DNA of 64,000 nt from Proteinivorax hydrogeniformans (GTDB lineage Bacteria > Bacillota > Proteinivoracia > Proteinivoracales > Proteinivoracaceae). Below, piece after piece: positions 1 to 64,000 of this stretch. The notes below the pieces were generated by a model. The model saw nothing but the letters and a program-made list of their open reading frames with translations. It made no database searches and had not been told where the DNA came from. The translations under genes and the position numbers were made by a program. The stretch is from positions 1,054,001-1,118,000 of the forward strand of contig NZ_CP159485.1 of the NCBI RefSeq assembly GCF_040515995.1, read 5' to 3'. Every line of letters starts with the position of its first letter. Within the stretch, counting starts at the first letter, position 1.

Positions 1-739
1 AATGGATAGCGACACTGTACTTACCTCAATAATGGCAGTTAATAATGAAATTGGCACTATCCAACCCTTAGAAGAAATAGGGCAAATAGTTAAAAGCAAA
101 AATCCACAGTGTATATTCCATGTAGATGGTGTTCAAGGTTATGGAAAAATAGATATTAGTCTTGAAAGATTTAACATAGACTTGCTTTCTATTAGCAGCC
201 ATAAGTTCCATGGTCCTAAAGGGGTAGGGGCTTTGTTTATAAAAGAGAAGGTTGGTTTAAAACCCTTGATTTTTGGTGGGGGACAACAAAGAGGGTTAAG
301 ACCGGGTACTGAAAATGTTCCTGGATGCTATGCTATGTCTATAGCCGCAGAAAAAATGATGAAAAGTAGAGTCCAAAATAACAAGCAGATAGCGCACCTT
401 AAAGAAAAGTTAAGGGATGGGATTCTTAAGAAGGTAAAGAATTCTAGGGTTATATCACCGGAAAATAGTGCGCCTCATATACTGAATATAGCCTTTAAAA
501 ACTTTAAGGGTGAAGTTTTAGTTAGGGCGTTTGAGGAAGTGGGTATTTATGTATCGACTGGGTCTGCCTGTTCTTCAAGGGTAAGTGATAGCCATGTTCT
601 AAAAGCTATTAATCTACCTAAAGAATTTAACGAAGGTGCTATTAGGTTTAGCCTAAGCAATTATACTAATGAGCAAGAAATAGATTATACAATTGAAAAG
701 ACTGCTGATATTATTGAAGAACTGCAGCTATTTATGTAG
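1..739 (+). CDS. Cysteine desulfurase, NifS/IscS-like (5' end outside window)
   Basis: The gene enters from the left edge, so only its last 245 or so residues are seen; the ATG at position 2 is probably internal because the family is usually near 380 residues. The PLP-binding lysine is in SSHKFHGPKG (about visible residue 68) and the sulfur-carrying cysteine in STGSACSS (about residue 189). Such enzymes are PLP-dependent and move sulfur from cysteine onto their own cysteine as a persulfide. thiI follows after 14 bases, the arrangement of the nifZ-thiI pair in Bacillus, so this copy probably feeds ThiI for tRNA 4-thiouridine rather than general Fe-S assembly. The family is certain; the dedicated partner is inferred from context. 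Confidence 0.93.
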   Translation, partial: MDSDTVLTSIMAVNNEIGTIQPLEEIGQIVKSKNPQCIFHVDGVQGYGKIDISLERFNIDLLSISSHKFHGPKGVGALFIKEKVGLKPLIFGGGQQRGLRPGTENVPGCYAMSIAAEKMMKSRVQNNKQIAHLKEKLRDGILKKVKNSRVISPENSAPHILNIAFKNFKGEVLVRAFEEVGIYVSTGSACSSRVSDSHVLKAINLPKEFNEGAIRFSLSNYTNEQEIDYTIEKTADIIEELQLFM

Positions 740-753
740 GAGGGAATCATAAA

Positions 754-1923
754 ATGTATGATGTTATATTAGTTAGGTATGGAGAAATAAGTCTTAAGGG
801 CAGAAATAGAAGTTTTTTCATAAACACCCTTATAAAAAGGATGAAAGACAGTATATCCCATTTAGAAAAGAGGAAGATAGAGTCACATGCTGGCAGGTTA
901 TATGTTCCGGTAAAGAATGATGGCCCTCAGTTAATAGAAGCTTTGAAAAAGGTATTTGGCATAGTGTCTATTAGTCCTGCGGTGCGGGTAGAAAAAGATA
1001 TGGAAAAGATGGGGAAAGCTTGCGTTACTTTGGCTAAAAAAAGCATCAAAGATACTGAGGGAGTAACATTTAAAGTTGACTGTAGACGATCTGATAAGAC
1101 TTTTCCTATGAGCTCTATGGAAATAGGTAGAGATTTAGGGGCGGCTGTGTTAAGGGAATATGAGCATTTAAGAGTGAACTTAACGGCCCCTCAACATACA
1201 ATTGGAGTGGAAGTAAGAGATGAGGACTCCTTTGTTTATGCTGAAAAAATTCCAGGACCTACCGGCCTTCCTATCGGTGTAACAGGCAGGGGGATTTGCC
1301 TGCTATCTGGAGGAATTGACAGCCCAGTGGCTTTTTGGCTGGCCGCAAAAAGAGGTATTGACGTTGAAGGGTTACACTTCCATTCTTATCCATTTACTAG
1401 CCAGAAGGCAAAAGAGAAGGTGGATGACCTGTGCAAAGATTTAAGTAAGTACTGTGGTAGAGTAAGACTTCATACAGTACACTTTACCCCCATACAAAAG
1501 GCAATAAAACTAAACTGTGACGAAGATATGATTATAACTATTATGAGAAGGTTTATGTTTAAGATAGGTGAGGAAGTAGCCAAAAGAAGAAAGGCTCTAG
1601 CTTTAGTTACAGGAGAAAACGTAGCCCAGGTGGCTAGTCAAACTCTAGAAAGTATGAGCGTTATTAACGAGGTTGTAGATATTCCTGTGTTACGTCCTTT
1701 AGTTACCATGGATAAAACCGAGATAATCGACAAATCCCACGAAATTGGCACCTATGAAACATCAATCAGACCTTACGAAGACTGCTGTACAGTATTTACC
1801 CCCCAAAACCCCAAAACCAAGCCAACTTTAGAACAATGTATAGAGGCGGAGAAGAATTTAGATGTAGAAGGATTGGTAAAAGAGGCAGTAGAGGGGATAG
1901 AAACGGAAATCTTCCGCAGATAA
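754..1923 (+). CDS. thiI: tRNA 4-thiouridine synthase ThiI
   Basis: A 389-residue cytosolic enzyme that adenylates U8 of tRNA and replaces its oxygen with sulfur. The N-terminal ferredoxin-like and THUMP RNA-binding regions cover roughly residues 1-165. The PP-loop ATP-binding motif LSGGIDSP lies near residue 185, and the AANH-type catalytic domain fills the rest. There is no C-terminal rhodanese extension, as in other Firmicutes, so persulfide must be delivered to the core enzyme by a desulfurase, matching the upstream gene. ATG start with AGGAGGG about 8 bases upstream. The operon ends in a strong hairpin directly after the stop. Confidence 0.96.
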   Translation: MYDVILVRYGEISLKGRNRSFFINTLIKRMKDSISHLEKRKIESHAGRLYVPVKNDGPQLIEALKKVFGIVSISPAVRVEKDMEKMGKACVTLAKKSIKDTEGVTFKVDCRRSDKTFPMSSMEIGRDLGAAVLREYEHLRVNLTAPQHTIGVEVRDEDSFVYAEKIPGPTGLPIGVTGRGICLLSGGIDSPVAFWLAAKRGIDVEGLHFHSYPFTSQKAKEKVDDLCKDLSKYCGRVRLHTVHFTPIQKAIKLNCDEDMIITIMRRFMFKIGEEVAKRRKALALVTGENVAQVASQTLESMSVINEVVDIPVLRPLVTMDKTEIIDKSHEIGTYETSIRPYEDCCTVFTPQNPKTKPTLEQCIEAEKNLDVEGLVKEAVEGIETEIFRR

Positions 1924-1953
1924 AAAATCATGGGCAAAAGCCCATGATTTTTT
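1924..1953 (+). terminator. Rho-independent terminator after thiI
   Basis: AATCATGGGC, an AAAA loop and GCCCATGATT, followed by a T run. The stem begins immediately after the thiI stop codon. Confidence 0.9.
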
Positions 1954-2085
1954 GTTCTGAAGTTTCTTCTTTTCTAACTTTGTTGTATCAAAAAGGAATT
2001 TAAATAAGTTAACTAGAAATATATATGCTAGTTAGAAATATATTTTAAATAAGACCAAAAATTGCCTCGCAAAGGAGGGGCTTAA

Positions 2086-2733
2086 GTGACTAAAAATAAT
2101 AATAATCTTATATATTCCGCAATAGTATTAGCTATTCTTTGTGTCATAGGAATCTATCTTTTTACGGAAGAGGATGTCCAATCGGAACAAACAGAAAAGC
2201 CACAATTTTACGAAGTGCATCAAGATAACCATGTTAGGGTTAGCTTAGGATATGAAGCATCAACACATGTAATTGAAAACGGTAATGGGTTTATTGGTAA
2301 GATAAACAACTCAACCTCAGATATTGTTATAATTGTAGAAAATCTAAGAACCGATGGCCTAATAGTAGTACCAACACCTACTGTCAAGATACTAGACTCC
2401 CAAAATAAAACTATAGAAAAACTTTCTCCGTCGGTTAAGGTAGCTGGTATAGCTAATTCATTAGATACTACCTATGTTTCAATTGAAAACCCAATACCAC
2501 CATCAAATGTAAGTTCAGGAAGATATACATTTAGCGTGCAATTGCCATATAACTATATTTTTTATGACCGTGTAGATCATGAGGAGTTTGTAAACTTAGA
2601 AGTTAACTATGATATTGTTGCAGAAGGTGTAACTATAGCTCGCGTTAGGCGCTTTGCTAGGTTAGCTCTCCCGTTTGTTTGTGGAGCTGTTTTAGTAATG
2701 ATTTTATCACAAACGAAAAAGAGAAGGTTTTAA
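2086..2733 (+). CDS. Uncharacterised protein with two membrane anchors
   Basis: A 215-residue protein I do not recognise. A hydrophobic helix at about residues 8-27 is followed by a roughly 160-residue beta-rich, charged region, then a second helix at about 191-208 ending in basic KKRR. This predicts a bitopic hairpin with the middle domain outside and both ends in the cytosol. The middle resembles an Ig-like or CARDB-like fold in its alternating pattern, but no diagnostic motif is visible. GTG start chosen because AAAGGAGGGG lies 6 bases upstream. It stands alone between two hairpins. The membrane arrangement is fairly certain; the function is unknown. Confidence 0.7.
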   Translation: MTKNNNNLIYSAIVLAILCVIGIYLFTEEDVQSEQTEKPQFYEVHQDNHVRVSLGYEASTHVIENGNGFIGKINNSTSDIVIIVENLRTDGLIVVPTPTVKILDSQNKTIEKLSPSVKVAGIANSLDTTYVSIENPIPPSNVSSGRYTFSVQLPYNYIFYDRVDHEEFVNLEVNYDIVAEGVTIARVRRFARLALPFVCGAVLVMILSQTKKRRF

Positions 2734-2737
2734 TTCA

Positions 2738-2785
2738 TTCATTTATAAAGCAGCCTCTTTTTAAAGAGACTGCTTTATAAATGAA
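2738..2785 (+). terminator. Long hairpin after the 2.1 kb membrane protein
   Basis: TTCATTTATAAAGCAG pairs with CTGCTTTATAAATGAA, enclosing a second small stem (CTCTTT/AAAGAG). The arms are perfect but the T run afterwards is weak (ATTTA), so termination is likely but not certain. Confidence 0.55.
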
Positions 2786-2821
2786 ATTTAAGGGAGTTAA
2801 TTACATAGGAGGGGAAATAAT

Positions 2822-3997
2822 ATGAACGTTGATATTTTAGCACTAGTTTCTTCTTTTTCCATGGCTTTGGACTTAGCTGAAAACAGACATCTTTCCCACG
2901 CCAAAAGGACAGGCTATATAGCCGTCAAGGTAGGGGAGAGGCTAGGTATTAAAGGTAAAGATATAAAAGATTTATATGTAGCTAGCCTACTTCACGATAT
3001 CGGTGTAACAACAACTATTTCAAAGGAGCATTATTTAAAAGAAAGAGTCAAAAATCATTGCCTTTTGGGTAGTAAGTTAGTTGCTCAGCTGCCTGTTTAC
3101 GATTATTTAGAAAGCGTCATACTTTACCATCACGAAAACTGGGATGGTAGCGGGCCTTATTTTATCGGTGGTGATAACATTCCTATATATTCGCAAATAA
3201 TTTTTGTGGCTGATCAACTGGAGATTCGATATTTGCCTTCTGCTTCCATGGAGAAAAATAAAACTGTGTTTAGGGATTACTTAAGTGAAAGAAGTGGTAA
3301 AGAGTTTAGTCCAAGGGTAGTTGAAACGGTAAAATTTCTTATGGAAACTGAGGCTTTTTGGCTCGACCTAAGGCAACCAGATATAGAAAATGCTTTACCC
3401 GGTATTTATAAAGCCTACAATACCAAGAGTATAGACATGGATATGGCCAACCTTTTAAAGGTTGGAGGTGTTTTTAGCAGCATTATCGACAATAAGAGTA
3501 AGTTCACTAAACGCCACTCTCAAGGTCTCGCAGAGCTTATGATACAAATAGCTAGAAAAAATAACTATAGTGATGAAAACACAAAAAAATTAGAGCTTGC
3601 TGCTTTGTTACATGATCTAGGCAAATTATCGGTTAGTAATGATATACTAGAGAAAAATGGCAGGTTAACATTTGAGGAGTTTCAAAGTATTAAAAGACAT
3701 CCTTACTATACAAAACATATAATTCGTAGTGTACAAGGTATGGAGGAGATAGCTAGCATTGCAGGAGAACATCACGAAAAATTAGATGGAACTGGCTATC
3801 CTGAAAAACTTAATTATAACTCACTATCACATTATAGCAGGGTAATGGCTGTAGGCGATATTTTTCAAGCGCTAACAGAATTCAGGCCTTATAGGGAGGG
3901 GTTAACCCCACAGGAAGCTGTAAAAATCATAAAAAAAGATGTAGAAGCTAATAAACTTTGTTATGATGCATTTAGCGAGCTTAATGCGATAATATAA
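2822..3997 (+). CDS. Tandem HD-domain (HD-GYP type) phosphohydrolase
   Basis: A 391-residue soluble protein with two HD-type metal-dependent phosphohydrolase domains. The N-terminal one has LLHDIG near residue 56 followed by HHENWDGSGP. The C-terminal one has LLHDLGK near residue 262 and HHEKLDGTGYP near 316, the full HD-GYP signature of cyclic-di-GMP phosphodiesterases. The N-terminal copy keeps the HD pair but not the GYP residues, so it may be regulatory or act on another nucleotide. No receiver or membrane domain is present. ATG start with AGGAGGGG 8 bases upstream. Single gene, followed by a convergent terminator. Confidence 0.85.
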   Translation: MNVDILALVSSFSMALDLAENRHLSHAKRTGYIAVKVGERLGIKGKDIKDLYVASLLHDIGVTTTISKEHYLKERVKNHCLLGSKLVAQLPVYDYLESVILYHHENWDGSGPYFIGGDNIPIYSQIIFVADQLEIRYLPSASMEKNKTVFRDYLSERSGKEFSPRVVETVKFLMETEAFWLDLRQPDIENALPGIYKAYNTKSIDMDMANLLKVGGVFSSIIDNKSKFTKRHSQGLAELMIQIARKNNYSDENTKKLELAALLHDLGKLSVSNDILEKNGRLTFEEFQSIKRHPYYTKHIIRSVQGMEEIASIAGEHHEKLDGTGYPEKLNYNSLSHYSRVMAVGDIFQALTEFRPYREGLTPQEAVKIIKKDVEANKLCYDAFSELNAII

Positions 3998-4026
3998 AAA
4001 AGGCCAGCCTCTTATAGAGACTGGCT
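3996..4026 (-). terminator. Terminator for the Gln-rich coat protein gene
   Basis: GCCAG and CTGGC form the outer stem with one mismatch before an inner CTCT/AGAG-type stem. On the minus strand the hairpin is followed by a T run, so it terminates the minus-strand gene ending at 4035 and may also stop the convergent HD-domain transcript. Confidence 0.75.
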
Positions 4027-4034
4027 TAAAGGTT

Positions 4035-4412
4035 TTAAAACATCTGATTTTGGCTTTGTTGTTGCTGCTGTTGTTTTGTGGCATATTTTTGCTGAGCTTG
4101 AGTTATTTCTTGTGAGCTTGCTTGTTTAGTATTGTACATGCCACGTTGTTGCATTGTGTTGAAGATGGAGGCTTCCATATTGTGCTCATCCATTAAAATG
4201 TTGAGCATATCCTGTCTTAAAGAGTCGTTTGTAGCCTCGTTAGCGGCCGTATTATAAAGGTTTGTCAGGTGTTTTTCGTTTGTTAGTGCATCATTTAGGA
4301 TTTCCTGAGCTGATAATTGTTGCTGTGATTGTTGCGATTGCTGATTTTGCTGTTGTTGATTTTGCTGCCCTTGCTGTTTTTGTTGTTGTTGCTGTTGTTG
4401 TTTATGAGACAT
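4035..4412 (-). CDS. CotF-like spore coat protein, Gln-rich
   Basis: A 125-residue protein with Gln-rich ends (runs of up to eight Gln) around a helical core of about residues 40-100 that has the ferritin-like coat F pattern (EILNDALTNEKHLTNLYN, then DMLNILMDEHNMEASIF). Proteins of this family occur in the spore coat or inner spore layers. The ATG at 4412 is preferred to the GTG at 4421 because GGGAG is spaced correctly for it. It follows the next small coat gene at 4687 in the same direction and both share composition, so they are probably co-transcribed late in sporulation. Confidence 0.8.
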   Translation of the reverse strand: MSHKQQQQQQQKQQGQQNQQQQNQQSQQSQQQLSAQEILNDALTNEKHLTNLYNTAANEATNDSLRQDMLNILMDEHNMEASIFNTMQQRGMYNTKQASSQEITQAQQKYATKQQQQQQSQNQMF

Positions 4413-4432
4413 ATTTTTCACTCTCCCTTTTT

Positions 4433-4687
4433 TTAGTTTGAGCGCAAGTGCTTTAATAAAGTGTTATAGTGTTGTTGATGCTTATCAGCCATGTTCTGAC
4501 ACTGTTCTCTAACTTCAGGGTCTGTAGTTTGCTGGGCATAATTTCTGCACTTTTGGATAGCAAGTTCTTCAGCACCTAATTGGTCTTCAATATAAGCAAG
4601 CTCTTTTTGGCTCAGCTGTCCTTGCTGACCTTGCTGCTGCCCTTGTTGCTGTCCTTGTTGCCCCTGTTGTTGATTTTGTCGCACCAT
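4433..4687 (-). CDS. Small Gln-rich coat-associated protein
   Basis: 84 residues. The first 25 or so are almost all Gln and Gly (repeats of GQQ), followed by a helical segment of about 55 residues with two cysteines (IQKCRNYA, REQCQNMA), resembling half of a ferritin-like CotF bundle. A strong AAGGAGG lies 8 bases before the ATG. It is the first gene of a two-gene minus-strand unit with the larger CotF-like gene. A coat role is inferred from its partner and composition; no enzymatic residues are visible. Confidence 0.7.
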   Translation of the reverse strand: MVRQNQQQGQQGQQQGQQQGQQGQLSQKELAYIEDQLGAEELAIQKCRNYAQQTTDPEVREQCQNMADKHQQHYNTLLKHLRSN

Positions 4688-4807
4688 CTGAAAACCTCCT
4701 TTTTAAATATCTTCAAAAATAGTTTGTGATTATTAGACTATTATTATGATGGTACTTTAATTCAAAAATAGATATAAATGTAAATTTTGAAAGGAATGTT
4801 TATTTAT

Positions 4808-5560
4808 ATGACCAGTGTAAAAAAGCTAAAAAGTAAAGAGATAAATAGCCTTATAAAAAGTTTTAAGGACCATGGACTTTTGAATAATTACGACATAGTT
4901 TGGATATTAGAGCAAAGTAAAAGAACTGCAAGATGGGAAGTTTTTTCTACAGATGATGAAAACTTAAGCTGTTTAATCAAGAAGGATAATTATTTTTGGC
5001 TTTGCTGTGAAAAAGGTGCCGACATAGAAAGATTTTATAAAAAAATCCGTCAACAAGAAGATTTCTTTATTCATTGCTACCAAGGTTGGGTTAAAAATTA
5101 CTTTATAGAAAAAGTTTATAATGTAATTTGTAAAAGTCGAAGCTATTACTATGTTACACAAGAAAACTTTAACTCCAGTAAGAAAAATGATTCTTCCTTG
5201 CTAAAATTAGATGACATCAAACTTGATCAGGACTGGTATTCAAAAGAACTTTTGGACTTTCTTATTCAAAAGCAAAAAATTTATGGGATAACAGAAGATA
5301 AAGACTTGATTGCATGGGCTTATGTCGATACCATTACTAAAAGCATTGCGGAAGTTTATAAGGTGGAAGTCCACCCTTTAAAAAGAAGGCGAGGGTATGG
5401 TAAACAGGTGCTGTCGGCAGCCATTGAAAGCTTATTAAAAACGGAAGACATCGTTGTTTTTAATGTCGGGATTGATAATGAAGCAGCCGTTAATATGATA
5501 AAAAAATTAGGGTTTAAAGAGCAGGGAAAAGAGTTTAGGCTAAGAAAAATACAGCAATAA
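4808..5560 (+). CDS. GNAT family N-acetyltransferase
   Basis: About 250 residues. The C-terminal third has the GNAT acetyl-CoA motif A (VEVHPLKRRRGYGKQVL, with the R-x-x-G-x-G pyrophosphate loop) and motif B (NEAAVNMIKKLGF). The N-terminal 150 residues are less conserved and look like a degenerate first acetyltransferase half, so a double-GNAT layout is possible. The start is uncertain: an in-frame TTG at 4787 and ATGs at 4796 and 4808 are available, and AAGGA at 4791-4795 best suits 4808. Substrate unknown. Monocistronic with its own terminator. Confidence 0.8.
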   Translation: MTSVKKLKSKEINSLIKSFKDHGLLNNYDIVWILEQSKRTARWEVFSTDDENLSCLIKKDNYFWLCCEKGADIERFYKKIRQQEDFFIHCYQGWVKNYFIEKVYNVICKSRSYYYVTQENFNSSKKNDSSLLKLDDIKLDQDWYSKELLDFLIQKQKIYGITEDKDLIAWAYVDTITKSIAEVYKVEVHPLKRRRGYGKQVLSAAIESLLKTEDIVVFNVGIDNEAAVNMIKKLGFKEQGKEFRLRKIQQ

Positions 5561-5590
5561 AAAAGAGGCTGTATCTAGCCAAAACATACA

Positions 5591-5637
5591 AAAAGACGGT
5601 TCCGATCATCGATTTTTGATGATTAGAACCGTCTTTT
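5591..5637 (+). terminator. Terminator after the acetyltransferase gene
   Basis: AAAAGACGGTTC pairs with GAACCGTCTTTT around an inner ATCATC/GATGAT stem. It is A-rich on the left and T-rich on the right, so it can act in both directions. Confidence 0.85.
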
Positions 5638-6001
5638 ACTAAATAATCTTGATAATAGTGTTGGACTCTTACTGACATCCAAGAGCAAGAGCATTGGCCA
5701 CTGTAAAACGCACGGTTTTGATAAAGGGCCGGTGCTATATCTGCTGGGTCCAGACTCGTTAAACCGCAGGAGCTTTTCTCTTACAATAATTAAAAAACAG
5801 GGTTTTTCCAATATAAATACCTAATATAAAAGGGTTTGGACCAAGCATGTAGCTAATATCGTGATGTTTACCGTGGCCAATTAAGGTCTTAGGGTCGTGG
5901 CTTTATTACCAACTTCCGACATCATATTACTTATTACCACTACTCATGTAGCTAATATCGTAATCTGGGCAAATAAAAGGTTTTGTCTCAGCCTTTTTAA
6001 G
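5638..6001 (+). other. Gene-poor stretch, possible relic of an insertion element
   Basis: No convincing gene. The 17-base sequence CATGTAGCTAATATCGT occurs twice (5846-5862 and 5945-5961). The two edges carry similar GGCTG-type motifs in inverted orientation (AAAAAGAGGCTGTATC at 5561 and, on the minus strand, AAAAAGGCTGAGACAAAA near 6000), reminiscent of terminal repeats of IS1182-type elements. A short minus-strand reading frame near 5623-5811 has no recognisable domain. My reading is a decayed insertion sequence or MITE, held with low confidence. Confidence 0.35.
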
Positions 6002-6454
6002 TTAAACAGAGATGTTAATTAACAACCCTTTTATGTAATTAATCTTATCAAGAATATACATTCTATCCTTTTCTGAATTAAGCATTTCATTTGTTATATT
6101 CTCTAACTCTTTGTCGATGTTATCCACTGTTATATAAAGCTTATGAGGGTTATAATATTCGCCGCTACGAATTTTTAGTTCGTACATTTCATTTGTCGCT
6201 TTTTTTATGTATGAAGCTACTAGGTTATGATATTTTTTAAGATGATCTAGTGTCATTGACTTTGATAGAGTTTGCCCTTGCTGATCTATATCGTCTAGTA
6301 TTTGATCTAACTGCTCCTTTACGCTACTTATCTTAAATTGAAGATCAAAATCACTTACATTTTGTGTGGTAGTTGTCTTGTGATTTGTTTTTATTAAAGA
6401 AGTTAATTTTGTGCCACCAGCAGGTTTGTGTTTTGTATGGGATATTCTTGCCAT
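6002..6454 (-). CDS. YaaR / DUF327 family protein
   Basis: 150 residues, all-helical and cytosolic. The pattern matches the DUF327 (YaaR) family: a disordered basic N-terminus, then IDQQGQTLSKS, LKKYHNLVASYIKKA, KLYITVDNIDKELENIT and a final GLLINI. The molecular function of YaaR is not established; in Bacillus it sits in the holB region, whereas here it is alone. ATG start with GGGAGG 7 bases upstream. No terminator is evident downstream, where the relic-like stretch begins. Confidence 0.8.
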   Translation of the reverse strand: MARISHTKHKPAGGTKLTSLIKTNHKTTTTQNVSDFDLQFKISSVKEQLDQILDDIDQQGQTLSKSMTLDHLKKYHNLVASYIKKATNEMYELKIRSGEYYNPHKLYITVDNIDKELENITNEMLNSEKDRMYILDKINYIKGLLINISV

Positions 6455-6648
6455 AAAATCCCTCCCGTTTAAAGAAGTAAAAGTCTAATATTTTTATTAT
6501 AACATAGGGAATAATTATATAAAATACAAACCTTTTACACAAACTGATAATATAGAGGAAATATTTTTAATAATTGCAGGAATATTACTTCCAGTCTAGA
6601 ATATTTATCTGTAGGGTAACGAAATATTTATTTAAGGAGGTTTGCAGA

Positions 6649-8037
6649 TTGCTAGATAACAAAGTAATTGGAGATGTTTTAGATCAGGCGCTATCAACTG
6701 GTGGTGATTTTGCAGAAATTTTTCTTGAGGATACAAGAAACAATTCTATAACCATGATTGGTGGTATTGTAGAACGAACTATTTCTGGTAGAGAGTATGG
6801 ATTGGGATTAAGAATTTTTAATGGGCTTAACTCTGTTTATGCTTATACCAATGATACAAGCAGAGAAAACCTTTTATCCGTAGCCAAGAAGGCTGCTATG
6901 GCAATAAAGGGTACTAAAATGGATTTAGTGTTAAACTTTCAAAAGCAAGAGATTACAAACGCTCATCCTATTGTAAAGATTCCCAAAGACATTTCTCAAA
7001 AAGAAAAGGTTGCAATCATGAAAAGGGCACATGAGGTGGCTAACAACTATAGCGAGGAAATAAGCCAGGTTGTTGTAAACTATTTAGATAACGAGCAAAA
7101 AGTTTTAATAGCCAACTCTGATGGCAAGATAGTCGAAGACACAAGAATAAGAACTCGTCTTCCTATTCAAGCAATAGCTTCTAAAGGGACGGAAAAACAA
7201 TCTGGATTCCATGGCCCAGGAGCCTTAAAAGGGTTCGAGCTTTACGATGAAATCAACATCGAAGATTATGCAAAAGATGCAGCGCAGATAGCTACAACTA
7301 TGATTAACGCTGAGGCTTGCCCTAGCGGTAAGATGCCAGTTATCATAGACAACGCTTTTGGAGGGGTAATCTTCCATGAGGCATGCGGACATGGTCTAGA
7401 GGCTACCTCAGTGGCAAAGAAAACCTCTGTGTTTTCTGACAAAATTGGTGAGCAAGTGGCATCAGAGCTAGTTACGGCTGTAGATGATGGTACTATGCCT
7501 AATGAATGGGGTTCGCTTAATATTGATGATGAAGGAAACCCTACTAAGAGAAATGTATTAATAGAAAATGGAGTCTTAAAAGGTTATATGATTGATAGTT
7601 TAAACGGCAAGAGAATGGGGATGGAGGCCACTGGCTCTTGTAGAAGACAAAACTATAGGTTTGCCCCTACATCTAGAATGACAAACACCTATATTGACAA
7701 TGGCAGCTCTACCCCAGAGGAAATTATCGCTAATACAGAATACGCACTGTATGCTAAAAACATGGGTGGCGGCTCAGTAAACCCTGCAACAGGCGAGTTT
7801 AATTTTGCTGTAAACGAAGGCTACATAGTGAAAAATGGTAAAATAGATCGCCCTGTTAGAAGTGCTACTCTTATTGGCAGAGGAATTGATGTTCTTAAAA
7901 AGATTGATATGGTTGGGAACAACCTTAAACAAGCTCCAGGAATGTGTGGATCAGTAAGTGGTGCTGTTCCAACGAATGTTGGGCAGCCGATGATAAGAGT
8001 TTCTGAAATAACTGTCGGTGGAAGAAAGGGGGAGTAA
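6649..8037 (+). CDS. tldD: Metalloprotease TldD
   Basis: 462 residues from a TTG start, chosen because AAGGAGG sits 9 bases upstream; the reading frame stays open further upstream but without a ribosome binding site. The zinc motif HEACGH (in GGVIFHEACGHGLEATS) is intact near residue 245. TldD forms a barrel-shaped heterodimer with TldE/PmbA that degrades unfolded peptides and matures some peptides, as known from E. coli and archaea. The partner follows at once. Cytosolic, full length, no oddities. Confidence 0.93.
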   Translation: MLDNKVIGDVLDQALSTGGDFAEIFLEDTRNNSITMIGGIVERTISGREYGLGLRIFNGLNSVYAYTNDTSRENLLSVAKKAAMAIKGTKMDLVLNFQKQEITNAHPIVKIPKDISQKEKVAIMKRAHEVANNYSEEISQVVVNYLDNEQKVLIANSDGKIVEDTRIRTRLPIQAIASKGTEKQSGFHGPGALKGFELYDEINIEDYAKDAAQIATTMINAEACPSGKMPVIIDNAFGGVIFHEACGHGLEATSVAKKTSVFSDKIGEQVASELVTAVDDGTMPNEWGSLNIDDEGNPTKRNVLIENGVLKGYMIDSLNGKRMGMEATGSCRRQNYRFAPTSRMTNTYIDNGSSTPEEIIANTEYALYAKNMGGGSVNPATGEFNFAVNEGYIVKNGKIDRPVRSATLIGRGIDVLKKIDMVGNNLKQAPGMCGSVSGAVPTNVGQPMIRVSEITVGGRKGE

Positions 8038-8041
8038 TCTG

Positions 8042-9391
8042 ATGAACTTAAACGAATTTAAACAAAAGCTATTTGAAGCCGGAGAAAAGCAAGGTTTTAA
8101 GGACATGGAGTTATATTACCAAAGAACAGATAGCCTTAACGTTAAAGTTTTTAAAGGAGAGGTAGATAATTACTCAGTTTCAGATTCCTCAGGATTGTCT
8201 TTTAGAGGAACCTTAAATGATAAGATGGGATACTCCTATACCGAAAAAATTGATGATAGTTCTATAGAAATGCTGGTAAACGAAGCAAAAGAAAATGCTC
8301 AAGTAATTGAAGACAAAGATGTTGTGGAAATTTTTGCAGGATCACCTTCATATAGTGAATTTGAGGGTTATTCCAAAGAATTAGAACAGCTTACTGCGGA
8401 AAAAATAATTCAATTTGCTAAAGAACTAGAGCAAGAAGCTTATAAGCTAGATGACCGAGTAGTGTCTGTTAATATGTGTCAAGTTGCTAAGTCCGAAGGG
8501 GAAAAGCTTATAGCTAATAGTAAAGGTTTAGAAAAGGCTGCCAAAGATAATCTAGCTTATTGCGTTGTTTCTGTAGTTGTAAAAGAAGGAGAAAGCGTAA
8601 AAAGTGATATGCAGTTTTTAGGTACTAAGGAATTAAAAGATTTTGACGCAAAGAAAGTTGCAAAAGAGGCGGTGGACAAAGCAACATCTGCCCTTGGAGC
8701 TTCTAGTATAAAATCCAAAACATACCCTACCATCATTAAAAACACAACTGCGGCGAATCTTTTGGCAACCTTTAGTTCAACCTTTACAGCAGAAGCTGTA
8801 CAAAAAGGAATGTCTTTACTTAAAGGTCGTATAGGCGATGAAGTAGCAACTAGCCAGGTGACCATAGTAGATGACCCACTCTACCAAAAAGGGTTAATGT
8901 CAACACCTTTTGACGCAGAAGGTGTTGCAACCTATACAAAGAACGTTGTGGAAAATGGTAAGCTTAATACATTTTTACACAACCTAAAAACTGCCAGAAA
9001 AGATGGAGTTAAATCTACTGGAAATGCATCTAAGGCTTCGTATAAAGGGGCTGTTGGAATTGCTCCAACAAATATGTTTATAAAGCCTCAATCTAAAGGC
9101 TATGATGAGATGGTACAAAGCATTGAAGAGGGCGTAATTATTACTAGCCTACAAGGCCTGCACTCTGGTGCTAACACAGTTTCCGGTGACTTTTCTTTAG
9201 CAGCAGCAGGTTATTTAATTGAAAATGGCGAAATTAAAAGACCGGTAGATCAGATAACTATAGCAGGTAACTTCTTCGAAGTACTAAAGGATATCGAAGA
9301 AATAGGAAATGATTTAGAGTTTGGTCTACCATCAAACGGATATATCGGTTCCCCGTCTTTAAAAATTAAAGGCATAGCTGTCTCGGGATAG
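8042..9391 (+). CDS. pmbA: TldE/PmbA, non-catalytic partner of TldD
   Basis: 449 residues with the same fold as TldD (similar C-terminal region GNDLEFGLPSNGYIGSPSL) but no HExxxH zinc motif, as expected for the TldE subunit. GGGGGAG ends 8 bases before the ATG at 8042, which lies just past the tldD stop, so the two genes are translationally close. Together they form the TldD/E peptidase. A ZIP transporter gene begins 3 bases after the stop, suggesting a three-gene transcript and perhaps a link with metal supply. Confidence 0.92.
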   Translation: MNLNEFKQKLFEAGEKQGFKDMELYYQRTDSLNVKVFKGEVDNYSVSDSSGLSFRGTLNDKMGYSYTEKIDDSSIEMLVNEAKENAQVIEDKDVVEIFAGSPSYSEFEGYSKELEQLTAEKIIQFAKELEQEAYKLDDRVVSVNMCQVAKSEGEKLIANSKGLEKAAKDNLAYCVVSVVVKEGESVKSDMQFLGTKELKDFDAKKVAKEAVDKATSALGASSIKSKTYPTIIKNTTAANLLATFSSTFTAEAVQKGMSLLKGRIGDEVATSQVTIVDDPLYQKGLMSTPFDAEGVATYTKNVVENGKLNTFLHNLKTARKDGVKSTGNASKASYKGAVGIAPTNMFIKPQSKGYDEMVQSIEEGVIITSLQGLHSGANTVSGDFSLAAAGYLIENGEIKRPVDQITIAGNFFEVLKDIEEIGNDLEFGLPSNGYIGSPSLKIKGIAVSG

Positions 9392-9394
9392 TAT

Positions 9395-10117
9395 ATGTTT
9401 AACGATATAATAATAAGCACCTTGGCGGGGTTATCTACCGCCATAGGTGCTGTTTTAATCATTGTGATGGGGAAACCACCGGACAAAATGGTATCAACAA
9501 TGTTAGGATTTGCTGCTGGAATAATGATAGCTATATCTACTTTAGAGCTAATACCGGAGGCAGTTGAATTAGGAGGAACATTTATTGCTGCCTTAGGTTT
9601 TGTGCTTGGAACCTTTTTAATGTTAGTATTAGATGGCTTAATACCTCATGCTCATATGGGATCTGGCGAAAAGGAATCAAAGGAAAGCGAAATGAAAAAG
9701 ATGGGGTATTTCATATTTTTTGGTATAGCCCTTCATAACTTACCAGAGGGGTTAGCTATTGGTGCTGGCTTTGAAGCTCAAGGTACGTTAGGATTTACTA
9801 TAGCTTTAGCCTTGGCAATTCACAACATACCTGAAGGTATGGCTACAGCAGTTCCTCTTATAAAGGGAGGAGTTAGCAAAGGCAAAGTATTTATATTAAC
9901 ACTTTTTGCAGGACTAATGACTCCTGTAGGAACAGCGCTAGGCTTTTTGATTTTTAATATATCACAAGATTTCGTGGCAGTGTCATTAAGTTTAGCAGCA
10001 GGAGCTATGATTTACATTGTAGGCGACGAGCTAATACCACAATCACATAAACAACATAGCCATACAGCCAATTTAGGGCTTTTAGCTGGGTTTTTATTAG
10101 GATTGATTATAGTTTGA
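9395..10117 (+). CDS. ZIP family divalent metal transporter
   Basis: 240 residues with about eight predicted membrane helices. The two hallmark metal-site motifs HNLPEG and HNIPEG lie in helices IV and V, with a short polar loop (SGEKESKESEMKK) between helices III and IV as in ZupT/GufA-type ZIP proteins. These import or equilibrate Zn(II), Fe(II) or Mn(II) across the membrane; the ion cannot be told from the sequence. Transcribed with tldD and pmbA and closed by a strong terminator. Confidence 0.9.
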   Translation: MFNDIIISTLAGLSTAIGAVLIIVMGKPPDKMVSTMLGFAAGIMIAISTLELIPEAVELGGTFIAALGFVLGTFLMLVLDGLIPHAHMGSGEKESKESEMKKMGYFIFFGIALHNLPEGLAIGAGFEAQGTLGFTIALALAIHNIPEGMATAVPLIKGGVSKGKVFILTLFAGLMTPVGTALGFLIFNISQDFVAVSLSLAAGAMIYIVGDELIPQSHKQHSHTANLGLLAGFLLGLIIV

Positions 10118-10140
10118 AAAAGTAAAGTTATTTTACAAAT

Positions 10141-10170
10141 AAAAAAAGCGGTCTAATCACCGCTTTTTTT
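10141..10170. terminator. Bidirectional terminator
   Basis: AAAAAAAGCGGT, a short loop and ACCGCTTTTTTT form a stem with T runs on both strands. It serves the ZIP operon on the plus strand and the small minus-strand gene ending at 10190. Confidence 0.92.
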
Positions 10171-10189
10171 AAATCTTTTTTACAATATT

Positions 10190-10354
10190 TTAATCGTTAA
10201 CGGTCGGTCTGGCAGTATCTAAAAGACCTAATACGATATGAGCAAGGCCAAAACCTAAAATTCCTGCTCCCAGCTCACCTCGCATGAACCAACCTAGTAG
10301 GGATACTATTACCCCTAATCCAACAACTACGTAGCTAGTGGATTTTCCACCCAT
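10190..10354 (-). CDS. Small hydrophobic membrane protein, 54 residues
   Basis: A short minus-strand gene that simple length cut-offs miss. It begins MGGKSTSYVVVGLG and ends DTARPTVND, with two hydrophobic stretches (about residues 8-24 and 29-46) separated by MRGELG, predicting a small helical hairpin in the membrane. A good GGGAGGC lies 9 bases before the ATG, and the gene shares the bidirectional terminator at 10141-10170. Coding is supported by the ribosome binding site, hydrophobic periodicity and clean ends. I do not recognise the family; similar tiny glycine-rich membrane proteins are common in Firmicutes. Confidence 0.7.
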   Translation of the reverse strand: MGGKSTSYVVVGLGVIVSLLGWFMRGELGAGILGFGLAHIVLGLLDTARPTVND

Positions 10355-10517
10355 TTTTTTTCGCCTCCCATTATAGAATTTTTAAAAGGGTAGCTACTGT
10401 TATTGTTTGACAAATTTATTTAAGTTATACCAAAGTTTTGTAAAGAAAATTATAAAATCATCTCTTGTATAATATGGCCAAATTATAGAAATATTAATCG
10501 TAGGAGGTGATTTACTT

Positions 10518-10874
10518 TTGACTAGGGTTTCAGTTGTGATAGTATTTTTAATGTTTAGCGCAGGTTTGTTTGGTTGCTCCATAGGCGGTGATACAACAGG
10601 TGATGGTGAATATATAGATGGAACGTACACAGGGACGGGGCAAGGATACGGTGGTGAAATCAGGGTTCTAGTAGAAATAGCAAACGGGCAGATACAGTCC
10701 GTGAATATAGAGGAACACTCTGAGTCAGAGGAGATAGCAGATCCTGCACTAGACCAGATACCATCAGCCATTGTAGAAGAACAAAGCACTGATGTAGATA
10801 ATGTATCTGGAGCAACAGCTACTAGTGAAGGAATTAAAGATGCTGTAGAAGACAGCTTAGAAGAAGCTCGATAG
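10518..10874 (+). CDS. FMN-binding domain lipoprotein
   Basis: 118 residues. A signal peptide with lipobox LFGC (Cys about residue 20) is followed by an FMN-binding (FMN_bind) domain from GTYTGTGQGYGGE to the end. DNVSGATATS contains the D-x-x-S/T-G-A-T pattern in which the threonine receives FMN covalently from the flavin transferase ApbE. Such proteins carry electrons outside the membrane. TTG start with AGGAGGTGA 8 bases upstream. It stands alone here, and no apbE or rnf-like gene is in the window, so its electron donor is unknown. Confidence 0.88.
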   Translation: MTRVSVVIVFLMFSAGLFGCSIGGDTTGDGEYIDGTYTGTGQGYGGEIRVLVEIANGQIQSVNIEEHSESEEIADPALDQIPSAIVEEQSTDVDNVSGATATSEGIKDAVEDSLEEAR

Positions 10875-10883
10875 ATACTAGTA

Positions 10884-10909
10884 AACTCCACATTAAGTGG
10901 GGTTTTTTT
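10884..10909 (+). terminator. Terminator after the FMN-binding lipoprotein
   Basis: CTCCAC, ATTAA, GTGGGG followed by seven T residues. Confidence 0.85.
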
Positions 10910-10937
10910 ATATTTATAGTCCTTTGTTTATTGGGCT

Positions 10938-10965
10938 TTGACTTTGTCACATATTAGTGTAAAAT
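10938..10965 (+). promoter_or_regulatory. Candidate sigma-A promoter for cheB
   Basis: TTGACT and TAAAAT separated by 16 bases, about 70 bases before the cheB start. The match is reasonable but in AT-rich DNA it is not strong evidence alone. Confidence 0.45.
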
Positions 10966-11033
10966 TTATGATAAGAAGTATTTTTTAGCTATTGCAGTTT
11001 AAACAAGAAGAAGATTAAGATAAGGGTGGTATT

Positions 11034-12074
11034 ATGATTAAAGCTATAATAATAGATGATTCTAATTTTATGAGAAAAGTATTAAAGGATATACTAAAGG
11101 ATAGTAATATTCAAGTAGTTAGTGAAGCGGAAAACGGTTTTATTGGTCTGGGCGAAATCCAAAAACATAATCCAGATGTAGTATTATTGGATGTTGAAAT
11201 GCCGATATTAAGTGGCTTAGACACTTTAGAGCTAATAATGAAAAAATGTCCAACTCCTGTAATAATGTTCAGCTCATTAACAAAGCAAGGAGCAGATACC
11301 ACGATAGAAGCTTTAAAACTGGGGGCAGTTGACTTTTTGCAAAAACCTAAAAGCAGTTTTGAAGTTTTTAAATTAAAAGATCAGATTCTACAAAAGATAA
11401 AAACTGCCAATCAAGCTAAACTTAAAGATAACAAAAAAGAAGAGCAAAAAATAAAAACGAAGCAAGATTCTAATAAGCAAAAGACTAGCATAAAAAACTT
11501 AACAGAAGCAAATAAAGCTATAGTTGTCGGTTGTTCTACAGGTGGTCCTAAAGCTTTGACGCAGTTATTGACAGACTTAAGAAATTTAAAAGGTGCTATG
11601 TTAATCGTACAACATATGCCCGCGTTTTTTACAAAAACTTTGGCCCGCCGCCTAAACGATCTGGCTCATTACCCTGTCAAGGAAGCAGAAGATGGTGAAA
11701 TTGTTAAAGATAAAATGATTTATCTAGCTCCTGGAGACTATCATTTAACCGTAGTAAAAAATGGTAGTAATAACGTTGTTTTAAAATTGGATCAAAAGCC
11801 TGCTATACATGGCTGCAGACCGGCAGTAGATTACTTATTTCAATCAGCTGCAAAAATTTACAAAAAAAATCTAGTGGCGGCTGTGCTTACAGGAATGGGT
11901 AAAGATGGATTAGAAGGAAGCAAAACCGTGAAAAAAAATGGGGGTAAAATAATTGCGGAAAGTGAAGAAACATGTACAATTTACGGCATGCCAAAGCAAG
12001 TTGTGGAACACAATCTTCAGACTGAAATAGCCCCTATAAATAAAATAGCTAGTGAGTTAGAAAAACTGCAATAA
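11034..12074 (+). CDS. cheB: Chemotaxis methylesterase / glutamine deamidase CheB
   Basis: 346 residues. An N-terminal receiver domain (about 1-120; phosphoacceptor Asp in VVLLDVEMP) is joined by a Lys/Gln-rich linker to the methylesterase domain. The catalytic Ser is in GCSTGGP, the His in VQHMPAFFT and the Asp in TGMGKDG. CheB removes methyl groups from chemoreceptors when phosphorylated by CheA. It stands apart from other che genes here; a chemoreceptor lies at 59131 but no cheA or cheR is in the window. It is 18 bases from the next gene, so it may be co-transcribed with the PhoP-like regulator. Confidence 0.94.
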   Translation: MIKAIIIDDSNFMRKVLKDILKDSNIQVVSEAENGFIGLGEIQKHNPDVVLLDVEMPILSGLDTLELIMKKCPTPVIMFSSLTKQGADTTIEALKLGAVDFLQKPKSSFEVFKLKDQILQKIKTANQAKLKDNKKEEQKIKTKQDSNKQKTSIKNLTEANKAIVVGCSTGGPKALTQLLTDLRNLKGAMLIVQHMPAFFTKTLARRLNDLAHYPVKEAEDGEIVKDKMIYLAPGDYHLTVVKNGSNNVVLKLDQKPAIHGCRPAVDYLFQSAAKIYKKNLVAAVLTGMGKDGLEGSKTVKKNGGKIIAESEETCTIYGMPKQVVEHNLQTEIAPINKIASELEKLQ

Positions 12075-12092
12075 CCTTAAAGGGGTGAGCAA

Positions 12093-12788
12093 ATGGATAA
12101 AAAGATATTAGTTGTTGAAGATGAAAATTCTATATTAGAGCTTATTAAATTTAACTTAGAAAAAGAAGGACACTCAGTAATTACAGCTACAGATGGCGAG
12201 CAAGCAGTTTTTAAGGCTAAAGAGTATAAACCAAACTTGATTGTACTTGATATCATGCTGCCTAAACTAGATGGTATTGAGGTATGTAAGCGTATTAGGG
12301 AGTCTTTGGGGTTTTCAGTGTATATCATTATGCTAACAGCAAAAGGGGAAGAAATTGATAAAATAATTGGTCTTGAGGTGGGAGCCGATGATTATATGAC
12401 CAAACCATTTAGCCCTAGAGAGCTAAATGTGAGAATAAAGGCAGCTTTTAGACGGTTAGACTTTAAAACAGTTGAGGAGAAAAATATTTGTAAGGGTGAA
12501 TTTGTAATTAACAAGGAGCAGTATAGCTGTACATATAAAGGAACTTTACTAAACTTAACTCCAAAGCAATTTACCTTGTTGGCCTACTTAGTAGAAAATG
12601 AGGAGAAAGTTTGTACTCGAGAGGAGCTATTAAGTCAGGTATGGGGGTATGATTATTTAGGTGATAGCCGAACTGTTGACGTCCATGTGCGACAAATAAG
12701 ACAGATTCTAGCAGAAACTAGCAAAGTTGACGAAGTACCTATAAAAACATTAAGAGGTGTAGGCTATAGTTATAGAGGTAATGAATAA
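12093..12788 (+). CDS. phoP: PhoP/PhoB-like OmpR-family response regulator
   Basis: 231 residues: a receiver domain (acidic EDE at the start, phosphoacceptor Asp in VLDIMLPKLDG, conserved Lys in MTKPFSPREL) followed by an OmpR-type winged helix (about 135-228, with DSRTVDVHVRQIR and the C-terminal TLRGVGYSY hairpin). It overlaps the sensor kinase gene by 8 bases. The phosphate role is inferred from the adjacent pst operon and the Pho-box-like array before pstS. OmpR regulators look alike, so the exact name rests on context. Confidence 0.9.
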   Translation: MDKKILVVEDENSILELIKFNLEKEGHSVITATDGEQAVFKAKEYKPNLIVLDIMLPKLDGIEVCKRIRESLGFSVYIIMLTAKGEEIDKIIGLEVGADDYMTKPFSPRELNVRIKAAFRRLDFKTVEEKNICKGEFVINKEQYSCTYKGTLLNLTPKQFTLLAYLVENEEKVCTREELLSQVWGYDYLGDSRTVDVHVRQIRQILAETSKVDEVPIKTLRGVGYSYRGNE

Positions 12789-14556
12789 GATGAGATTTTC
12801 TATAAGGGGAAAAATATCAGTAACCTATGGAATTTTATTTTTGTTGATAGTTTTAATTCTTGGAAGTTACTTATCTTATTTTTTAGGAAAGCAATATAAA
12901 GGCTCATTAGAGGAAAATATTAGCAACAATGCTAATCTACTATCTAGCTTTATAGAATCAATGGACGAAGGTGGTTTGCAAAGTTTTTCTGAAGAAACCT
13001 CTGATAAGCTTGGAGCTAGAGTAACTATTATAGATATAGATGGAAATCCCATATCTGAAACAGCAAAACCTCCTCATTACTTGGAAAATCATATCGATAG
13101 GCCGGAAATACAAGGAGCAATAAAAGGGCGAGTAACTACAGAACAAAGATATAGCCGGACAATGGCAACTGATATGTTATACAGCGCTGCACCAATTCTG
13201 GATAACGATGGTCAGGTAATTGGTTTTTTTAGATTAGCTAAACCCTTAGATGAAATCAGAAGCGCTATTTCTCAAATTAGGTTTGTGGTATATGTCGGCT
13301 TTTCAGTAGGTATTATTTTAGTGTGGATTATAGGTGGTTTTTTAGCTAAGGCCATAACAAAACCTCTAGGAGTTTTAATGAATAAAGCCAAAAGAGCTGG
13401 ACGTGGAAATTTTTCCAACATAAAAGAGATTTATTCAAGGGATGAAATTGGTCAGTTAGAGGATGTATTTAATGAGATGGGCCAAAACCTAGGTTTGATG
13501 GTGGAAGACTTAGATAAAGAAAGGATCCGATTGACTAGAATTTTAGATAACTTGCCCGTAGGAGTGCTGGTTATAAATCATGAATGTAGACTTCTGACCT
13601 CAAATCATACAGCAAGACATATATTAGGGTATCAACAGGGTGAAGAGAAACCTTACTTAAATACCTTAACTGACAATTATAATATCAACAAATTTGTAAA
13701 CGAAATAATAAATAGTGGAAAACAACAGAATACAGAAATAATCTTAGGAGAAGGTAGAGATGAGCAAAGATACCTTCAAGTGATGGGGGCTGTGGTATAT
13801 AAAAATGAATATGGCGAAAATGAAGAGGTTGTTATAGTTCTCCATGATGTTAGTAATTTAAAAGAACTAGAGTTGATGAGAAAAGATTTAGTTGCCAATG
13901 TATCCCATGAACTTAGAACTCCTTTAACGGCGGTACAGGGGTTTGCAGAAACTTTGTTAGAAGAAAAGTTAGATGAAGAAACCCAGGCCCATTTTATAAA
14001 AATCATCAAAAACGAGTCCATAAGACTATCAAGCCTGCTAGAGGATTTACTTACCTTATCAAAGCTAGAAGGGGCCGAGGAAAGAAAAACAGGTTGCTGT
14101 AATGTTAAAGGTGCTGCTCTAAAAGTGGTAGATCTACTAAATCAAAAAATAATCCAAAAAAAACATAACGTAAATATTGAGATTGATGAGGATTTAAATG
14201 TTGGGGTCTATTGCGACTACATCGAACAGGTACTGTTAAACTACGTGGAAAATTCAGTAAAATATACTCCTGATGGGACAGATATTAAGATATCCGCTTT
14301 AAAAGAGGACAACAATTTTATTCGCTTAATTGTTAGAGATAATGGGTCAGGTATACCTCTAAAAGATCAAAAGAGGGTTTTTGAAAGGTTTTTTAGAGTC
14401 GACAGATCAAGAGAGAGTCAATTAGGAGGAACAGGACTAGGGCTATCAATAGTTAAGCACATAGTTGAAGGTTTTGGTGGAGAAGTTGGGTTAATTTCTA
14501 ATAAAGACGGTACAAGTTTTTGGGCTACTTTACCTAAACAAAAAGAAGTTTGCTAA
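12781..14556 (+). CDS. phoR: PhoR-like sensor histidine kinase
   Basis: 591 residues: TM1 about 15-33, an extracellular domain of about 130 residues, TM2 about 164-186, a HAMP linker, a PAS domain (about 250-350), the HisKA phosphoacceptor His in VSHELRTPLTAVQGF (about 378), and a HATPase_c domain with DNGSGIP and GGTGLGLSIVKHI. This TM-HAMP-PAS-HisKA order is that of PhoR/WalK kinases. It overlaps its regulator and immediately precedes pstS, so it is probably the phosphate-limitation sensor. The stop codon lies inside a 46-base perfect palindrome that forms the terminator. Confidence 0.9.
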   Translation: MNKMRFSIRGKISVTYGILFLLIVLILGSYLSYFLGKQYKGSLEENISNNANLLSSFIESMDEGGLQSFSEETSDKLGARVTIIDIDGNPISETAKPPHYLENHIDRPEIQGAIKGRVTTEQRYSRTMATDMLYSAAPILDNDGQVIGFFRLAKPLDEIRSAISQIRFVVYVGFSVGIILVWIIGGFLAKAITKPLGVLMNKAKRAGRGNFSNIKEIYSRDEIGQLEDVFNEMGQNLGLMVEDLDKERIRLTRILDNLPVGVLVINHECRLLTSNHTARHILGYQQGEEKPYLNTLTDNYNINKFVNEIINSGKQQNTEIILGEGRDEQRYLQVMGAVVYKNEYGENEEVVIVLHDVSNLKELELMRKDLVANVSHELRTPLTAVQGFAETLLEEKLDEETQAHFIKIIKNESIRLSSLLEDLLTLSKLEGAEERKTGCCNVKGAALKVVDLLNQKIIQKKHNVNIEIDEDLNVGVYCDYIEQVLLNYVENSVKYTPDGTDIKISALKEDNNFIRLIVRDNGSGIPLKDQKRVFERFFRVDRSRESQLGGTGLGLSIVKHIVEGFGGEVGLISNKDGTSFWATLPKQKEVC

Positions 14557-14580
14557 ATTTAGCAAACTTCTTTTTGTTTA
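14535..14580 (+). terminator. Perfect palindromic terminator overlapping the phoR 3' end
   Basis: Both arms are 23 bases and fully complementary, centred between 14557 and 14558. The left arm encodes the last residues and stop of phoR. The right arm ends in CTTCTTTTTGTTT. It separates phoP-phoR from pst. Confidence 0.85.
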
Positions 14581-14630
14581 CATTAAATTAACATAGCCAT
14601 TATTTTGACATAACAAAGGGGAGTTATAAT
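14577..14630 (+). promoter_or_regulatory. Pho-box-like repeats and -10 element of pstS
   Basis: Hexamers TTTACA (14577), TTAACA (14588), ATTATT (14599, degenerate) and ATAACA (14610) are exactly 11 bases apart, the spacing of PhoP boxes (TTAACA-like repeats) in Bacillus. TATAAT follows at 14625-14630. A TTGACA at 14605 is too close (14 bases) for a normal -35. PhoP activation is inferred. Confidence 0.65.
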
Positions 14631-14683
14631 TGAACTGAAGTTAGATAAAGAAAAGCAAAATCAAATTCAAAGGAGGAGTTTAA

Positions 14684-15583
14684 ATGTTAAAGAAAACTTT
14701 AGTACTTGGTGTAGCACTTAGTTTTTTTGCTCTAGTGACAGTAGGTTGTGGAGGTTCACAAGGTGGATATATCGAGGTTAGAGGATCTGATACTATGGTT
14801 AACTTAGGTCAACACTGGGCAGAAGCGTACATGGATAAAAACCCTGAAACTGCAATTTCAGTAACAGGTGGCGGTTCTGGGACAGGTATTGCAGCAATTC
14901 AAGATGACAATGTGGATATTGCACAAGCTTCTAGAAATATTACTGATAGCGAGTTGGAAAATGCAGCTTCAAATAACGTGGAGATAAATGAGTTTGTTGT
15001 AGGGCAAGATGGCTTGGCGGTAGTAGTACATCCAGAAAACCCTGTTCAAGAACTAACAGTTAAAGAATTAAAAGATATTTTTACAGGAAAAGTGACTGAT
15101 TGGAAAGAATTAGGTTGGGAAGATGGCGGAGAAATAAGTGTTTACTCCCGTCAAAGTAATTCAGGAACCTATGTATATTTTTGGGAGAATATTTTAAATG
15201 AAGAAGATTGGGCAGATGGTACTAAATATATGTCAGGCTCTTCTGCAATCTATGAAGGAATCTCAAGCGACAAAGCTGGTATTGGCTACTTTGGCGTAGG
15301 GTACGTAGATTCAGGAGTAAATGCAGTCAATGTTGGTCTGTCAAGTGGTGGCCCTTTTGTAACCCCCTTAGAAAGCAGCAATATAGACGATGGATCTTAT
15401 CCCATAGCTAGACCCCTATACTTTTACGTTAACGGAACACCAGAAGGGGAGCTGTTAGATTACCTTGAGTGGGTTTTATCAGCTGAAGGAGAGAAAGTGT
15501 TAGGAGAAACTGGCTTCTATGCTTTAACTGAGGAGTATATCGACATAAACAATCAAACATTTAGTCAGCTAGGTATAAAATAA
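14684..15583 (+). CDS. pstS: Phosphate-binding lipoprotein PstS
   Basis: 299 residues. A lipoprotein signal ends in the lipobox-like TVGC (Cys about 22). The PBP-like fold shows the phosphate-binding loops GSDTMVNLG and TGGGSGTGIAAI, plus SRQSNSGTYVYF. It captures phosphate outside the membrane for PstCAB. First gene of the pst operon, with AGGAGG 7 bases before the ATG. A candidate PhoP-dependent promoter with 11-bp repeats lies upstream. Confidence 0.95.
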   Translation: MLKKTLVLGVALSFFALVTVGCGGSQGGYIEVRGSDTMVNLGQHWAEAYMDKNPETAISVTGGGSGTGIAAIQDDNVDIAQASRNITDSELENAASNNVEINEFVVGQDGLAVVVHPENPVQELTVKELKDIFTGKVTDWKELGWEDGGEISVYSRQSNSGTYVYFWENILNEEDWADGTKYMSGSSAIYEGISSDKAGIGYFGVGYVDSGVNAVNVGLSSGGPFVTPLESSNIDDGSYPIARPLYFYVNGTPEGELLDYLEWVLSAEGEKVLGETGFYALTEEYIDINNQTFSQLGIK

Positions 15584-15606
15584 TTTAAAAATTGGAGTTG
15601 AGGGTA

Positions 15607-16563
15607 ATGGCAAAAATCAGCTTGTCTAAAAGGAGTTTAGAACTTGGGAAATGTAGAAATAGGCAGTATTGGCGAGAATGGTTTGTGCTGAGGGGCCTTA
15701 CCCTCAGCGGCCTTTTTGCAATAGCAATAATAACCTTTATTTTAGGATTTTTAATAAAAATGGGTATGCCAGCAATTTCAGAGATTGGTCTTACAGAATT
15801 TTTGCTAGGAAAAAGATGGATGCCTACCTCTCCACAGCCAGGATACGGTGCTTTGCCACAGGTACTAGGCACTATAGTTGTAGCGGTTGGTGCTTTGGTT
15901 ATAGCATTGCCATGGGGAGTTTCTACAGCACTTTATTTATCAGAAATAGCTAATAGTAGAGTTCGTAACTTGCTAAAGCCAATGCTAGAAGTGTTAGCTA
16001 GCATACCGTCTGTTGTATTTGGATTTATTGCTTTAGTTGTAGTGGCTCCAGCAGTGGCAAGTGTTTTTGGCTTAAGTAACGGGCTTACCGCTCTAACTGG
16101 GGCAATAATGCTAGGGGTCATGGCTCTCCCCACAATAACCAGTATCTCTGAGGACGCCCTAAAGGCTGTACCAAACGATTATAGAGATGCAGCTTTAGCT
16201 TTAGGAGCAGATGATTGGCAAACTATGACAAAAGTAACTTTGCCAGCAGCTAAATCTGGGATTGTTGCATCTATAATGCTAGGGTTTGGCAGAGCTGTAG
16301 GTGAAACCATGACTGTGCTAATGGCAACTGGAAATGCAATTAGAATGCCTCTTAAAGAATATTTTGGAGTAACACTTCCTGATTATTTAAGTTCTGTTAG
16401 AACTTTAACTGCTACTATAGCTATTGAAGGTTCAGATGTGCCTTGGGGAAGCCTCCATTACCATTCGCTATTTGTTTTAGGAGCGCTGCTATTTATCTTG
16501 ACCTTCATAATTAATTTAATTGCCGATATTGTATTAAATAAAGGGATAAAGGGAGGCAATTAA
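15607..16563 (+). CDS. pstC: Phosphate ABC transporter permease PstC
   Basis: 318 residues with about six membrane helices and the permease EAA-like loop (DYRDAALALGADDWQTMTKV). Pairs with PstA to form the phosphate channel. The ATG at 15607 is chosen because TTGGAG is spaced 9 bases before it; an upstream in-frame TTG at 15592 lacks a site. It starts 23 bases after pstS and is followed by pstA after 1 base. Confidence 0.94.
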   Translation: MAKISLSKRSLELGKCRNRQYWREWFVLRGLTLSGLFAIAIITFILGFLIKMGMPAISEIGLTEFLLGKRWMPTSPQPGYGALPQVLGTIVVAVGALVIALPWGVSTALYLSEIANSRVRNLLKPMLEVLASIPSVVFGFIALVVVAPAVASVFGLSNGLTALTGAIMLGVMALPTITSISEDALKAVPNDYRDAALALGADDWQTMTKVTLPAAKSGIVASIMLGFGRAVGETMTVLMATGNAIRMPLKEYFGVTLPDYLSSVRTLTATIAIEGSDVPWGSLHYHSLFVLGALLFILTFIINLIADIVLNKGIKGGN

Positions 16564-16564
16564 A

Positions 16565-17431
16565 ATGCATAAACACAATATTAAAACAAAACTTATAAGC
16601 TTATTAGGTATAAACTTTTTAAGACTTAATGCTTTACTTGCGGTTATAGCTATGGTTTATTTTGTAGGATCTATTTTTCATAAAGGCTCTAGTGCTATCA
16701 GCTGGACGTTTTTAACAGAGATACCGCGACAAGGGATGACTGCTGGCGGCATTATGCCAGCAATTGTTGGAACAGTATATGTATCGCTGCTCACCCTTTT
16801 GATATCGGTGCCTTTAGGTGTAGGGGCAGCCATATATTTAAATGAGTTTTCAACTCAAGGGAAACTTAATAGATTGATAAGGTTAAGTATCAGAAACATG
16901 GCAGGAATTCCTTCTATAGTCTATGGATTATTTGGATTAGGGATATTTGTAGCTGGAATGAAATTAGGGAATTCACTTATGGCTTCTGCTTTAACCTTAT
17001 CATTAATGACTTACCCGGTTGTTGTTACCACTGCAGAAGAGGCGCTTAGATCAGTGCCGTTAGGCTTTAGAGAAGGTGCTATGGCTTTAGGTGCAACAAG
17101 GTGGCAGGCAGTTAAACTAAACGTTCTTCCAGCGGCCATACCTGGTATGGCCACTGGGACAATTTTAGGGCTAGGTAGAGCTGCAGGGGAAACGGCGCCT
17201 ATCATATTAACAGGTGCTGCATACTTTTTACCTATACTGCCTAGTAGTGTAACAGACCAATTTATGGCACTACCTTATCATCTGTATATTTTATCTACTC
17301 AACATTCGAGTATTTCTGAAGTTAGACACCTAGCCTATGGAACTGCACTTGTATTGTTAGCAATCGTTTTAATTTTGAATACTGTGGCTATTGGATTAAG
17401 ATTCTATTATAGTAAATCAAAACAATGGTAA
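16565..17431 (+). CDS. pstA: Phosphate ABC transporter permease PstA
   Basis: 288 residues with six predicted helices and the conserved cytoplasmic loop GFREGAMALGATRWQAV that docks on the ATPase. It is typical in length for PstA. GGGAGG lies within the last codons of pstC, so translation is coupled. Second permease subunit of the high-affinity phosphate importer. Confidence 0.94.
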   Translation: MHKHNIKTKLISLLGINFLRLNALLAVIAMVYFVGSIFHKGSSAISWTFLTEIPRQGMTAGGIMPAIVGTVYVSLLTLLISVPLGVGAAIYLNEFSTQGKLNRLIRLSIRNMAGIPSIVYGLFGLGIFVAGMKLGNSLMASALTLSLMTYPVVVTTAEEALRSVPLGFREGAMALGATRWQAVKLNVLPAAIPGMATGTILGLGRAAGETAPIILTGAAYFLPILPSSVTDQFMALPYHLYILSTQHSSISEVRHLAYGTALVLLAIVLILNTVAIGLRFYYSKSKQW

Positions 17432-17450
17432 AGTTTAGGGGGCCAATAAA

Positions 17451-18212
17451 ATGAAGAACGAAAAAGTTTTTTCAATAAAGGATCTGCATATCAGTTATGG
17501 AAGCGAAAAAGTAATTAAAGGAGTGGACATAGATATAGATCGAAAAGGAGTAATAGCTATTATAGGCCCATCAGGTTGTGGCAAGTCCACTTTCTTAAAA
17601 AGCTTAAATAGAATGATTGATACTATCCCATCAGCTAAAGTAGAGGGAAGCATTAAATATAGGGGCAATGATATTAACTCCGACAATTTAGAAGTAGTAA
17701 ATTTACGAAAACAAGTTGGTATGGTGTTTCAAAAACCCAACCCTTTTCCAAAATCCATATATGATAATGTAGCTTTTGGGCCCAGACTTCATGGAGTGAG
17801 GGATAAAGCCACATTAGATGAGATAGTTGAAGAAAGCTTAAAAGGTGCTGCTTTGTGGGATGAGGTTAAAGATAAGGTGAAAAAATCAGCTTTTTCTCTT
17901 TCTGGCGGTCAACAACAGCGTTTATGTATTGCTAGAGCCTTAGCTGTAAAGCCTGAGGTGTTATTAATGGATGAACCATGTTCCGCACTTGACCCCATAG
18001 CCACTACCAAAGTAGAAGAGTTAATTAAAAAGCTTAGCAAAGATTATACAATTATTATTGTTACTCACAACATGCAACAAGCTGCTAGAATTTCCAATAA
18101 AGCTGCTTTCTTTCTAAATGGCGAGATAATTGAGTATTCAGATACAGAAAGGATGTTTACAAACCCAGAGGATAAAAGGACAGAAGATTATATAACCGGC
18201 CGTTTCGGCTAA
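17451..18212 (+). CDS. pstB: Phosphate ABC transporter ATPase PstB
   Basis: 253 residues. Walker A is [13 protein letters not shown], the signature [15 protein letters not shown], and Walker [13 protein letters not shown] followed by the His switch [12 protein letters not shown], all intact. The AxK-type Q-loop sequence [19 protein letters not shown] is the PstB hallmark. It powers phosphate import through PstC/PstA. Confidence 0.96.
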
Positions 18213-18229
18213 AAAAGGGGGAATCAAAA

Positions 18230-18889
18230 ATGGTGGCAAGGCATGGTTTTCATAAAGAATTGAAAGATTTGATAGAAGAACTTTTATTTATGGGAAATTT
18301 AGTTGAAGAGAGTATATCAAAAGCAGTTATTGCACTTAAAAATCAAAATCTAGAGTTGGCAAGACAAGTGATTGAAGGGGACGAAAAAATAGATAACCTT
18401 GAGCTAGAAATAGAATCAACCTGTTTAGCACTTATAGCCCGGCAACAACCTATGGCAAAAGATTTAAGGAAAATAGCTACGGTTTTAAAAATAATAACGG
18501 ACTTAGAAAGGATTGCAGATCACGCTGTTGATATAGCAAAGATTTGTGTCAAGATAGATCAAAAACCACTAATTAAACCACTAGTAGACATTCCTCATAT
18601 GGCGCTGCTTACACAGAAAATGGTTAATAAGGCGTTAGAGAGCTTTATTAAAGAAGATGTTAAATTAGCACACGAAGTTTGCAACGATGACGATCATATA
18701 GATGAGCATCATAAACAAATATTAAGGGAACTTTTGACTTATATGATGGAAGATCCAAAAAATATAGATCAAGCCACTCAACTTATGTTTGTTAGTAGTT
18801 ATCTAGAAAGAATTGGGGATCATTCCACTAATATCTGTGAATGGCTTATTTATTTAGTAACTGGGGAAAGAAAAGAACTTAATAAGTAG
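18230..18889 (+). CDS. phoU: Phosphate signalling protein PhoU
   Basis: 219 residues, two repeated three-helix bundles. Each carries the metal-binding pattern (ITDLERIADHAVDIA and SSYLERIGDHSTNICEW). PhoU links the transporter state to PhoR activity and restrains pho gene expression. It is the last gene of pstSCAB-phoU, 17 bases after pstB with GGGGG before the ATG. Confidence 0.95.
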   Translation: MVARHGFHKELKDLIEELLFMGNLVEESISKAVIALKNQNLELARQVIEGDEKIDNLELEIESTCLALIARQQPMAKDLRKIATVLKIITDLERIADHAVDIAKICVKIDQKPLIKPLVDIPHMALLTQKMVNKALESFIKEDVKLAHEVCNDDDHIDEHHKQILRELLTYMMEDPKNIDQATQLMFVSSYLERIGDHSTNICEWLIYLVTGERKELNK

Positions 18890-18941
18890 TTTACGTGGAA
18901 TAAGAAGCTTATTTGTGGTAACCTATTTTTAGGTGATAAAA

Positions 18942-19874
18942 ATGGATAACTTAAAAGAGAAGATTAAAAGTAAGGCATACGAAATTGGTTTTGCGGAAAT
19001 AGGGTTTGTCAAGGCGAGAAAGTTTAACGAATATGCAGATACTTTACACCAGCTAGCAGATAAAAATAACTATCCTCCCTTTGTCACAGAAGAGATTGAA
19101 AAAAGAACCAATCCTTTTTTGTTAATGGAAGAATGTAAATCGATAATTTCTTTAGCTGTGGCATATAATGATTTGGTTAGCCTATCGTTGCAACATCCGC
19201 CTGACAAAAAGCAAGGGTATATTACACCATCGGCATGGGGTGAAGACTATCATCTTAGGCTTAAAAATATGATGAATAAATTAGTGGCTTATATAAACTC
19301 TCTTACAAAAGGGCACTATAGGTTTCTCCCCTTTGTAGATACAGGCCATTTATCAGATAGACATATAGCAACCCTTGCTGGTATTGGGTTTTGTGGAAAA
19401 AACACTAACCTTATTACGCCAAGTGCGGGATCTTTTGTTTGGCTGGGGCATATCATATGTAATTTAGAAGTTAATGAGGATACGCCTGTAAACTTTGATT
19501 GCGGAAGCTGTAGAAAGTGTATAGAAAGTTGTCCAGTGGGGGCAATAAAAGAGGGTGAAGGATTAGACTACAGCAAATGTTTAGCAAACCAACTTATTCA
19601 AAAAGAAACTCCTCTAACAATTTTAAATCGTTCTGAGAATAGAATTTATGGCTGTGATACTTGCCAGATTGTATGTCCGAAAAATGTTCCTGTTCTAAAT
19701 GGAAAAGGTGGAAAAACTTTTTTAACAGAGCCTGAATGGCTTGACTTGAAAACTCTTATGAACATTAGTAACAAAGAGTTTAAAAATCGTTACGGTAAAA
19801 AGGCTTATGGATGGAGGGGGAAAAAAGTACTAAAAAGAAATGCAGAAAATATCGTTAGACAAACTGATAAATAA
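18942..19874 (+). CDS. queG: Epoxyqueuosine reductase QueG-like
   Basis: 310 residues. The N-terminal cobalamin-binding reductase domain is followed by two ferredoxin-type clusters (CGSCRKCIESCPVGAI and CDTCQIVCPKN). QueG reduces epoxyqueuosine to queuosine in tRNA, the last step of queuosine synthesis. The usual C-terminal HEAT repeats are missing, as in shorter Firmicute homologues, so a related Fe-S/B12 reductase role remains possible. ATG at 18942 with AGGTG 6 bases upstream. Its stop lies in the terminator stem. Confidence 0.85.
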   Translation: MDNLKEKIKSKAYEIGFAEIGFVKARKFNEYADTLHQLADKNNYPPFVTEEIEKRTNPFLLMEECKSIISLAVAYNDLVSLSLQHPPDKKQGYITPSAWGEDYHLRLKNMMNKLVAYINSLTKGHYRFLPFVDTGHLSDRHIATLAGIGFCGKNTNLITPSAGSFVWLGHIICNLEVNEDTPVNFDCGSCRKCIESCPVGAIKEGEGLDYSKCLANQLIQKETPLTILNRSENRIYGCDTCQIVCPKNVPVLNGKGGKTFLTEPEWLDLKTLMNISNKEFKNRYGKKAYGWRGKKVLKRNAENIVRQTDK

Positions 19875-19907
19875 AGCGTGCTCATTGCTATGAGGCGCTT
19901 TATTTAT
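19867..19907 (+). terminator. Terminator after queG
   Basis: ATAAATAAAGCG pairs with CGCTTTATTTAT; the left arm includes the queG stop codon. T-rich sequence follows. Confidence 0.7.
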
Positions 19908-19941
19908 TTATATAAAAGTTTAAAGTTACTAGAAAAGCACA

Positions 19942-19976
19942 TAAATTTTAAATTTTTAATAAAAATTTAAAATTTA
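19942..19976 (+). repeat. Perfect A/T-only inverted repeat
   Basis: Arms of 17 bases (TAAATTTTAAATTTTTA and its complement) flank a single A. No G or C occurs in the 35 bases. It lies just upstream of the candidate promoter of the alpha-CTD/sigma-4 fusion gene and could be a regulator site, an UP-like element or a cruciform. Confidence 0.7.
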
Positions 19977-19985
19977 AAAGGTATA

Positions 19986-20014
19986 TTGACATGTGATATA
20001 GAAGTGTACATAAC
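19986..20014 (+). promoter_or_regulatory. Candidate promoter of the alpha-CTD/sigma-4 fusion gene
   Basis: A perfect TTGACA followed after 17 bases by CATAAC. The -10 is weak; the A/T-only palindrome immediately upstream strengthens the case for a regulated promoter. Confidence 0.45.
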
Positions 20015-20079
20015 AAAAGATTCTGTTATAAAAGAGAAATAATAATGTAACGAAGGTGTAAATTGAGGGGGGAAGATTA

Positions 20080-21873
20080 GTGAGTGAGTTTTTTGAATCA
20101 AACTTATTGTTTAAACCTATCTCGAATTTGGGGCTTTCTGCTAGAGCCCAGCGTGTTCTTCACGAAAGGGACATAAAAACCTTAGGGCAACTTTCATTGA
20201 TCGATGAAAAGGAACTACGACAAACGACTAACTGCGGAGAGCATACTATAAGGGAGATTAAGCAGATTCTAAAAAGGCAGTTAGGGCAAGGATTACACTT
20301 AAACTGCGATACTGAAATTCAAGAACTGGGGCTTTCTCCTAGATCTAAAAATTGCTTAAAAAACTTTGGAGTAAGAAATGTGAGGGACTTATTAAACATT
20401 TCTGTAATGGACCTTTTATCCATAAAAAATCTTGGCGCAAAATCTGCAGAAGAAATAATGTACAAAATTAAGTTTATACTAGACGAGAACGAGAAAGCTG
20501 CAGCATGCAAAGAAAAGTATTGGGGGCAGCCAGTGGGGGAAGGGAGCAGCATTGAACTGACCTTGTCAAAACTAATTGGCCAATATTCTGTTAAGTTATT
20601 GCCTATTGACAATGAGTTGTTAGACATTTGCAAAAAAGAAGATATACAAAATGTGTCACAGTTAGTAGATTTAGATGAGTTTGATCTTTATAACTCATAT
20701 AAAGGAAGACTATTCAACAAACTATTTGAAACTAACAGTAATCTATTAGGTCAGCTTAGCTTTTTAAGCGGGTCAATTGATAAAATGACTTTAAATTACC
20801 GAGAAGTTGAAAAACTTTTACATGATCTTAGGGAAAAGCTAGTTGCTCAAGATCCCGACTGGTGGTTAAAGCAGATGTTTAAAGGGATTGATGATAGAGA
20901 ATATAGGATGATTAGCCGTTATTATGGATTAAATGGTGACGTATTTACCCTTCAAGATATAGGGAATGAATACGGACTGACCAGGGCTAGAATTCAACAG
21001 ATCATAAAGAAACTTAAACATAAAATAATGTCTAACCTTTACTTTGAAAATATCTATTTTATCTCGTGGCTCCATGTTTACTCCTTAGTTCAAGGCGGAG
21101 TGCTTACCCACGACCATTTTGCGAACGAATTAAGTACGTACTTAAAACTCCCATATATTAATGTAGGAAATTTTACGTCCATGCTTTTAGATATAGACCC
21201 TATGTACCAACAATTGAACTATGATGTGTGGGGAATGGTTGTGTTACCTGTTGAACACTACAGCGATCTTGTGCAAACAGGAGTAGATATTCTACAAAAA
21301 GGGAGCTATAAGGAGCAAGAGTTGTTAGAAGAGCTAAAAGATAGAGAAATTTACCTGACTTTAAACGAAAAACAAACTCCAATTAGAGGGATGTTAGAAA
21401 ACTTCATACCAGCTTGCTTAGCTTCCGCTAACTGCTTTGAAATTAATGAAAATGGCAAGGTAAACTTTGAAGAACGTGAAGGTACTAAAGTTCATACAAT
21501 AATAAACATTTTGCGTAGTGAAGGAAGGGCTTTACATTATAAGGAGATAATTAAAAAGGCAAATCAGCAAAAGGAAGAGATCACAGTCCAATATGCTAGA
21601 GCTATTTTAGCTAATCATAAAGATGTTTTTGCTAGAGTTGGAAGAGGAATATATGGGCTAGTTGAATGGGGGATTAAAGAGTACCCTCATATTTCCGATT
21701 ACATTTATGATATCTTAAAAAAGCACAAAGATCCTATGTACTATAAAAAAATAGCCAGGATTGTTGCTCAAACACACTTTACAAAGGAACAGACAATATA
21801 TAATGCCTTAACTCAAGATCCACGTTTTGAAAGATATAAGTCTGGGTATTATGCATTGAAAAAGACGCCATAA
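20080..21873 (+). CDS. Fused alpha-CTD / sigma region 4 / HARE-HTH-like protein
   Basis: 597 residues, cytosolic, no catalytic motif. Residues about 10-72 and 76-137 are two helix-hairpin-helix copies like the RNA polymerase alpha C-terminal domain (LGLSARAQRVLHERDIKTLGQL; LGLSPRSKNCLKNFGVRNV). About 268-322 resembles sigma-70 region 4, with REYRMISRYYGLNG and the recognition helix LTRARIQQIIKKLKHKI. About 467-530 (KVHTIINILRSEGRALHYKEI to GRGIYGLVEWG) and 535-595 look like two winged HARE-HTH domains, the type in RNA polymerase delta. No sigma region 2 is visible, so it is not a complete sigma factor. GTG start with GAGGGGGGAA 7 bases upstream. The domains are fairly clear; a role as transcription or DNA-structure regulator is inferred. 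Confidence 0.8.
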   Translation: MSEFFESNLLFKPISNLGLSARAQRVLHERDIKTLGQLSLIDEKELRQTTNCGEHTIREIKQILKRQLGQGLHLNCDTEIQELGLSPRSKNCLKNFGVRNVRDLLNISVMDLLSIKNLGAKSAEEIMYKIKFILDENEKAAACKEKYWGQPVGEGSSIELTLSKLIGQYSVKLLPIDNELLDICKKEDIQNVSQLVDLDEFDLYNSYKGRLFNKLFETNSNLLGQLSFLSGSIDKMTLNYREVEKLLHDLREKLVAQDPDWWLKQMFKGIDDREYRMISRYYGLNGDVFTLQDIGNEYGLTRARIQQIIKKLKHKIMSNLYFENIYFISWLHVYSLVQGGVLTHDHFANELSTYLKLPYINVGNFTSMLLDIDPMYQQLNYDVWGMVVLPVEHYSDLVQTGVDILQKGSYKEQELLEELKDREIYLTLNEKQTPIRGMLENFIPACLASANCFEINENGKVNFEEREGTKVHTIINILRSEGRALHYKEIIKKANQQKEEITVQYARAILANHKDVFARVGRGIYGLVEWGIKEYPHISDYIYDILKKHKDPMYYKKIARIVAQTHFTKEQTIYNALTQDPRFERYKSGYYALKKTP

Positions 21874-21902
21874 AAAAACGAGCCCTTAAAGGCTCGTTTT
21901 TT
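21874..21902. terminator. Bidirectional terminator between convergent genes
   Basis: AAAAAACGAGCC, TTAAA, GGCTCGTTTTTT. T runs on both strands serve the fusion protein gene and the minus-strand kinase. Confidence 0.92.
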
Positions 21903-21933
21903 GAGTATAGATATATAAATGCAAAAATAAAAC

Positions 21934-23172
21934 TTAGGTTCTAGCTGGTAAAATGATTGTAAAAGTAGTTCCTTTATCACTACTTTTACAATAGATTTGG
22001 CCTTTGTACTGTTCGACAACTTGTTTACTAACCGATAATCCTAATCCAGTGCCCCCATGTTTAGTGGAATAAAACGGGGCAAAAATTTGTTCAGCAATTT
22101 TTTCCGGAATGCCGGGACCGGTATCTGACACGTTTACAATTATTTGAAGGTTTTTCAGCTTGCAGGTAACTTTTAGGGTGCCTCCATCTTCCATAGCTTC
22201 TATAGAGTTTTGGATTATATTAAGAAACACTTGCCTAAACTGAACGGCATCTCCTGTAATATGTGGGATTGTTTTATCAATATTTACGGCTATAGATATG
22301 TTATTCCTTTCAATAACTGACGTTAAAGCCGATAAGACATCCTGTAAAATATCAGAAAGCTTACATTCGTTTGCTTTATCTTTTTGCGCTTTTGAAAAGT
22401 ATATAGAGTTTTTCAATATACTATGTGCTCTATCTAGCTCTTCTAAAATAAAATTTACATAAACGGTGTTATTTTTGTCCACTATCTTTGTTTGCAAAAG
22501 CTGTGTAAAGCCTCTAATAGAGGTTAGTATATTTTTAATCTCATGAGCAAAGCTGGCGAACATTTGACTAAACCGCTCTTGAACTTCTTTCACATCATGA
22601 CTGTTAGCTAATGTTTCGCTCATTATATCGCTTGCTAGACACAGGATTTGCTCTAGATTGGGGAAATTTAGTTCTTTAGGCACCGCAATTAAAATGGCTC
22701 CATAAAAAACCTTGCTAGTTTTTCCTATTATAGGTACAGCGACGAACGTCCAATTAAAAACCTTTTGTTCTTTAAACTCTAGCTCTTCAAAAACAAAACA
22801 CTGTCTATCTTTAATAAGTTTTTTAATGGGACTTGTGCTGCTAGGTTTGCTCCAGTCTTCTCCAATTGCTAAGGTTGAATCAGCAATTGGAAAGGAAGAA
22901 CAACGATGTTTTGACAGCAAATGACCTGATTGATTAAAAACGAGACAAGCAACCTGCTTTTGGACGATAGAGTCTAAATTGTCAAATAAAATTTTAGAAA
23001 CAGCAATCAATTTTGAGTGATAGCAAATAAGGTCCTGTTTCTTTTCCTTAGAAAGGTTTTTGACAGAATTAACTTTAAAGGAAACCTTGATTTGGTTATC
23101 AATTAGTTCCATTAAAACACCCACTTCCAAGACTGCTTTTTGCCCAAACCCATTTAGGTTTAAATTCGCCAA
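21934..23172 (-). CDS. Soluble sensor histidine kinase
   Basis: Up to 412 residues with no membrane helix. Residues about 40-190 look like a GAF or PAS-like sensory domain; HisKA has FASFAHEIKNILTSIRGF with the phosphoacceptor His near 212; the HATPase_c part carries NIIQNSIEAM, DTGPGIP and GGTGLGLSVSKQV. This HEIKNxLT type resembles sporulation KinA-E or NtrB kinases. The start is unclear: a TTG at 23172 has no good site, and an ATG at 23112 (MELIDNQ) with GGAAG/GGGTG upstream is equally likely. No response regulator gene is adjacent, so it is an orphan, possibly feeding the sporulation phosphorelay. Confidence 0.87.
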   Translation of the reverse strand: MANLNLNGFGQKAVLEVGVLMELIDNQIKVSFKVNSVKNLSKEKKQDLICYHSKLIAVSKILFDNLDSIVQKQVACLVFNQSGHLLSKHRCSSFPIADSTLAIGEDWSKPSSTSPIKKLIKDRQCFVFEELEFKEQKVFNWTFVAVPIIGKTSKVFYGAILIAVPKELNFPNLEQILCLASDIMSETLANSHDVKEVQERFSQMFASFAHEIKNILTSIRGFTQLLQTKIVDKNNTVYVNFILEELDRAHSILKNSIYFSKAQKDKANECKLSDILQDVLSALTSVIERNNISIAVNIDKTIPHITGDAVQFRQVFLNIIQNSIEAMEDGGTLKVTCKLKNLQIIVNVSDTGPGIPEKIAEQIFAPFYSTKHGGTGLGLSVSKQVVEQYKGQIYCKSSDKGTTFTIILPART

Positions 23173-23371
23173 ATAATTTAGAAATCCTGCAAAAAGTTTG
23201 AAAAAATTAGTGAAACATTTAACTATTTTGACAAAGCTTTAGTTATCTTTACTGTAAATACTAGTAATATCGGCAAAATAATAGAAATTTTACTATTTAG
23301 ATTGCCAAAATAGTTGACCGAGCCACTAATTGTTGGTATCCTAGAGTTAACCAAGCGTGGAGGTGTGTTTT

Positions 23372-23821
23372 GTGGAAAAAAAATACTGTGAACATGTTGA
23401 GGAAATAGAGCACTTAATAAGAAAGGTAAGCTTTGTTATTAAATGCAGGGGAAGAGACATATTAGAGGACTTTGATATAACTCCACCTCAATTTAATGCC
23501 TTGCTTTTGCTTCGTGAATACGGCGAAATGACAATTGGAGACTTAGGAAGTCGTATGTATCTTGCAAGCAGTACCGCTACCGACCTAATTGATCGCATGG
23601 AAAGAAATCAATTAGTGGAAAGAACTAGAGATGGTAAGGATAGAAGGGTAGTTCGCTTGAAAATGACTGAAAAAGGCGATCAAATGATTATGGAAGTACT
23701 TGAAAGCCGAAAAAGATATTTAGAAAAGATACTTGTTAAAGTCGAAAACGAAGACAAAAAGCAACTAGTTAATTCACTTAATAAAATTTATGATCTAATG
23801 AAAGAGGAGTATAAAGCATAG
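23372..23821 (+). CDS. MarR family transcriptional regulator
   Basis: 149 residues from a GTG with GGAGGTG 6 bases upstream. The winged helix has the expected order: TPPQFNALLLL, the recognition helix LASSTATDLIDRMERNQL, and the wing VERTRDGKDRRVVRLKMTEKG. It likely binds as a dimer. The ligand and targets are unknown; divergent or upstream genes are not obviously metabolic. The 200-base upstream region is AT-rich and contains ATCGGCAAAATAA and TTGCCAAAATAG, similar half-sites that could be an operator. Confidence 0.9.
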   Translation: MEKKYCEHVEEIEHLIRKVSFVIKCRGRDILEDFDITPPQFNALLLLREYGEMTIGDLGSRMYLASSTATDLIDRMERNQLVERTRDGKDRRVVRLKMTEKGDQMIMEVLESRKRYLEKILVKVENEDKKQLVNSLNKIYDLMKEEYKA

Positions 23822-24047
23822 TTGATCAAAACTATAATTTCAATGTTTTCTATGTAAGATTTTTATATTCCGACGGGCAGTTAGCTCCCTTGTAATCACT
23901 CCTTTACTTATGCTTTGGGGTTTGCTGCTGGAATGAAGTTAGCATGCAACATTTTCTTTGCCAGCATACAATCCCAGCCCTTAATTGCTCTAATTCCTTT
24001 AAAAGATATAATAATATTTAAAAGAAGATAATTATATATATGCAAAA

Positions 24048-24078
24048 GAGACGGCCTTATATTTAGGGCTGTTTTTTG
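24048..24078 (+). terminator. Probable terminator downstream of the MarR gene
   Basis: An 8-bp stem (AGACGGCC with GGCTGTTT, including G-U pairs) and a 10-base loop, followed by a T run. Confidence 0.55.
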
Positions 24079-24176
24079 TATATATATTTATTTTTAAAGC
24101 TTTTGAAATATATTAAAAAAATATTAATAACTTATGAAAAATAAAGGTATTTTAAATAATGTATAGAATAAAATAG

Positions 24177-24214
24177 CTAATGGAATAATCCATTAGTCCA
24201 ATTTTTAATTGGAC
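24177..24214 (+). promoter_or_regulatory. Twin hairpins in the murI leader
   Basis: CTAATGGA-ATAA-TCCATTAG and GTCCAATT-TTT-AATTGGAC, sharing the G at 24196. Neither has a T run nor covers the ribosome binding site. A leader element or protein-binding sites are possible. Confidence 0.4.
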
Positions 24215-24255
24215 ACCAGATTACCGTATTAGCGAGATAAAGTTGAGGTGAAAAA

Positions 24256-25062
24256 ATGATATTTAATATAAATTCTATTGGTTTATTGGACTCTGGCGTA
24301 GGGGGATTAACGGTTGTTAAAGAAATTAACAAGATTCTTCCTAATGAGAGGATGATTTATTTTGGAGACACTGCTAAGATGCCCTATGGACCAAGAGAAC
24401 CAAAGCAAGTTCGAGGTTTTGCAATGGACATAATTAATTTTTTAAATACTCAGGATGTAAAAATGATGGTGGTTGCTTGTAACACAGCTACAGCCGTGGG
24501 ACTTGATTACTATCAACAAAAGTTTGATATCCCCATAATTGGAGTTATAGCCCCAGGGGCTCAGGCTGCAATAAAAGCTACTGTAAATAGAAAGATAGGT
24601 GTTATTGGAACCGAAGGGACTATTAACAGTGGTTCTTATGAACAAGCGCTAAAAGATATCGACCCTGATGTTGAGGTTTTTTCAAAAGCATGCCCACTGT
24701 TTGTTTTGTTGGTAGAGAACAACCTTATGGACACTAAAGAAGCAAAAGAAGTGGCACAAAGCTATTTACAACCACTTAAAAATCAAGGGGTTGATACTTT
24801 AATTTTAGGATGTACTCATTATCCAATCATGGAAGAACTAATTCAGGAGGTGATGGGGCCGGACGTAAAATTAGTAAACTCTGCAAAAGCAACAGCTCAA
24901 TTAACTAAAGATATCCTGACGCAAAACAAGCTGTTATATGATGAAAGGCGAAGACCTGTTCATAGATATTTTGTTAGTGGAGCTACTGCTGGGTTTGAGA
25001 GGATAGCTGACAACTGGTTAGGGGATAACACAAAAGCTTTTAGAGTGGATTTAGAGAACTAA
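24256..25062 (+). CDS. murI: Glutamate racemase
   Basis: 268 residues. The two catalytic cysteines lie in VVACNTATAVG and LILGCTHYPIM, and the N-terminal GLLDSGVGGLTVV substrate loop is intact. It interconverts L- and D-glutamate without cofactor, for peptidoglycan. Here it is the first gene of the glutamate mutase operon, with glmS starting 18 bases later, which suggests it could also turn D-glutamate into the L-isomer for fermentation. The enzyme is certain; the catabolic role is an inference from position. Confidence 0.93.
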   Translation: MIFNINSIGLLDSGVGGLTVVKEINKILPNERMIYFGDTAKMPYGPREPKQVRGFAMDIINFLNTQDVKMMVVACNTATAVGLDYYQQKFDIPIIGVIAPGAQAAIKATVNRKIGVIGTEGTINSGSYEQALKDIDPDVEVFSKACPLFVLLVENNLMDTKEAKEVAQSYLQPLKNQGVDTLILGCTHYPIMEELIQEVMGPDVKLVNSAKATAQLTKDILTQNKLLYDERRRPVHRYFVSGATAGFERIADNWLGDNTKAFRVDLEN

Positions 25063-25080
25063 ACTGGGAGGAAAAAACAA

Positions 25081-25497
25081 ATGAGCTCAAAGACAATCAT
25101 AATTGGAGTTATCGGTGCGGATGTGCATGCTGTGGGAAATAAAATATTAGATTACGCCTTTACGCAAGCTGGCTATGAAGTGGTTAACATTGGGGTTTTA
25201 GCGTCGCAAGAGGAATTTGTAAAAGCCGCTGTGGAGACAGGTGCAAATGCAATTTTAGTATCTTCCTTATATGGTCATGGGGAAATTGACTGTAGAGGAC
25301 TTAGAGAAAAGTGCGAAGAAGCAGGTATAGGAAATATTCTACTATATGTAGGTGGAAATTTAGTAGTAGGGAAGAAAGAGTGGGAACCTGTAAAAGAGAC
25401 ATTTATGAATATGGGTTTTGATAGGGCTTATCCACCGGGTACTGCCCCTGAAGTTGCTATAGAGGACTTAAAAAAAGATTTAGCGCAGGAGGGTTAA
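25081..25497 (+). CDS. glmS: Glutamate mutase sigma (S) subunit, B12-binding
   Basis: 138 residues, a complete cobalamin-binding domain. [14 protein letters not shown] holds the D-x-H-x-x-G motif whose histidine ligates cobalt, and the later [11 protein letters not shown] and [10 protein letters not shown] loops bind the nucleotide tail. With GlmE it catalyses the radical, adenosylcobalamin-dependent rearrangement of L-glutamate to (2S,3S)-3-methylaspartate. Order murI-glmS-glmL-glmE-mal, as in glutamate-fermenting clostridia. Confidence 0.96.
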
Positions 25498-25499
25498 GC

Positions 25500-26879
25500 A
25501 TGTTAGAAGCAATACTCTTAATCGACTTTGGCAGTACTTTTACAAAGGTAACAGCGGTGGATGTCAAAACAAAAAAGCTGTTAGCGACTGCTAAGGCTCC
25601 TACTACTGTGGCCACTGGCATAGGTAATGGTCTTGAAGAAGCTATTGGTAACCTAGAGAAAAAGGTAGAGAGTGAGATAGAGTATAAAAGAAAGTTGGCT
25701 TGTAGTAGTGCAGCCGGAGGATTAAAGATGGTGGCAATAGGCCTTGTACCGGATTTAACTGCTGAAGCGGCAAAAACTGCAGCACTAGGCGCAGGAGCTA
25801 AACTGATGGATGTTTTCAGTTACCGCCTAAATAATTCAGAGATTGATAAACTGTCGAAAATGAGCGCCGACATAATTTTGCTAGCCGGTGGTACTGATGG
25901 TGGCAACGGAGAAGTAATCTTGGAGAATGCAAAAAAAATAGCTGAATCTGAAATTAACTGTCCGATAATAGTTGCTGGAAATAAAGATGTGCAAGACGAG
26001 ATTAACGAAATATTTACAGCTGCTAAAAAGAAGTTTTTCATAACCGAAAACGTTTTGCCAAGCTTAGATAAGATTAACATTGAACCAGCTAGAGAAGAAA
26101 TACGAAAGGTTTTTATCAATAACATTATTTCAGCAAAGGGTTTTGATGTTATAAGACAAGATATCGATGGTATTGTAATGCCTACTCCTGAAGCTGTATT
26201 GCAAGCTGGTAAATTTATGTCAAAACAACAACTGTTAGGTGCAGAAGAAATCGTTATAGTTGATATGGGTGGAGCTACTACGGATGTACATTCATTTACT
26301 GATGGCATGCCAAACACAGCTGGAGTTGTCTACCGAGGACTTCCGCAGCCATTTTCCAAAAGGACCGTTGAGGGAGACTTGGGAATGCGTTATAGCCTTT
26401 CTTCTTTAATAGAAGAAATTGGAGAATCGAGAATAAGAAAAGACCTACCCTCTTTGGATTTAAATAAAATTTTAGAGGATATAGGTGAAAACTACTGGAG
26501 TGCCAACATTACTTGGGAATTTGAGAACTACTTAGCAAGACAGGGTGTCAATATTGCCGTTAAAAGGCATGGTGGAACTGTAGAAACAGTTTATACACCG
26601 CAAGGAGCTAGTTACATTCAATATGGGAAGGATTTATCCGGTGTAGATGTAGTAATTGGCACAGGTGGGCCTTTAGTAAACAGCGATAAAGCTGGATATA
26701 TACTAAAAGGGGCTCTTTATAACCCGGCCGAACCAATGGCTCTTATGCCTCAAAACAGCAAGTATTGTATTGATAAACAGTATCTTTTGTCGTCTATAGG
26801 TTTGCTTGTGGATGATTATCCTGATATTGCTGAGGAATTAGTTAAAGACAATTTTGACTTTATTGAGGGAGGAAATTAA
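25500..26879 (+). CDS. glmL: GlmL/MutL, glutamate mutase-associated ATPase
   Basis: 459 residues with an actin/Hsp70-type ATPase fold. The phosphate-1 loop is [14 protein letters not shown] at the N-terminus, with [12 protein letters not shown] and LAGGTDGGN further in. MutL homologues lie between the two mutase subunits and are thought to reactivate the enzyme by exchanging damaged cobalamin. It begins 2 bases after glmS and its stop lies 1 base before the glmE start, so translation is coupled across all three. Confidence 0.94.
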
Positions 26880-26880
26880 G

Positions 26881-28335
26881 GTGGAAGTAGTTAATAAAAA
26901 ATGGCCAATCGAGAAGTTGTTTGCTGAAAGAGCAGAAATTTTGAAAAAGTGGGAAACTGGTAAAGAAGTGCAGGATATAAACAAGGGGATTGAATATCAA
27001 AAGACGATACCTAAGGCAAAAAACTTTGCAGCAAAATTAAAAGAGGCTAAGGAAAATGGTGTAACTTTAGTTCAACCTAGAGCAGGCGTAGCTTTAGTTA
27101 ATGAGCATATCGCCCTTTTACAATATCTACAAGATGAAGGGGGAGCGGATTTACTTCCTTCCACAATTGATAGCTATACAAGACAAAACAGGTATATGGA
27201 AGCGCAAAAAGGGATAGAGGAAAGTGTATCTAGTGGCAGGTCGCTGCTTAATGGTTTTCCTGCTGTTAACCATGGATTGGAAAATTGCCGAAAAGTAGTG
27301 GAAAGCCTTAAATCTCCAGTACAAGTTAGACACGGCACTCCAGATGCTAGATTATTAGCAGAAATAACTTTAGCAGCTGGTTTTACAGATTATGAAGGCG
27401 GCGGAATCTCTTATAATATTCCATATGCTAAAGATGTTTCGTTAGAGAAAACTATTTATTACTGGCAGTATGTTGATAGATTGGTTGGTTATTATCAAGA
27501 AAATGGTGTTGAAATAAATAGAGAGCCGTTTGGTCCGCTTACAGGAACTTTAGTGCCTCCTTCTATAAGTCATGCCGTAGCTATTTTAGAGGCAATCTTG
27601 GCTGCAGAGCAAGGTGTAATGAATATGACTTTAGGATATGGTCAGTGTGGTAACCTAACACAAGATGTAGCTGCAATTCAGACTTTAGAGGAATTAGCTG
27701 ATGAATATCTTAAAGATAATGGCTACGAAGGAAGGCAACTAACCACTGTATTCCACCAATGGATGGGAGGATTCCCGCAAGATGAAGCCAAAGCTTTTGG
27801 TGTTATCAGCTGGGGAGCATCGGCAGCAGCTTTAGCAAAAGCAACCAAGGTTATTGTTAAAACTCCTCACGAGGCTATGGGAATTCCGACCAAAGAAGCA
27901 AATGCCCAAGGACTTAGAACTACTAAACAACTTATAAACATGTTAAAAGATCAATCTCTACCTGAAAGCAAAAAATTACAACTTGAAAAAGAAATGATTA
28001 AAAAGGAAACAAGAGCTATACTAGATGCAACTTTAAAGTTAGGTGAAGGGGACTGGGCAAAAGGAGCTATCCGAGCTTTTGAAAGTGGAATAATCGATAT
28101 ACCGTTTGCTCCAAGTAGATATAATGCAGGAAGAATTTTACCAGCAAGAGATAATGAAGGAGCGATACGCTTGCTAGATAGTGGTGACTTGCCATTTACC
28201 AAAGAGATTGAAGAATTCCATAAAGAAAAGATAGAGATAAGAGGCAAAGCAGAAGACAGAGAGCCAAGTTTCCAAATGGTAATTGATGATATTTATGCTA
28301 TTGGAAAAGGATTTTTGGTAGGTAGACCTAGCTAA
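26881..28335 (+). CDS. glmE: Glutamate mutase epsilon (E) subunit
   Basis: 484 residues, the TIM-barrel catalytic subunit. The GTG at 26881 is chosen over an upstream in-frame start because family members begin near MEVVNKKW and GAGGGAGG precedes it. Conserved stretches include [50 protein letters not shown]-like [15 protein letters not shown] and [17 protein letters not shown]. It binds glutamate and the adenosyl radical together with GlmS. Full length. Confidence 0.95.
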
Positions 28336-28357
28336 CAAATTTTGGGAGGGAATTATA

Positions 28358-29593
28358 TTGAAAATAGTAGATGTTGTTACTTCATGTGGGTTAACAGGAT
28401 TTTATTTTGATGACCAAAGAGCTATAAAAGGGGATGCTGTTCAAGATGGTTTTACCTATAAAGGAGATTCTGTAACTGATGGGTTTACTGCTATAAGACA
28501 GCAGGGAGAAAGCCTTTCAATTATGTTAAAGCTTGAAGATGGCCAGGTAGCGTACGGTGACTGTGCAGCAGTTCAGTACTCTGGAGCTGGTGGAAGGGAT
28601 CCACTTTTCTTAGCTAAAGATTTTCAGCCAATTGTTGAGCAAAAAATCACTCCAATTCTAAAAGGTAAAGAGCTAAATAGCTTCAAAGATCTAGCAGAAG
28701 AAATAGACAGTTTAAAAAAAGAAAATGGCAAACCAATTCACACAGCATTGAGATATGGAATCACTCAGGCCATTTTGGATGCCGTTGCAAAAAGTAAAAA
28801 AATGACAATGGCTGAAGTTATTGCTAAAGAGTATAACACAGAGCTTTGTACTGAACCTATTCCGGTGTTTTCACAAACTGGAGATGAAAGGTATATGAAT
28901 GTCGATAAAATGATTATTAAAGGGGTAGATGTAATGCCCCACGGCCTGATTAATAATGTGAAACACAAGCTGGGAAATAATGGAGAAAAACTGAAAGAGT
29001 ATGTCGCTTGGCTAAAGAAACGTGTTCAAGATCTTGATAGAGGAGAGGACTATCTACCGATTTTCCATATAGATGTCTATGGCACTATCGGCATAGCATT
29101 TGATTATGATATAGATAAAATGGCTGATTATTTAGATAGTTTGGGAGAAATTGCTGCTCCTCATACTCTAAGAATAGAAGGGCCTATGGATATGGAAGAG
29201 AAGCAGCTTCAAATTAAAAAGCTTAAAGAGCTTTACGATAAGCTTCAGCAAAAGGGAAGTAATGTGGAAATAGTTGCTGATGAATGGTGTAATACATTTG
29301 AAGATATAAAAGACTTTGCCGATCATAAATGTTGTCATATGGCTCAGATTAAGGCTCCTGATTTAGGTGGCATCAACAATATCATTGAAGCTGTGCTTTA
29401 TTGTAAAGAAAATAATGTAGGGGCGTATTTGGGAGGCACATGTAACGAAACAGATCGTGCAGCACAGATAGCAGTTCATATTGCCTTGGCTACAAACCCT
29501 GATCAAATACTTGCTAAGCCGGGTATGGGTGTTGACGAAGGACTTATGATAGTAAAAAATGAAATGGCCAGAACTTTGGCTTTACTAAAGTAG
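28358..29593 (+). CDS. mal: Methylaspartate ammonia-lyase
   Basis: 411 residues, enolase superfamily. Metal ligands are visible in HIDVYG, RIEGPMD and VADEWCNT; the catalytic bases are the His in DVMPHGLINNV and the Lys in AQIKAPDLGG. It removes ammonia from 3-methylaspartate to give mesaconate. TTG start with GGGAGGG 7 bases upstream. It is the last gene of the murI-glmSLE-mal unit. Length and motifs match the Clostridium tetanomorphum enzyme family. Confidence 0.96.
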   Translation: MKIVDVVTSCGLTGFYFDDQRAIKGDAVQDGFTYKGDSVTDGFTAIRQQGESLSIMLKLEDGQVAYGDCAAVQYSGAGGRDPLFLAKDFQPIVEQKITPILKGKELNSFKDLAEEIDSLKKENGKPIHTALRYGITQAILDAVAKSKKMTMAEVIAKEYNTELCTEPIPVFSQTGDERYMNVDKMIIKGVDVMPHGLINNVKHKLGNNGEKLKEYVAWLKKRVQDLDRGEDYLPIFHIDVYGTIGIAFDYDIDKMADYLDSLGEIAAPHTLRIEGPMDMEEKQLQIKKLKELYDKLQQKGSNVEIVADEWCNTFEDIKDFADHKCCHMAQIKAPDLGGINNIIEAVLYCKENNVGAYLGGTCNETDRAAQIAVHIALATNPDQILAKPGMGVDEGLMIVKNEMARTLALLK

Positions 29594-29632
29594 AATTAGC
29601 GTAAGTACAATATAGGACAAACTTGCATTTTT

Positions 29633-29682
29633 AACCCCTTTATGGAATATATATTGAAAAATATATTATCTATGGAGGGGTT
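29633..29682 (+). promoter_or_regulatory. Hairpin covering the ribosome binding site of the GerM-like gene
   Basis: AACCCCTTTATGG (29633-29645) pairs with CTATGGAGGGGTT (29670-29682), 13 pairs including G-U, with an AT-rich inner stem. The right arm contains the GGAGGGG site 4 bases before the ATG region at 29686. It could reduce translation of the lipoprotein or end the mal transcript. Confidence 0.5.
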
Positions 29683-29685
29683 ATA

Positions 29686-30690
29686 ATGAAAATCAGGCTT
29701 TTACTGTTAGGGTTAGTAATTTTTCTTTTAGTTTTTATGTGTGTAGGTTGCCTTGACAAAGTTTTTGGTCCCATCGAAGAAACTGAAACAGAAAAAAATA
29801 AAGAAAAAGATAAGGCTACCGAGGTAGACGCAACAAATGAAAACTATTTAGACATAGATTTTTATGTTGTTGATGATACTACTAACAAACTTTTGCCTGT
29901 CAGCATAAATTATCCTAGAAAAGAAGGTATAGCCTATGCTACAGTAATGGAGCTCGTTTCCGGAAGCGATATACATCAAAAAATTGAGGGTTACGATTTA
30001 AGTTTACCATTACTGGAAGGGACCGAGGTCCTTGGCATTAATATTGATGAAAAAGCGGCAGTGGTGGATTTTAATAATCAGTTACTTAACTTTGAGGATC
30101 AAAATCAAGAAAAACTTGCTGTAACCTCTTTGGTATATACGTTGACCCAGTACTCTACCATTGAAAAGGTACAAATTAGGATAGCTGGTAGTATAGTAGA
30201 AGAGCTTACACATGGCACTAAGGTAAATTTACCCATATCTCGGGAAACCCTTGGGATCAATGTAGAGGTTGAAGATGGGGTTGATTTAAAAAACTCAGAC
30301 AAAATCACCGTCTATCATCCTGTCTTGCGAAATGAAACTAATCTATATATCCCGGTAACTAGGGTAATTAACAGCAATCAAAATCATCTTAAAACCGCTG
30401 TGGGATTATATTTAAATGGGGCTGACTTTTCTCAACCATTTGAAGAAGAAAGTGAAGTTATGAAAACGCAGGTTAAAGAGAATGTTGCGGTTGTAAGCCT
30501 TTCTAAGGAATTTACATCATATCCTAAGCAAATGGAAGAAGGCATAGTCAAGTCGCTTATTTTAACAATAACAGAACTAGATAGGATAGAAAAAGTACAG
30601 CTTTTGATAGAAGGACACCCAAAAGTCTTACCAGCAGGGACTGACTTAAACAATATCATGGATAGACCTGCTTTTGCTAAGATTAATTAA
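29686..30690 (+). CDS. gerM: GerM-like lipoprotein with two GerMN domains
   Basis: 334 residues. Signal peptide with lipobox VGC (Cys about 22), an acidic/lysine-rich linker to residue 48, then two repeats of the GerMN domain: about 55-180 (YPRKEGIAYATVMEL to VQIRIAGS) and 200-325 (VLRNETNLYIPVTRV to VQLLIEGHP). GerM is needed for spore engulfment and germination in Bacillus. It sits between the two halves of the glutamate-fermentation cluster, though its function seems unrelated. Its ribosome site is in a hairpin, and a stem-loop follows the stop. Confidence 0.85.
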   Translation: MKIRLLLLGLVIFLLVFMCVGCLDKVFGPIEETETEKNKEKDKATEVDATNENYLDIDFYVVDDTTNKLLPVSINYPRKEGIAYATVMELVSGSDIHQKIEGYDLSLPLLEGTEVLGINIDEKAAVVDFNNQLLNFEDQNQEKLAVTSLVYTLTQYSTIEKVQIRIAGSIVEELTHGTKVNLPISRETLGINVEVEDGVDLKNSDKITVYHPVLRNETNLYIPVTRVINSNQNHLKTAVGLYLNGADFSQPFEEESEVMKTQVKENVAVVSLSKEFTSYPKQMEEGIVKSLILTITELDRIEKVQLLIEGHPKVLPAGTDLNNIMDRPAFAKIN

Positions 30691-30692
30691 CA

Positions 30693-30726
30693 AAAGCCAA
30701 TGAGGTAATGTAACCTCATTGGCTTA
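30693..30726 (+). terminator. Hairpin after the GerM-like gene
   Basis: AAGCCAATGAGGT and ACCTCATTGGCTT form a perfect 13-bp stem. The following sequence (AAAGGA) has no T run, so termination efficiency is uncertain. Confidence 0.6.
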
Positions 30727-30753
30727 AAGGACAAGCTTTAAGGAGGCTACAAA

Positions 30754-32133
30754 ATGAAGGAATTTAAAATACTTGCACCTACCGCCATACTTGGGTATGG
30801 TTTTCCAGTAGATTCTTTTGAAAGAGGTATGGAGAAAAAACCAGATTTAATTGCTGTTGATGCAGGCTCTGTGGATCCAGGCCCCTATTATTTAGGTGCT
30901 GGCAAATCCTTTACAGACCGTGCAGCAGTTAAAAGAGACCTTAAGTTTATGCTAAAGGCTGCAAAAAAACATAAAGTCCCTGTTTCTATAGGTAGTGCTG
31001 GAGGAGCAGGAGGAAAGCAGCACTTAGATTGGAATGTTGATATAATAGAAGAAATCTTAAAAGAAGAAGATTTACAACTAAAAGTTGTAGTGATAAATTC
31101 TCAACTTGATAAGGAATTCTTAGTTGATAAGTTGGCACAAGGTGACATAGACCCATTATTACCTGCAAAGGAAATTAGTAAAGAGGATATACTAAAAAGC
31201 ACTAACATTGTAGGACAAATGGGAATAGAACCCTTTGACAAAGCTATCGAAATGGGGGCGGATGTAATTATTGCAGGACGTGCGTATGACCCTGCTGTCT
31301 TTGCAGCTCACCCAATCAAGCTGGGATATGACCCTGGTCTTGCAATGCATATGGGTAAAATTCTAGAATGTGCCTCTATAGCTGCATCGCCTGGAAGTGG
31401 TAGAGATGCGATGCTAGGAACTTTAGGAGAGGATTATTTCATTTTAGAGCCTATGAATGAACAAAGAAGCTGTACTACTGATTCAGTGGCAGCTCATAGC
31501 TTATACGAAAAAACCAATCCCTTTATCCTACCCGGCCCTGGTGGAACGCTAAACTTAAAGGAAACTACTTATGAACAATTAGACGATAGGCGAGTAAAGG
31601 TTTTAGGAAGCAAGTTTGAGCTTTCCAAAGAGTATACAATTAAGTTAGAAGGTGCTGCATCGGTTGGCAAGAGAACCATCTCTATTGCAGGAACAAGAGA
31701 TCCAATTATGATAAATCAAATAGATGAAATTATCGAGGAAGTAAAGGATCAAGTAAAAGATAATTTCCAGGATGGAGGTTATCAGTACACCCTAAACTTC
31801 CATATATACGGAAAAAACGGAGTAATGGGACAACTAGAGCCTACTCAAAACCCTAATAGTCACGAGCTTGGACTGGTTATTGACGTTGTTGCAAAGACAA
31901 AAGAAGTTGCTGATACCATTTGTAGTTTTACAAGGTCGACTATGCTGCACTATGGCTATGAAAACAGGAAGGCTACAGCAGGAAACCTTGCGTTCCCCTA
32001 TTCTCCTTCTGATATCCATGCAGGTGATGTTTATCAATTTACTATTCATCACTTACTAAAGAATATAGACCCTCAAGGTCTTTTTGAGACATGTTGGTTA
32101 AAGGACTATGTAAAGGGGGATAAAAATGAGTAA
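30754..32133 (+). CDS. AtuA-like (DUF1446) protein
   Basis: 459 residues, cytosolic. It matches the acyclic terpene utilisation AtuA / DUF1446 family: an N-terminal IAVDAGSVDPGPYYLGAG, a glycine-rich SIGSAGGAGG, then GADVIIAGRAYDPAVFAA and GKILECASIAASPGSGRD. The biochemical role of the family is not established. It overlaps the DUF4387 gene by 8 bases and precedes a mesaconase, so it probably acts in the same pathway. AAGGAGG 8 bases before the ATG. Confidence 0.85.
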   Translation: MKEFKILAPTAILGYGFPVDSFERGMEKKPDLIAVDAGSVDPGPYYLGAGKSFTDRAAVKRDLKFMLKAAKKHKVPVSIGSAGGAGGKQHLDWNVDIIEEILKEEDLQLKVVVINSQLDKEFLVDKLAQGDIDPLLPAKEISKEDILKSTNIVGQMGIEPFDKAIEMGADVIIAGRAYDPAVFAAHPIKLGYDPGLAMHMGKILECASIAASPGSGRDAMLGTLGEDYFILEPMNEQRSCTTDSVAAHSLYEKTNPFILPGPGGTLNLKETTYEQLDDRRVKVLGSKFELSKEYTIKLEGAASVGKRTISIAGTRDPIMINQIDEIIEEVKDQVKDNFQDGGYQYTLNFHIYGKNGVMGQLEPTQNPNSHELGLVIDVVAKTKEVADTICSFTRSTMLHYGYENRKATAGNLAFPYSPSDIHAGDVYQFTIHHLLKNIDPQGLFETCWLKDYVKGDKNE

Positions 32134-32452
32134 AATTAACATTACAGAACTAACTACTGTTATTCGTAGTAAAAATGCTGGTCCTTACGAATTAACTTTT
32201 GATTTAATTTTTAAAACAGAAGAGATATTCAATTACGTAGTGGAAAATAAATTTATCACAGAAGAGCTTATAGCTAAACTATACGGAATTGATGTAGAGA
32301 AAGTAATTTCTGTAGTTCCTTACTCACCTTCTAAAGCGATAAAAGCTACTATCGTACGTCCTATTGCTGCAGGTGATGTAGGTGAGACAGATGTTTACGG
32401 AGCTCAACAGCATGGCCCCCTCTTAAATATTGAGATTCCGTGGGAAAGGTAG
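32126..32452 (+). CDS. DUF4387 family protein
   Basis: 108 residues, alpha/beta, no signal. It has the start of the DUF4387 family (NITELTTVIRSKNAGPYELTFDLIF) and the closing DVYGAQQHGPLLNIEIP. In many genomes this small protein follows an AtuA-like protein, as here with an 8-base overlap, suggesting two subunits of one enzyme. Function unknown; its place between methylaspartate lyase and mesaconase makes a step in mesaconate or citramalate metabolism the best guess. Confidence 0.82.
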   Translation: MSKINITELTTVIRSKNAGPYELTFDLIFKTEEIFNYVVENKFITEELIAKLYGIDVEKVISVVPYSPSKAIKATIVRPIAAGDVGETDVYGAQQHGPLLNIEIPWER

Positions 32453-32461
32453 GGAAATTTC

Positions 32462-33304
32462 TTGAGAGAAATCCAAGTTTTTAGTGTGACAGAAGCAGTA
32501 AAAGAAATGGTTATTTCTTGTAATTACGTTATAGCTCCTGATATTAAAGAAGGATTAACAAGAGGGTATGAAACTGAAGATAATGAACTGGCGAAAAGTT
32601 TGCTAGAGCAAATTATTGAAAATAGCGAAATTGCTGCAAATGAACAAATGCCCATTTGTCAAGATACTGGTATGGCGGTTATATTTGTTGAAGTGGGAAG
32701 AGGGGTATGTCTTACTGGAGGCAGCCTTGATGAAGCAATAAACGAAGGGGTAAGACAGGGGTATGAGGAAGGTTATTTAAGAAAATCTGTTGTTAAAGAT
32801 CCATTAAATCGCGAAAACACTAAAGATAACACACCAGCCGTTGTTCATACTGAGATAGTTGAAGGAGATCAAATTAAACTTACAGTAGCTCCTAAAGGTT
32901 TTGGTAGCGAAAACATGAGCTCATTAAAGATGTTAAAGCCAGCGGATGGACAAGAAGGGGTTATAGATTTTGTGTTAAGCTCTGTTTCAAACGCAGGAGG
33001 AAATCCTTGCCCTCCTATTGTTGTGGGAGTTGGTATTGGTGGGACGATGGAAAAAGCAGCTCTTTTAGCAAAGAAAGCTGCTGTTAGATCAATCGACTCC
33101 GAAAACTCCAACCCATTTTATCAAAAGTTTGAAGAACATCTATTGCAGAAAATAAATCAGCTGGGGATAGGGCCACAAGGATTTGGAGGCAAAACAACTG
33201 CAATAGGGGTAAATGTAGAATATTACCCTACCCATATAGCAGGATTGCCTGTGGCAGTAAACATAAACTGCCATGCTACAAGGCATGCCACTAAAACAAT
33301 ATAG
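32462..33304 (+). CDS. Mesaconase / class I fumarase-type hydratase, alpha subunit
   Basis: 280 residues. Three cysteines that hold the [4Fe-4S] cluster in class I fumarases are in PICQDTG, GGNPCPPIVVG and NINCHATRHATKTI. It hydrates mesaconate to (S)-citramalate, or fumarate to malate; context after methylaspartate lyase favours mesaconate, as in two-subunit mesaconases of glutamate fermenters. TTG start, with GGTAGGG upstream. The beta subunit follows 13 bases later. Substrate preference cannot be read from the sequence. Confidence 0.9.
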   Translation: MREIQVFSVTEAVKEMVISCNYVIAPDIKEGLTRGYETEDNELAKSLLEQIIENSEIAANEQMPICQDTGMAVIFVEVGRGVCLTGGSLDEAINEGVRQGYEEGYLRKSVVKDPLNRENTKDNTPAVVHTEIVEGDQIKLTVAPKGFGSENMSSLKMLKPADGQEGVIDFVLSSVSNAGGNPCPPIVVGVGIGGTMEKAALLAKKAAVRSIDSENSNPFYQKFEEHLLQKINQLGIGPQGFGGKTTAIGVNVEYYPTHIAGLPVAVNINCHATRHATKTI

Positions 33305-33317
33305 AGGGGGAATAAAT

Positions 33318-33872
33318 ATGGAAACGATAAAATTAACTACCCCTTTAAAAGAAGATGATATTAGAAAACTTAAAGCAGGGGATTTGGTGGAAATATCGGG
33401 CACGATATATTCAGCTAGAGATGCTGCCCATAAAAGGTTTATCGAAACGCTAAAAAAAGGTGAAGAGCTGCCATTTGATGTAAAAGGGCAGGTTATATAT
33501 TATGTTGGTCCTTGTCCAGCAAAGCCAGGTCAAATAATAGGCTCGGCAGGGCCAACTACAAGTGGCCGAATGGATAAGTATACGCCACAGCTATTGGACT
33601 GTGGACTAAAGGGTATGATCGGAAAAGGGCAAAGAAGCGAAGAAGTAAAGAAGAGTATAGTGGTTAATAAAAGTGTTTATTTTAGCGCTATAGGTGGTGC
33701 TGCAGCTTTAATAGCAAAACGAATTAAAAAAAGCGAGATAATAGCATATGAAGATCTAGGTGCAGAGGGTGTAAGAAAGATGGAGGTAGAAAACTTCCCA
33801 CTTATTGTGGCTGTTGATAGCTGCGGTAATGACTTTTATAAGCAAGGTAAAGAAAAATACTTATCAAAGTAA
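33318..33872 (+). CDS. Mesaconase / class I fumarase-type hydratase, beta subunit
   Basis: 184 residues, the C-terminal domain of class I fumarases as a separate chain. Signature parts are SGTIYSARDAAHKRF, YYVGPCPAKPGQIIGSAGPTTSGRMD and MIGKGQRSE. The Arg/His-rich first stretch binds the substrate carboxylates. ATG at 33318 with AGAGGGGG 8 bases upstream; upstream in-frame starts lie inside the alpha gene. It ends the second fermentation operon, with a terminator after the stop. Confidence 0.9.
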   Translation: METIKLTTPLKEDDIRKLKAGDLVEISGTIYSARDAAHKRFIETLKKGEELPFDVKGQVIYYVGPCPAKPGQIIGSAGPTTSGRMDKYTPQLLDCGLKGMIGKGQRSEEVKKSIVVNKSVYFSAIGGAAALIAKRIKKSEIIAYEDLGAEGVRKMEVENFPLIVAVDSCGNDFYKQGKEKYLSK

Positions 33873-33873
33873 A

Positions 33874-33907
33874 CAAAAAGGGTTATGCCACAGGGCGTAA
33901 CCCTTTT
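33874..33907 (+). terminator. Terminator after the mesaconase genes
   Basis: AAAAAGGGTTATGCC, ACA, GGGCGTAACCCTTTTT, a long stem ending in T residues. Confidence 0.88.
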
Positions 33908-33999
33908 TAACTGCATAAAATAAAAGTGTTTTTCATATCTAACCATATGTGGAAAAAGGTAGATAAATAATGTATAATTGCAAAAGGAGGTGTAAAGCT

Positions 34000-34911
34000 A
34001 TGATGAATTCATCTGCCCATCAATACTTGATGCATGCTACATATTTTGCGCCAAGGGGGAAACATAGACTGCAAGCATTAGGGAACTATCTAAGTCAGAG
34101 ATATATTACTCCCAACGACAATGTAATTGGGTTTATAGGAGATTCTGGAGCGGGAAAATCAATTTTAATTAGAGGTATTTTTCCGGGATTGGAGTTGACT
34201 AATGATGATGAAGGTATTAACGTACGGCCCTTACCTTTATTACATCAATATCAAAAAGGACATTTCCGCTCCCACACTTATCACCTAGATATAAGGTTTG
34301 AATCTGCTTTTACACAGACTTGGGAATTAGCAGAAGCTGTTAAAGAGGCTGTTTCTCAAGGGAAAAGAGTGGTGGTGGAGCATTTCGATTTACTATATCC
34401 TCATTTAGGTTATAATGCTGAAGTGCTTATAGGAGTAGGAGAAGAGGTAATAATAACAAGACCTGGTGTTTTTGGACCTGAATCAAAAGAAATTGGTGAT
34501 ATCGTATTTGACTCTATTAAGTACAGAAAAATGGCCCACACAGCTGAAGACTTAACTTCACTTGTGCTTATGGACATGGGCTTTGACCGGCCAACATACC
34601 ATAGTGATATCAAGCACGGATTTGTTTTGGAGTTTCAAACAAAACCTAATATAGATCTAATAGATCTTGAGCAAAAGGTTAATGAATTAATTGAATCAAA
34701 TTTGAGTATTTCTCATCACGATGATGAACATATTAATATTGGTGAAGATATTGTGTTTCCTTGCACTGGACCGCGTATTCATGTTAAAAAAACTGGAGAT
34801 ATTTCAGGGTTTTATTTAATAAAGGATTTTAAATGGGATTCTTTAAACCAGCAATATCTTTTAGCTGGCGTGGTAGGGTTTGAGGAGTCAGGATTGGGAC
34901 TTTTAAAATAG
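34000..34911 (+). CDS. P-loop protein with alanyl-tRNA-synthetase-like additional domain
   Basis: 303 residues. The P-loop [13 protein letters not shown] lies near residue 48, followed by [10 protein letters not shown] and [11 protein letters not shown], which looks like a Walker-B-like segment. The middle to end ([27 protein letters not shown] and later [22 protein letters not shown]) matches proteins annotated as alanine-tRNA synthetase second additional domain-containing. I know of no assigned function; a nucleotide-dependent kinase or an editing-like activity is possible. ATG at 34000 with AAAGGAGGTG upstream. It precedes rph by 10 bases. Confidence 0.72.
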
Positions 34912-34921
34912 GAGGAATATT

Positions 34922-35656
34922 ATGCGCATTGATAACAGAAAGAATAACCAATTAAGACCGGTCAAAATTACAAGAAACTTTATAAAACATGCTGAGGGAT
35001 CTGTACTAATAGAGGTGGGAGACACGAAAGTCATCTGTACAGCAACGGTTGACGAAAAAGTTCCACCATTTTTGAAGGGAGAAGGTAAAGGCTGGGTAAC
35101 TGCGGAGTATTCTATGCTACCTCGAGCTACTGGAAACCGAAACATCAGGGAAGCTGCTAAAGGCAAGCAAAGTGGGAGAACTTTGGAAATACAGAGACTA
35201 ATAGGAAGAGCCCTAAGATCTGTGGTTGATCTTAAAGCCCTAGGTGAAAGAACCGTATGGTTAGATTGTGATGTAATACAGGCTGATGGAGGCACTAGGA
35301 CAGCTAGCATTACCGGTGCGTTTGTTGCTTTGGTAGAGGCTATGCAGGGGCTCGTAGAACAGAAGAAAATAAAGTCTTTACCTATAACCGACTACTTAGC
35401 AGCTACCAGTGTGGGATTAGTTGAAGATGACCTTTTACTAGACTTAGCTTTTACTGAAGATAGCAACGCAACTGTTGACATGAATATCGTTATCACCGGC
35501 AAAGGTAATATAGTTGAGGTTCAAGGAACAGGTGAAGAAAACCCGTTTTCTGAACAACAGTTTTTACAGCTATACGCCCTTGCAAAAGAGGGGATAGCCA
35601 AGCTTATTACCATCCAAAAAGAGGCGCTAGGCGAAATAATGACTGAAGGGGAATAA
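34922..35656 (+). CDS. rph: Ribonuclease PH
   Basis: 244 residues. Conserved pieces are [13 protein letters not shown] at the start, [18 protein letters not shown], the phosphate-binding [19 protein letters not shown] and [18 protein letters not shown]. The enzyme trims tRNA 3' ends phosphorolytically as a hexameric ring. It overlaps a conserved cluster order rph-rdgB-yfcE as in many Firmicutes. AGGAGG is 5 bases before the ATG. Confidence 0.96.
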
Positions 35657-35659
35657 TCA

Positions 35660-36244
35660 ATGACAAAACTACTACTAGCCACAGGTAATTACAAAAAAAT
35701 AGAAGAAATTTCGAACATTTTAGGGGAGAAGTTTCAGGAATTTCTATCTTTTGCCGACTATGGCTTGGTTTCACCTTCGGAAGATGCAGATACTTTTGCA
35801 GGTAATGCACTAATCAAAGCTAGATATGGTAGCCAGAAAACTGGGCTACCTACTCTAGCTGATGATTCTGGTTTATGTGTAAAATTTCTTGATGGAGAAC
35901 CTGGGATACACTCTGCTAGGTATTCTGAGACCGGCGATGATATCTCAAACTATAAAAAATTGCTAGAAAACCTAAAAGGTGTTTCTAACGAAAAGAGATA
36001 TGCTTATTTTCATACCTCTATAGCTTTGGTTTACCCAAGTGGTAGAACAGTAATTGCTCATGGTAAGCTAGAGGGGTATATAACAAGTTCCCCTAAAGGA
36101 AATAATGGGTTCGGATATGACCCCGTTTTTTATCTGCCAGAATTTAAAAAAACATTGGCAGAGCTTGATCCTATAGAAAAAAATGCTATTAGTCATAGAA
36201 GAAAGGCTCTAGAAAACCTACAGACTCAACTTAAGGGGGAATAA
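35660..36244 (+). CDS. rdgB: dITP/XTP pyrophosphatase RdgB (HAM1 family)
   Basis: 194 residues. The LLATGNYKKIEEI start, LADDSGLCV metal site and GYDPVFYLPEF segment with the final SHRRKAL are the family hallmarks. It removes non-canonical purine nucleotides such as dITP, dXTP and XTP to protect DNA and RNA. The gene starts 3 bases after rph and the next gene starts 2 bases after its stop. Confidence 0.96.
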   Translation: MTKLLLATGNYKKIEEISNILGEKFQEFLSFADYGLVSPSEDADTFAGNALIKARYGSQKTGLPTLADDSGLCVKFLDGEPGIHSARYSETGDDISNYKKLLENLKGVSNEKRYAYFHTSIALVYPSGRTVIAHGKLEGYITSSPKGNNGFGYDPVFYLPEFKKTLAELDPIEKNAISHRRKALENLQTQLKGE

Positions 36245-36246
36245 AA

Positions 36247-36720
36247 TTGTCTACTAAAATTATTGTCCTTAGCGACACACATGGAGACAAGAGGTTTCTA
36301 AAAGAGGCTGTACATCTTTTAAAGGGGAAGGATTTGCTTATACATTTAGGGGATAATTACGATGATTTTCTATGGCTTGTAAATCAAACTAATATAAAAG
36401 GCTATGCTGTAAAAGGTAACTGTGACCCCTATTCTAACGCAAATGAAGTAGAGGTTATCCAGATAGAAGGAATTAAAATTATGCTAACACATGGTCATAA
36501 CTATGGGGTTAAGTCAGGGCTTTTAAACCTTCTATATTGTGGCTTAGAAAAGGATGCCGATATAGTTTTATTTGGGCATACTCATGTAAATCATAAGGAG
36601 GTTAGTCAGGAAGTAACCTTACTAAATCCAGGAAGTCCCGTCTTGCCTCGAGGAGGAACTTCTAGCTACGGAATTATTACTGTAGATGGAAGAGATTTTA
36701 GTTGTGAAATAAAAAAATGA
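36247..36720 (+). CDS. YfcE/MJ0936-like metallophosphoesterase
   Basis: 157 residues. All calcineurin-type metal motifs are present: LSDTHGD, HLGDN, GNCD, THGH and GHTHV. It is a short phosphodiesterase of the YfcE/MJ0936 family whose in vivo substrate is unknown. TTG start with GGGGGA upstream. Third gene of rph-rdgB-yfcE; the stop lies 20 bases before the stable-RNA promoter P1. Confidence 0.92.
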   Translation: MSTKIIVLSDTHGDKRFLKEAVHLLKGKDLLIHLGDNYDDFLWLVNQTNIKGYAVKGNCDPYSNANEVEVIQIEGIKIMLTHGHNYGVKSGLLNLLYCGLEKDADIVLFGHTHVNHKEVSQEVTLLNPGSPVLPRGGTSSYGIITVDGRDFSCEIKK

Positions 36721-36739
36721 AAAAAATATCAAAAAACCC

Positions 36740-36768
36740 TTTACAAGCGTTAATAAATTTTGTATAAT
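36740..36768 (+). promoter_or_regulatory. tRNA cluster promoter P1
   Basis: TTTACA, 17 bases, TATAAT. Five bases after the -10 lies TTGTCGT (36774-36780), a motif also found at the rRNA promoters. Very close to consensus. Confidence 0.8.
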
Positions 36769-36830
36769 AAATCTTGTCGTTGAGAGACAGTAAACACAAA
36801 TTGCAAAAACACAAAAAAGCAAAAAAAGTG

Positions 36831-36859
36831 TTGACAACGACAAAAAGAAATGTTAAGAT
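36831..36859 (+). promoter_or_regulatory. tRNA cluster promoter P2
   Basis: TTGACA, 17 bases, TAAGAT, preceded by an A-rich UP-like tract. The complement CAACGACAA (36835-36843) matches TTGTCGTTG at 36774-36782, giving a 9-bp inverted repeat across P1 and P2. Confidence 0.8.
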
Positions 36860-36881
36860 AATTACTGTTCGACAAAAACGT

Positions 36882-36957
36882 ACGCCCGTAGCTCAGGGGA
36901 TAGAGCAACGGACTTCTAATCCGTGAGTCGGAGGTTCGAATCCTCCCGGGCGTGCCA
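36882..36957 (+). tRNA. tRNA-Arg (anticodon TCT)
   Basis: Complete cloverleaf: acceptor ACGCCCG/CGGGCGT, anticodon stem ACGGA/TCCGT with loop CTTCTAA, T-loop GGTTCGAATCC and encoded CCA. Confidence 0.97.
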
Positions 36958-36964
36958 CTAACAT

Positions 36965-37042
36965 GGTGGGTGTAGCTCAGTTGGTTAGAGCACCAGATTG
37001 TGGCTCTGGGGGCCGAGGGTTCAAATCCCTTCACTCACCCCA
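36965..37042 (+). tRNA. tRNA-His (anticodon GTG)
   Basis: Acceptor GTGGGTG/CACTCAC with an extra G at -1 (36965), the tRNA-His identity mark. Anticodon stem CCAGA/TCTGG around TTGTGGC, and encoded CCA. Confidence 0.96.
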
Positions 37043-37062
37043 ACAAAATATTTTAACATTGC

Positions 37063-37138
37063 TGGGCCGTCGCCAAGTCGGTAAGGCACGGGACTTTGAC
37101 TCCCGCATGCGTAGGTTCGAGTCCTGCCGGCCCAGCCA
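37063..37138 (+). tRNA. tRNA-Gln (anticodon TTG)
   Basis: Acceptor TGGGCCG/CGGCCCA, anticodon loop CTTTGAC between CGGGA-type stems, T-loop GGTTCGAGTCC, encoded CCA. Confidence 0.96.
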
Positions 37139-37142
37139 AAAC

Positions 37143-37218
37143 GAGCCATTAGCTCAGTCGGTAGAGCACCTGACTTTTAATCAGGGTGTCCCGTGTTCGA
37201 ATCGCGGATGGCTCACCA
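37143..37218 (+). tRNA. tRNA-Lys (anticodon TTT)
   Basis: Acceptor GAGCCAT/ATGGCTC, anticodon stem CCTGA/TCAGG with loop CTTTTAA, encoded CCA. Confidence 0.97.
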
Positions 37219-37221
37219 AGC

Positions 37222-37305
37222 GCGAGAGTGGTGGAACTGGCAGACACGCTAGACTTAGGATCTAGTGCCTTCGGCGTGGGGGTTCGACTCCCCCCTCTCG
37301 CACCA
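37222..37305 (+). tRNA. tRNA-Leu (anticodon TAG)
   Basis: Class II tRNA with a variable arm (TGCCTTCGGCG). Acceptor GCGAGAG/CTCTCGC, anticodon loop CTTAGGA, encoded CCA. Confidence 0.97.
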
Positions 37306-37310
37306 CATTT

Positions 37311-37385
37311 GCGGAAGTGGCTCAGTGGTAGAGCATCGCCTTGCCAAGGCGAGGGTCGCGGGTTCAAATCCCGTCTTCCGCTCCA
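37311..37385 (+). tRNA. tRNA-Gly (anticodon GCC)
   Basis: Acceptor GCGGAAG/CTTCCGC, anticodon stem CGCCT-type with GCC in the loop, T-loop GGTTCAAATCC, encoded CCA. Last tRNA of the cluster. Confidence 0.97.
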
Positions 37386-37398
37386 TATTAATACTTAC

Positions 37399-37424
37399 AA
37401 GAGAGGCTAATGCCTTTTTTTTTA
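37399..37424 (+). terminator. Terminator of the tRNA cluster
   Basis: AAGAGAGGC, TAAT, GCCTTTTTTTTT. The short G/C core with long A/T tracts is typical. Confidence 0.8.
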
Positions 37425-37458
37425 TCTTTTTTTAGCTTAAACTGAAAGAGGCGAATAA

Positions 37459-38631
37459 ATGCTTACTTTTTACTTAATCGGAGTGCTTTTAACCTATCTA
37501 ATATTCTTACATACACAAAAACACCACTCGCTATCCGTATCAAAAATATTATTCTTTATGGGAATCATTTTTCCGCCCGTAAGCATAGCTCTTTATATTT
37601 TCATTTTTCTAGCAAATAAAAAGAGAAGCAAAGCTACCAAGAACCAAAAAGTACTTTTTTCACCGCTGCCTAAGAAGCAGTATAAGGCTGTGCTGCTTTT
37701 GTTTTTATCTGTCATCGTGTTTTTAGGAAATTGCTTTTATTCTGTACAACCTCATTTGTATAACGATGTTAAAATTATTCCACTGAGTATAATTAACTCA
37801 TCAAGAGGTTTTGTGTATAATGATAACGGTAATTCTGATGCTGCTATAGAGGAAATAAAGCAAAGTGGCGAATCTGAAGTTGATATACACTTTATCGATG
37901 TAGGTCAAGGAGATTCTATCTTTATAACTGATGGAAATAAAAAGGTTTTGGTAGATGCTGGCACACAAAATGCTGGCAATGAGGTAGTTGACTATATACA
38001 AAATTTAGGGGTGGGAAAAATTCACCTTGTAGTAGCTACACATCCACATGCCGATCATATAGGTGGTTTAGGCCATGTCTTTAATAACTTTCAAGTTAAG
38101 AAGGTTTGGGATAGCGGTCAAAGTCATACAAGTGCTACTTATCAAAGCTATCTACAATCCATAGAAGAAAATAATATAGATTTTTTAATAGTTGATGCCG
38201 GACATAAAAAAGAGTTAGGCAATTACAGTTTAAAAGTTTTAGGCCCCAATCAAGATGAGGACTTAGAAGGGTTAAACAATAATTCTATTGTAGCTAAGTT
38301 AAAACATGGTGAAATAACAGCTCTTTTAACGGGGGACGTTGAAAAAGAGGGGGAAAATGCACTTTTACAAAGCGAAAGATGTCTTAATTCAGATATTTTA
38401 AAGGTAGGACATCATGGAAGCCGTACCTCTACAACAAAAGAGTTTCTAAAAAAGGTCAATCCGTCCGTTGCAGTTATACAAGTAGGTGAGAAAAATAGGT
38501 ATGGTCACCCTCACGAAGAGACTTTAGAAAAGCTAATGTTAAAAGATATAGATATTTATAGAAACGATATTCATGGCAATATATTAATCACTAGCGATGG
38601 AGCAAAATATTCAACCCAGTTAGGGTCGTAG
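37459..38631 (+). CDS. ComEC/Rec2-like membrane-anchored metallo-beta-lactamase fold hydrolase
   Basis: 390 residues. Three predicted helices in the first 110 residues are followed by a metallo-beta-lactamase domain: VDIHFIDVGQGDSIFI, the metal motif ATHPHADHIGG (about 194-204), TALLTGDVE and VGHHGSRTST. The order is that of the C-terminal nuclease-like domain of the DNA-uptake protein ComEC, without its ComEC channel part. Stand-alone copies are common in Firmicutes and may act as exported nucleases or phosphodiesterases. ATG start with GAGGCGA upstream. Confidence 0.85.
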   Translation: MLTFYLIGVLLTYLIFLHTQKHHSLSVSKILFFMGIIFPPVSIALYIFIFLANKKRSKATKNQKVLFSPLPKKQYKAVLLLFLSVIVFLGNCFYSVQPHLYNDVKIIPLSIINSSRGFVYNDNGNSDAAIEEIKQSGESEVDIHFIDVGQGDSIFITDGNKKVLVDAGTQNAGNEVVDYIQNLGVGKIHLVVATHPHADHIGGLGHVFNNFQVKKVWDSGQSHTSATYQSYLQSIEENNIDFLIVDAGHKKELGNYSLKVLGPNQDEDLEGLNNNSIVAKLKHGEITALLTGDVEKEGENALLQSERCLNSDILKVGHHGSRTSTTKEFLKKVNPSVAVIQVGEKNRYGHPHEETLEKLMLKDIDIYRNDIHGNILITSDGAKYSTQLGS

Positions 38632-38705
38632 ATTTTTTGACCACTTTGCTTATATTTGTTAAAATGGTGGTTAAAGTATCAAGGAAGATAATATTCCTAG
38701 ATATG

Positions 38706-38735
38706 TTGGCTAACCGGATTTTTATATGTTATAAT
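38706..38735 (+). promoter_or_regulatory. Candidate promoter of tig
   Basis: TTGGCT, 18 bases, TATAAT, 60 bases before the trigger factor start. Confidence 0.55.
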
Positions 38736-38795
38736 TAGATGGTTAAACGAGAATAAAATTTAAATTATACAAGCAATTCAAGGAGGTTACTTTTA

Positions 38796-40076
38796 ATGAA
38801 AGTAAATTGGGAAAAGAAGGAGAACAACCAAGGAGTATTAACCGTTGAAGTTCCTGCAGAGAACGTGGAAAGCTCTATAGAGAAAGCTTACAAAAAGATG
38901 AGAAAAGATATTGAGATTCCAGGTTTTAGAAAAGGAAGAGTTCCAAGGAAAATTATTGAAAACAGGTTTGGCGTAGAAGTATTCTATGAGGAAGCAGCTA
39001 ACTTTATGCTACAGGAATTTTATCCTAAAGCTATTGAGGAAAGTGGAATTGAGCCAGTTGCTCAACCTGAAATAGATGTTGAGGAATTAGAAGCGGGTAA
39101 ACCGTTTATCTTCAAAGCTACTGTAACTGTTAAGCCTGAGGTTGAACTAGGGGAATATAAGGACCTTGGCATCACTAAAACAGTAAAAGAAGTTTCAGAT
39201 GAAGATGTTGATGCTGAAGTAAAAAGCATGCAAGAGAAAAATGCTGAACTTATTGTAGCGGATGAAAATACAGAAATTGCTGAAGGCGACACAGCTGTTA
39301 TCGACTTTGAAGGGTACATAGGTGAAGAAGCTTTTGAAGGTGGAAAAGGTGAAAACCACCCACTTGTGATTGGATCTAAGTCATTTATCCCTGGTTTTGA
39401 AGAGCAACTTGTGGGTAAAAAGCTAGGTGATGAACTAGATGTAAAAGTAACTTTCCCCAAAGAGTATCATGCAGAAAGCTTAGCTGGAAAAGAAGCGACT
39501 TTTAAAGTGAAAATTAACGAAGTTAAAACAAAGAAGCTACCTGAGCTAAATGACGAGTTTGCTAAAGACAATAACTTTGACTCTTTAGATGAGCTTAAAA
39601 AAGATGTTAAAGAGAAGCTAGAGCAACAAGCAGAAGAGCAGGGTAAAAGAGAGTTTGAGCAAGCGGTAATTGACAAGGTTACTGAAAATGCAAAAGTGGA
39701 TATACCAGAAGTAATGGTTGATAATCGATTAGAAGATATGGTAAAAGAGATGGAACAAAGGTTATCTTCTCAAGGTATGAATCTAGAGACCTATCTACAG
39801 TTCACTGGTGGAGATTTAGAGACTATGAAAGCAGAACTTAAACCTCAGGCAGAAAAAGACGTGAAAACAAATCTTGTTATAGAAACTGTTGTAGAAAATG
39901 AAGGTATCGAAGTAACTGAAGAAGATTTTGAAGATGAAATCAAGAAACTAGCTGAAATGTATAAGCAAGAAGTAGATAAAATTAAAGAAATTTTCTCAAT
40001 GCCAGGTCAAAAAGAAAGTATTGAAGATGGCATAAAAAGGAGAAAAGCTGTTGAATTATTATTGGAAAATAGCTAA
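38796..40076 (+). CDS. tig: Trigger factor
   Basis: 426 residues. The ribosome-binding signature GFRKGRVPRKIIE lies near residue 45, the FKBP-type PPIase domain (GDTAVIDFEGYIGEEAFEGG to VTFPKEYH) at about 150-245, then the helical chaperone arms. It binds nascent chains at the ribosomal exit. The context tig-clpP-clpX is the usual proteostasis cluster. AAGGAGG is 8 bases before the ATG. Confidence 0.97.
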   Translation: MKVNWEKKENNQGVLTVEVPAENVESSIEKAYKKMRKDIEIPGFRKGRVPRKIIENRFGVEVFYEEAANFMLQEFYPKAIEESGIEPVAQPEIDVEELEAGKPFIFKATVTVKPEVELGEYKDLGITKTVKEVSDEDVDAEVKSMQEKNAELIVADENTEIAEGDTAVIDFEGYIGEEAFEGGKGENHPLVIGSKSFIPGFEEQLVGKKLGDELDVKVTFPKEYHAESLAGKEATFKVKINEVKTKKLPELNDEFAKDNNFDSLDELKKDVKEKLEQQAEEQGKREFEQAVIDKVTENAKVDIPEVMVDNRLEDMVKEMEQRLSSQGMNLETYLQFTGGDLETMKAELKPQAEKDVKTNLVIETVVENEGIEVTEEDFEDEIKKLAEMYKQEVDKIKEIFSMPGQKESIEDGIKRRKAVELLLENS

Positions 40077-40139
40077 AGGATAGTAATATAACTTTAGCAA
40101 AAACATAAAATTTAAAGAGTAAAGAAAGGGGTATGTGCT

Positions 40140-40733
40140 ATGAATCTAGTGCCAATGGTTGTAGAGCAAAGTAATAGAGGAGAAAGGTCTTACGATATTT
40201 ACTCTAGGTTGTTAAAAGATCGCATTGTTTTTATAGGGAGTGCTATAGATGACAATGTTGCAAATACAGTAATTGCTCAACTGTTGTTTTTAGAAGCAGA
40301 AGACCCTAAAAAAGATATATACTTGTATATAAATAGTCCTGGAGGTTCTATTACTGCAGGTATGGCTATCTTTGACACAATCCAGTATATCAAACCTGAC
40401 GTTTCTACAATTTGTGTAGGTTTAGCAGCTAGTATGGGTGCATTTTTATTAGCAGCTGGCAAGGAAAATAAAAGGTTTGCCTTACCTAATAGTGAAGTTA
40501 TGATCCACCAGCCTTTAGGCGGTGCAAGAGGGCAGGCAACTGATATAAAAATCCATGCTGAGCATATAATAAAAACAAAACAAAAGTTAAATGAAATACT
40601 AGCAAAGAGAACAGTGCAGCCTTTAGAAGTGATTGAAAAAGATACAGATCGTGACAAATTTATGTCCGCGCAAGAAGCTAAAGAGTATGGTATTGTAGAT
40701 GAGGTAATGGAACGTAACACTGTTAATGGGTAG
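40140..40733 (+). CDS. clpP: ATP-dependent Clp protease proteolytic subunit
   Basis: 197 residues. The active Ser is in [11 protein letters not shown] and the His in [11 protein letters not shown], with the Asp in the expected later position ([10 protein letters not shown]). Forms the double-heptamer chamber fed by ClpX. Full length, followed by clpX after 8 bases. Confidence 0.97.
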
Positions 40734-40741
40734 GTGATGTT

Positions 40742-42004
40742 ATGAAATTTAATGAAGATAAGCATAAGTTAAAGTGCTCATTTTGCGGCAAACAGCAGGA
40801 TGAGGTTAAAAAACTAGTTGCAGGTCCAGGAGTATATATATGTGATGAGTGCATCGAGTTGTGTACTGAGATCATCGAAGAAGAGTTTAGCGAGCAGGTG
40901 TTAAACGATGAGTCTACACTAACTGATGTTCCAAAGCCATACGAAATAAAAGAAGCCCTTGACCAGTATGTTATAGGTCAAGACCATGCAAAAAAAGCCT
41001 TAGCTGTAGCTGTTTATAACCATTATAAGAGGGTACAGGCTGAGATTGAAAGTGATGATGTAGAGCTACAAAAGAGTAACATCCTGTTTATAGGACCAAC
41101 AGGTGTTGGTAAGACATTGCTAGCACAAACCCTAGCAAGAATGTTGAAGGTGCCTTTTGCTATAGCTGACGCTACATCGCTGACAGAAGCTGGTTATGTG
41201 GGAGAAGATGTAGAGAATATTCTTCTAAAACTAATACAGGCTGCAGACTATGATGTAGAGAAAGCAGAAAAAGGTATAATATACGTTGATGAAATTGATA
41301 AGATAGCCCGTAAGTCAGACAATCCGTCAATAACTAGGGATGTTAGTGGTGAAGGTGTTCAGCAAGCGCTACTTAAGATTTTAGAGGGTACTACAGCTAG
41401 TGTTCCTCCACAAGGTGGTAGAAAGCATCCACATCAGGAATTTATTCAAATTGATACAACTAACGTACTATTTATAGTAGGTGGAGCATTTGACGGACTA
41501 GAAAAAATCATCCAAAATAGAACAGGCAAAAAAGTTATGGGCTTTGGTGCTGATATCCAAACAAAAGAAGAACAAAACGTGGGTGATATCTTAAAAGATG
41601 TTCTGCCAGAAGACTTATTGAAGTTTGGCCTAATCCCTGAGTTTGTTGGTAGAGTACCTGTTGTTGCTACATTAGAGGCTTTAGATGAAGAAGCATTAGT
41701 TAGGATATTGACTGAGCCTAAAAACTCTTTGGTAAAACAGTACAAGAAACTGTTCGGCATCGATAATATAGAAATAGAATTTGAAGAAGATTGTTTAGAA
41801 GCTATTGCTAAAGAGGCCATAAAAAGAAAGACTGGAGCAAGGGGTCTTAGAGCTATAATGGAAAAACTAATGCAAGATATTATGTATGATATACCTTCTA
41901 AAAAGAATATTACAAAGTGTATTATAACAAAAGAAGTTTTAACTAAAGGTAAAGAACCAGTTCTTGTTACTTCCAAAAGTAATAAGGAAGATGAAACTGC
42001 TTAA
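40742..42004 (+). CDS. clpX: ATP-dependent Clp protease ATP-binding subunit ClpX
   Basis: 420 residues. The N-terminal zinc finger has four cysteines (CSFCGKQ and ICDECIELC), then the AAA+ module with Walker [13 protein letters not shown], Walker [12 protein letters not shown] and the sensor arginines. Unfolds tagged substrates for ClpP. A perfect 19-bp-arm terminator follows. Confidence 0.97.
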
Positions 42005-42015
42005 AGCTTTGTTTA

Positions 42016-42062
42016 CAGTCGCTATTAATTGTAACCTTACAATTAATAGCGACTGCTTTTTT
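42016..42062 (+). terminator. Terminator after clpX
   Basis: CAGTCGCTATTAATTGTAA, CC, then its exact complement, followed by C and six T residues. Confidence 0.95.
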
Positions 42063-42182
42063 ATCACAGGTTAACTGTCTGTGTTGGCGTAATAGGCAAA
42101 ACTATTTTATGTTTTAGGGATAAACCACTATCTTTTGGAGAATAATATCTTTTAAAAAGCTTAGGAATTAAGGGGGATATTT

Positions 42183-43853
42183 ATGTCTGAAATAATTGGT
42201 TTATTGACTTTTATACAAATCTTTTTTGCTATCGTGATAGGCTTATACTTTTGGAACTTATTGCGCTCACAACAATCAAACAAAAGCGCAGTTGAAAAAG
42301 AATCTAGAAAAGAGCTAGATAAACTCCGTACCATGAAAAGTATAAGTCTAACAGAGCCGTTAGCTGAGAAAACTCGGCCTAGTCAATTTTCTGAAATTAT
42401 TGGTCAAGACCAGGGCCTTAAAGCGTTGAGAGCTTCGTTATGTGGTAGCAACCCACAACACGTTATTATATATGGTCCTCCTGGGGTGGGAAAAACAGCG
42501 GCAGCCCGACTAGTGCTAGAGGAGGCAAAACGAAATCCTATTTCGCCATTTAAAAATGATGCTAAATTTTTTGAGTTAGATGCAACAACGGCTAGATTTG
42601 ACGAAAGAGGCATAGCAGACCCACTTATAGGTTCAGTGCATGATCCAATATATCAAGGTGCAGGTGCTATGGGGATGGCGGGAATTCCTCAGCCCAAACC
42701 AGGTGCAGTAACTAAAGCTCACGGTGGTATGTTGTTTATAGATGAGATAGGAGAGTTACACAACATACAGATGAATAAGCTGTTAAAGGTGCTAGAAGAT
42801 AGAAAAGTGTTTTTAGAAAGTGCATACTACAGCTCGGAGGATAGCAATATTCCGACGCATATTCATGAAATTTTCCAAAAAGGTCTTCCGGCAGATTTTA
42901 GGCTGGTAGGAGCTACTACAAGGCAACCTCAAGACATACCACCGGCCATTCGTTCAAGGTGCGTGGAGGTCTTTTTTCGTTCCCTTCAACCTAAAGAGAT
43001 ATCGGAAATTGCTAGAAATGCTAGTAAGAAGATCAACTTTCCCATCGAAGACAAAGCTCTCGATGTGCTAACGAGGTATGCTACAAATGGTCGTGAAGCA
43101 GTAAATGTAATTCAAATTGCCGCTGGAATCGCCACAAATGAAGGAAGGATTAATTTAATCCCTGCTGATATTGAGTGGGTAGTTAACAGCAGCCAGATTA
43201 CGCCACGTCCAGAACGCAAAGTTAATAAAACACCACAAATAGGTTGTGTTAATGGCTTGGCTGTTTACGGACCTAATATGGGTGCCATATTAGAGTTGGA
43301 GGTAACAGCTAACAAGGTATCTAAAGAAGGAAAAGTTATGATGACTGGCGTAGTAGAAGAAGAACAGCTAGGCAACGGCGGTGGCAAAACCATTAAAAGG
43401 AAAAGTATGGCTAAAGGTTCTTTAGACAATGTATTAACCGCCATAAAAAAATACTTGAAAGTTCCTTTGGAGAACTATGATATACACATAAACTTTCCTG
43501 GTGGGACACCAGTTGATGGACCTTCTGCAGGTGTTGCCATTGCAATAGGAATATACTCTGCTATCACGGAAAAACCTATAGATAATCTGACTGCAATGAC
43601 AGGAGAGATATCTATACGAGGCTATATTAAGCCTGTCGGTGGCATTGTGCCAAAAGTCGAGGCCGCAAAACAGGCTGGTGCTAAGAAAGTATTTATTCCT
43701 AGGGAAAATTGGCAAGATGTGCTTCAGCAGATAGAAGGAATAACAGTAATTCCTGTCGACACGTTGGATGAGGTTATAACTGAGTTAATAGGACAAGGGG
43801 ACACAGTAGATAAAAAACAAATAATCTCTGCTGTTCCAGCTACTCATGCTTAG
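42183..43853 (+). CDS. lonB: ATP-dependent protease LonB
   Basis: 556 residues. An N-terminal membrane helix (about 5-25) precedes an AAA+ ATPase (Walker A GPPGVGKTAAARLV, Walker B MLFIDEIGEL) and a Lon-type protease domain with the Ser in DGPSAGVAIAIG and the Lys in KPVGGIVPKVEAAKQ. This short membrane-tethered Lon is the sporulation-specific LonB of Bacillus, where it works with sigma-F. It sits between clpX and lon as in Bacillus. Confidence 0.93.
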   Translation: MSEIIGLLTFIQIFFAIVIGLYFWNLLRSQQSNKSAVEKESRKELDKLRTMKSISLTEPLAEKTRPSQFSEIIGQDQGLKALRASLCGSNPQHVIIYGPPGVGKTAAARLVLEEAKRNPISPFKNDAKFFELDATTARFDERGIADPLIGSVHDPIYQGAGAMGMAGIPQPKPGAVTKAHGGMLFIDEIGELHNIQMNKLLKVLEDRKVFLESAYYSSEDSNIPTHIHEIFQKGLPADFRLVGATTRQPQDIPPAIRSRCVEVFFRSLQPKEISEIARNASKKINFPIEDKALDVLTRYATNGREAVNVIQIAAGIATNEGRINLIPADIEWVVNSSQITPRPERKVNKTPQIGCVNGLAVYGPNMGAILELEVTANKVSKEGKVMMTGVVEEEQLGNGGGKTIKRKSMAKGSLDNVLTAIKKYLKVPLENYDIHINFPGGTPVDGPSAGVAIAIGIYSAITEKPIDNLTAMTGEISIRGYIKPVGGIVPKVEAAKQAGAKKVFIPRENWQDVLQQIEGITVIPVDTLDEVITELIGQGDTVDKKQIISAVPATHA

Positions 43854-43924
43854 GGTTCTCTTGTTTTTTAAAAATGATTGGTATAAAATAGTAAGGGTAA
43901 CTAATATTTTGGGGGTGACTTAAT

Positions 43925-46237
43925 ATGGAAGAAATAACTAACAAATATCCACTTATGCCTCTTAGAGGTTTAATAGTGTTTCCTAATATGATTATTCATT
44001 TAGATGTAGGGAGAGAGAAGTCTATAGCAGCATTAAATGCAGCTATGGAGAAAAATAGCCGTATAGTTTTAGTGCCACAAAAAGATGCTAATGTTGATGA
44101 TCCAAAAGAAAAAGATTTATATAAAATTGGTACTTTAATAGAGATTAAACAAGTTTTAAAACTGCCGGGTGGTACAATTCGTGTTCTTGTAGAAGGTGAA
44201 AACCGGGTAGGAATAAATAATTTTTATCATGATGAGGCCTATCCCGAAGTGGAAGTGGATATCCATGAGGAAGATGAGGAAAAGAATTATGAAATTGAGG
44301 CATTAATGAGGAATACCTTATATCAATTTGAACAATATATAAAACTTGGCAAAAAAACTGCTGGTGAATCTTTAGATATTGTTCAGGATATAAATGAACC
44401 AGGCCGCTTTGCTGACTTGGTAGCTTCACACCTTTCTTTAAAGGTTGGGCAAAAACAGAAAATTTTAGAGGCTATACAGCCTAAGGAACGTTTACTTAAG
44501 CTTTTAGAATTTTTAAGCCATGAAATTCAAGTTTTAGAGATAGAAAAGAAAATAAGTGATAGAGTAAAAAAACAGATGGATAAAACTCAAAAGGAATATT
44601 ATTTGAGAGAACAAATGAAGGCAATCCAAAAAGAGCTTGGAGATACTCAACGTGAGGAAGTAGAGGAGTATCGCAAAAAAGTTGAGAAATTAAAATTACC
44701 TAAAGAAGTCAGTCAGAAAGTTCACAAAGAAATTGATAGACTAGAAAGAATGGCGCCTAATGCTGCAGAAGGATCAGTTTTGAGGACTTACTTAGACTGG
44801 GTAGTGGAGCTTCCCTGGAACAACAAATCAGAAGACAAACTTGACATTTCAAGGTCTGAGAAAATTTTAGACGAGGATCATTATGGCTTAGATAAGGTTA
44901 AGGAACGTATACTGGAGTTCTTAGCTGTGCGTCAGATGGCAGATAAAATGAAAAGTCCTATAATATGCCTTGTCGGACCACCTGGAGTTGGAAAGACTTC
45001 CTTAGCAAAATCAATTGCGAGATCTTTAGAGCGTCAGTTTGTGAGGATGTCTTTAGGGGGCGTAAGAGATGAAGCTGAGATTAGAGGGCATAGAAGGACA
45101 TATGTTGGGGCTCTGCCTGGGAGGATAATTCAAGGAGTAAAAACGGCGGGTACGAAAAACCCAGTATTTTTATTAGATGAAATTGATAAGATGAGCACAG
45201 ACTTTAGGGGTGATCCATCGGCAGCGCTTCTAGAAGTTTTAGACCCTGAACAAAACCCAACTTTTAGCGACCATTTTATCGAGCTACCTTTTGATTTAAG
45301 TAGCGTACTATTTATAACTACCGCAAATGCCCTTCATCCAATCCCAAGGCCACTTCTTGATAGGATGGAAGTTATAAATATTGAAGGATATACTGAAGAT
45401 GAAAAGGTATCAATTGCGAAGAAATATTTAATACCTCGCCAAATGGAGGAACATGGACTAAACTCTAAACTGTTTTCAATATCGAAACAAGCTATAGTTA
45501 AAGTTATACGGGAGTATACTAGAGAGTCCGGTGTTAGAAATCTAGAGCGAGCATGTGGTACCCTTTGCAGAAAAGGCGTTAAAGAAATTGTCTCTAACGA
45601 GCAGGAAAAAGTTAAAGTTACCGTGCAAAACCTTCACACATACTTAGGTTCTCCTCGTTTTAGATGGGGTGAAAAGGAAGAGAAGGACGAAATTGGTGTC
45701 GCTACCGGACTGGCATGGACCCAAACAGGGGGAGATATTTTGGGTGTAGAAGCAACTACAATGTCCGGTTCAGGCAAGCTTACGCTAACAGGAAAACTTG
45801 GTGATGTCATGCAGGAATCGGCGAGGGCTGCTCTAAGTATGATAAGAGCAAAGGGCAAGTATTTAAATATCGAAGACGATTTCCACAAAACAAGAGATAT
45901 ACATATTCACGTACCTGAAGGTGCCATACCGAAAGACGGACCTTCTGCCGGAATAACAATGTCCACTGCATTAATCTCAGTGTTATCAAGGAGAAGTGTG
46001 AAAAAGGATGTTGCAATGACTGGTGAAATAACCCTAAGGGGTAAAGTTTTGCCTATCGGAGGGGTTAAAGAAAAGGTTCTTGCAGCGCATAGAGCGGCAA
46101 TAAAAGAAGTTATATTGCCCAAAGATAATAAGAGGGATGTAAATGATATACCTGAAAATGTTAGGAAAAAAATAAAAATTCATTTAGTTGATACAATAGA
46201 AGAAGTTTGGGATATAGCGTTGGTGGATGCGAAATGA
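43925..46237 (+). CDS. lon: ATP-dependent protease La (LonA)
   Basis: 770 residues: the LON N-terminal domain (PLMPLRGLIVFPNMI onward), a coiled-coil stretch, an AAA+ domain (Walker A GPPGVGKTSLAKS, Walker B PVFLLDEIDKM) and the protease domain with Ser in DGPSAGITMSTAL and Lys in PIGGVKEKVLAAHR. Degrades damaged and regulatory proteins. The ysxC start ATG overlaps its stop (ATGA), so they are translationally coupled. Confidence 0.97.
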   Translation: MEEITNKYPLMPLRGLIVFPNMIIHLDVGREKSIAALNAAMEKNSRIVLVPQKDANVDDPKEKDLYKIGTLIEIKQVLKLPGGTIRVLVEGENRVGINNFYHDEAYPEVEVDIHEEDEEKNYEIEALMRNTLYQFEQYIKLGKKTAGESLDIVQDINEPGRFADLVASHLSLKVGQKQKILEAIQPKERLLKLLEFLSHEIQVLEIEKKISDRVKKQMDKTQKEYYLREQMKAIQKELGDTQREEVEEYRKKVEKLKLPKEVSQKVHKEIDRLERMAPNAAEGSVLRTYLDWVVELPWNNKSEDKLDISRSEKILDEDHYGLDKVKERILEFLAVRQMADKMKSPIICLVGPPGVGKTSLAKSIARSLERQFVRMSLGGVRDEAEIRGHRRTYVGALPGRIIQGVKTAGTKNPVFLLDEIDKMSTDFRGDPSAALLEVLDPEQNPTFSDHFIELPFDLSSVLFITTANALHPIPRPLLDRMEVINIEGYTEDEKVSIAKKYLIPRQMEEHGLNSKLFSISKQAIVKVIREYTRESGVRNLERACGTLCRKGVKEIVSNEQEKVKVTVQNLHTYLGSPRFRWGEKEEKDEIGVATGLAWTQTGGDILGVEATTMSGSGKLTLTGKLGDVMQESARAALSMIRAKGKYLNIEDDFHKTRDIHIHVPEGAIPKDGPSAGITMSTALISVLSRRSVKKDVAMTGEITLRGKVLPIGGVKEKVLAAHRAAIKEVILPKDNKRDVNDIPENVRKKIKIHLVDTIEEVWDIALVDAK

Positions 46238-46824
46238 AAATAAAAAGCGCAGAGTATATATTAAGTGCCGTAAAGCCGCATCAATATCCACCGGAGGAAT
46301 TTTGTGAGGTTGCTTTTGTGGGCAGGTCAAATGTAGGGAAGTCATCCATAATAAACACTTTAGCAAATAGGAAAAACATCGCCCGAACTAGTGGGAAACC
46401 AGGCAAAACACAGACAATAAACTTTTATGAGGTCAACAACAGCCTTATGTTAGTTGACCTCCCAGGTTATGGATTCGCTAAAGTGTCTAAGCAGCAAAAA
46501 GCAGGATGGAAGAAGATGATAGAAAGTTACCTTCTAAAAAGAACTACATTAAAAGGGGTAGTTCAGCTTATAGATTTGAGACACAAACCCACAAGCGAAG
46601 ATCAAGATATGTTCGCCTGGCTTTTGGAAAATAAATTCCCAGTACTATTAGTTGCAACAAAATCGGATAAGCTTTCGAACAATCAGGTTCAAAAGAATTT
46701 AAAAGAACTATGCAATACACTAGGAGTACCTAAAGACTACCCCATTATATTCTCAGCATTGACTAAGGTAGGTCGAGAGGAAGTTTGGGAATCATTACAC
46801 GGACTTTTAGAGATGGATAATTAA
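46234..46824 (+). CDS. ysxC: Ribosome biogenesis GTPase YsxC/EngB
   Basis: 196 residues. G1 GRSNVGKSSIINTLANR, G2 region ARTSGKPGKTQTINFY, G3 DLPGYGFA, G4 TKSDKLS and G5 SALTKVG are all present. Needed for large ribosomal subunit assembly. The ATG at 46234 shares four bases with the lon stop; an upstream in-frame start lies inside lon. Strong terminator follows. Confidence 0.96.
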   Translation: MKIKSAEYILSAVKPHQYPPEEFCEVAFVGRSNVGKSSIINTLANRKNIARTSGKPGKTQTINFYEVNNSLMLVDLPGYGFAKVSKQQKAGWKKMIESYLLKRTTLKGVVQLIDLRHKPTSEDQDMFAWLLENKFPVLLVATKSDKLSNNQVQKNLKELCNTLGVPKDYPIIFSALTKVGREEVWESLHGLLEMDN

Positions 46825-46825
46825 T

Positions 46826-46857
46826 AAAAAATAGCCGCTTTTATGCGGCTATTTTTG
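46826..46857 (+). terminator. Terminator after ysxC
   Basis: AAAAATAGCCGC, TTTTAT, GCGGCTATTTTT. Nothing is lost from the lon-ysxC unit. Confidence 0.9.
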
Positions 46858-46869
46858 TTGCCTGATACC

Positions 46870-47294
46870 AGCCCCCATTGTCTCTTGGGTTTATCATTTG
46901 GGTCTGTATTTGCTACCATATATGTAAGGAAGAACCGTCCCACTGAGATACGTGGGACATAATGTTCGGGAGCAGACACTGCTCCCCTTGTAAGATAGTG
47001 CTATAGGATTTATTAAAATTCTTGGTTTTAAAACACGAACATCCACTATTTATCTTTCAGGGGTTTACATCAGCTAGCTATCCATTACAATCTAGGGCAA
47101 GAGTGTCATTGATTAGTGCTCCCCTGGGAACTAGGATAACTAGTTATACCCATAATGTAGACTATCAATCCATCCCTTGAGTGTAAACGATTTAGCTAGT
47201 TGGGACCCCCTGAGGTATTCTCATTTCAAAGGCAAGGATGTTTCCTCAAGTTTTTGAGATGGATCACTCTAAAGTAAACAAGGAGGATGTTCAA
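46870..47294 (+). ncRNA. Structured upstream region of an IS110 relic (possible bridge RNA)
   Basis: About 430 bases with no reading frame lie before a broken IS110 transposase. Two strong hairpins are seen: GTCCCAC/GTGGGAC (46937-46958) and GGGAGCA/TGCTCCC (46968-46986). In IS110 elements the non-coding segment upstream of the transposase encodes the bridge RNA that guides target choice. That this segment is such an RNA is an inference from position and structure; its outer boundary is not fixed. Confidence 0.45.
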
Positions 47295-47507
47295 ATGTCT
47301 AAAAAAGAAATTGTAGTTGGAGTTGATGTAGGAAAGGATTTTAGTTACTTTCATATTGAGGACCCTAACAGCGGCCAAGTTGGCAAAGCTTTTAAGGTCA
47401 TGCATACTCACGAAGGTCTAATTAGTGCAAGCAAAAAAATAAAAGAAGTAGAGGCAAGGCTTAAGTCCGATAGCACCCTTATCATAGAAGATACCGGACA
47501 AGGTTAA
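47295..47507 (+). pseudogene. IS110-family transposase, N-terminal fragment
   Basis: The first 70 residues of a DEDD-type IS110 transposase: MSKKEIVVGVDVGKDFSYF carries the first catalytic Asp, and IIEDTG is the next conserved block. The frame ends abruptly at 47507 where unrelated sequence begins, so most of the roughly 400-residue protein is missing. ATG at 47295 with AGGAGG 8 bases upstream; an in-frame ATG at 47238 has no ribosome site. Confidence 0.85.
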
Positions 47508-47874
47508 CAATCTGTTTTTGAATATATTCTTGTTCTTTTTTGGAGTTAGCTTGCTTTTTCTTAATCTCAAGCTGCTGCTTAACCCTTTTTTTGAGCTTTC
47601 GAGTAGCCATAGGACTCACAATACCCTCTTTAAGAAAACGCTCTCTAAGGAAGGATTTAGAGACTTTAATGTTCTCCTGTTCTTCGAGTAGTTCCGCAAG
47701 ATGGGTGAAGTTTGCATCATGGTACTTATTATCATATAAAGTTATGATTTCTTGTACCGTTGATTCATCAATGACATTAACCGGTTTACGATCCTTGTTG
47801 CCGTTATTCTCTACCAGTTTCTTGATTACGTTATACTTTAGTTCTTCAGTCATATTTAACTCAACCTTTCTCAT
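47482..47874 (-). pseudogene. IS1202/ISNCY-type transposase, truncated
   Basis: About 130 residues on the minus strand: MTEELKYNVIKKLVENNGNK, YDNKYHDANFTHLAELLEEQ and KVSKSFLRERFLKEGIVSP are the N-terminal blocks of IS1202/ISNCY transposases. The usual HTH segment between NNGNK and RKPV seems deleted in frame, and the catalytic core is absent because the gene stops where the IS110 fragment begins. ATG at 47874 with GAGGTG 6 bases upstream. Non-functional. Confidence 0.75.
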
Positions 47875-47879
47875 TAGGT

Positions 47880-47963
47880 TCACCTCGTTCTAAAATATTT
47901 TATACGAGGTTAATTTCTAGAAACGGGACATTTTCCCCTGTCTTTTAATGAGACATTATCACA
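47880..47963 (-). mobile_element. Probable outer end of the IS1202/ISNCY relic
   Basis: Read on the minus strand the segment starts TGTGATAATGTCTCATT, followed by GACAGGGGAAAATGTCCC, resembling the terminal repeat of IS1202-type elements as I recall it. No matching inner end is visible since the element is truncated at about 47505. The boundary at 47963 is estimated. Confidence 0.45.
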
Positions 47964-48001
47964 TGTGAATCACTGCTCCATATATTCCCATACATAAATC
48001 C

Positions 48002-48030
48002 TTGACCTTTGGTAAAAATGATGGTAGTAT
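48002..48030 (+). promoter_or_regulatory. rRNA operon promoter P1
   Basis: TTGACC, 17 bases, TAGTAT, followed 6 bases later by TTGTCGC (48037-48043), which forms a stem with GCGACAA at 48054-48060. It lies 38 bases downstream of the IS relic. Confidence 0.65.
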
Positions 48031-48099
48031 TATGAATTGTCGCCACAAACAAAGCGACAACGTTTTAAATCAACAGCTTCTAAAAAAATAAAAAAGTTG

Positions 48100-48128
48100 T
48101 TGACACAAAAACGAATAAATGATATAGT
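48100..48128 (+). promoter_or_regulatory. rRNA operon promoter P2
   Basis: TTGACA, 17 bases, TATAGT, with an A-rich UP-like tract upstream and TTGTCGC 5 bases after the -10 (48134-48140). Strong match. Confidence 0.85.
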
Positions 48129-48163
48129 ATTGCTTGTCGCTGAAACACGGCGGCAAACAAATT

Positions 48164-48191
48164 AGGTCTTTGAAAATTGAACAGCTAATGC
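48164..48191 (+). other. 16S processing stem, 5' arm
   Basis: AGGTCTTTGAAAATTG followed by AACAGCTAATGC pairs almost perfectly with 49898-49923 after the 16S gene. Such stems are cut by RNase III during 16S maturation. Confidence 0.8.
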
Positions 48192-48342
48192 AAAAGCCAT
48201 GAATGCAGACTAGAATTCCTGCTCTTGGAATTCATAGTCGAATTTACCCAAAAACTTTTAACTAAAAGTTTGTTGGGCTCCGTTTTAATTTGTTTTAAAA
48301 CATTTAAGTAAGATGAGCTAAATTTTAGCTTTTCATAGATTC

Positions 48343-49875
<1,533 letters not shown>

Positions 49876-49897
49876 AGCTTTAACCTCAAGGTTAGTA

Positions 49898-49923
49898 GCA
49901 TAGCTGTTTAATTTTGAAAGACC
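49898..49923 (+). other. 16S processing stem, 3' arm
   Basis: GCATAGCTGTTTAATTTTG followed by AAAGACCT is complementary to 48164-48191. Its last bases also form a local hairpin with the following TAGTCTTTCAA. Confidence 0.75.
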
Positions 49924-49945
49924 TAGTCTTTCAACCGATCTTTGA

Positions 49946-49970
49946 AATTACCCATAAGGATAAAACTAAG
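49946..49970 (+). other. 23S processing stem, 5' arm
   Basis: AATTACCCATAAGGATAAAA followed by CTAAG pairs with 53031-53055 downstream of 23S. The 16S-23S spacer (49872-50038) has no tRNA. Confidence 0.8.
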
Positions 49971-50038
49971 AAGTATCAACCCGAGATATAAAAAAGCGTG
50001 GTAGATACAATTTCATTATGTTTAAACGAGAAAAACGA

Positions 50039-53011
<2,973 letters not shown>

Positions 53012-53030
53012 AACTTAGTTTAGATAATGA

Positions 53031-53055
53031 CTTAGTTTTATTCCTTATGGTAATT
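53031..53055 (+). other. 23S processing stem, 3' arm
   Basis: CTTAGTTTTATTCCTTATGG followed by TAATT, complementary to 49946-49970. It abuts the 5S gene. Confidence 0.8.
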
Positions 53056-53056
53056 T

Positions 53057-53173
53057 ATCCAGTGACAAAAGCGAAGAGGATCCACCGGTTCCCATCTCGA
53101 ACACCGCAGTTAAGCTCTTCAGCGCCGATGGTACTTGGGGTTTACCCCCTGGAAGAGTAGGACGTCGCTGGGT
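53057..53173 (+). rRNA. rrf: 5S ribosomal RNA
   Basis: About 117 bases. Ends ATCCAGTGAC and GTCGCTGGGT pair (with G-U). The internal GAAGAGG, TCCCATCTCGAACACCG and CAGCGCCGATGGTA segments are diagnostic. Confidence 0.96.
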
Positions 53174-53178
53174 ACGCA

Positions 53179-53217
53179 AAAGCACCTAACCATATTATTT
53201 GGTTAGGTGCTTTTTTT
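53179..53217 (+). terminator. rRNA operon terminator
   Basis: AGCACCTAACCA, TATTATT, TGGTTAGGTGCT and seven T residues. Confidence 0.95.
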
Positions 53218-53358
53218 GTTCGCAGGTTAAATGCTGTAATACCCCACTGGTTGAAGTCATTTTATGTTTGTTGCAAAACTTCAGTTACTACTCCAATGCT
53301 CTTTGAATAATAATGTTTACAATAGCATACTATTTAATATTAGAGGGGAGTGGTGTAT

Positions 53359-53613
53359 TTGAATAGGGAGCTATTTAGACAGTTTTTAAAACTACAAAAC
53401 ATTAGTGACAAAGGGGTTATAAACCGAGTTTGCTGGGCAATGGAAATTGAGGAAAAGTTTAATATTAATCTTGACCAAGTGTGCAAGTCATCTGATAAAA
53501 CCATAAAGCTTTTGAAAGATATTAAGGACTGTGCTGCTCTAAAGAAAAGACAAAAGAGAAACTTTGAAGTCGGTTTACTAAGTTACTATGAATTTTATAA
53601 CAATAAAAAATAA
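53359..53613 (+). CDS. Small uncharacterised protein, 84 residues
   Basis: A short helical, basic protein (NRELFRQFLKLQNISDKG to VGLLSYYEFYNNKK) with two cysteines. I do not recognise it; a faint resemblance to the N-terminal SAM-like part of phage integrases is not strong enough to use. The start could be TTG at 53359 (GGGGAG 8 bases upstream) or the GTGs at 53350/53353. Monocistronic with a good terminator, 3' of the rRNA operon. Confidence 0.6.
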   Translation: MNRELFRQFLKLQNISDKGVINRVCWAMEIEEKFNINLDQVCKSSDKTIKLLKDIKDCAALKKRQKRNFEVGLLSYYEFYNNKK

Positions 53614-53643
53614 ACACCACGAAAAATGGTGTTTATTTTTTTG
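53612..53643. terminator. Bidirectional terminator between convergent genes
   Basis: AAACACCA, CGAAAAA, TGGTGTTT with T runs on both sides. It serves the small plus-strand gene and the minus-strand transporter genes. Confidence 0.85.
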
Positions 53644-54471
53644 TTATGAGTACTTGTTCTGAATTTTCTTCTCGAACAAAATGAGTAGTTGGTAAGATAC
53701 TGCGGAGCATATTGCAAGTAACACTACACTTGTTATGACCAGGTCCATTTGATATGTTTGGCCTCCGTAAATTGCTAAGTAACCTAAACCTGCTCTTCCA
53801 GTTAAAAATTCTCCTACAATAACGCCAACCCATGACAAACCTAGGTTTACACGCAAAGCTGAAGCAACTGTTGGGATACTAGCTGGCAGAACTATTTTTG
53901 AAAATAGGGTCAATTTAGAGGCCCCAAATGTTTTTACTAGTTTTAGATAGTTCTTATCTACATTTGAAAAACCGCTTAATACAATAATAGTTGTAGAAAT
54001 AACGGTTATAGCCAAGGCCATAGCAATTATACTTTTAAACCCTAACCCGAAAATTATGATAAATAATGGGCCTAGGGCTACTTTTGGCAAGCTATTAAGG
54101 ACTATAAGGTATGGGTCCATCACCTTGTTTAAAAAATCCCACCACCAAAGTATCATAGCAATGAGGGTACCAATGATTGTTCCTAACACAAAACTAACTC
54201 CCGTCTCAATCACAGTAACTCTAACATGGTAAAATAAAGTGCCACTTTCGTATAATCTAATAACGGTGTTAAATACCTTACTTGGCTGACTGGTCAGGAA
54301 GGTGTTAATAGCCCCTATTGTAGCAAGCCATTCCCATACGGCTAAAAGCGATATCAGAAGAATGATTTGGGAAAGAAAAACTCCAAGGTTGTAAATTTTT
54401 TTATTAAAAATATAGTCTCTGTGTCTATCGTCTGCTGCTTTGGGGACAAGAAAGTTTTTTACCTTATGCAT
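53644..54471 (-). CDS. SsuC/TauC-like ABC transporter permease
   Basis: 275 residues, about six membrane helices, with the permease loop LVKTFGASKLTLFSKIVLPA that contacts the ATPase. The family imports small organic compounds such as sulfonates, taurine or thiamine precursors. It overlaps the ATPase gene by 8 bases. The substrate is not evident. Confidence 0.88.
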   Translation of the reverse strand: MHKVKNFLVPKAADDRHRDYIFNKKIYNLGVFLSQIILLISLLAVWEWLATIGAINTFLTSQPSKVFNTVIRLYESGTLFYHVRVTVIETGVSFVLGTIIGTLIAMILWWWDFLNKVMDPYLIVLNSLPKVALGPLFIIIFGLGFKSIIAMALAITVISTTIIVLSGFSNVDKNYLKLVKTFGASKLTLFSKIVLPASIPTVASALRVNLGLSWVGVIVGEFLTGRAGLGYLAIYGGQTYQMDLVITSVVLLAICSAVSYQLLILFEKKIQNKYS

Positions 54472-55198
54472 TATTTAACACCCCCCATATTTGGTTAAAG
54501 TACTTGCCAAAGTTTGATGCGCTACGGCACGACATAGGAGCTTTAGATGCACAGTTAAGATTTATTTCAATTGATTCAATTACCCTTCCTGGTCGTTTAG
54601 TCAAAATTATTACTTTATCACTCATGGCTATTGCTTCGGAAATATCATGAGTAACTAAAATAACGGTCTTTTTTTCTCTACGTAACATAAGGCCCACCTC
54701 TTGCTGCATATTTAGTCGAGTTTGATAGTCCAAAGCAGAAAACGGCTCATCTAACAGCAATAAATCCGGTTTTAAAGCCAAAGTTCTTGCAAGCGCCACT
54801 CTTTGGCGCATTCCTCCCGAAAGCTCCGCAGGATAATAATTTTTAAACTCACTAAGCCCCATAGAGTCTAACAACTCTTCTGCGTATTTTTTATTTATTT
54901 TATTTTTCTTTTGAGCAATCTCTAATCCTAAAACAGCATTATCCAAAATATTCCTCCAAGGAAGCAAAAAGTCTTGTTGAAACATATAACCGTTTCTGTT
55001 AAAAGTGTTTTTAACACTGCCCTCTGTTGGCCTTATTAAACCAGCAATAAGTGATAGAAGGGTGGACTTTCCACAACCTGATGGTCCCACGATTGAAATA
55101 AATTCTCCCTCATTTACTTGTAAATTTATATCTTTAACTGCCTCTGTTATTTCTTTTAATCCCATGTAGCTAACGGAAGCGTTTCTTATCTTCAGCAT
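54464..55198 (-). CDS. SsuB/TauB-like ABC transporter ATPase
   Basis: 244 residues. Walker [18 protein letters not shown], signature LSGGMRQRVALARTL, Walker B LLLLDEPFSALD and switch His in VILVTHDISEA are intact. The aromatic-rich Q-loop GYMFQQDFLLPWRNI is typical of nitrate/sulfonate/taurine importers. AAAGGAGG 7 bases before the ATG. A hairpin separates it from the binding-protein gene upstream. Confidence 0.92.
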   Translation of the reverse strand: MLKIRNASVSYMGLKEITEAVKDINLQVNEGEFISIVGPSGCGKSTLLSLIAGLIRPTEGSVKNTFNRNGYMFQQDFLLPWRNILDNAVLGLEIAQKKNKINKKYAEELLDSMGLSEFKNYYPAELSGGMRQRVALARTLALKPDLLLLDEPFSALDYQTRLNMQQEVGLMLRREKKTVILVTHDISEAIAMSDKVIILTKRPGRVIESIEINLNCASKAPMSCRSASNFGKYFNQIWGVLNNA

Positions 55199-55282
55199 AT
55201 TAAACCTCCTTTTTGTAAACAGAGTATATATGTCTAATTTATATTATGAGGTTAACCTAAAATAGTTCTGTTTAAATAAAAC

Positions 55283-55313
55283 AAAAAACCTTAGCCACAT
55301 TGACTAAGGTTTG
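55283..55313 (-). terminator. Hairpin between binding-protein and ATPase genes
   Basis: AAACCTTAG and CTAAGGTTT form a stem followed on the minus strand by TTTTGTTTT. It likely ends most transcripts of the binding-protein gene, giving more of it than of the membrane subunits. Confidence 0.75.
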
Positions 55314-55352
55314 AAGGAATTGTCTTTTTTTTATCAAATATATATATATTAG

Positions 55353-56369
55353 TTAGTCTATGGAGATGTTTTTGATAGCTTCTTTAGCAAACTTTGTTGT
55401 AACAATATCTTCATAGTTGACTTTTGCATCTAGCTCACCAGCCAAAATACATATCTCTTGTAGTTTGTCTAAGGCATCTTCCCGAAGTAATGGATCTTTA
55501 GACCAGGTGTCTTGTTGCTGATATCTTTTAACAGCTGACACTAAAATATCAAAGTCAGTTTCTGCAAATGATGGACGAATTACTTCAGCAATTTCTTCAG
55601 GCGTATGGTTGTCAACCCATATTTGTGCTCTGTAAATGGCATTTGTAAATTTTTGAATTATTTCAGGATTTTCATCAATATATCTTTCTGTAGCGTGGTA
55701 AACTGTATATGGGACTTCGCCTCCAGCTTCCCCGAAAGAAGCTACTACATGCCCACTGCCTGTACTTTCAACCATGGATGCTCCAGGCTCAAATAGCTGA
55801 ACAAAGTCACCAACGCCGTTTTCAAAAGCTTGGGCCGTGGCTCCAAGGTCTATATTTTGGATAATTTCTACATCTTCGTGGGGGATAACATCGTTATGGT
55901 ATAATACATATTCTTGTACCATTTGAGGAACTCCACCAGCTCTTCCACCGATGATTTCTTTGCCTTTTACATCTGTCCATTTAAAATCCGGCATAGGCTC
56001 TCTTGCTAAGAAAAATGAGCCATCTCTTTTTGTGAGTTGTGCAAACGCTACCAATCGGGTATCTGTCTGCTCTCTAGCGATATACACTGCGGCCTCAGGC
56101 CCAAACAAAGCTATGTCTGCACTGTTAGACAAAAGAGCAGCGGCCCCTCTGTCTGCTCCCCATGCAATTGCAAGTTCGACATCCAATCCCTCTTCTTCGA
56201 AGAATCCTTTATGAAGAGCAACGTATTGTGGCGCATAAAATACTGAATGGATCACTTCAGATACTCTAACCCTAGGAAGAGCATCTTCCTCAGAGCCATT
56301 ACATCCCGTCAATAATACTGAACTGGATAAGAATATTAAAGCTAGAAAGATATAAGCCACTTTTTTCAA
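55353..56369 (-). CDS. SsuA/TauA/NMT1-like substrate-binding lipoprotein
   Basis: 338 residues. Lipobox LTGC at about residue 23. The periplasmic-binding fold has EVIHSVFYAPQYVALHKGFF, DIALFGPEAAVYIA and VGDFVQLFEPGASM. It brings a small solute to the importer encoded by the next two genes. TTG start at 56369 (MKKVAYIF) with AAAGGAG 8 bases upstream preferred to the GTG at 56378. The acidic-looking pocket does not identify the ligand. Confidence 0.88.
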   Translation of the reverse strand: MKKVAYIFLALIFLSSSVLLTGCNGSEEDALPRVRVSEVIHSVFYAPQYVALHKGFFEEEGLDVELAIAWGADRGAAALLSNSADIALFGPEAAVYIAREQTDTRLVAFAQLTKRDGSFFLAREPMPDFKWTDVKGKEIIGGRAGGVPQMVQEYVLYHNDVIPHEDVEIIQNIDLGATAQAFENGVGDFVQLFEPGASMVESTGSGHVVASFGEAGGEVPYTVYHATERYIDENPEIIQKFTNAIYRAQIWVDNHTPEEIAEVIRPSFAETDFDILVSAVKRYQQQDTWSKDPLLREDALDKLQEICILAGELDAKVNYEDIVTTKFAKEAIKNISID

Positions 56370-56481
56370 TTCAATCACTCCTTTCCTTGTACAAATATTA
56401 TATTTACTTTTTGAACTTTTGTTACAATGAAGGTATAGTTATGGTATAATGAACCAAAAACTTAATATAGGAGGTAGGAAA

Positions 56482-57387
56482 ATGAAAGTATCAATTATTG
56501 GTTGTGGCAGGGTGGGTACTACTACAGCGTACGCAATTGCGTTGCAAGGACTTGCTAAGGAATTAGTGCTGGTTGATATTGATAATGAAAAAGCACAAGG
56601 GGAGGCCTTAGATATTGTACATGGAACAGCCCAATTACCTAACATATCTGTTTCTGCTGGCGGATATCAAGATACCGCAGGTTCCGATGTTGTTGTAGTA
56701 ACGGCAGGAATACCAAGAAAACCCGGTGAAAGCAGGCTAGACCTAGCTAAAAAGAATGTTCAGGTAGTTTCGGATATAGTGGATGAAATAATGAAGGTTA
56801 ATACTTCCACTTATATTCTGATGGTTTCTAACCCTGTTGACATCATGACGCAAATAGCTTATAAACAATCTGAGCTGCCTTTTAACACAGTTTTTGGATT
56901 AGGTAATGTGTTAGATCAATTAAGGTTTGAATCTTTGCTAGGTGAATATTTAGGGATACACCCGGCTAATATTAGTGCTATGGTTGTAGGTGAGCATGGA
57001 GATTCGATGGTTATTTTGGAGGAAGACACCTATATTTCCGGTGTGCCATTAGATAAATATAAGGTAGTATCTTCTGAGACCATAGAAAAAATTAAGGAAA
57101 ATACCATAAAAGGTGGAGCGCAAGTTATTCAGAGAAAGGGAGGGACATTTTATTCAGTAGCATTAGCAATTTGCAAAGTAATCTCAGCAATACATAATGA
57201 TACAAAAGAAGTTTTGCCGGTGTGTTATTATCATAAGGGTAATGATACAACTTATAGTGAACCTACTATTATTGGCAAAAACGGAATAGAGCAAGTAGTA
57301 AAAGTTAATTTACCTTCTGATAAACAAGACAAACTTCAACACTCTATAAACACAATTAGGTCAATGTTAGACGAAGTAAATTTTTAG
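56482..57387 (+). CDS. Lactate/malate dehydrogenase family enzyme, malate-type residue
   Basis: 301 residues, NAD-dependent. The NAD loop is IIGCGRVGTTTAYA, the active His is in VGEHGDSMV, and the specificity loop reads GIPRKPGESRLDL. Lactate dehydrogenases have Gln at the first Arg position (Q102), while malate dehydrogenases have Arg. Here it is Arg, but the GE after it and the Thr in GGTFYSVA are LDH-like. It may therefore reduce oxaloacetate. ATG at 56482 with TAGGAGG upstream; an upstream ATG at 56449 has no site. Divergent from the importer. Confidence 0.85.
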   Translation: MKVSIIGCGRVGTTTAYAIALQGLAKELVLVDIDNEKAQGEALDIVHGTAQLPNISVSAGGYQDTAGSDVVVVTAGIPRKPGESRLDLAKKNVQVVSDIVDEIMKVNTSTYILMVSNPVDIMTQIAYKQSELPFNTVFGLGNVLDQLRFESLLGEYLGIHPANISAMVVGEHGDSMVILEEDTYISGVPLDKYKVVSSETIEKIKENTIKGGAQVIQRKGGTFYSVALAICKVISAIHNDTKEVLPVCYYHKGNDTTYSEPTIIGKNGIEQVVKVNLPSDKQDKLQHSINTIRSMLDEVNF

Positions 57388-57408
57388 CTGCATTTAGGAG
57401 GTATAAGA

Positions 57409-58128
57409 ATGTTAAAAGCAAAGGAGTACAAGTTACTCTTAGTTTTAGGTTTAGTACTTTTTGTTATAACTGGGTGTGAAATGTCTGCTTTATTGGACTA
57501 TGAGCCTGAAGAAATTTTAAACGAGGTTAAGGAAAACTTATATCAGCATGAAAATGTACAGTTTCACATCCAATCCAGCGCTCAAGATGATGGGGCTGGG
57601 GTAAATGTTTCATTACAAGGCGTAGAGATTTTTGATAAAAACAAGACTTATTTAATTGGGGAGATTGGTCCAAAGCGTGTGGAATTTTATCAAAAAGATG
57701 AGCTAGCTCATATAAGAAGAGGATCTATTACTGAATGGACAAGTGTTTCCGAGTTTGATGATCCTCGTCTAAGTAGCTTAATAGCTGCACCATCTCATTT
57801 AAAAGAATTGATTGATATAGGTGATTATGAAATAATGGATGATTATGCCATAATACAGGATGAGAAGGTTTTAGTGATTTCTGGTTCTTTAAAAGAAGAT
57901 TATATTCTAGACTATCTTAAAGAGATAAACTTTATAATTGATGATGAGAAAAAAGAAGACGACGAGGGTAAAGAAGAGTTTATAATAGGGGTTTCCTTTT
58001 ATATTGACCAACAGGTGGAACTACGCAAGCTTGAGATATTTGTAAACAGTCAATCCGGAAAACACTCGCTGTTGAAGGAAATAAATGTTCTTAATAGTAA
58101 TGTTGACGTTGAGATAGAAAAACCATAG
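57409..58128 (+). CDS. Lipoprotein, unknown function
   Basis: 239 residues. Signal ends in lipobox ITGC (Cys about 23). The mature part is acidic and beta-rich (GVNVSLQGVEIFDKNKTYLIG, RGSITEWTSVSEFDD), resembling LolA-like or DUF-type outer-layer lipoproteins, but no family is certain. It is 21 bases from the dehydrogenase gene and 27 from hprK, so it may be co-transcribed. Confidence 0.7.
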   Translation: MLKAKEYKLLLVLGLVLFVITGCEMSALLDYEPEEILNEVKENLYQHENVQFHIQSSAQDDGAGVNVSLQGVEIFDKNKTYLIGEIGPKRVEFYQKDELAHIRRGSITEWTSVSEFDDPRLSSLIAAPSHLKELIDIGDYEIMDDYAIIQDEKVLVISGSLKEDYILDYLKEINFIIDDEKKEDDEGKEEFIIGVSFYIDQQVELRKLEIFVNSQSGKHSLLKEINVLNSNVDVEIEKP

Positions 58129-58155
58129 CTTATTTAATAATATGGAGGCCTAAAT

Positions 58156-59085
58156 GTGAAAAAAGTTACTGTAAAGCATTTAACAAACAAGTTTAAACTG
58201 GGGATTTTTTGGGGAGAAAGTATTTTAAAAGATAAGTATATTACTGTTAAAGACATTAGCAGACCAGCCTTAGAACTTGCAGGCTATGATGCATATTATC
58301 CCAAAAAAAGAATTCAGGTTTTAGGAAAAACAGAATTAACGTTCCTAGCTAGTTTAGATAGGGCTGTACAAAAAGAGCGATTTAAAAATCTTTTACTTGA
58401 ATCAGTACCCTGTATTATTCTGACAAGAGGCTTTAAACCCACTAACGATATGTTGGATTTAGCTGCTAAAAGTCAAATCCCCATATTGGGAACTGACAGA
58501 ACAACAACTGATTTTATTGCACTTTCAACAGACCTTTTAGATAGAGACTTAGCTCCTACCAAAACAATTCATGGAGTGCTAGTAGATATTTATGGTGTAG
58601 GAGTGTTGATAAAAGGACAAAGTGGCATAGGTAAAAGTGAAACTGCCTTAGAGCTAATAAAAAGAGGACATAGATTAGTATCTGATGATGCAGTAGAACT
58701 TAGAGGTATAAGGGAAAGAGCTATTGTCGGTGCTGCCCCTAAGGTTTTAGAACACTTACTAGAAATTAGGGGTGTGGGATTAATTAACGTTGTTAGCTTG
58801 TTTGGGACAGGTTGTGTCCGCAGCCAAAAAACAGTTGACTTAGTTATAAACTTAGAACATTGGGATGAGAAGAAGAGTTATGAGCGCCTTGGTCTAGATA
58901 GGCACTTTTTTACCGTGCTAGGGGTGGATATAGAAATGCACACAATCCCTGTAGCACCCGGGAGAAACTTAGCTATAATTATGGAAATAGCTGCTATGAA
59001 CCATAGAGCTAAAAAGTTAGGAACCAACACTCCAGAAGATTTTACAAATAACTTAAACGCTTTAATTAAAGGTGATGAAAAATAA
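58156..59085 (+). CDS. hprK: HPr kinase/phosphorylase
   Basis: 309 residues. The P-loop GQSGIGKSETALELIKRGH and DDAVEL, plus the HprK/P signature EIRGVGLINV, are present. It phosphorylates Ser46 of HPr in carbon-catabolite control. Neither HPr nor CcpA is in the window. GTG start with GGAGG 8 bases upstream. Confidence 0.95.
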   Translation: MKKVTVKHLTNKFKLGIFWGESILKDKYITVKDISRPALELAGYDAYYPKKRIQVLGKTELTFLASLDRAVQKERFKNLLLESVPCIILTRGFKPTNDMLDLAAKSQIPILGTDRTTTDFIALSTDLLDRDLAPTKTIHGVLVDIYGVGVLIKGQSGIGKSETALELIKRGHRLVSDDAVELRGIRERAIVGAAPKVLEHLLEIRGVGLINVVSLFGTGCVRSQKTVDLVINLEHWDEKKSYERLGLDRHFFTVLGVDIEMHTIPVAPGRNLAIIMEIAAMNHRAKKLGTNTPEDFTNNLNALIKGDEK

Positions 59086-59130
59086 AGATGGCCAGAGTTT
59101 AATTCTAATTTAAAAATTCAGGGGGAGTCT

Positions 59131-60456
59131 ATGAAAAAACAAAGTAATAAACTAAAAAATACTTTCAACTTAAAATTTACCAATCGACTTGGTTTTCAGA
59201 TCACCATTGCGATGATTATAGTTACAGCTTTAACAACACCTTTTAGTGCTTTTCTAATGGAAAGATTAGATAGTGTTGAGTTAGCGACTGACGCTAGAGT
59301 AATGGCAATTTTATTTACTTTTTTAACTAACGGCATAACTGTTATTTTAAGTGTTTTATCTGTTTTGGTAGTAACCCATATTTTGATTATCAGACCTGTA
59401 AAAAAAATACAAGGTCTAGCACAAAGGATTGCTAGGGGTGACCTTAGAGATGACGAGCAAAAGTATCCTAAAAATCAGTTAGGTGAGCTAGCTTTTGAAA
59501 TGCATAAAATGATGGACAATAATAAAGCTCTTATGACAAGAATCCGCAGCATGGCAGTGGAGCTATCAGAAGCTTCAGATAAAATGAGAAGGGGAACATC
59601 TGAGGTTAGCCAATCTTCGGAGCAGATAGCTAGCTCCACTCAACAGGTAGCCTCTCAAGCGGAAGTACAAGCTGATTTTTTAGACGATGTAAATAATTTG
59701 GTTTCAAATAGCATGGATAGTCTTATGCAGATTAGTGATCAGTCCGAAAATGTAGAAAAAAGAACAACTACAGCCATAGATAATATAGGTGCTGGCGAAA
59801 GGTCTGTAAAAGATGTTTTTGCATCTATCAATAATATCAGTAATGATATTACCAGTTTAGCAAAACAGCTCAAAGGTTTAGGTTCTGAAATAGAAAGAAT
59901 AAACGAGATTGTAGAGATTATTTCAAATATATCAAACCAAACAAACTTGCTTGCGTTAAATGCTGCTATCGAGGCTGCTAGGGCTGGTGAAGAAGGAAAA
60001 GGGTTTGCTGTTGTAGCTGAAGAGGTAAGAAAGCTAGCTGAGGAATCGCATAGTTTTACAGAAGAGATACGAACCATTGTGGATAAGATACAAGTTAAAA
60101 CCGAAGATACAGTACAACAAATGGATGACAGCAGACAGACTGTTGATGACGGTGTAAAAACAGTGGAGAAAACCGGTCAAGTTATACAAAATACTTTACA
60201 GCAGACTGAAGGGGTTGTAGAGCAAATACAACAGGTTACCACTAAAATTTCTACTCTGTCAGAGGAAACAAGTCCAATACTTAATCAGACCAAAAAGGCC
60301 AAAGATATATCTCACAGTAACCTTACTAACTTTGAGACTGTAGCCGCGTCGATGGAGGAACAAACAGCACTGACAGAAGAAATTAATTCTATAGCTGAAA
60401 GCTTAGAGGAATATTCTTCTGAATTAGAAGATAGAGTAAAAACTGTTAAGTTATAG
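59131..60456 (+). CDS. Methyl-accepting chemotaxis protein
   Basis: 441 residues. Two helices (about 25-45 and 65-90) enclose only some 20 extracellular residues, so it lacks a usual ligand-binding domain. A HAMP domain ([18 protein letters not shown]) and a long signalling coiled coil with the CheA/CheW tip [16 protein letters not shown] follow. It may sense internal cues such as redox or proton force. A chemotaxis esterase (cheB) is at 11034, far away. Confidence 0.92.
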
Positions 60457-60463
60457 GATAGAA

Positions 60464-60495
60464 ATACCCACTTTTATAAGGTGGGTATTTTTTTT
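60464..60495 (+). terminator. Terminator after the chemoreceptor
   Basis: AATACCCAC, TTTTATAA, GGTGGGTATT and eight T residues. Confidence 0.9.
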
Positions 60496-60604
60496 GGCAT
60501 TTTTTCAGTTTAAATTAAATAAAAATTAAGAAAATAAAGGAAAATTGAGATTAGAAAAAGAAATCAATATTAAGAGAATATTACAAAAAAAGGTGGGATT
60601 TTTT

Positions 60605-60889
60605 GTGAGGATAGAAAAACACCCAATCAAAAGCTTTAAGAGGGGGGAGGAAATTAGCTTTTATTATAACGGGGAGGCCGTAACAGCCTTTCAAGGTGAA
60701 ACCATAGCAGCTGCCCTACATGCAGCAGGGCATAGGCAACTAACTAAAAGTCAAAAATACGGCAGGGATAGAGGTCTTTTTTGTGCTATTGGAAAATGTT
60801 CGGCGTGCCTTATGGTGGTAGATAATGTTCCTAATACACCGATATGTACCACAAAAGCAAAACCTGGCATGAAAGTATTTAGTAAATAA
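60605..60889 (+). CDS. 2Fe-2S ferredoxin subunit (HcnA/SoxA N-terminus-like)
   Basis: 94 residues. C-x4-C-x2-C (CAIGKCSAC) and a later Cys (PIC) bind a 2Fe-2S cluster. It matches the small subunit of hydrogen cyanide synthase, opine and proline dehydrogenases. GTG at 60605 with AGGTGGG upstream. First gene of a five-gene electron-transfer dehydrogenase operon. Confidence 0.88.
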   Translation: MRIEKHPIKSFKRGEEISFYYNGEAVTAFQGETIAAALHAAGHRQLTKSQKYGRDRGLFCAIGKCSACLMVVDNVPNTPICTTKAKPGMKVFSK

Positions 60890-60906
60890 TTGGGAGGGAT
60901 AGCTTT

Positions 60907-61974
60907 GTGATTGAGATTGATGCTTTGGTAGTTGGTGGTGGTCCTGCGGGAATTTGTGCTGCGTCAACTCTAGCTGAGAAAGGCTTAGAAGTTTGGTTAG
61001 TGGATGAAAATGATCAGCTAGGAGGACAACTAGTTAAACAAACCCATAAATTTTTTGGTTCAAAAGAACATTATGCAGGTGTGAGAGGTATTGATATTCC
61101 ACAGAAAGTGGACCTTTGTAAAGTGAAGGTGCTATCTAATACTTCTGTATTAGGGTGTTATAAAGATGGTGTTTATACTTTAATTATAGAGGAAAAAACT
61201 TATATTAAGGTCAAGCCTAAAGGAGCAGTTATAGCCACCGGTGCCCAGGAAAAATTTTTACCTTTTGAAGGCAACGATCTACCCGGCGTTTATGGGGCTG
61301 GGGCTGTACAAACTTTAATGAATAAAGAAGGAATATTGCCGGGGAAAAAAGTTTTAATGATAGGTGCTGGTAATATCGGCTTGATTGTAAGCTACCAACT
61401 ACTTCAAGCAGGTGTGGAGGTGGTAGCAGTGATAGAGGGAGCAGATAGGATAGGTGGGTATTGGGTTCATTCAGCAAAGGTAGCTAGAGCATCTGTTCCT
61501 ATACTGACAAACCATACTATTTTAAAAGCAGTGGGTAAGTCTGAGGTAGAAGGTGCTGTTATAGCTAAACTAAACAGCAATTGGGAAGTTGAACCTAATA
61601 GTGAGCAGACCTTTGAGGTTGATACCATTTGCCTATCAGTAGGGCTGGCGCCAATAAATGACCTTTTATGGCAACGAGGATGTCAGATGCAGTATGTTAA
61701 GGAGTTAGGTGGATATGTCCCCAGTAGAAATAAATTCTTAAAAACATCTGTTGACAATATTTATGTTGCGGGAGATGTAAGTGGTATAGAGGAAGCAAGT
61801 AGCGCAATGGTAGAGGGAAAAGTTGCCGGCTTAGCTCTTGCAATGGATATAAAGGGAGAAAACTTTGAAATGGAGATAGAGCAGGCATTTAGAAGCTTAA
61901 AGTGGTTAAGAGAAGGCGAAACCGCTCTTAACCTTAGAAAAGGACTTGAAAAAATTGGGGTGATTGAATGTTAA
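60907..61974 (+). CDS. FAD/NAD-dependent oxidoreductase subunit (HcnB-like)
   Basis: 355 residues. FAD motif DALVVGGGPAGICAAS, second dinucleotide motif VLMIGAGNIGLIVSYQL, and the late YVAGDVSGIEEASSAM segment. It matches the alpha subunit of HcnB/OoxA-like complexes. It passes electrons between the flavin site and NAD. The next gene overlaps by 7 bases. Confidence 0.9.
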   Translation: MIEIDALVVGGGPAGICAASTLAEKGLEVWLVDENDQLGGQLVKQTHKFFGSKEHYAGVRGIDIPQKVDLCKVKVLSNTSVLGCYKDGVYTLIIEEKTYIKVKPKGAVIATGAQEKFLPFEGNDLPGVYGAGAVQTLMNKEGILPGKKVLMIGAGNIGLIVSYQLLQAGVEVVAVIEGADRIGGYWVHSAKVARASVPILTNHTILKAVGKSEVEGAVIAKLNSNWEVEPNSEQTFEVDTICLSVGLAPINDLLWQRGCQMQYVKELGGYVPSRNKFLKTSVDNIYVAGDVSGIEEASSAMVEGKVAGLALAMDIKGENFEMEIEQAFRSLKWLREGETALNLRKGLEKIGVIEC

Positions 61975-62465
61975 AAACAGTTGGTATTGCTCAAAAGGAT
62001 GACCTAATCGAGGTTATGCCTAGTTTACAACGTTTAAAACAAGGGCCTGTAGCAATTTTTGAGTGTTTTCAACCAATCCCTTGCAACCCTTGTGAAAACA
62101 GCTGTCCTAAAAATGCAGTTGTAATCGGAGAGGATATAAACAACATCCCTTTTGTTGATCATGATAAGTGTAATGGATGCTCAAAATGTGTAAGTGTCTG
62201 TCCAGGTTTAGCAGTTTTTTTAATTGATTTAAGTAAAGATAAAGGAAACGTTACATTACCCTATGAATTTTGCCCATTGCCTAAAAAGGGTGAAGAAGTT
62301 TATGGATTAGACCGTAGTGGTAAAATTGTTGAGATATGTACAGTTACTAATATTCGCACAGCAAAATCTTTAAATAGCACTACCTTATTATCAATTGAAA
62401 CCTCTAAAGATAAAGTTAACGAGATAAGGTTTATCAAGCTTAAGGAGGAGAACAATGAAAGATAA
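61968..62465 (+). CDS. 4Fe-4S ferredoxin-domain subunit
   Basis: 165 residues. Two cysteine clusters: CNPCENSCP and CNGCSKCVSVCPG, the second a full C-x2-C-x2-C-x3-C-P. Flanking parts are less conserved. It overlaps both neighbours, and extends the electron chain of the complex. Its partner redox protein is not identified. Confidence 0.85.
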   Translation: MLKTVGIAQKDDLIEVMPSLQRLKQGPVAIFECFQPIPCNPCENSCPKNAVVIGEDINNIPFVDHDKCNGCSKCVSVCPGLAVFLIDLSKDKGNVTLPYEFCPLPKKGEEVYGLDRSGKIVEICTVTNIRTAKSLNSTTLLSIETSKDKVNEIRFIKLKEENNER

Positions 62466-62733
62466 TGTGATTGTATGCAGGTGCGAGGATGTCACTGTTG
62501 GTGAAATTAAAAAACTAGTAGCTGATGGAATAAATACTCCAGAGGAGATTAAACGAATTACTAGAATGTCTATGGGTTGTTGTCAGGGTAGGACTTGTGG
62601 TGGGATATTACAACAAATTCTTAGCAACTTGTTGAATGAACCAGTAGATGAAATAAAACTTTGGGAAAAAAGGCCTCCTGCAAAGCCAGTGCTTATGAAG
62701 GCGCTTATAGGAGGTGACACCGATGAAAGCTAA
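62455..62733 (+). CDS. BFD-like 2Fe-2S subunit
   Basis: 92 residues with the bacterioferritin-associated-ferredoxin motif: VCRCEDVTVGEI (C-x-C), then MGCCQGRTCGG (C-x4-C). Such domains occur in the alpha subunits of sarcosine oxidase and nitrite reductase. The four cysteines are intact. It overlaps the next gene start by 11 bases. Confidence 0.88.
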   Translation: MKDNVIVCRCEDVTVGEIKKLVADGINTPEEIKRITRMSMGCCQGRTCGGILQQILSNLLNEPVDEIKLWEKRPPAKPVLMKALIGGDTDES

Positions 62734-63871
62734 AGCTAATATCGTTATAATAGGTGGGGGGATAGTAGGAACCTCGCTAGCGTATCATTTAGCTTGTCTT
62801 GGAATTAAAGACATAGTGGTGTTAGAGAAAGATTATCTAGCTGCAGGTTCTACAGGACGTTGTGGTGCTGGTGTGAGACAACAATGGGGTCTTAAAATGA
62901 ACTGTATTTTAGCTAAAGAAAGCATCGCAGAATTTGAAAAACTATCTGAAATGATCCCCACCGATTATGATTTAGAGTTTAAGCAAAAGGGGTATATGAT
63001 GTTAGCCTATGATCGAAATATGGCCAATCAGTATAAAAAGAATGTGCAACTACAGCGTACTTTGGGTATTGAAGTTGACTATCTTAGCCCACTAGAGGCT
63101 AAGGCAATTGTGCCTCATTTAAATACTGAAGGAATGGTTGGAGCTACCTTCTGTGGCAAAGATGGGCACCTAAACCCCTTTACAACTACGTTAACATATG
63201 CCATCGGAGCTAAGCGGTTAGGTGCTGAGATTTATAAGGGTACGGAAGTTTTAGACATGAAGCTAGAAAAAGGCAAAGTAAGTAAAGTTATAACAAACAA
63301 GGGTGAAATAGATACTGGACTTGTTATAAATGCAGCGGGACCATTCTCAAAAAATATTGCTAAAATGGCAGGGGTAGATATACCAGTTTACTCCGAACGA
63401 CATCAAATACTTGTAACTCAACCTATAAAACAGATACAAGACCCCATGGTTATTTCATTAAAGCACGGTTTTTACTGTCAACAAACTCCCCACGGCAGTT
63501 TTATTATGGGTTTTGGTGATCCTAATGAATTAAAAGGTACAGACACCACTTCTACATGGAACTTTTTAGAGGAGATGGCAGAAAAAGTGCTGCCAGTTTT
63601 GCCACCCCTTAAAAATTTAAAGGTTGTGAGACAATGGGCTGGCTCTTATAATATGACTCCAGATGCTCAGCCTATATTAGGAAACTCAGAGGATGTTGAA
63701 AACTTTTATATGGCAGTTGGCTTTAGTGGGCATGGATTTATGATTGCACCGGCAGTAGCTAAGGCCATTTCAGAAACCATAGTAGGAAAAAAACCGACTG
63801 TTGATATTTCAATGCTTAGATTAAAAAGATTTGAGGCCGGTAATTTAATAAAAGAACCGTCCGTTGTGTAG
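62723..63871 (+). CDS. FAD-dependent amino-acid dehydrogenase subunit (DadA/HcnC-like)
   Basis: 382 residues of the DAO family. The FAD motif is IIGGGIVGTSLAYHLA, followed by GSTGRCGAGVRQQWG and the late GFSGHGFMIAPAVA. Homologues act on glycine, sarcosine, proline, hydroxyproline or D-amino acids. ATG with GGAGGTG 6 bases upstream. With the four preceding genes it forms a complete HcnABC/proline-dehydrogenase-type complex; the substrate is not certain. Confidence 0.9.
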   Translation: MKAKANIVIIGGGIVGTSLAYHLACLGIKDIVVLEKDYLAAGSTGRCGAGVRQQWGLKMNCILAKESIAEFEKLSEMIPTDYDLEFKQKGYMMLAYDRNMANQYKKNVQLQRTLGIEVDYLSPLEAKAIVPHLNTEGMVGATFCGKDGHLNPFTTTLTYAIGAKRLGAEIYKGTEVLDMKLEKGKVSKVITNKGEIDTGLVINAAGPFSKNIAKMAGVDIPVYSERHQILVTQPIKQIQDPMVISLKHGFYCQQTPHGSFIMGFGDPNELKGTDTTSTWNFLEEMAEKVLPVLPPLKNLKVVRQWAGSYNMTPDAQPILGNSEDVENFYMAVGFSGHGFMIAPAVAKAISETIVGKKPTVDISMLRLKRFEAGNLIKEPSVV

Positions 63872-64000
63872 TTAAAAAGTAAAACAAAGCTAATTAACTA
63901 CGGAAATATTGAAACAAGGTACATGCTAGGGTCGATTCAGGATTTGGAATTTGCCTCTGGGTTACGGAGTTTCTCTGCTGTTTCTCAACATGTTCGGCAC
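63872..64000 (+). other. 3' edge of the window
   Basis: Nothing supported is seen in these 129 bases: no terminator, no reading frame with a ribosome site and no repeat. Confidence 0.5.

Follow-up and report, generated by a model that had tools for sequence, protein, structure and literature searches.

Fusions of HARE domains with the helix-hairpin-helix C-terminal domain of the RNA polymerase α subunit (RpoA-CTD) and a sigma-type helix-turn-helix were reportedly described by Aravind and Iyer in Cell Cycle in 2012 (11:119), are said to be covered by Pfam PF05066, and are said to be predicted inhibitors of polymerase binding at start sites. Searches of the full-text literature yielded no functional study of such fusions. 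Here we analyze a protein of Proteinivorax hydrogeniformans that contains all three domain types; the altered recognition helix of its sigma region 4, the loss of the equivalent of E261 in its α-CTD and its link to sigma-H come from the present analysis.

PglW of type 2 BREX contains an α-CTD-like domain followed by winged helices (PMC12839542), as does the protein analyzed here, which PglW models match from its second α-CTD through sigma region 4. However, PglW additionally possesses a NERD nuclease, kinases and iSTAND and belongs to a defense operon, whereas our protein lacks these features, with no kinase or nuclease domain detected by Pfam. The δ subunit of RNA polymerase (RpoE) shares with it the HARE-type winged helix, which in δ attaches to the polymerase surface (PMC7749165). 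Unlike our protein, δ is small and has a single HARE domain and a disordered acidic tail, without α-CTD or sigma region 4.

Domain architecture

The gene occupies positions 20080..21873 (+ strand) of the window, the stretch of 64,000 nucleotides that was analyzed, and encodes 597 amino acids from a GTG start. It is present in one copy in this genome, and the reading frame is open in all orthologs. Pfam recognizes two stretches of RNA_pol_A_CTD (2.3e-31), Sigma70_r4 at residues 269-311 (2.2e-6) and two stretches of HARE-HTH (6.6e-10), all above the cut-offs, and sequence comparison with the PDB returns RpoA C-terminal domains and sigma region 4. The first-pass annotation, which had read two α-CTD-like units, a sigma-4-like middle helix-turn-helix without sigma region 2, and two C-terminal winged modules, is thus borne out, the winged modules being HARE-HTH 1 (21478..21669, + strand, residues 467-530) and HARE-HTH 2 (21685..21861, + strand, residues 536-594). 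There is no Pfam match to sigma region 2 or 3, to the α N-terminal domain responsible for dimerization and assembly, or to polymerase-derived domains beyond these three types, and a genuine RpoA is encoded elsewhere in the genome. Given the absence of region 2, identification of the protein as a sigma-70 factor was rejected.

The first 140 residues had also been proposed to be α-CTD-like, and this holds for both units. Unit 2 (20308..20472, + strand, residues 77-131) is recognized by Pfam and by PDB sequence matches; unit 1 (20116..20277, + strand, residues ~13-66) matches the RpoA-CTD profile weakly when the window copy is used alone (E = 0.0027) and clearly when the family is represented by a profile (hhalign E values of 2e-8 and 7e-11). 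Residues ~171-225 (20590..20754, + strand) align with the fourth α-CTD of homologs from another Bacillota family (f11, discussed below), with a profile match that is not significant for this segment alone; this suggestive alignment may reflect a decayed third unit. Sigma region 4 (20872..21027, + strand, residues ~265-316) is followed by a region (21043..21477, + strand, residues ~322-466) that is conserved as far as the f11 family and shows no significant match to Pfam or to PDB sequences and profiles, and no winged-helix support, but may hold two further winged helices. The domain folds rest on sequence profiles because AlphaFold models built without an alignment were unusable (pLDDT of 37 for the whole protein and 43 for residues 318-597).

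In the E. coli numbering, the DNA-contact set of the α-CTD consists of R265, N268, C269, N294, G296, K298, S299 and E302, and E261 is the sigma-contact residue. All eight DNA-contact residues of the second α-CTD are retained in all five family orthologs (R88, N91, C92, N117, G119, K121, S122 and E125 in the window copy), and the E261 equivalent is replaced by G, H or S in each of them, so that the expected DNA-binding surface appears to be kept and the sigma-docking surface not. In the first α-CTD, the equivalents of R265, N294, G296 and E302 are kept and those of N268 and K298 are lost; this unit is entirely absent from the ortholog in G003 (L034 8849-10456). The recognition helix of sigma region 4 reads TRARIQQI, compared to TRERIRQI in the genome's own sigma-A, and E585 and R588 are replaced by A and Q in 5/5 orthologs, which makes canonical -35 reading unlikely in this family. 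We read this pattern as DNA binding retained and sigma docking lost in the second α-CTD, and -35 specificity changed in sigma region 4. The earlier suggestion that the protein binds promoter or UP-element DNA gains residue-level support from α-CTD2.

Conservation peaks in the HARE pair, with 61% invariant columns in HARE-HTH 1, the most conserved segment of all, and 56% in HARE-HTH 2, against 32-45% for the α-CTD and sigma-4 domains. For this reason, the pair is the best candidate for an essential contact, either with DNA or with polymerase.

Conservation and gene neighborhood

An ortholog is found in single copy and at a fixed position in 5/5 sequenced genomes of the family, which represent three genera; the other four proteins are 72%, 48%, 49% and 49% identical to the window copy. 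The dN/dS ratio of the gene is 0.10 (G003/G004), compared to 0.13 for queG, 0.14 for the kinase gene and 0.09 for murI, and the gene is under purifying selection like its neighbors. Judging from these genomes, it is a vertically inherited single-copy core gene of its family.

The gene order in the family is queG, the gene itself, a convergent gene for a soluble histidine kinase, a MarR gene, murI and the glutamate mutase genes, with no defense genes among the neighbors examined; the genes for phosphate uptake that precede queG keep their position in G001 and G004 but not in G002 and G003. In the window, the convergent kinase gene (21934-23172, - strand), which may encode a sporulation-type sensor kinase, has a perfect sigma-H-type site (23162-23190, - strand) that overlaps its first possible start; translation of the kinase probably begins at the ATG near 23112. 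A sigma-H-type site conserved in the five family genomes is also located upstream of murI (24143-24172, + strand).

Promoter region and the sigma-H motif

Alignment of the five family upstream regions revealed a conserved block, AAAAGGATATTTAC-N7-TATAGAA, located ~80-100 nt before the start. In the window, the corresponding promoter-like block is AAAGGTATA-N12-ATAGAAGTG (19977..20006, + strand), which agrees at 12 of 15 positions with the sigma-H consensus RNAGGAWWW / RNNGAATWW (PMC8510167). This score is no better than those of shuffled sequences; the four other family genomes (G001-G004) carry a site in the same place that matches at 14-15 of 15 positions, with shuffle P values of 0.003-0.03 in G001-G003. 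The G004 score assumes a TTG start at L035:6198, the probable start by homology with G003, and falls to 13/15 when the slice is set on the longer open reading frame. The sigma-H-type promoter thus appears to have decayed in the window's own copy. Sites matching at 13-15 of 15 positions accompany the adjacent kinase and murI genes in all five family genomes, and other shared genes show lower scores at scattered positions. A scan for a standard sigma-A promoter upstream of the gene gave no more matches than shuffled sequences.

Directly 3' of the promoter-like block lies an inverted repeat, ATAACA-N8-TGTTAT (20010..20029, + strand), which is also present in G001. A search for a corresponding operator regulon found one other occurrence in the genome, no more than in the control, and the repeat is possibly a private, autoregulatory operator.

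Genome-wide, the sigma-H motif occurs at 63 sites compared to 17 for the reversed control; 57 of the 63 lie on the strand expected of genes for their half of the chromosome, and ~20 of the 26 sites inspected are intergenic and near a gene start, including those of ftsE and spoVG, the latter a classical sigma-H gene. The motif is therefore meaningful in this genome, and each of the ten genomes of the two families has matches to the sigma-H and Spo0A models. Among other sigma genes of this genome, two neighboring short frames of 128 and 69 aa at G000:C1:1845257-1845698 encode sigma-2 and sigma-4, probably as remnants of a broken ECF sigma gene, and an ECF-like sigma factor of 544 aa that carries a long C-terminal extension is found at G000:C1:449821-450261 (L081).

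Homologs outside the family

A search of 399 genomes of the phylum with the family profile (E <= 1e-15) identified, in addition to the family's own five genomes, five f11 genomes (G019, G065, G103, G137 and G166), G050 (in the HARE region) and G120 (an RpoA-sized open reading frame). The f11 homologs have a collinear arrangement of α-CTD, sigma region 4, the conserved region and HARE. They differ from the window protein in possessing four α-CTDs, one HARE domain (weakly or not recognized by Pfam) and a sigma-4 recognition helix with canonical residues. In 5/5 cases, a sigma-H-like site, AGGAAT-N11/12-GAAAT, is present upstream (14/15; P 0.003-0.03), with GAAAT, not GAAT, at -10. The neighbors differ from those in the window family, the f11 gene adjoining feoB and a DUF4855/dnaE pair; the conserved DUF4855 protein (L036 2538-4217 and its f11 relatives) is always encoded directly 3' of the homolog and is possibly its functional partner. 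Longer proteins combining α-CTD with sigma region 4 were found in G015, G037 and G020, and the architecture is not unique to the window family.

More distant relatives are encoded in defense-like contexts. A 1051-aa sigma-4/HARE protein heads an Ssp/BREX-like operon in G050 (L037 1930-13766) together with a BrxP-like PAPS reductase, SspB and SspC, and a sigma-4 protein annotated as rpoD heads a methylase/DUF4007 operon on the Abditibacteriota plasmid AP024153 (L083 26-6720). Since the gene analyzed here is a chromosomal core gene, the same chassis appears to serve in both settings. Scans of genome contigs with the whole protein and with query A1 gave no relatives, and viral contigs gave no match with A1; with query A3, viral contigs gave mostly ordinary sigma-factor C-termini, and the matches in phage and plasmid collections were mostly to RpoA-CTD.

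Predicted function

We propose that the protein binds DNA and either competes with RNA polymerase at promoters or modulates it there, and that it is produced as cells enter stationary phase, a prediction from sequence to which we give about an even chance. Under this model, the second α-CTD would bind AT-rich, UP-element-like upstream DNA through the minor groove, sigma region 4, its specificity altered, would sit in a neighboring major groove, and further contacts with DNA or polymerase would come from the tandem HARE domains. Lacking sigma region 2 and the α N-terminal domain, the protein is not expected to open a promoter or to join the core enzyme, so that its most likely action is to compete with RNA polymerase, or to remodel it, at a subset of promoters; it could activate as well as inhibit. 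If the gene is read by sigma-H, as the promoters of its relatives suggest, the protein would act at the stationary-phase transition or at the start of sporulation. A more far-reaching version, in which the protein is a sigma-H-controlled decoy that, built from the promoter-contact domains of RNA polymerase itself, occupies upstream promoter DNA genome-wide at sporulation onset and redirects transcription, seems unlikely to us.

The main rival explanation takes the HARE pair to dock on RNA polymerase, which it may do instead of binding DNA given that the HARE-type domain of δ binds the polymerase surface; the α-CTD and sigma-4 domains would then tether the enzyme to particular promoters or release it from them. 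The conservation of the HARE pair, the highest in the protein, fits such a δ-like factor, as does the apparent lack of a separate δ in this genome, in which the only HARE matches are those in the 597-aa protein, although a missing δ may be ordinary for this group. Because the protein has no long acidic tail of the δ type, matches the NCBIfam δ model only partially and below the cut-off (24.9 bits against 42), and HARE domains are DNA-binding modules in other proteins as well, we hold this explanation to be possible but rather less than probable.

A role as an anti-phage or foreign-DNA sensor, in which the chassis would recognize DNA that is modified or invading, a task proposed for PglW of BREX, draws on the PglW match and on the relatives at the head of the G050 and AP024153 operons; with a conserved neighborhood devoid of adjoining defense genes and with the slow evolution and vertical inheritance of the gene, which are unlike those of defense genes, it appears improbable. 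Bacillus subtilis SigO/RsoA provides a precedent for a split sigma factor, and a protein with sigma region 4 and without region 2 could likewise supply one half while a separate protein supplies region 2. There is, however, no evident stand-alone partner, as the sigma-2 open reading frames of this genome also carry sigma region 4, with the exception of sigH and the broken-looking 128-aa ECF gene, and the residues that read the -35 element are lost in the family, which renders this arrangement highly improbable.

Thus, the kind of fusion was already known, and what is new is the finding that the gene belongs to the single-copy core of its family and keeps its position there, the residue pattern of its second α-CTD and sigma region 4, and the sigma-H-type promoter. 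The proposed promoter-directed role is directly testable in that the gene is part of the vertically inherited core, with a recognizable promoter and intact DNA-contact residues. Given that BREX and Ssp-like defense systems also use this chassis, its function in this family would inform those systems as well.
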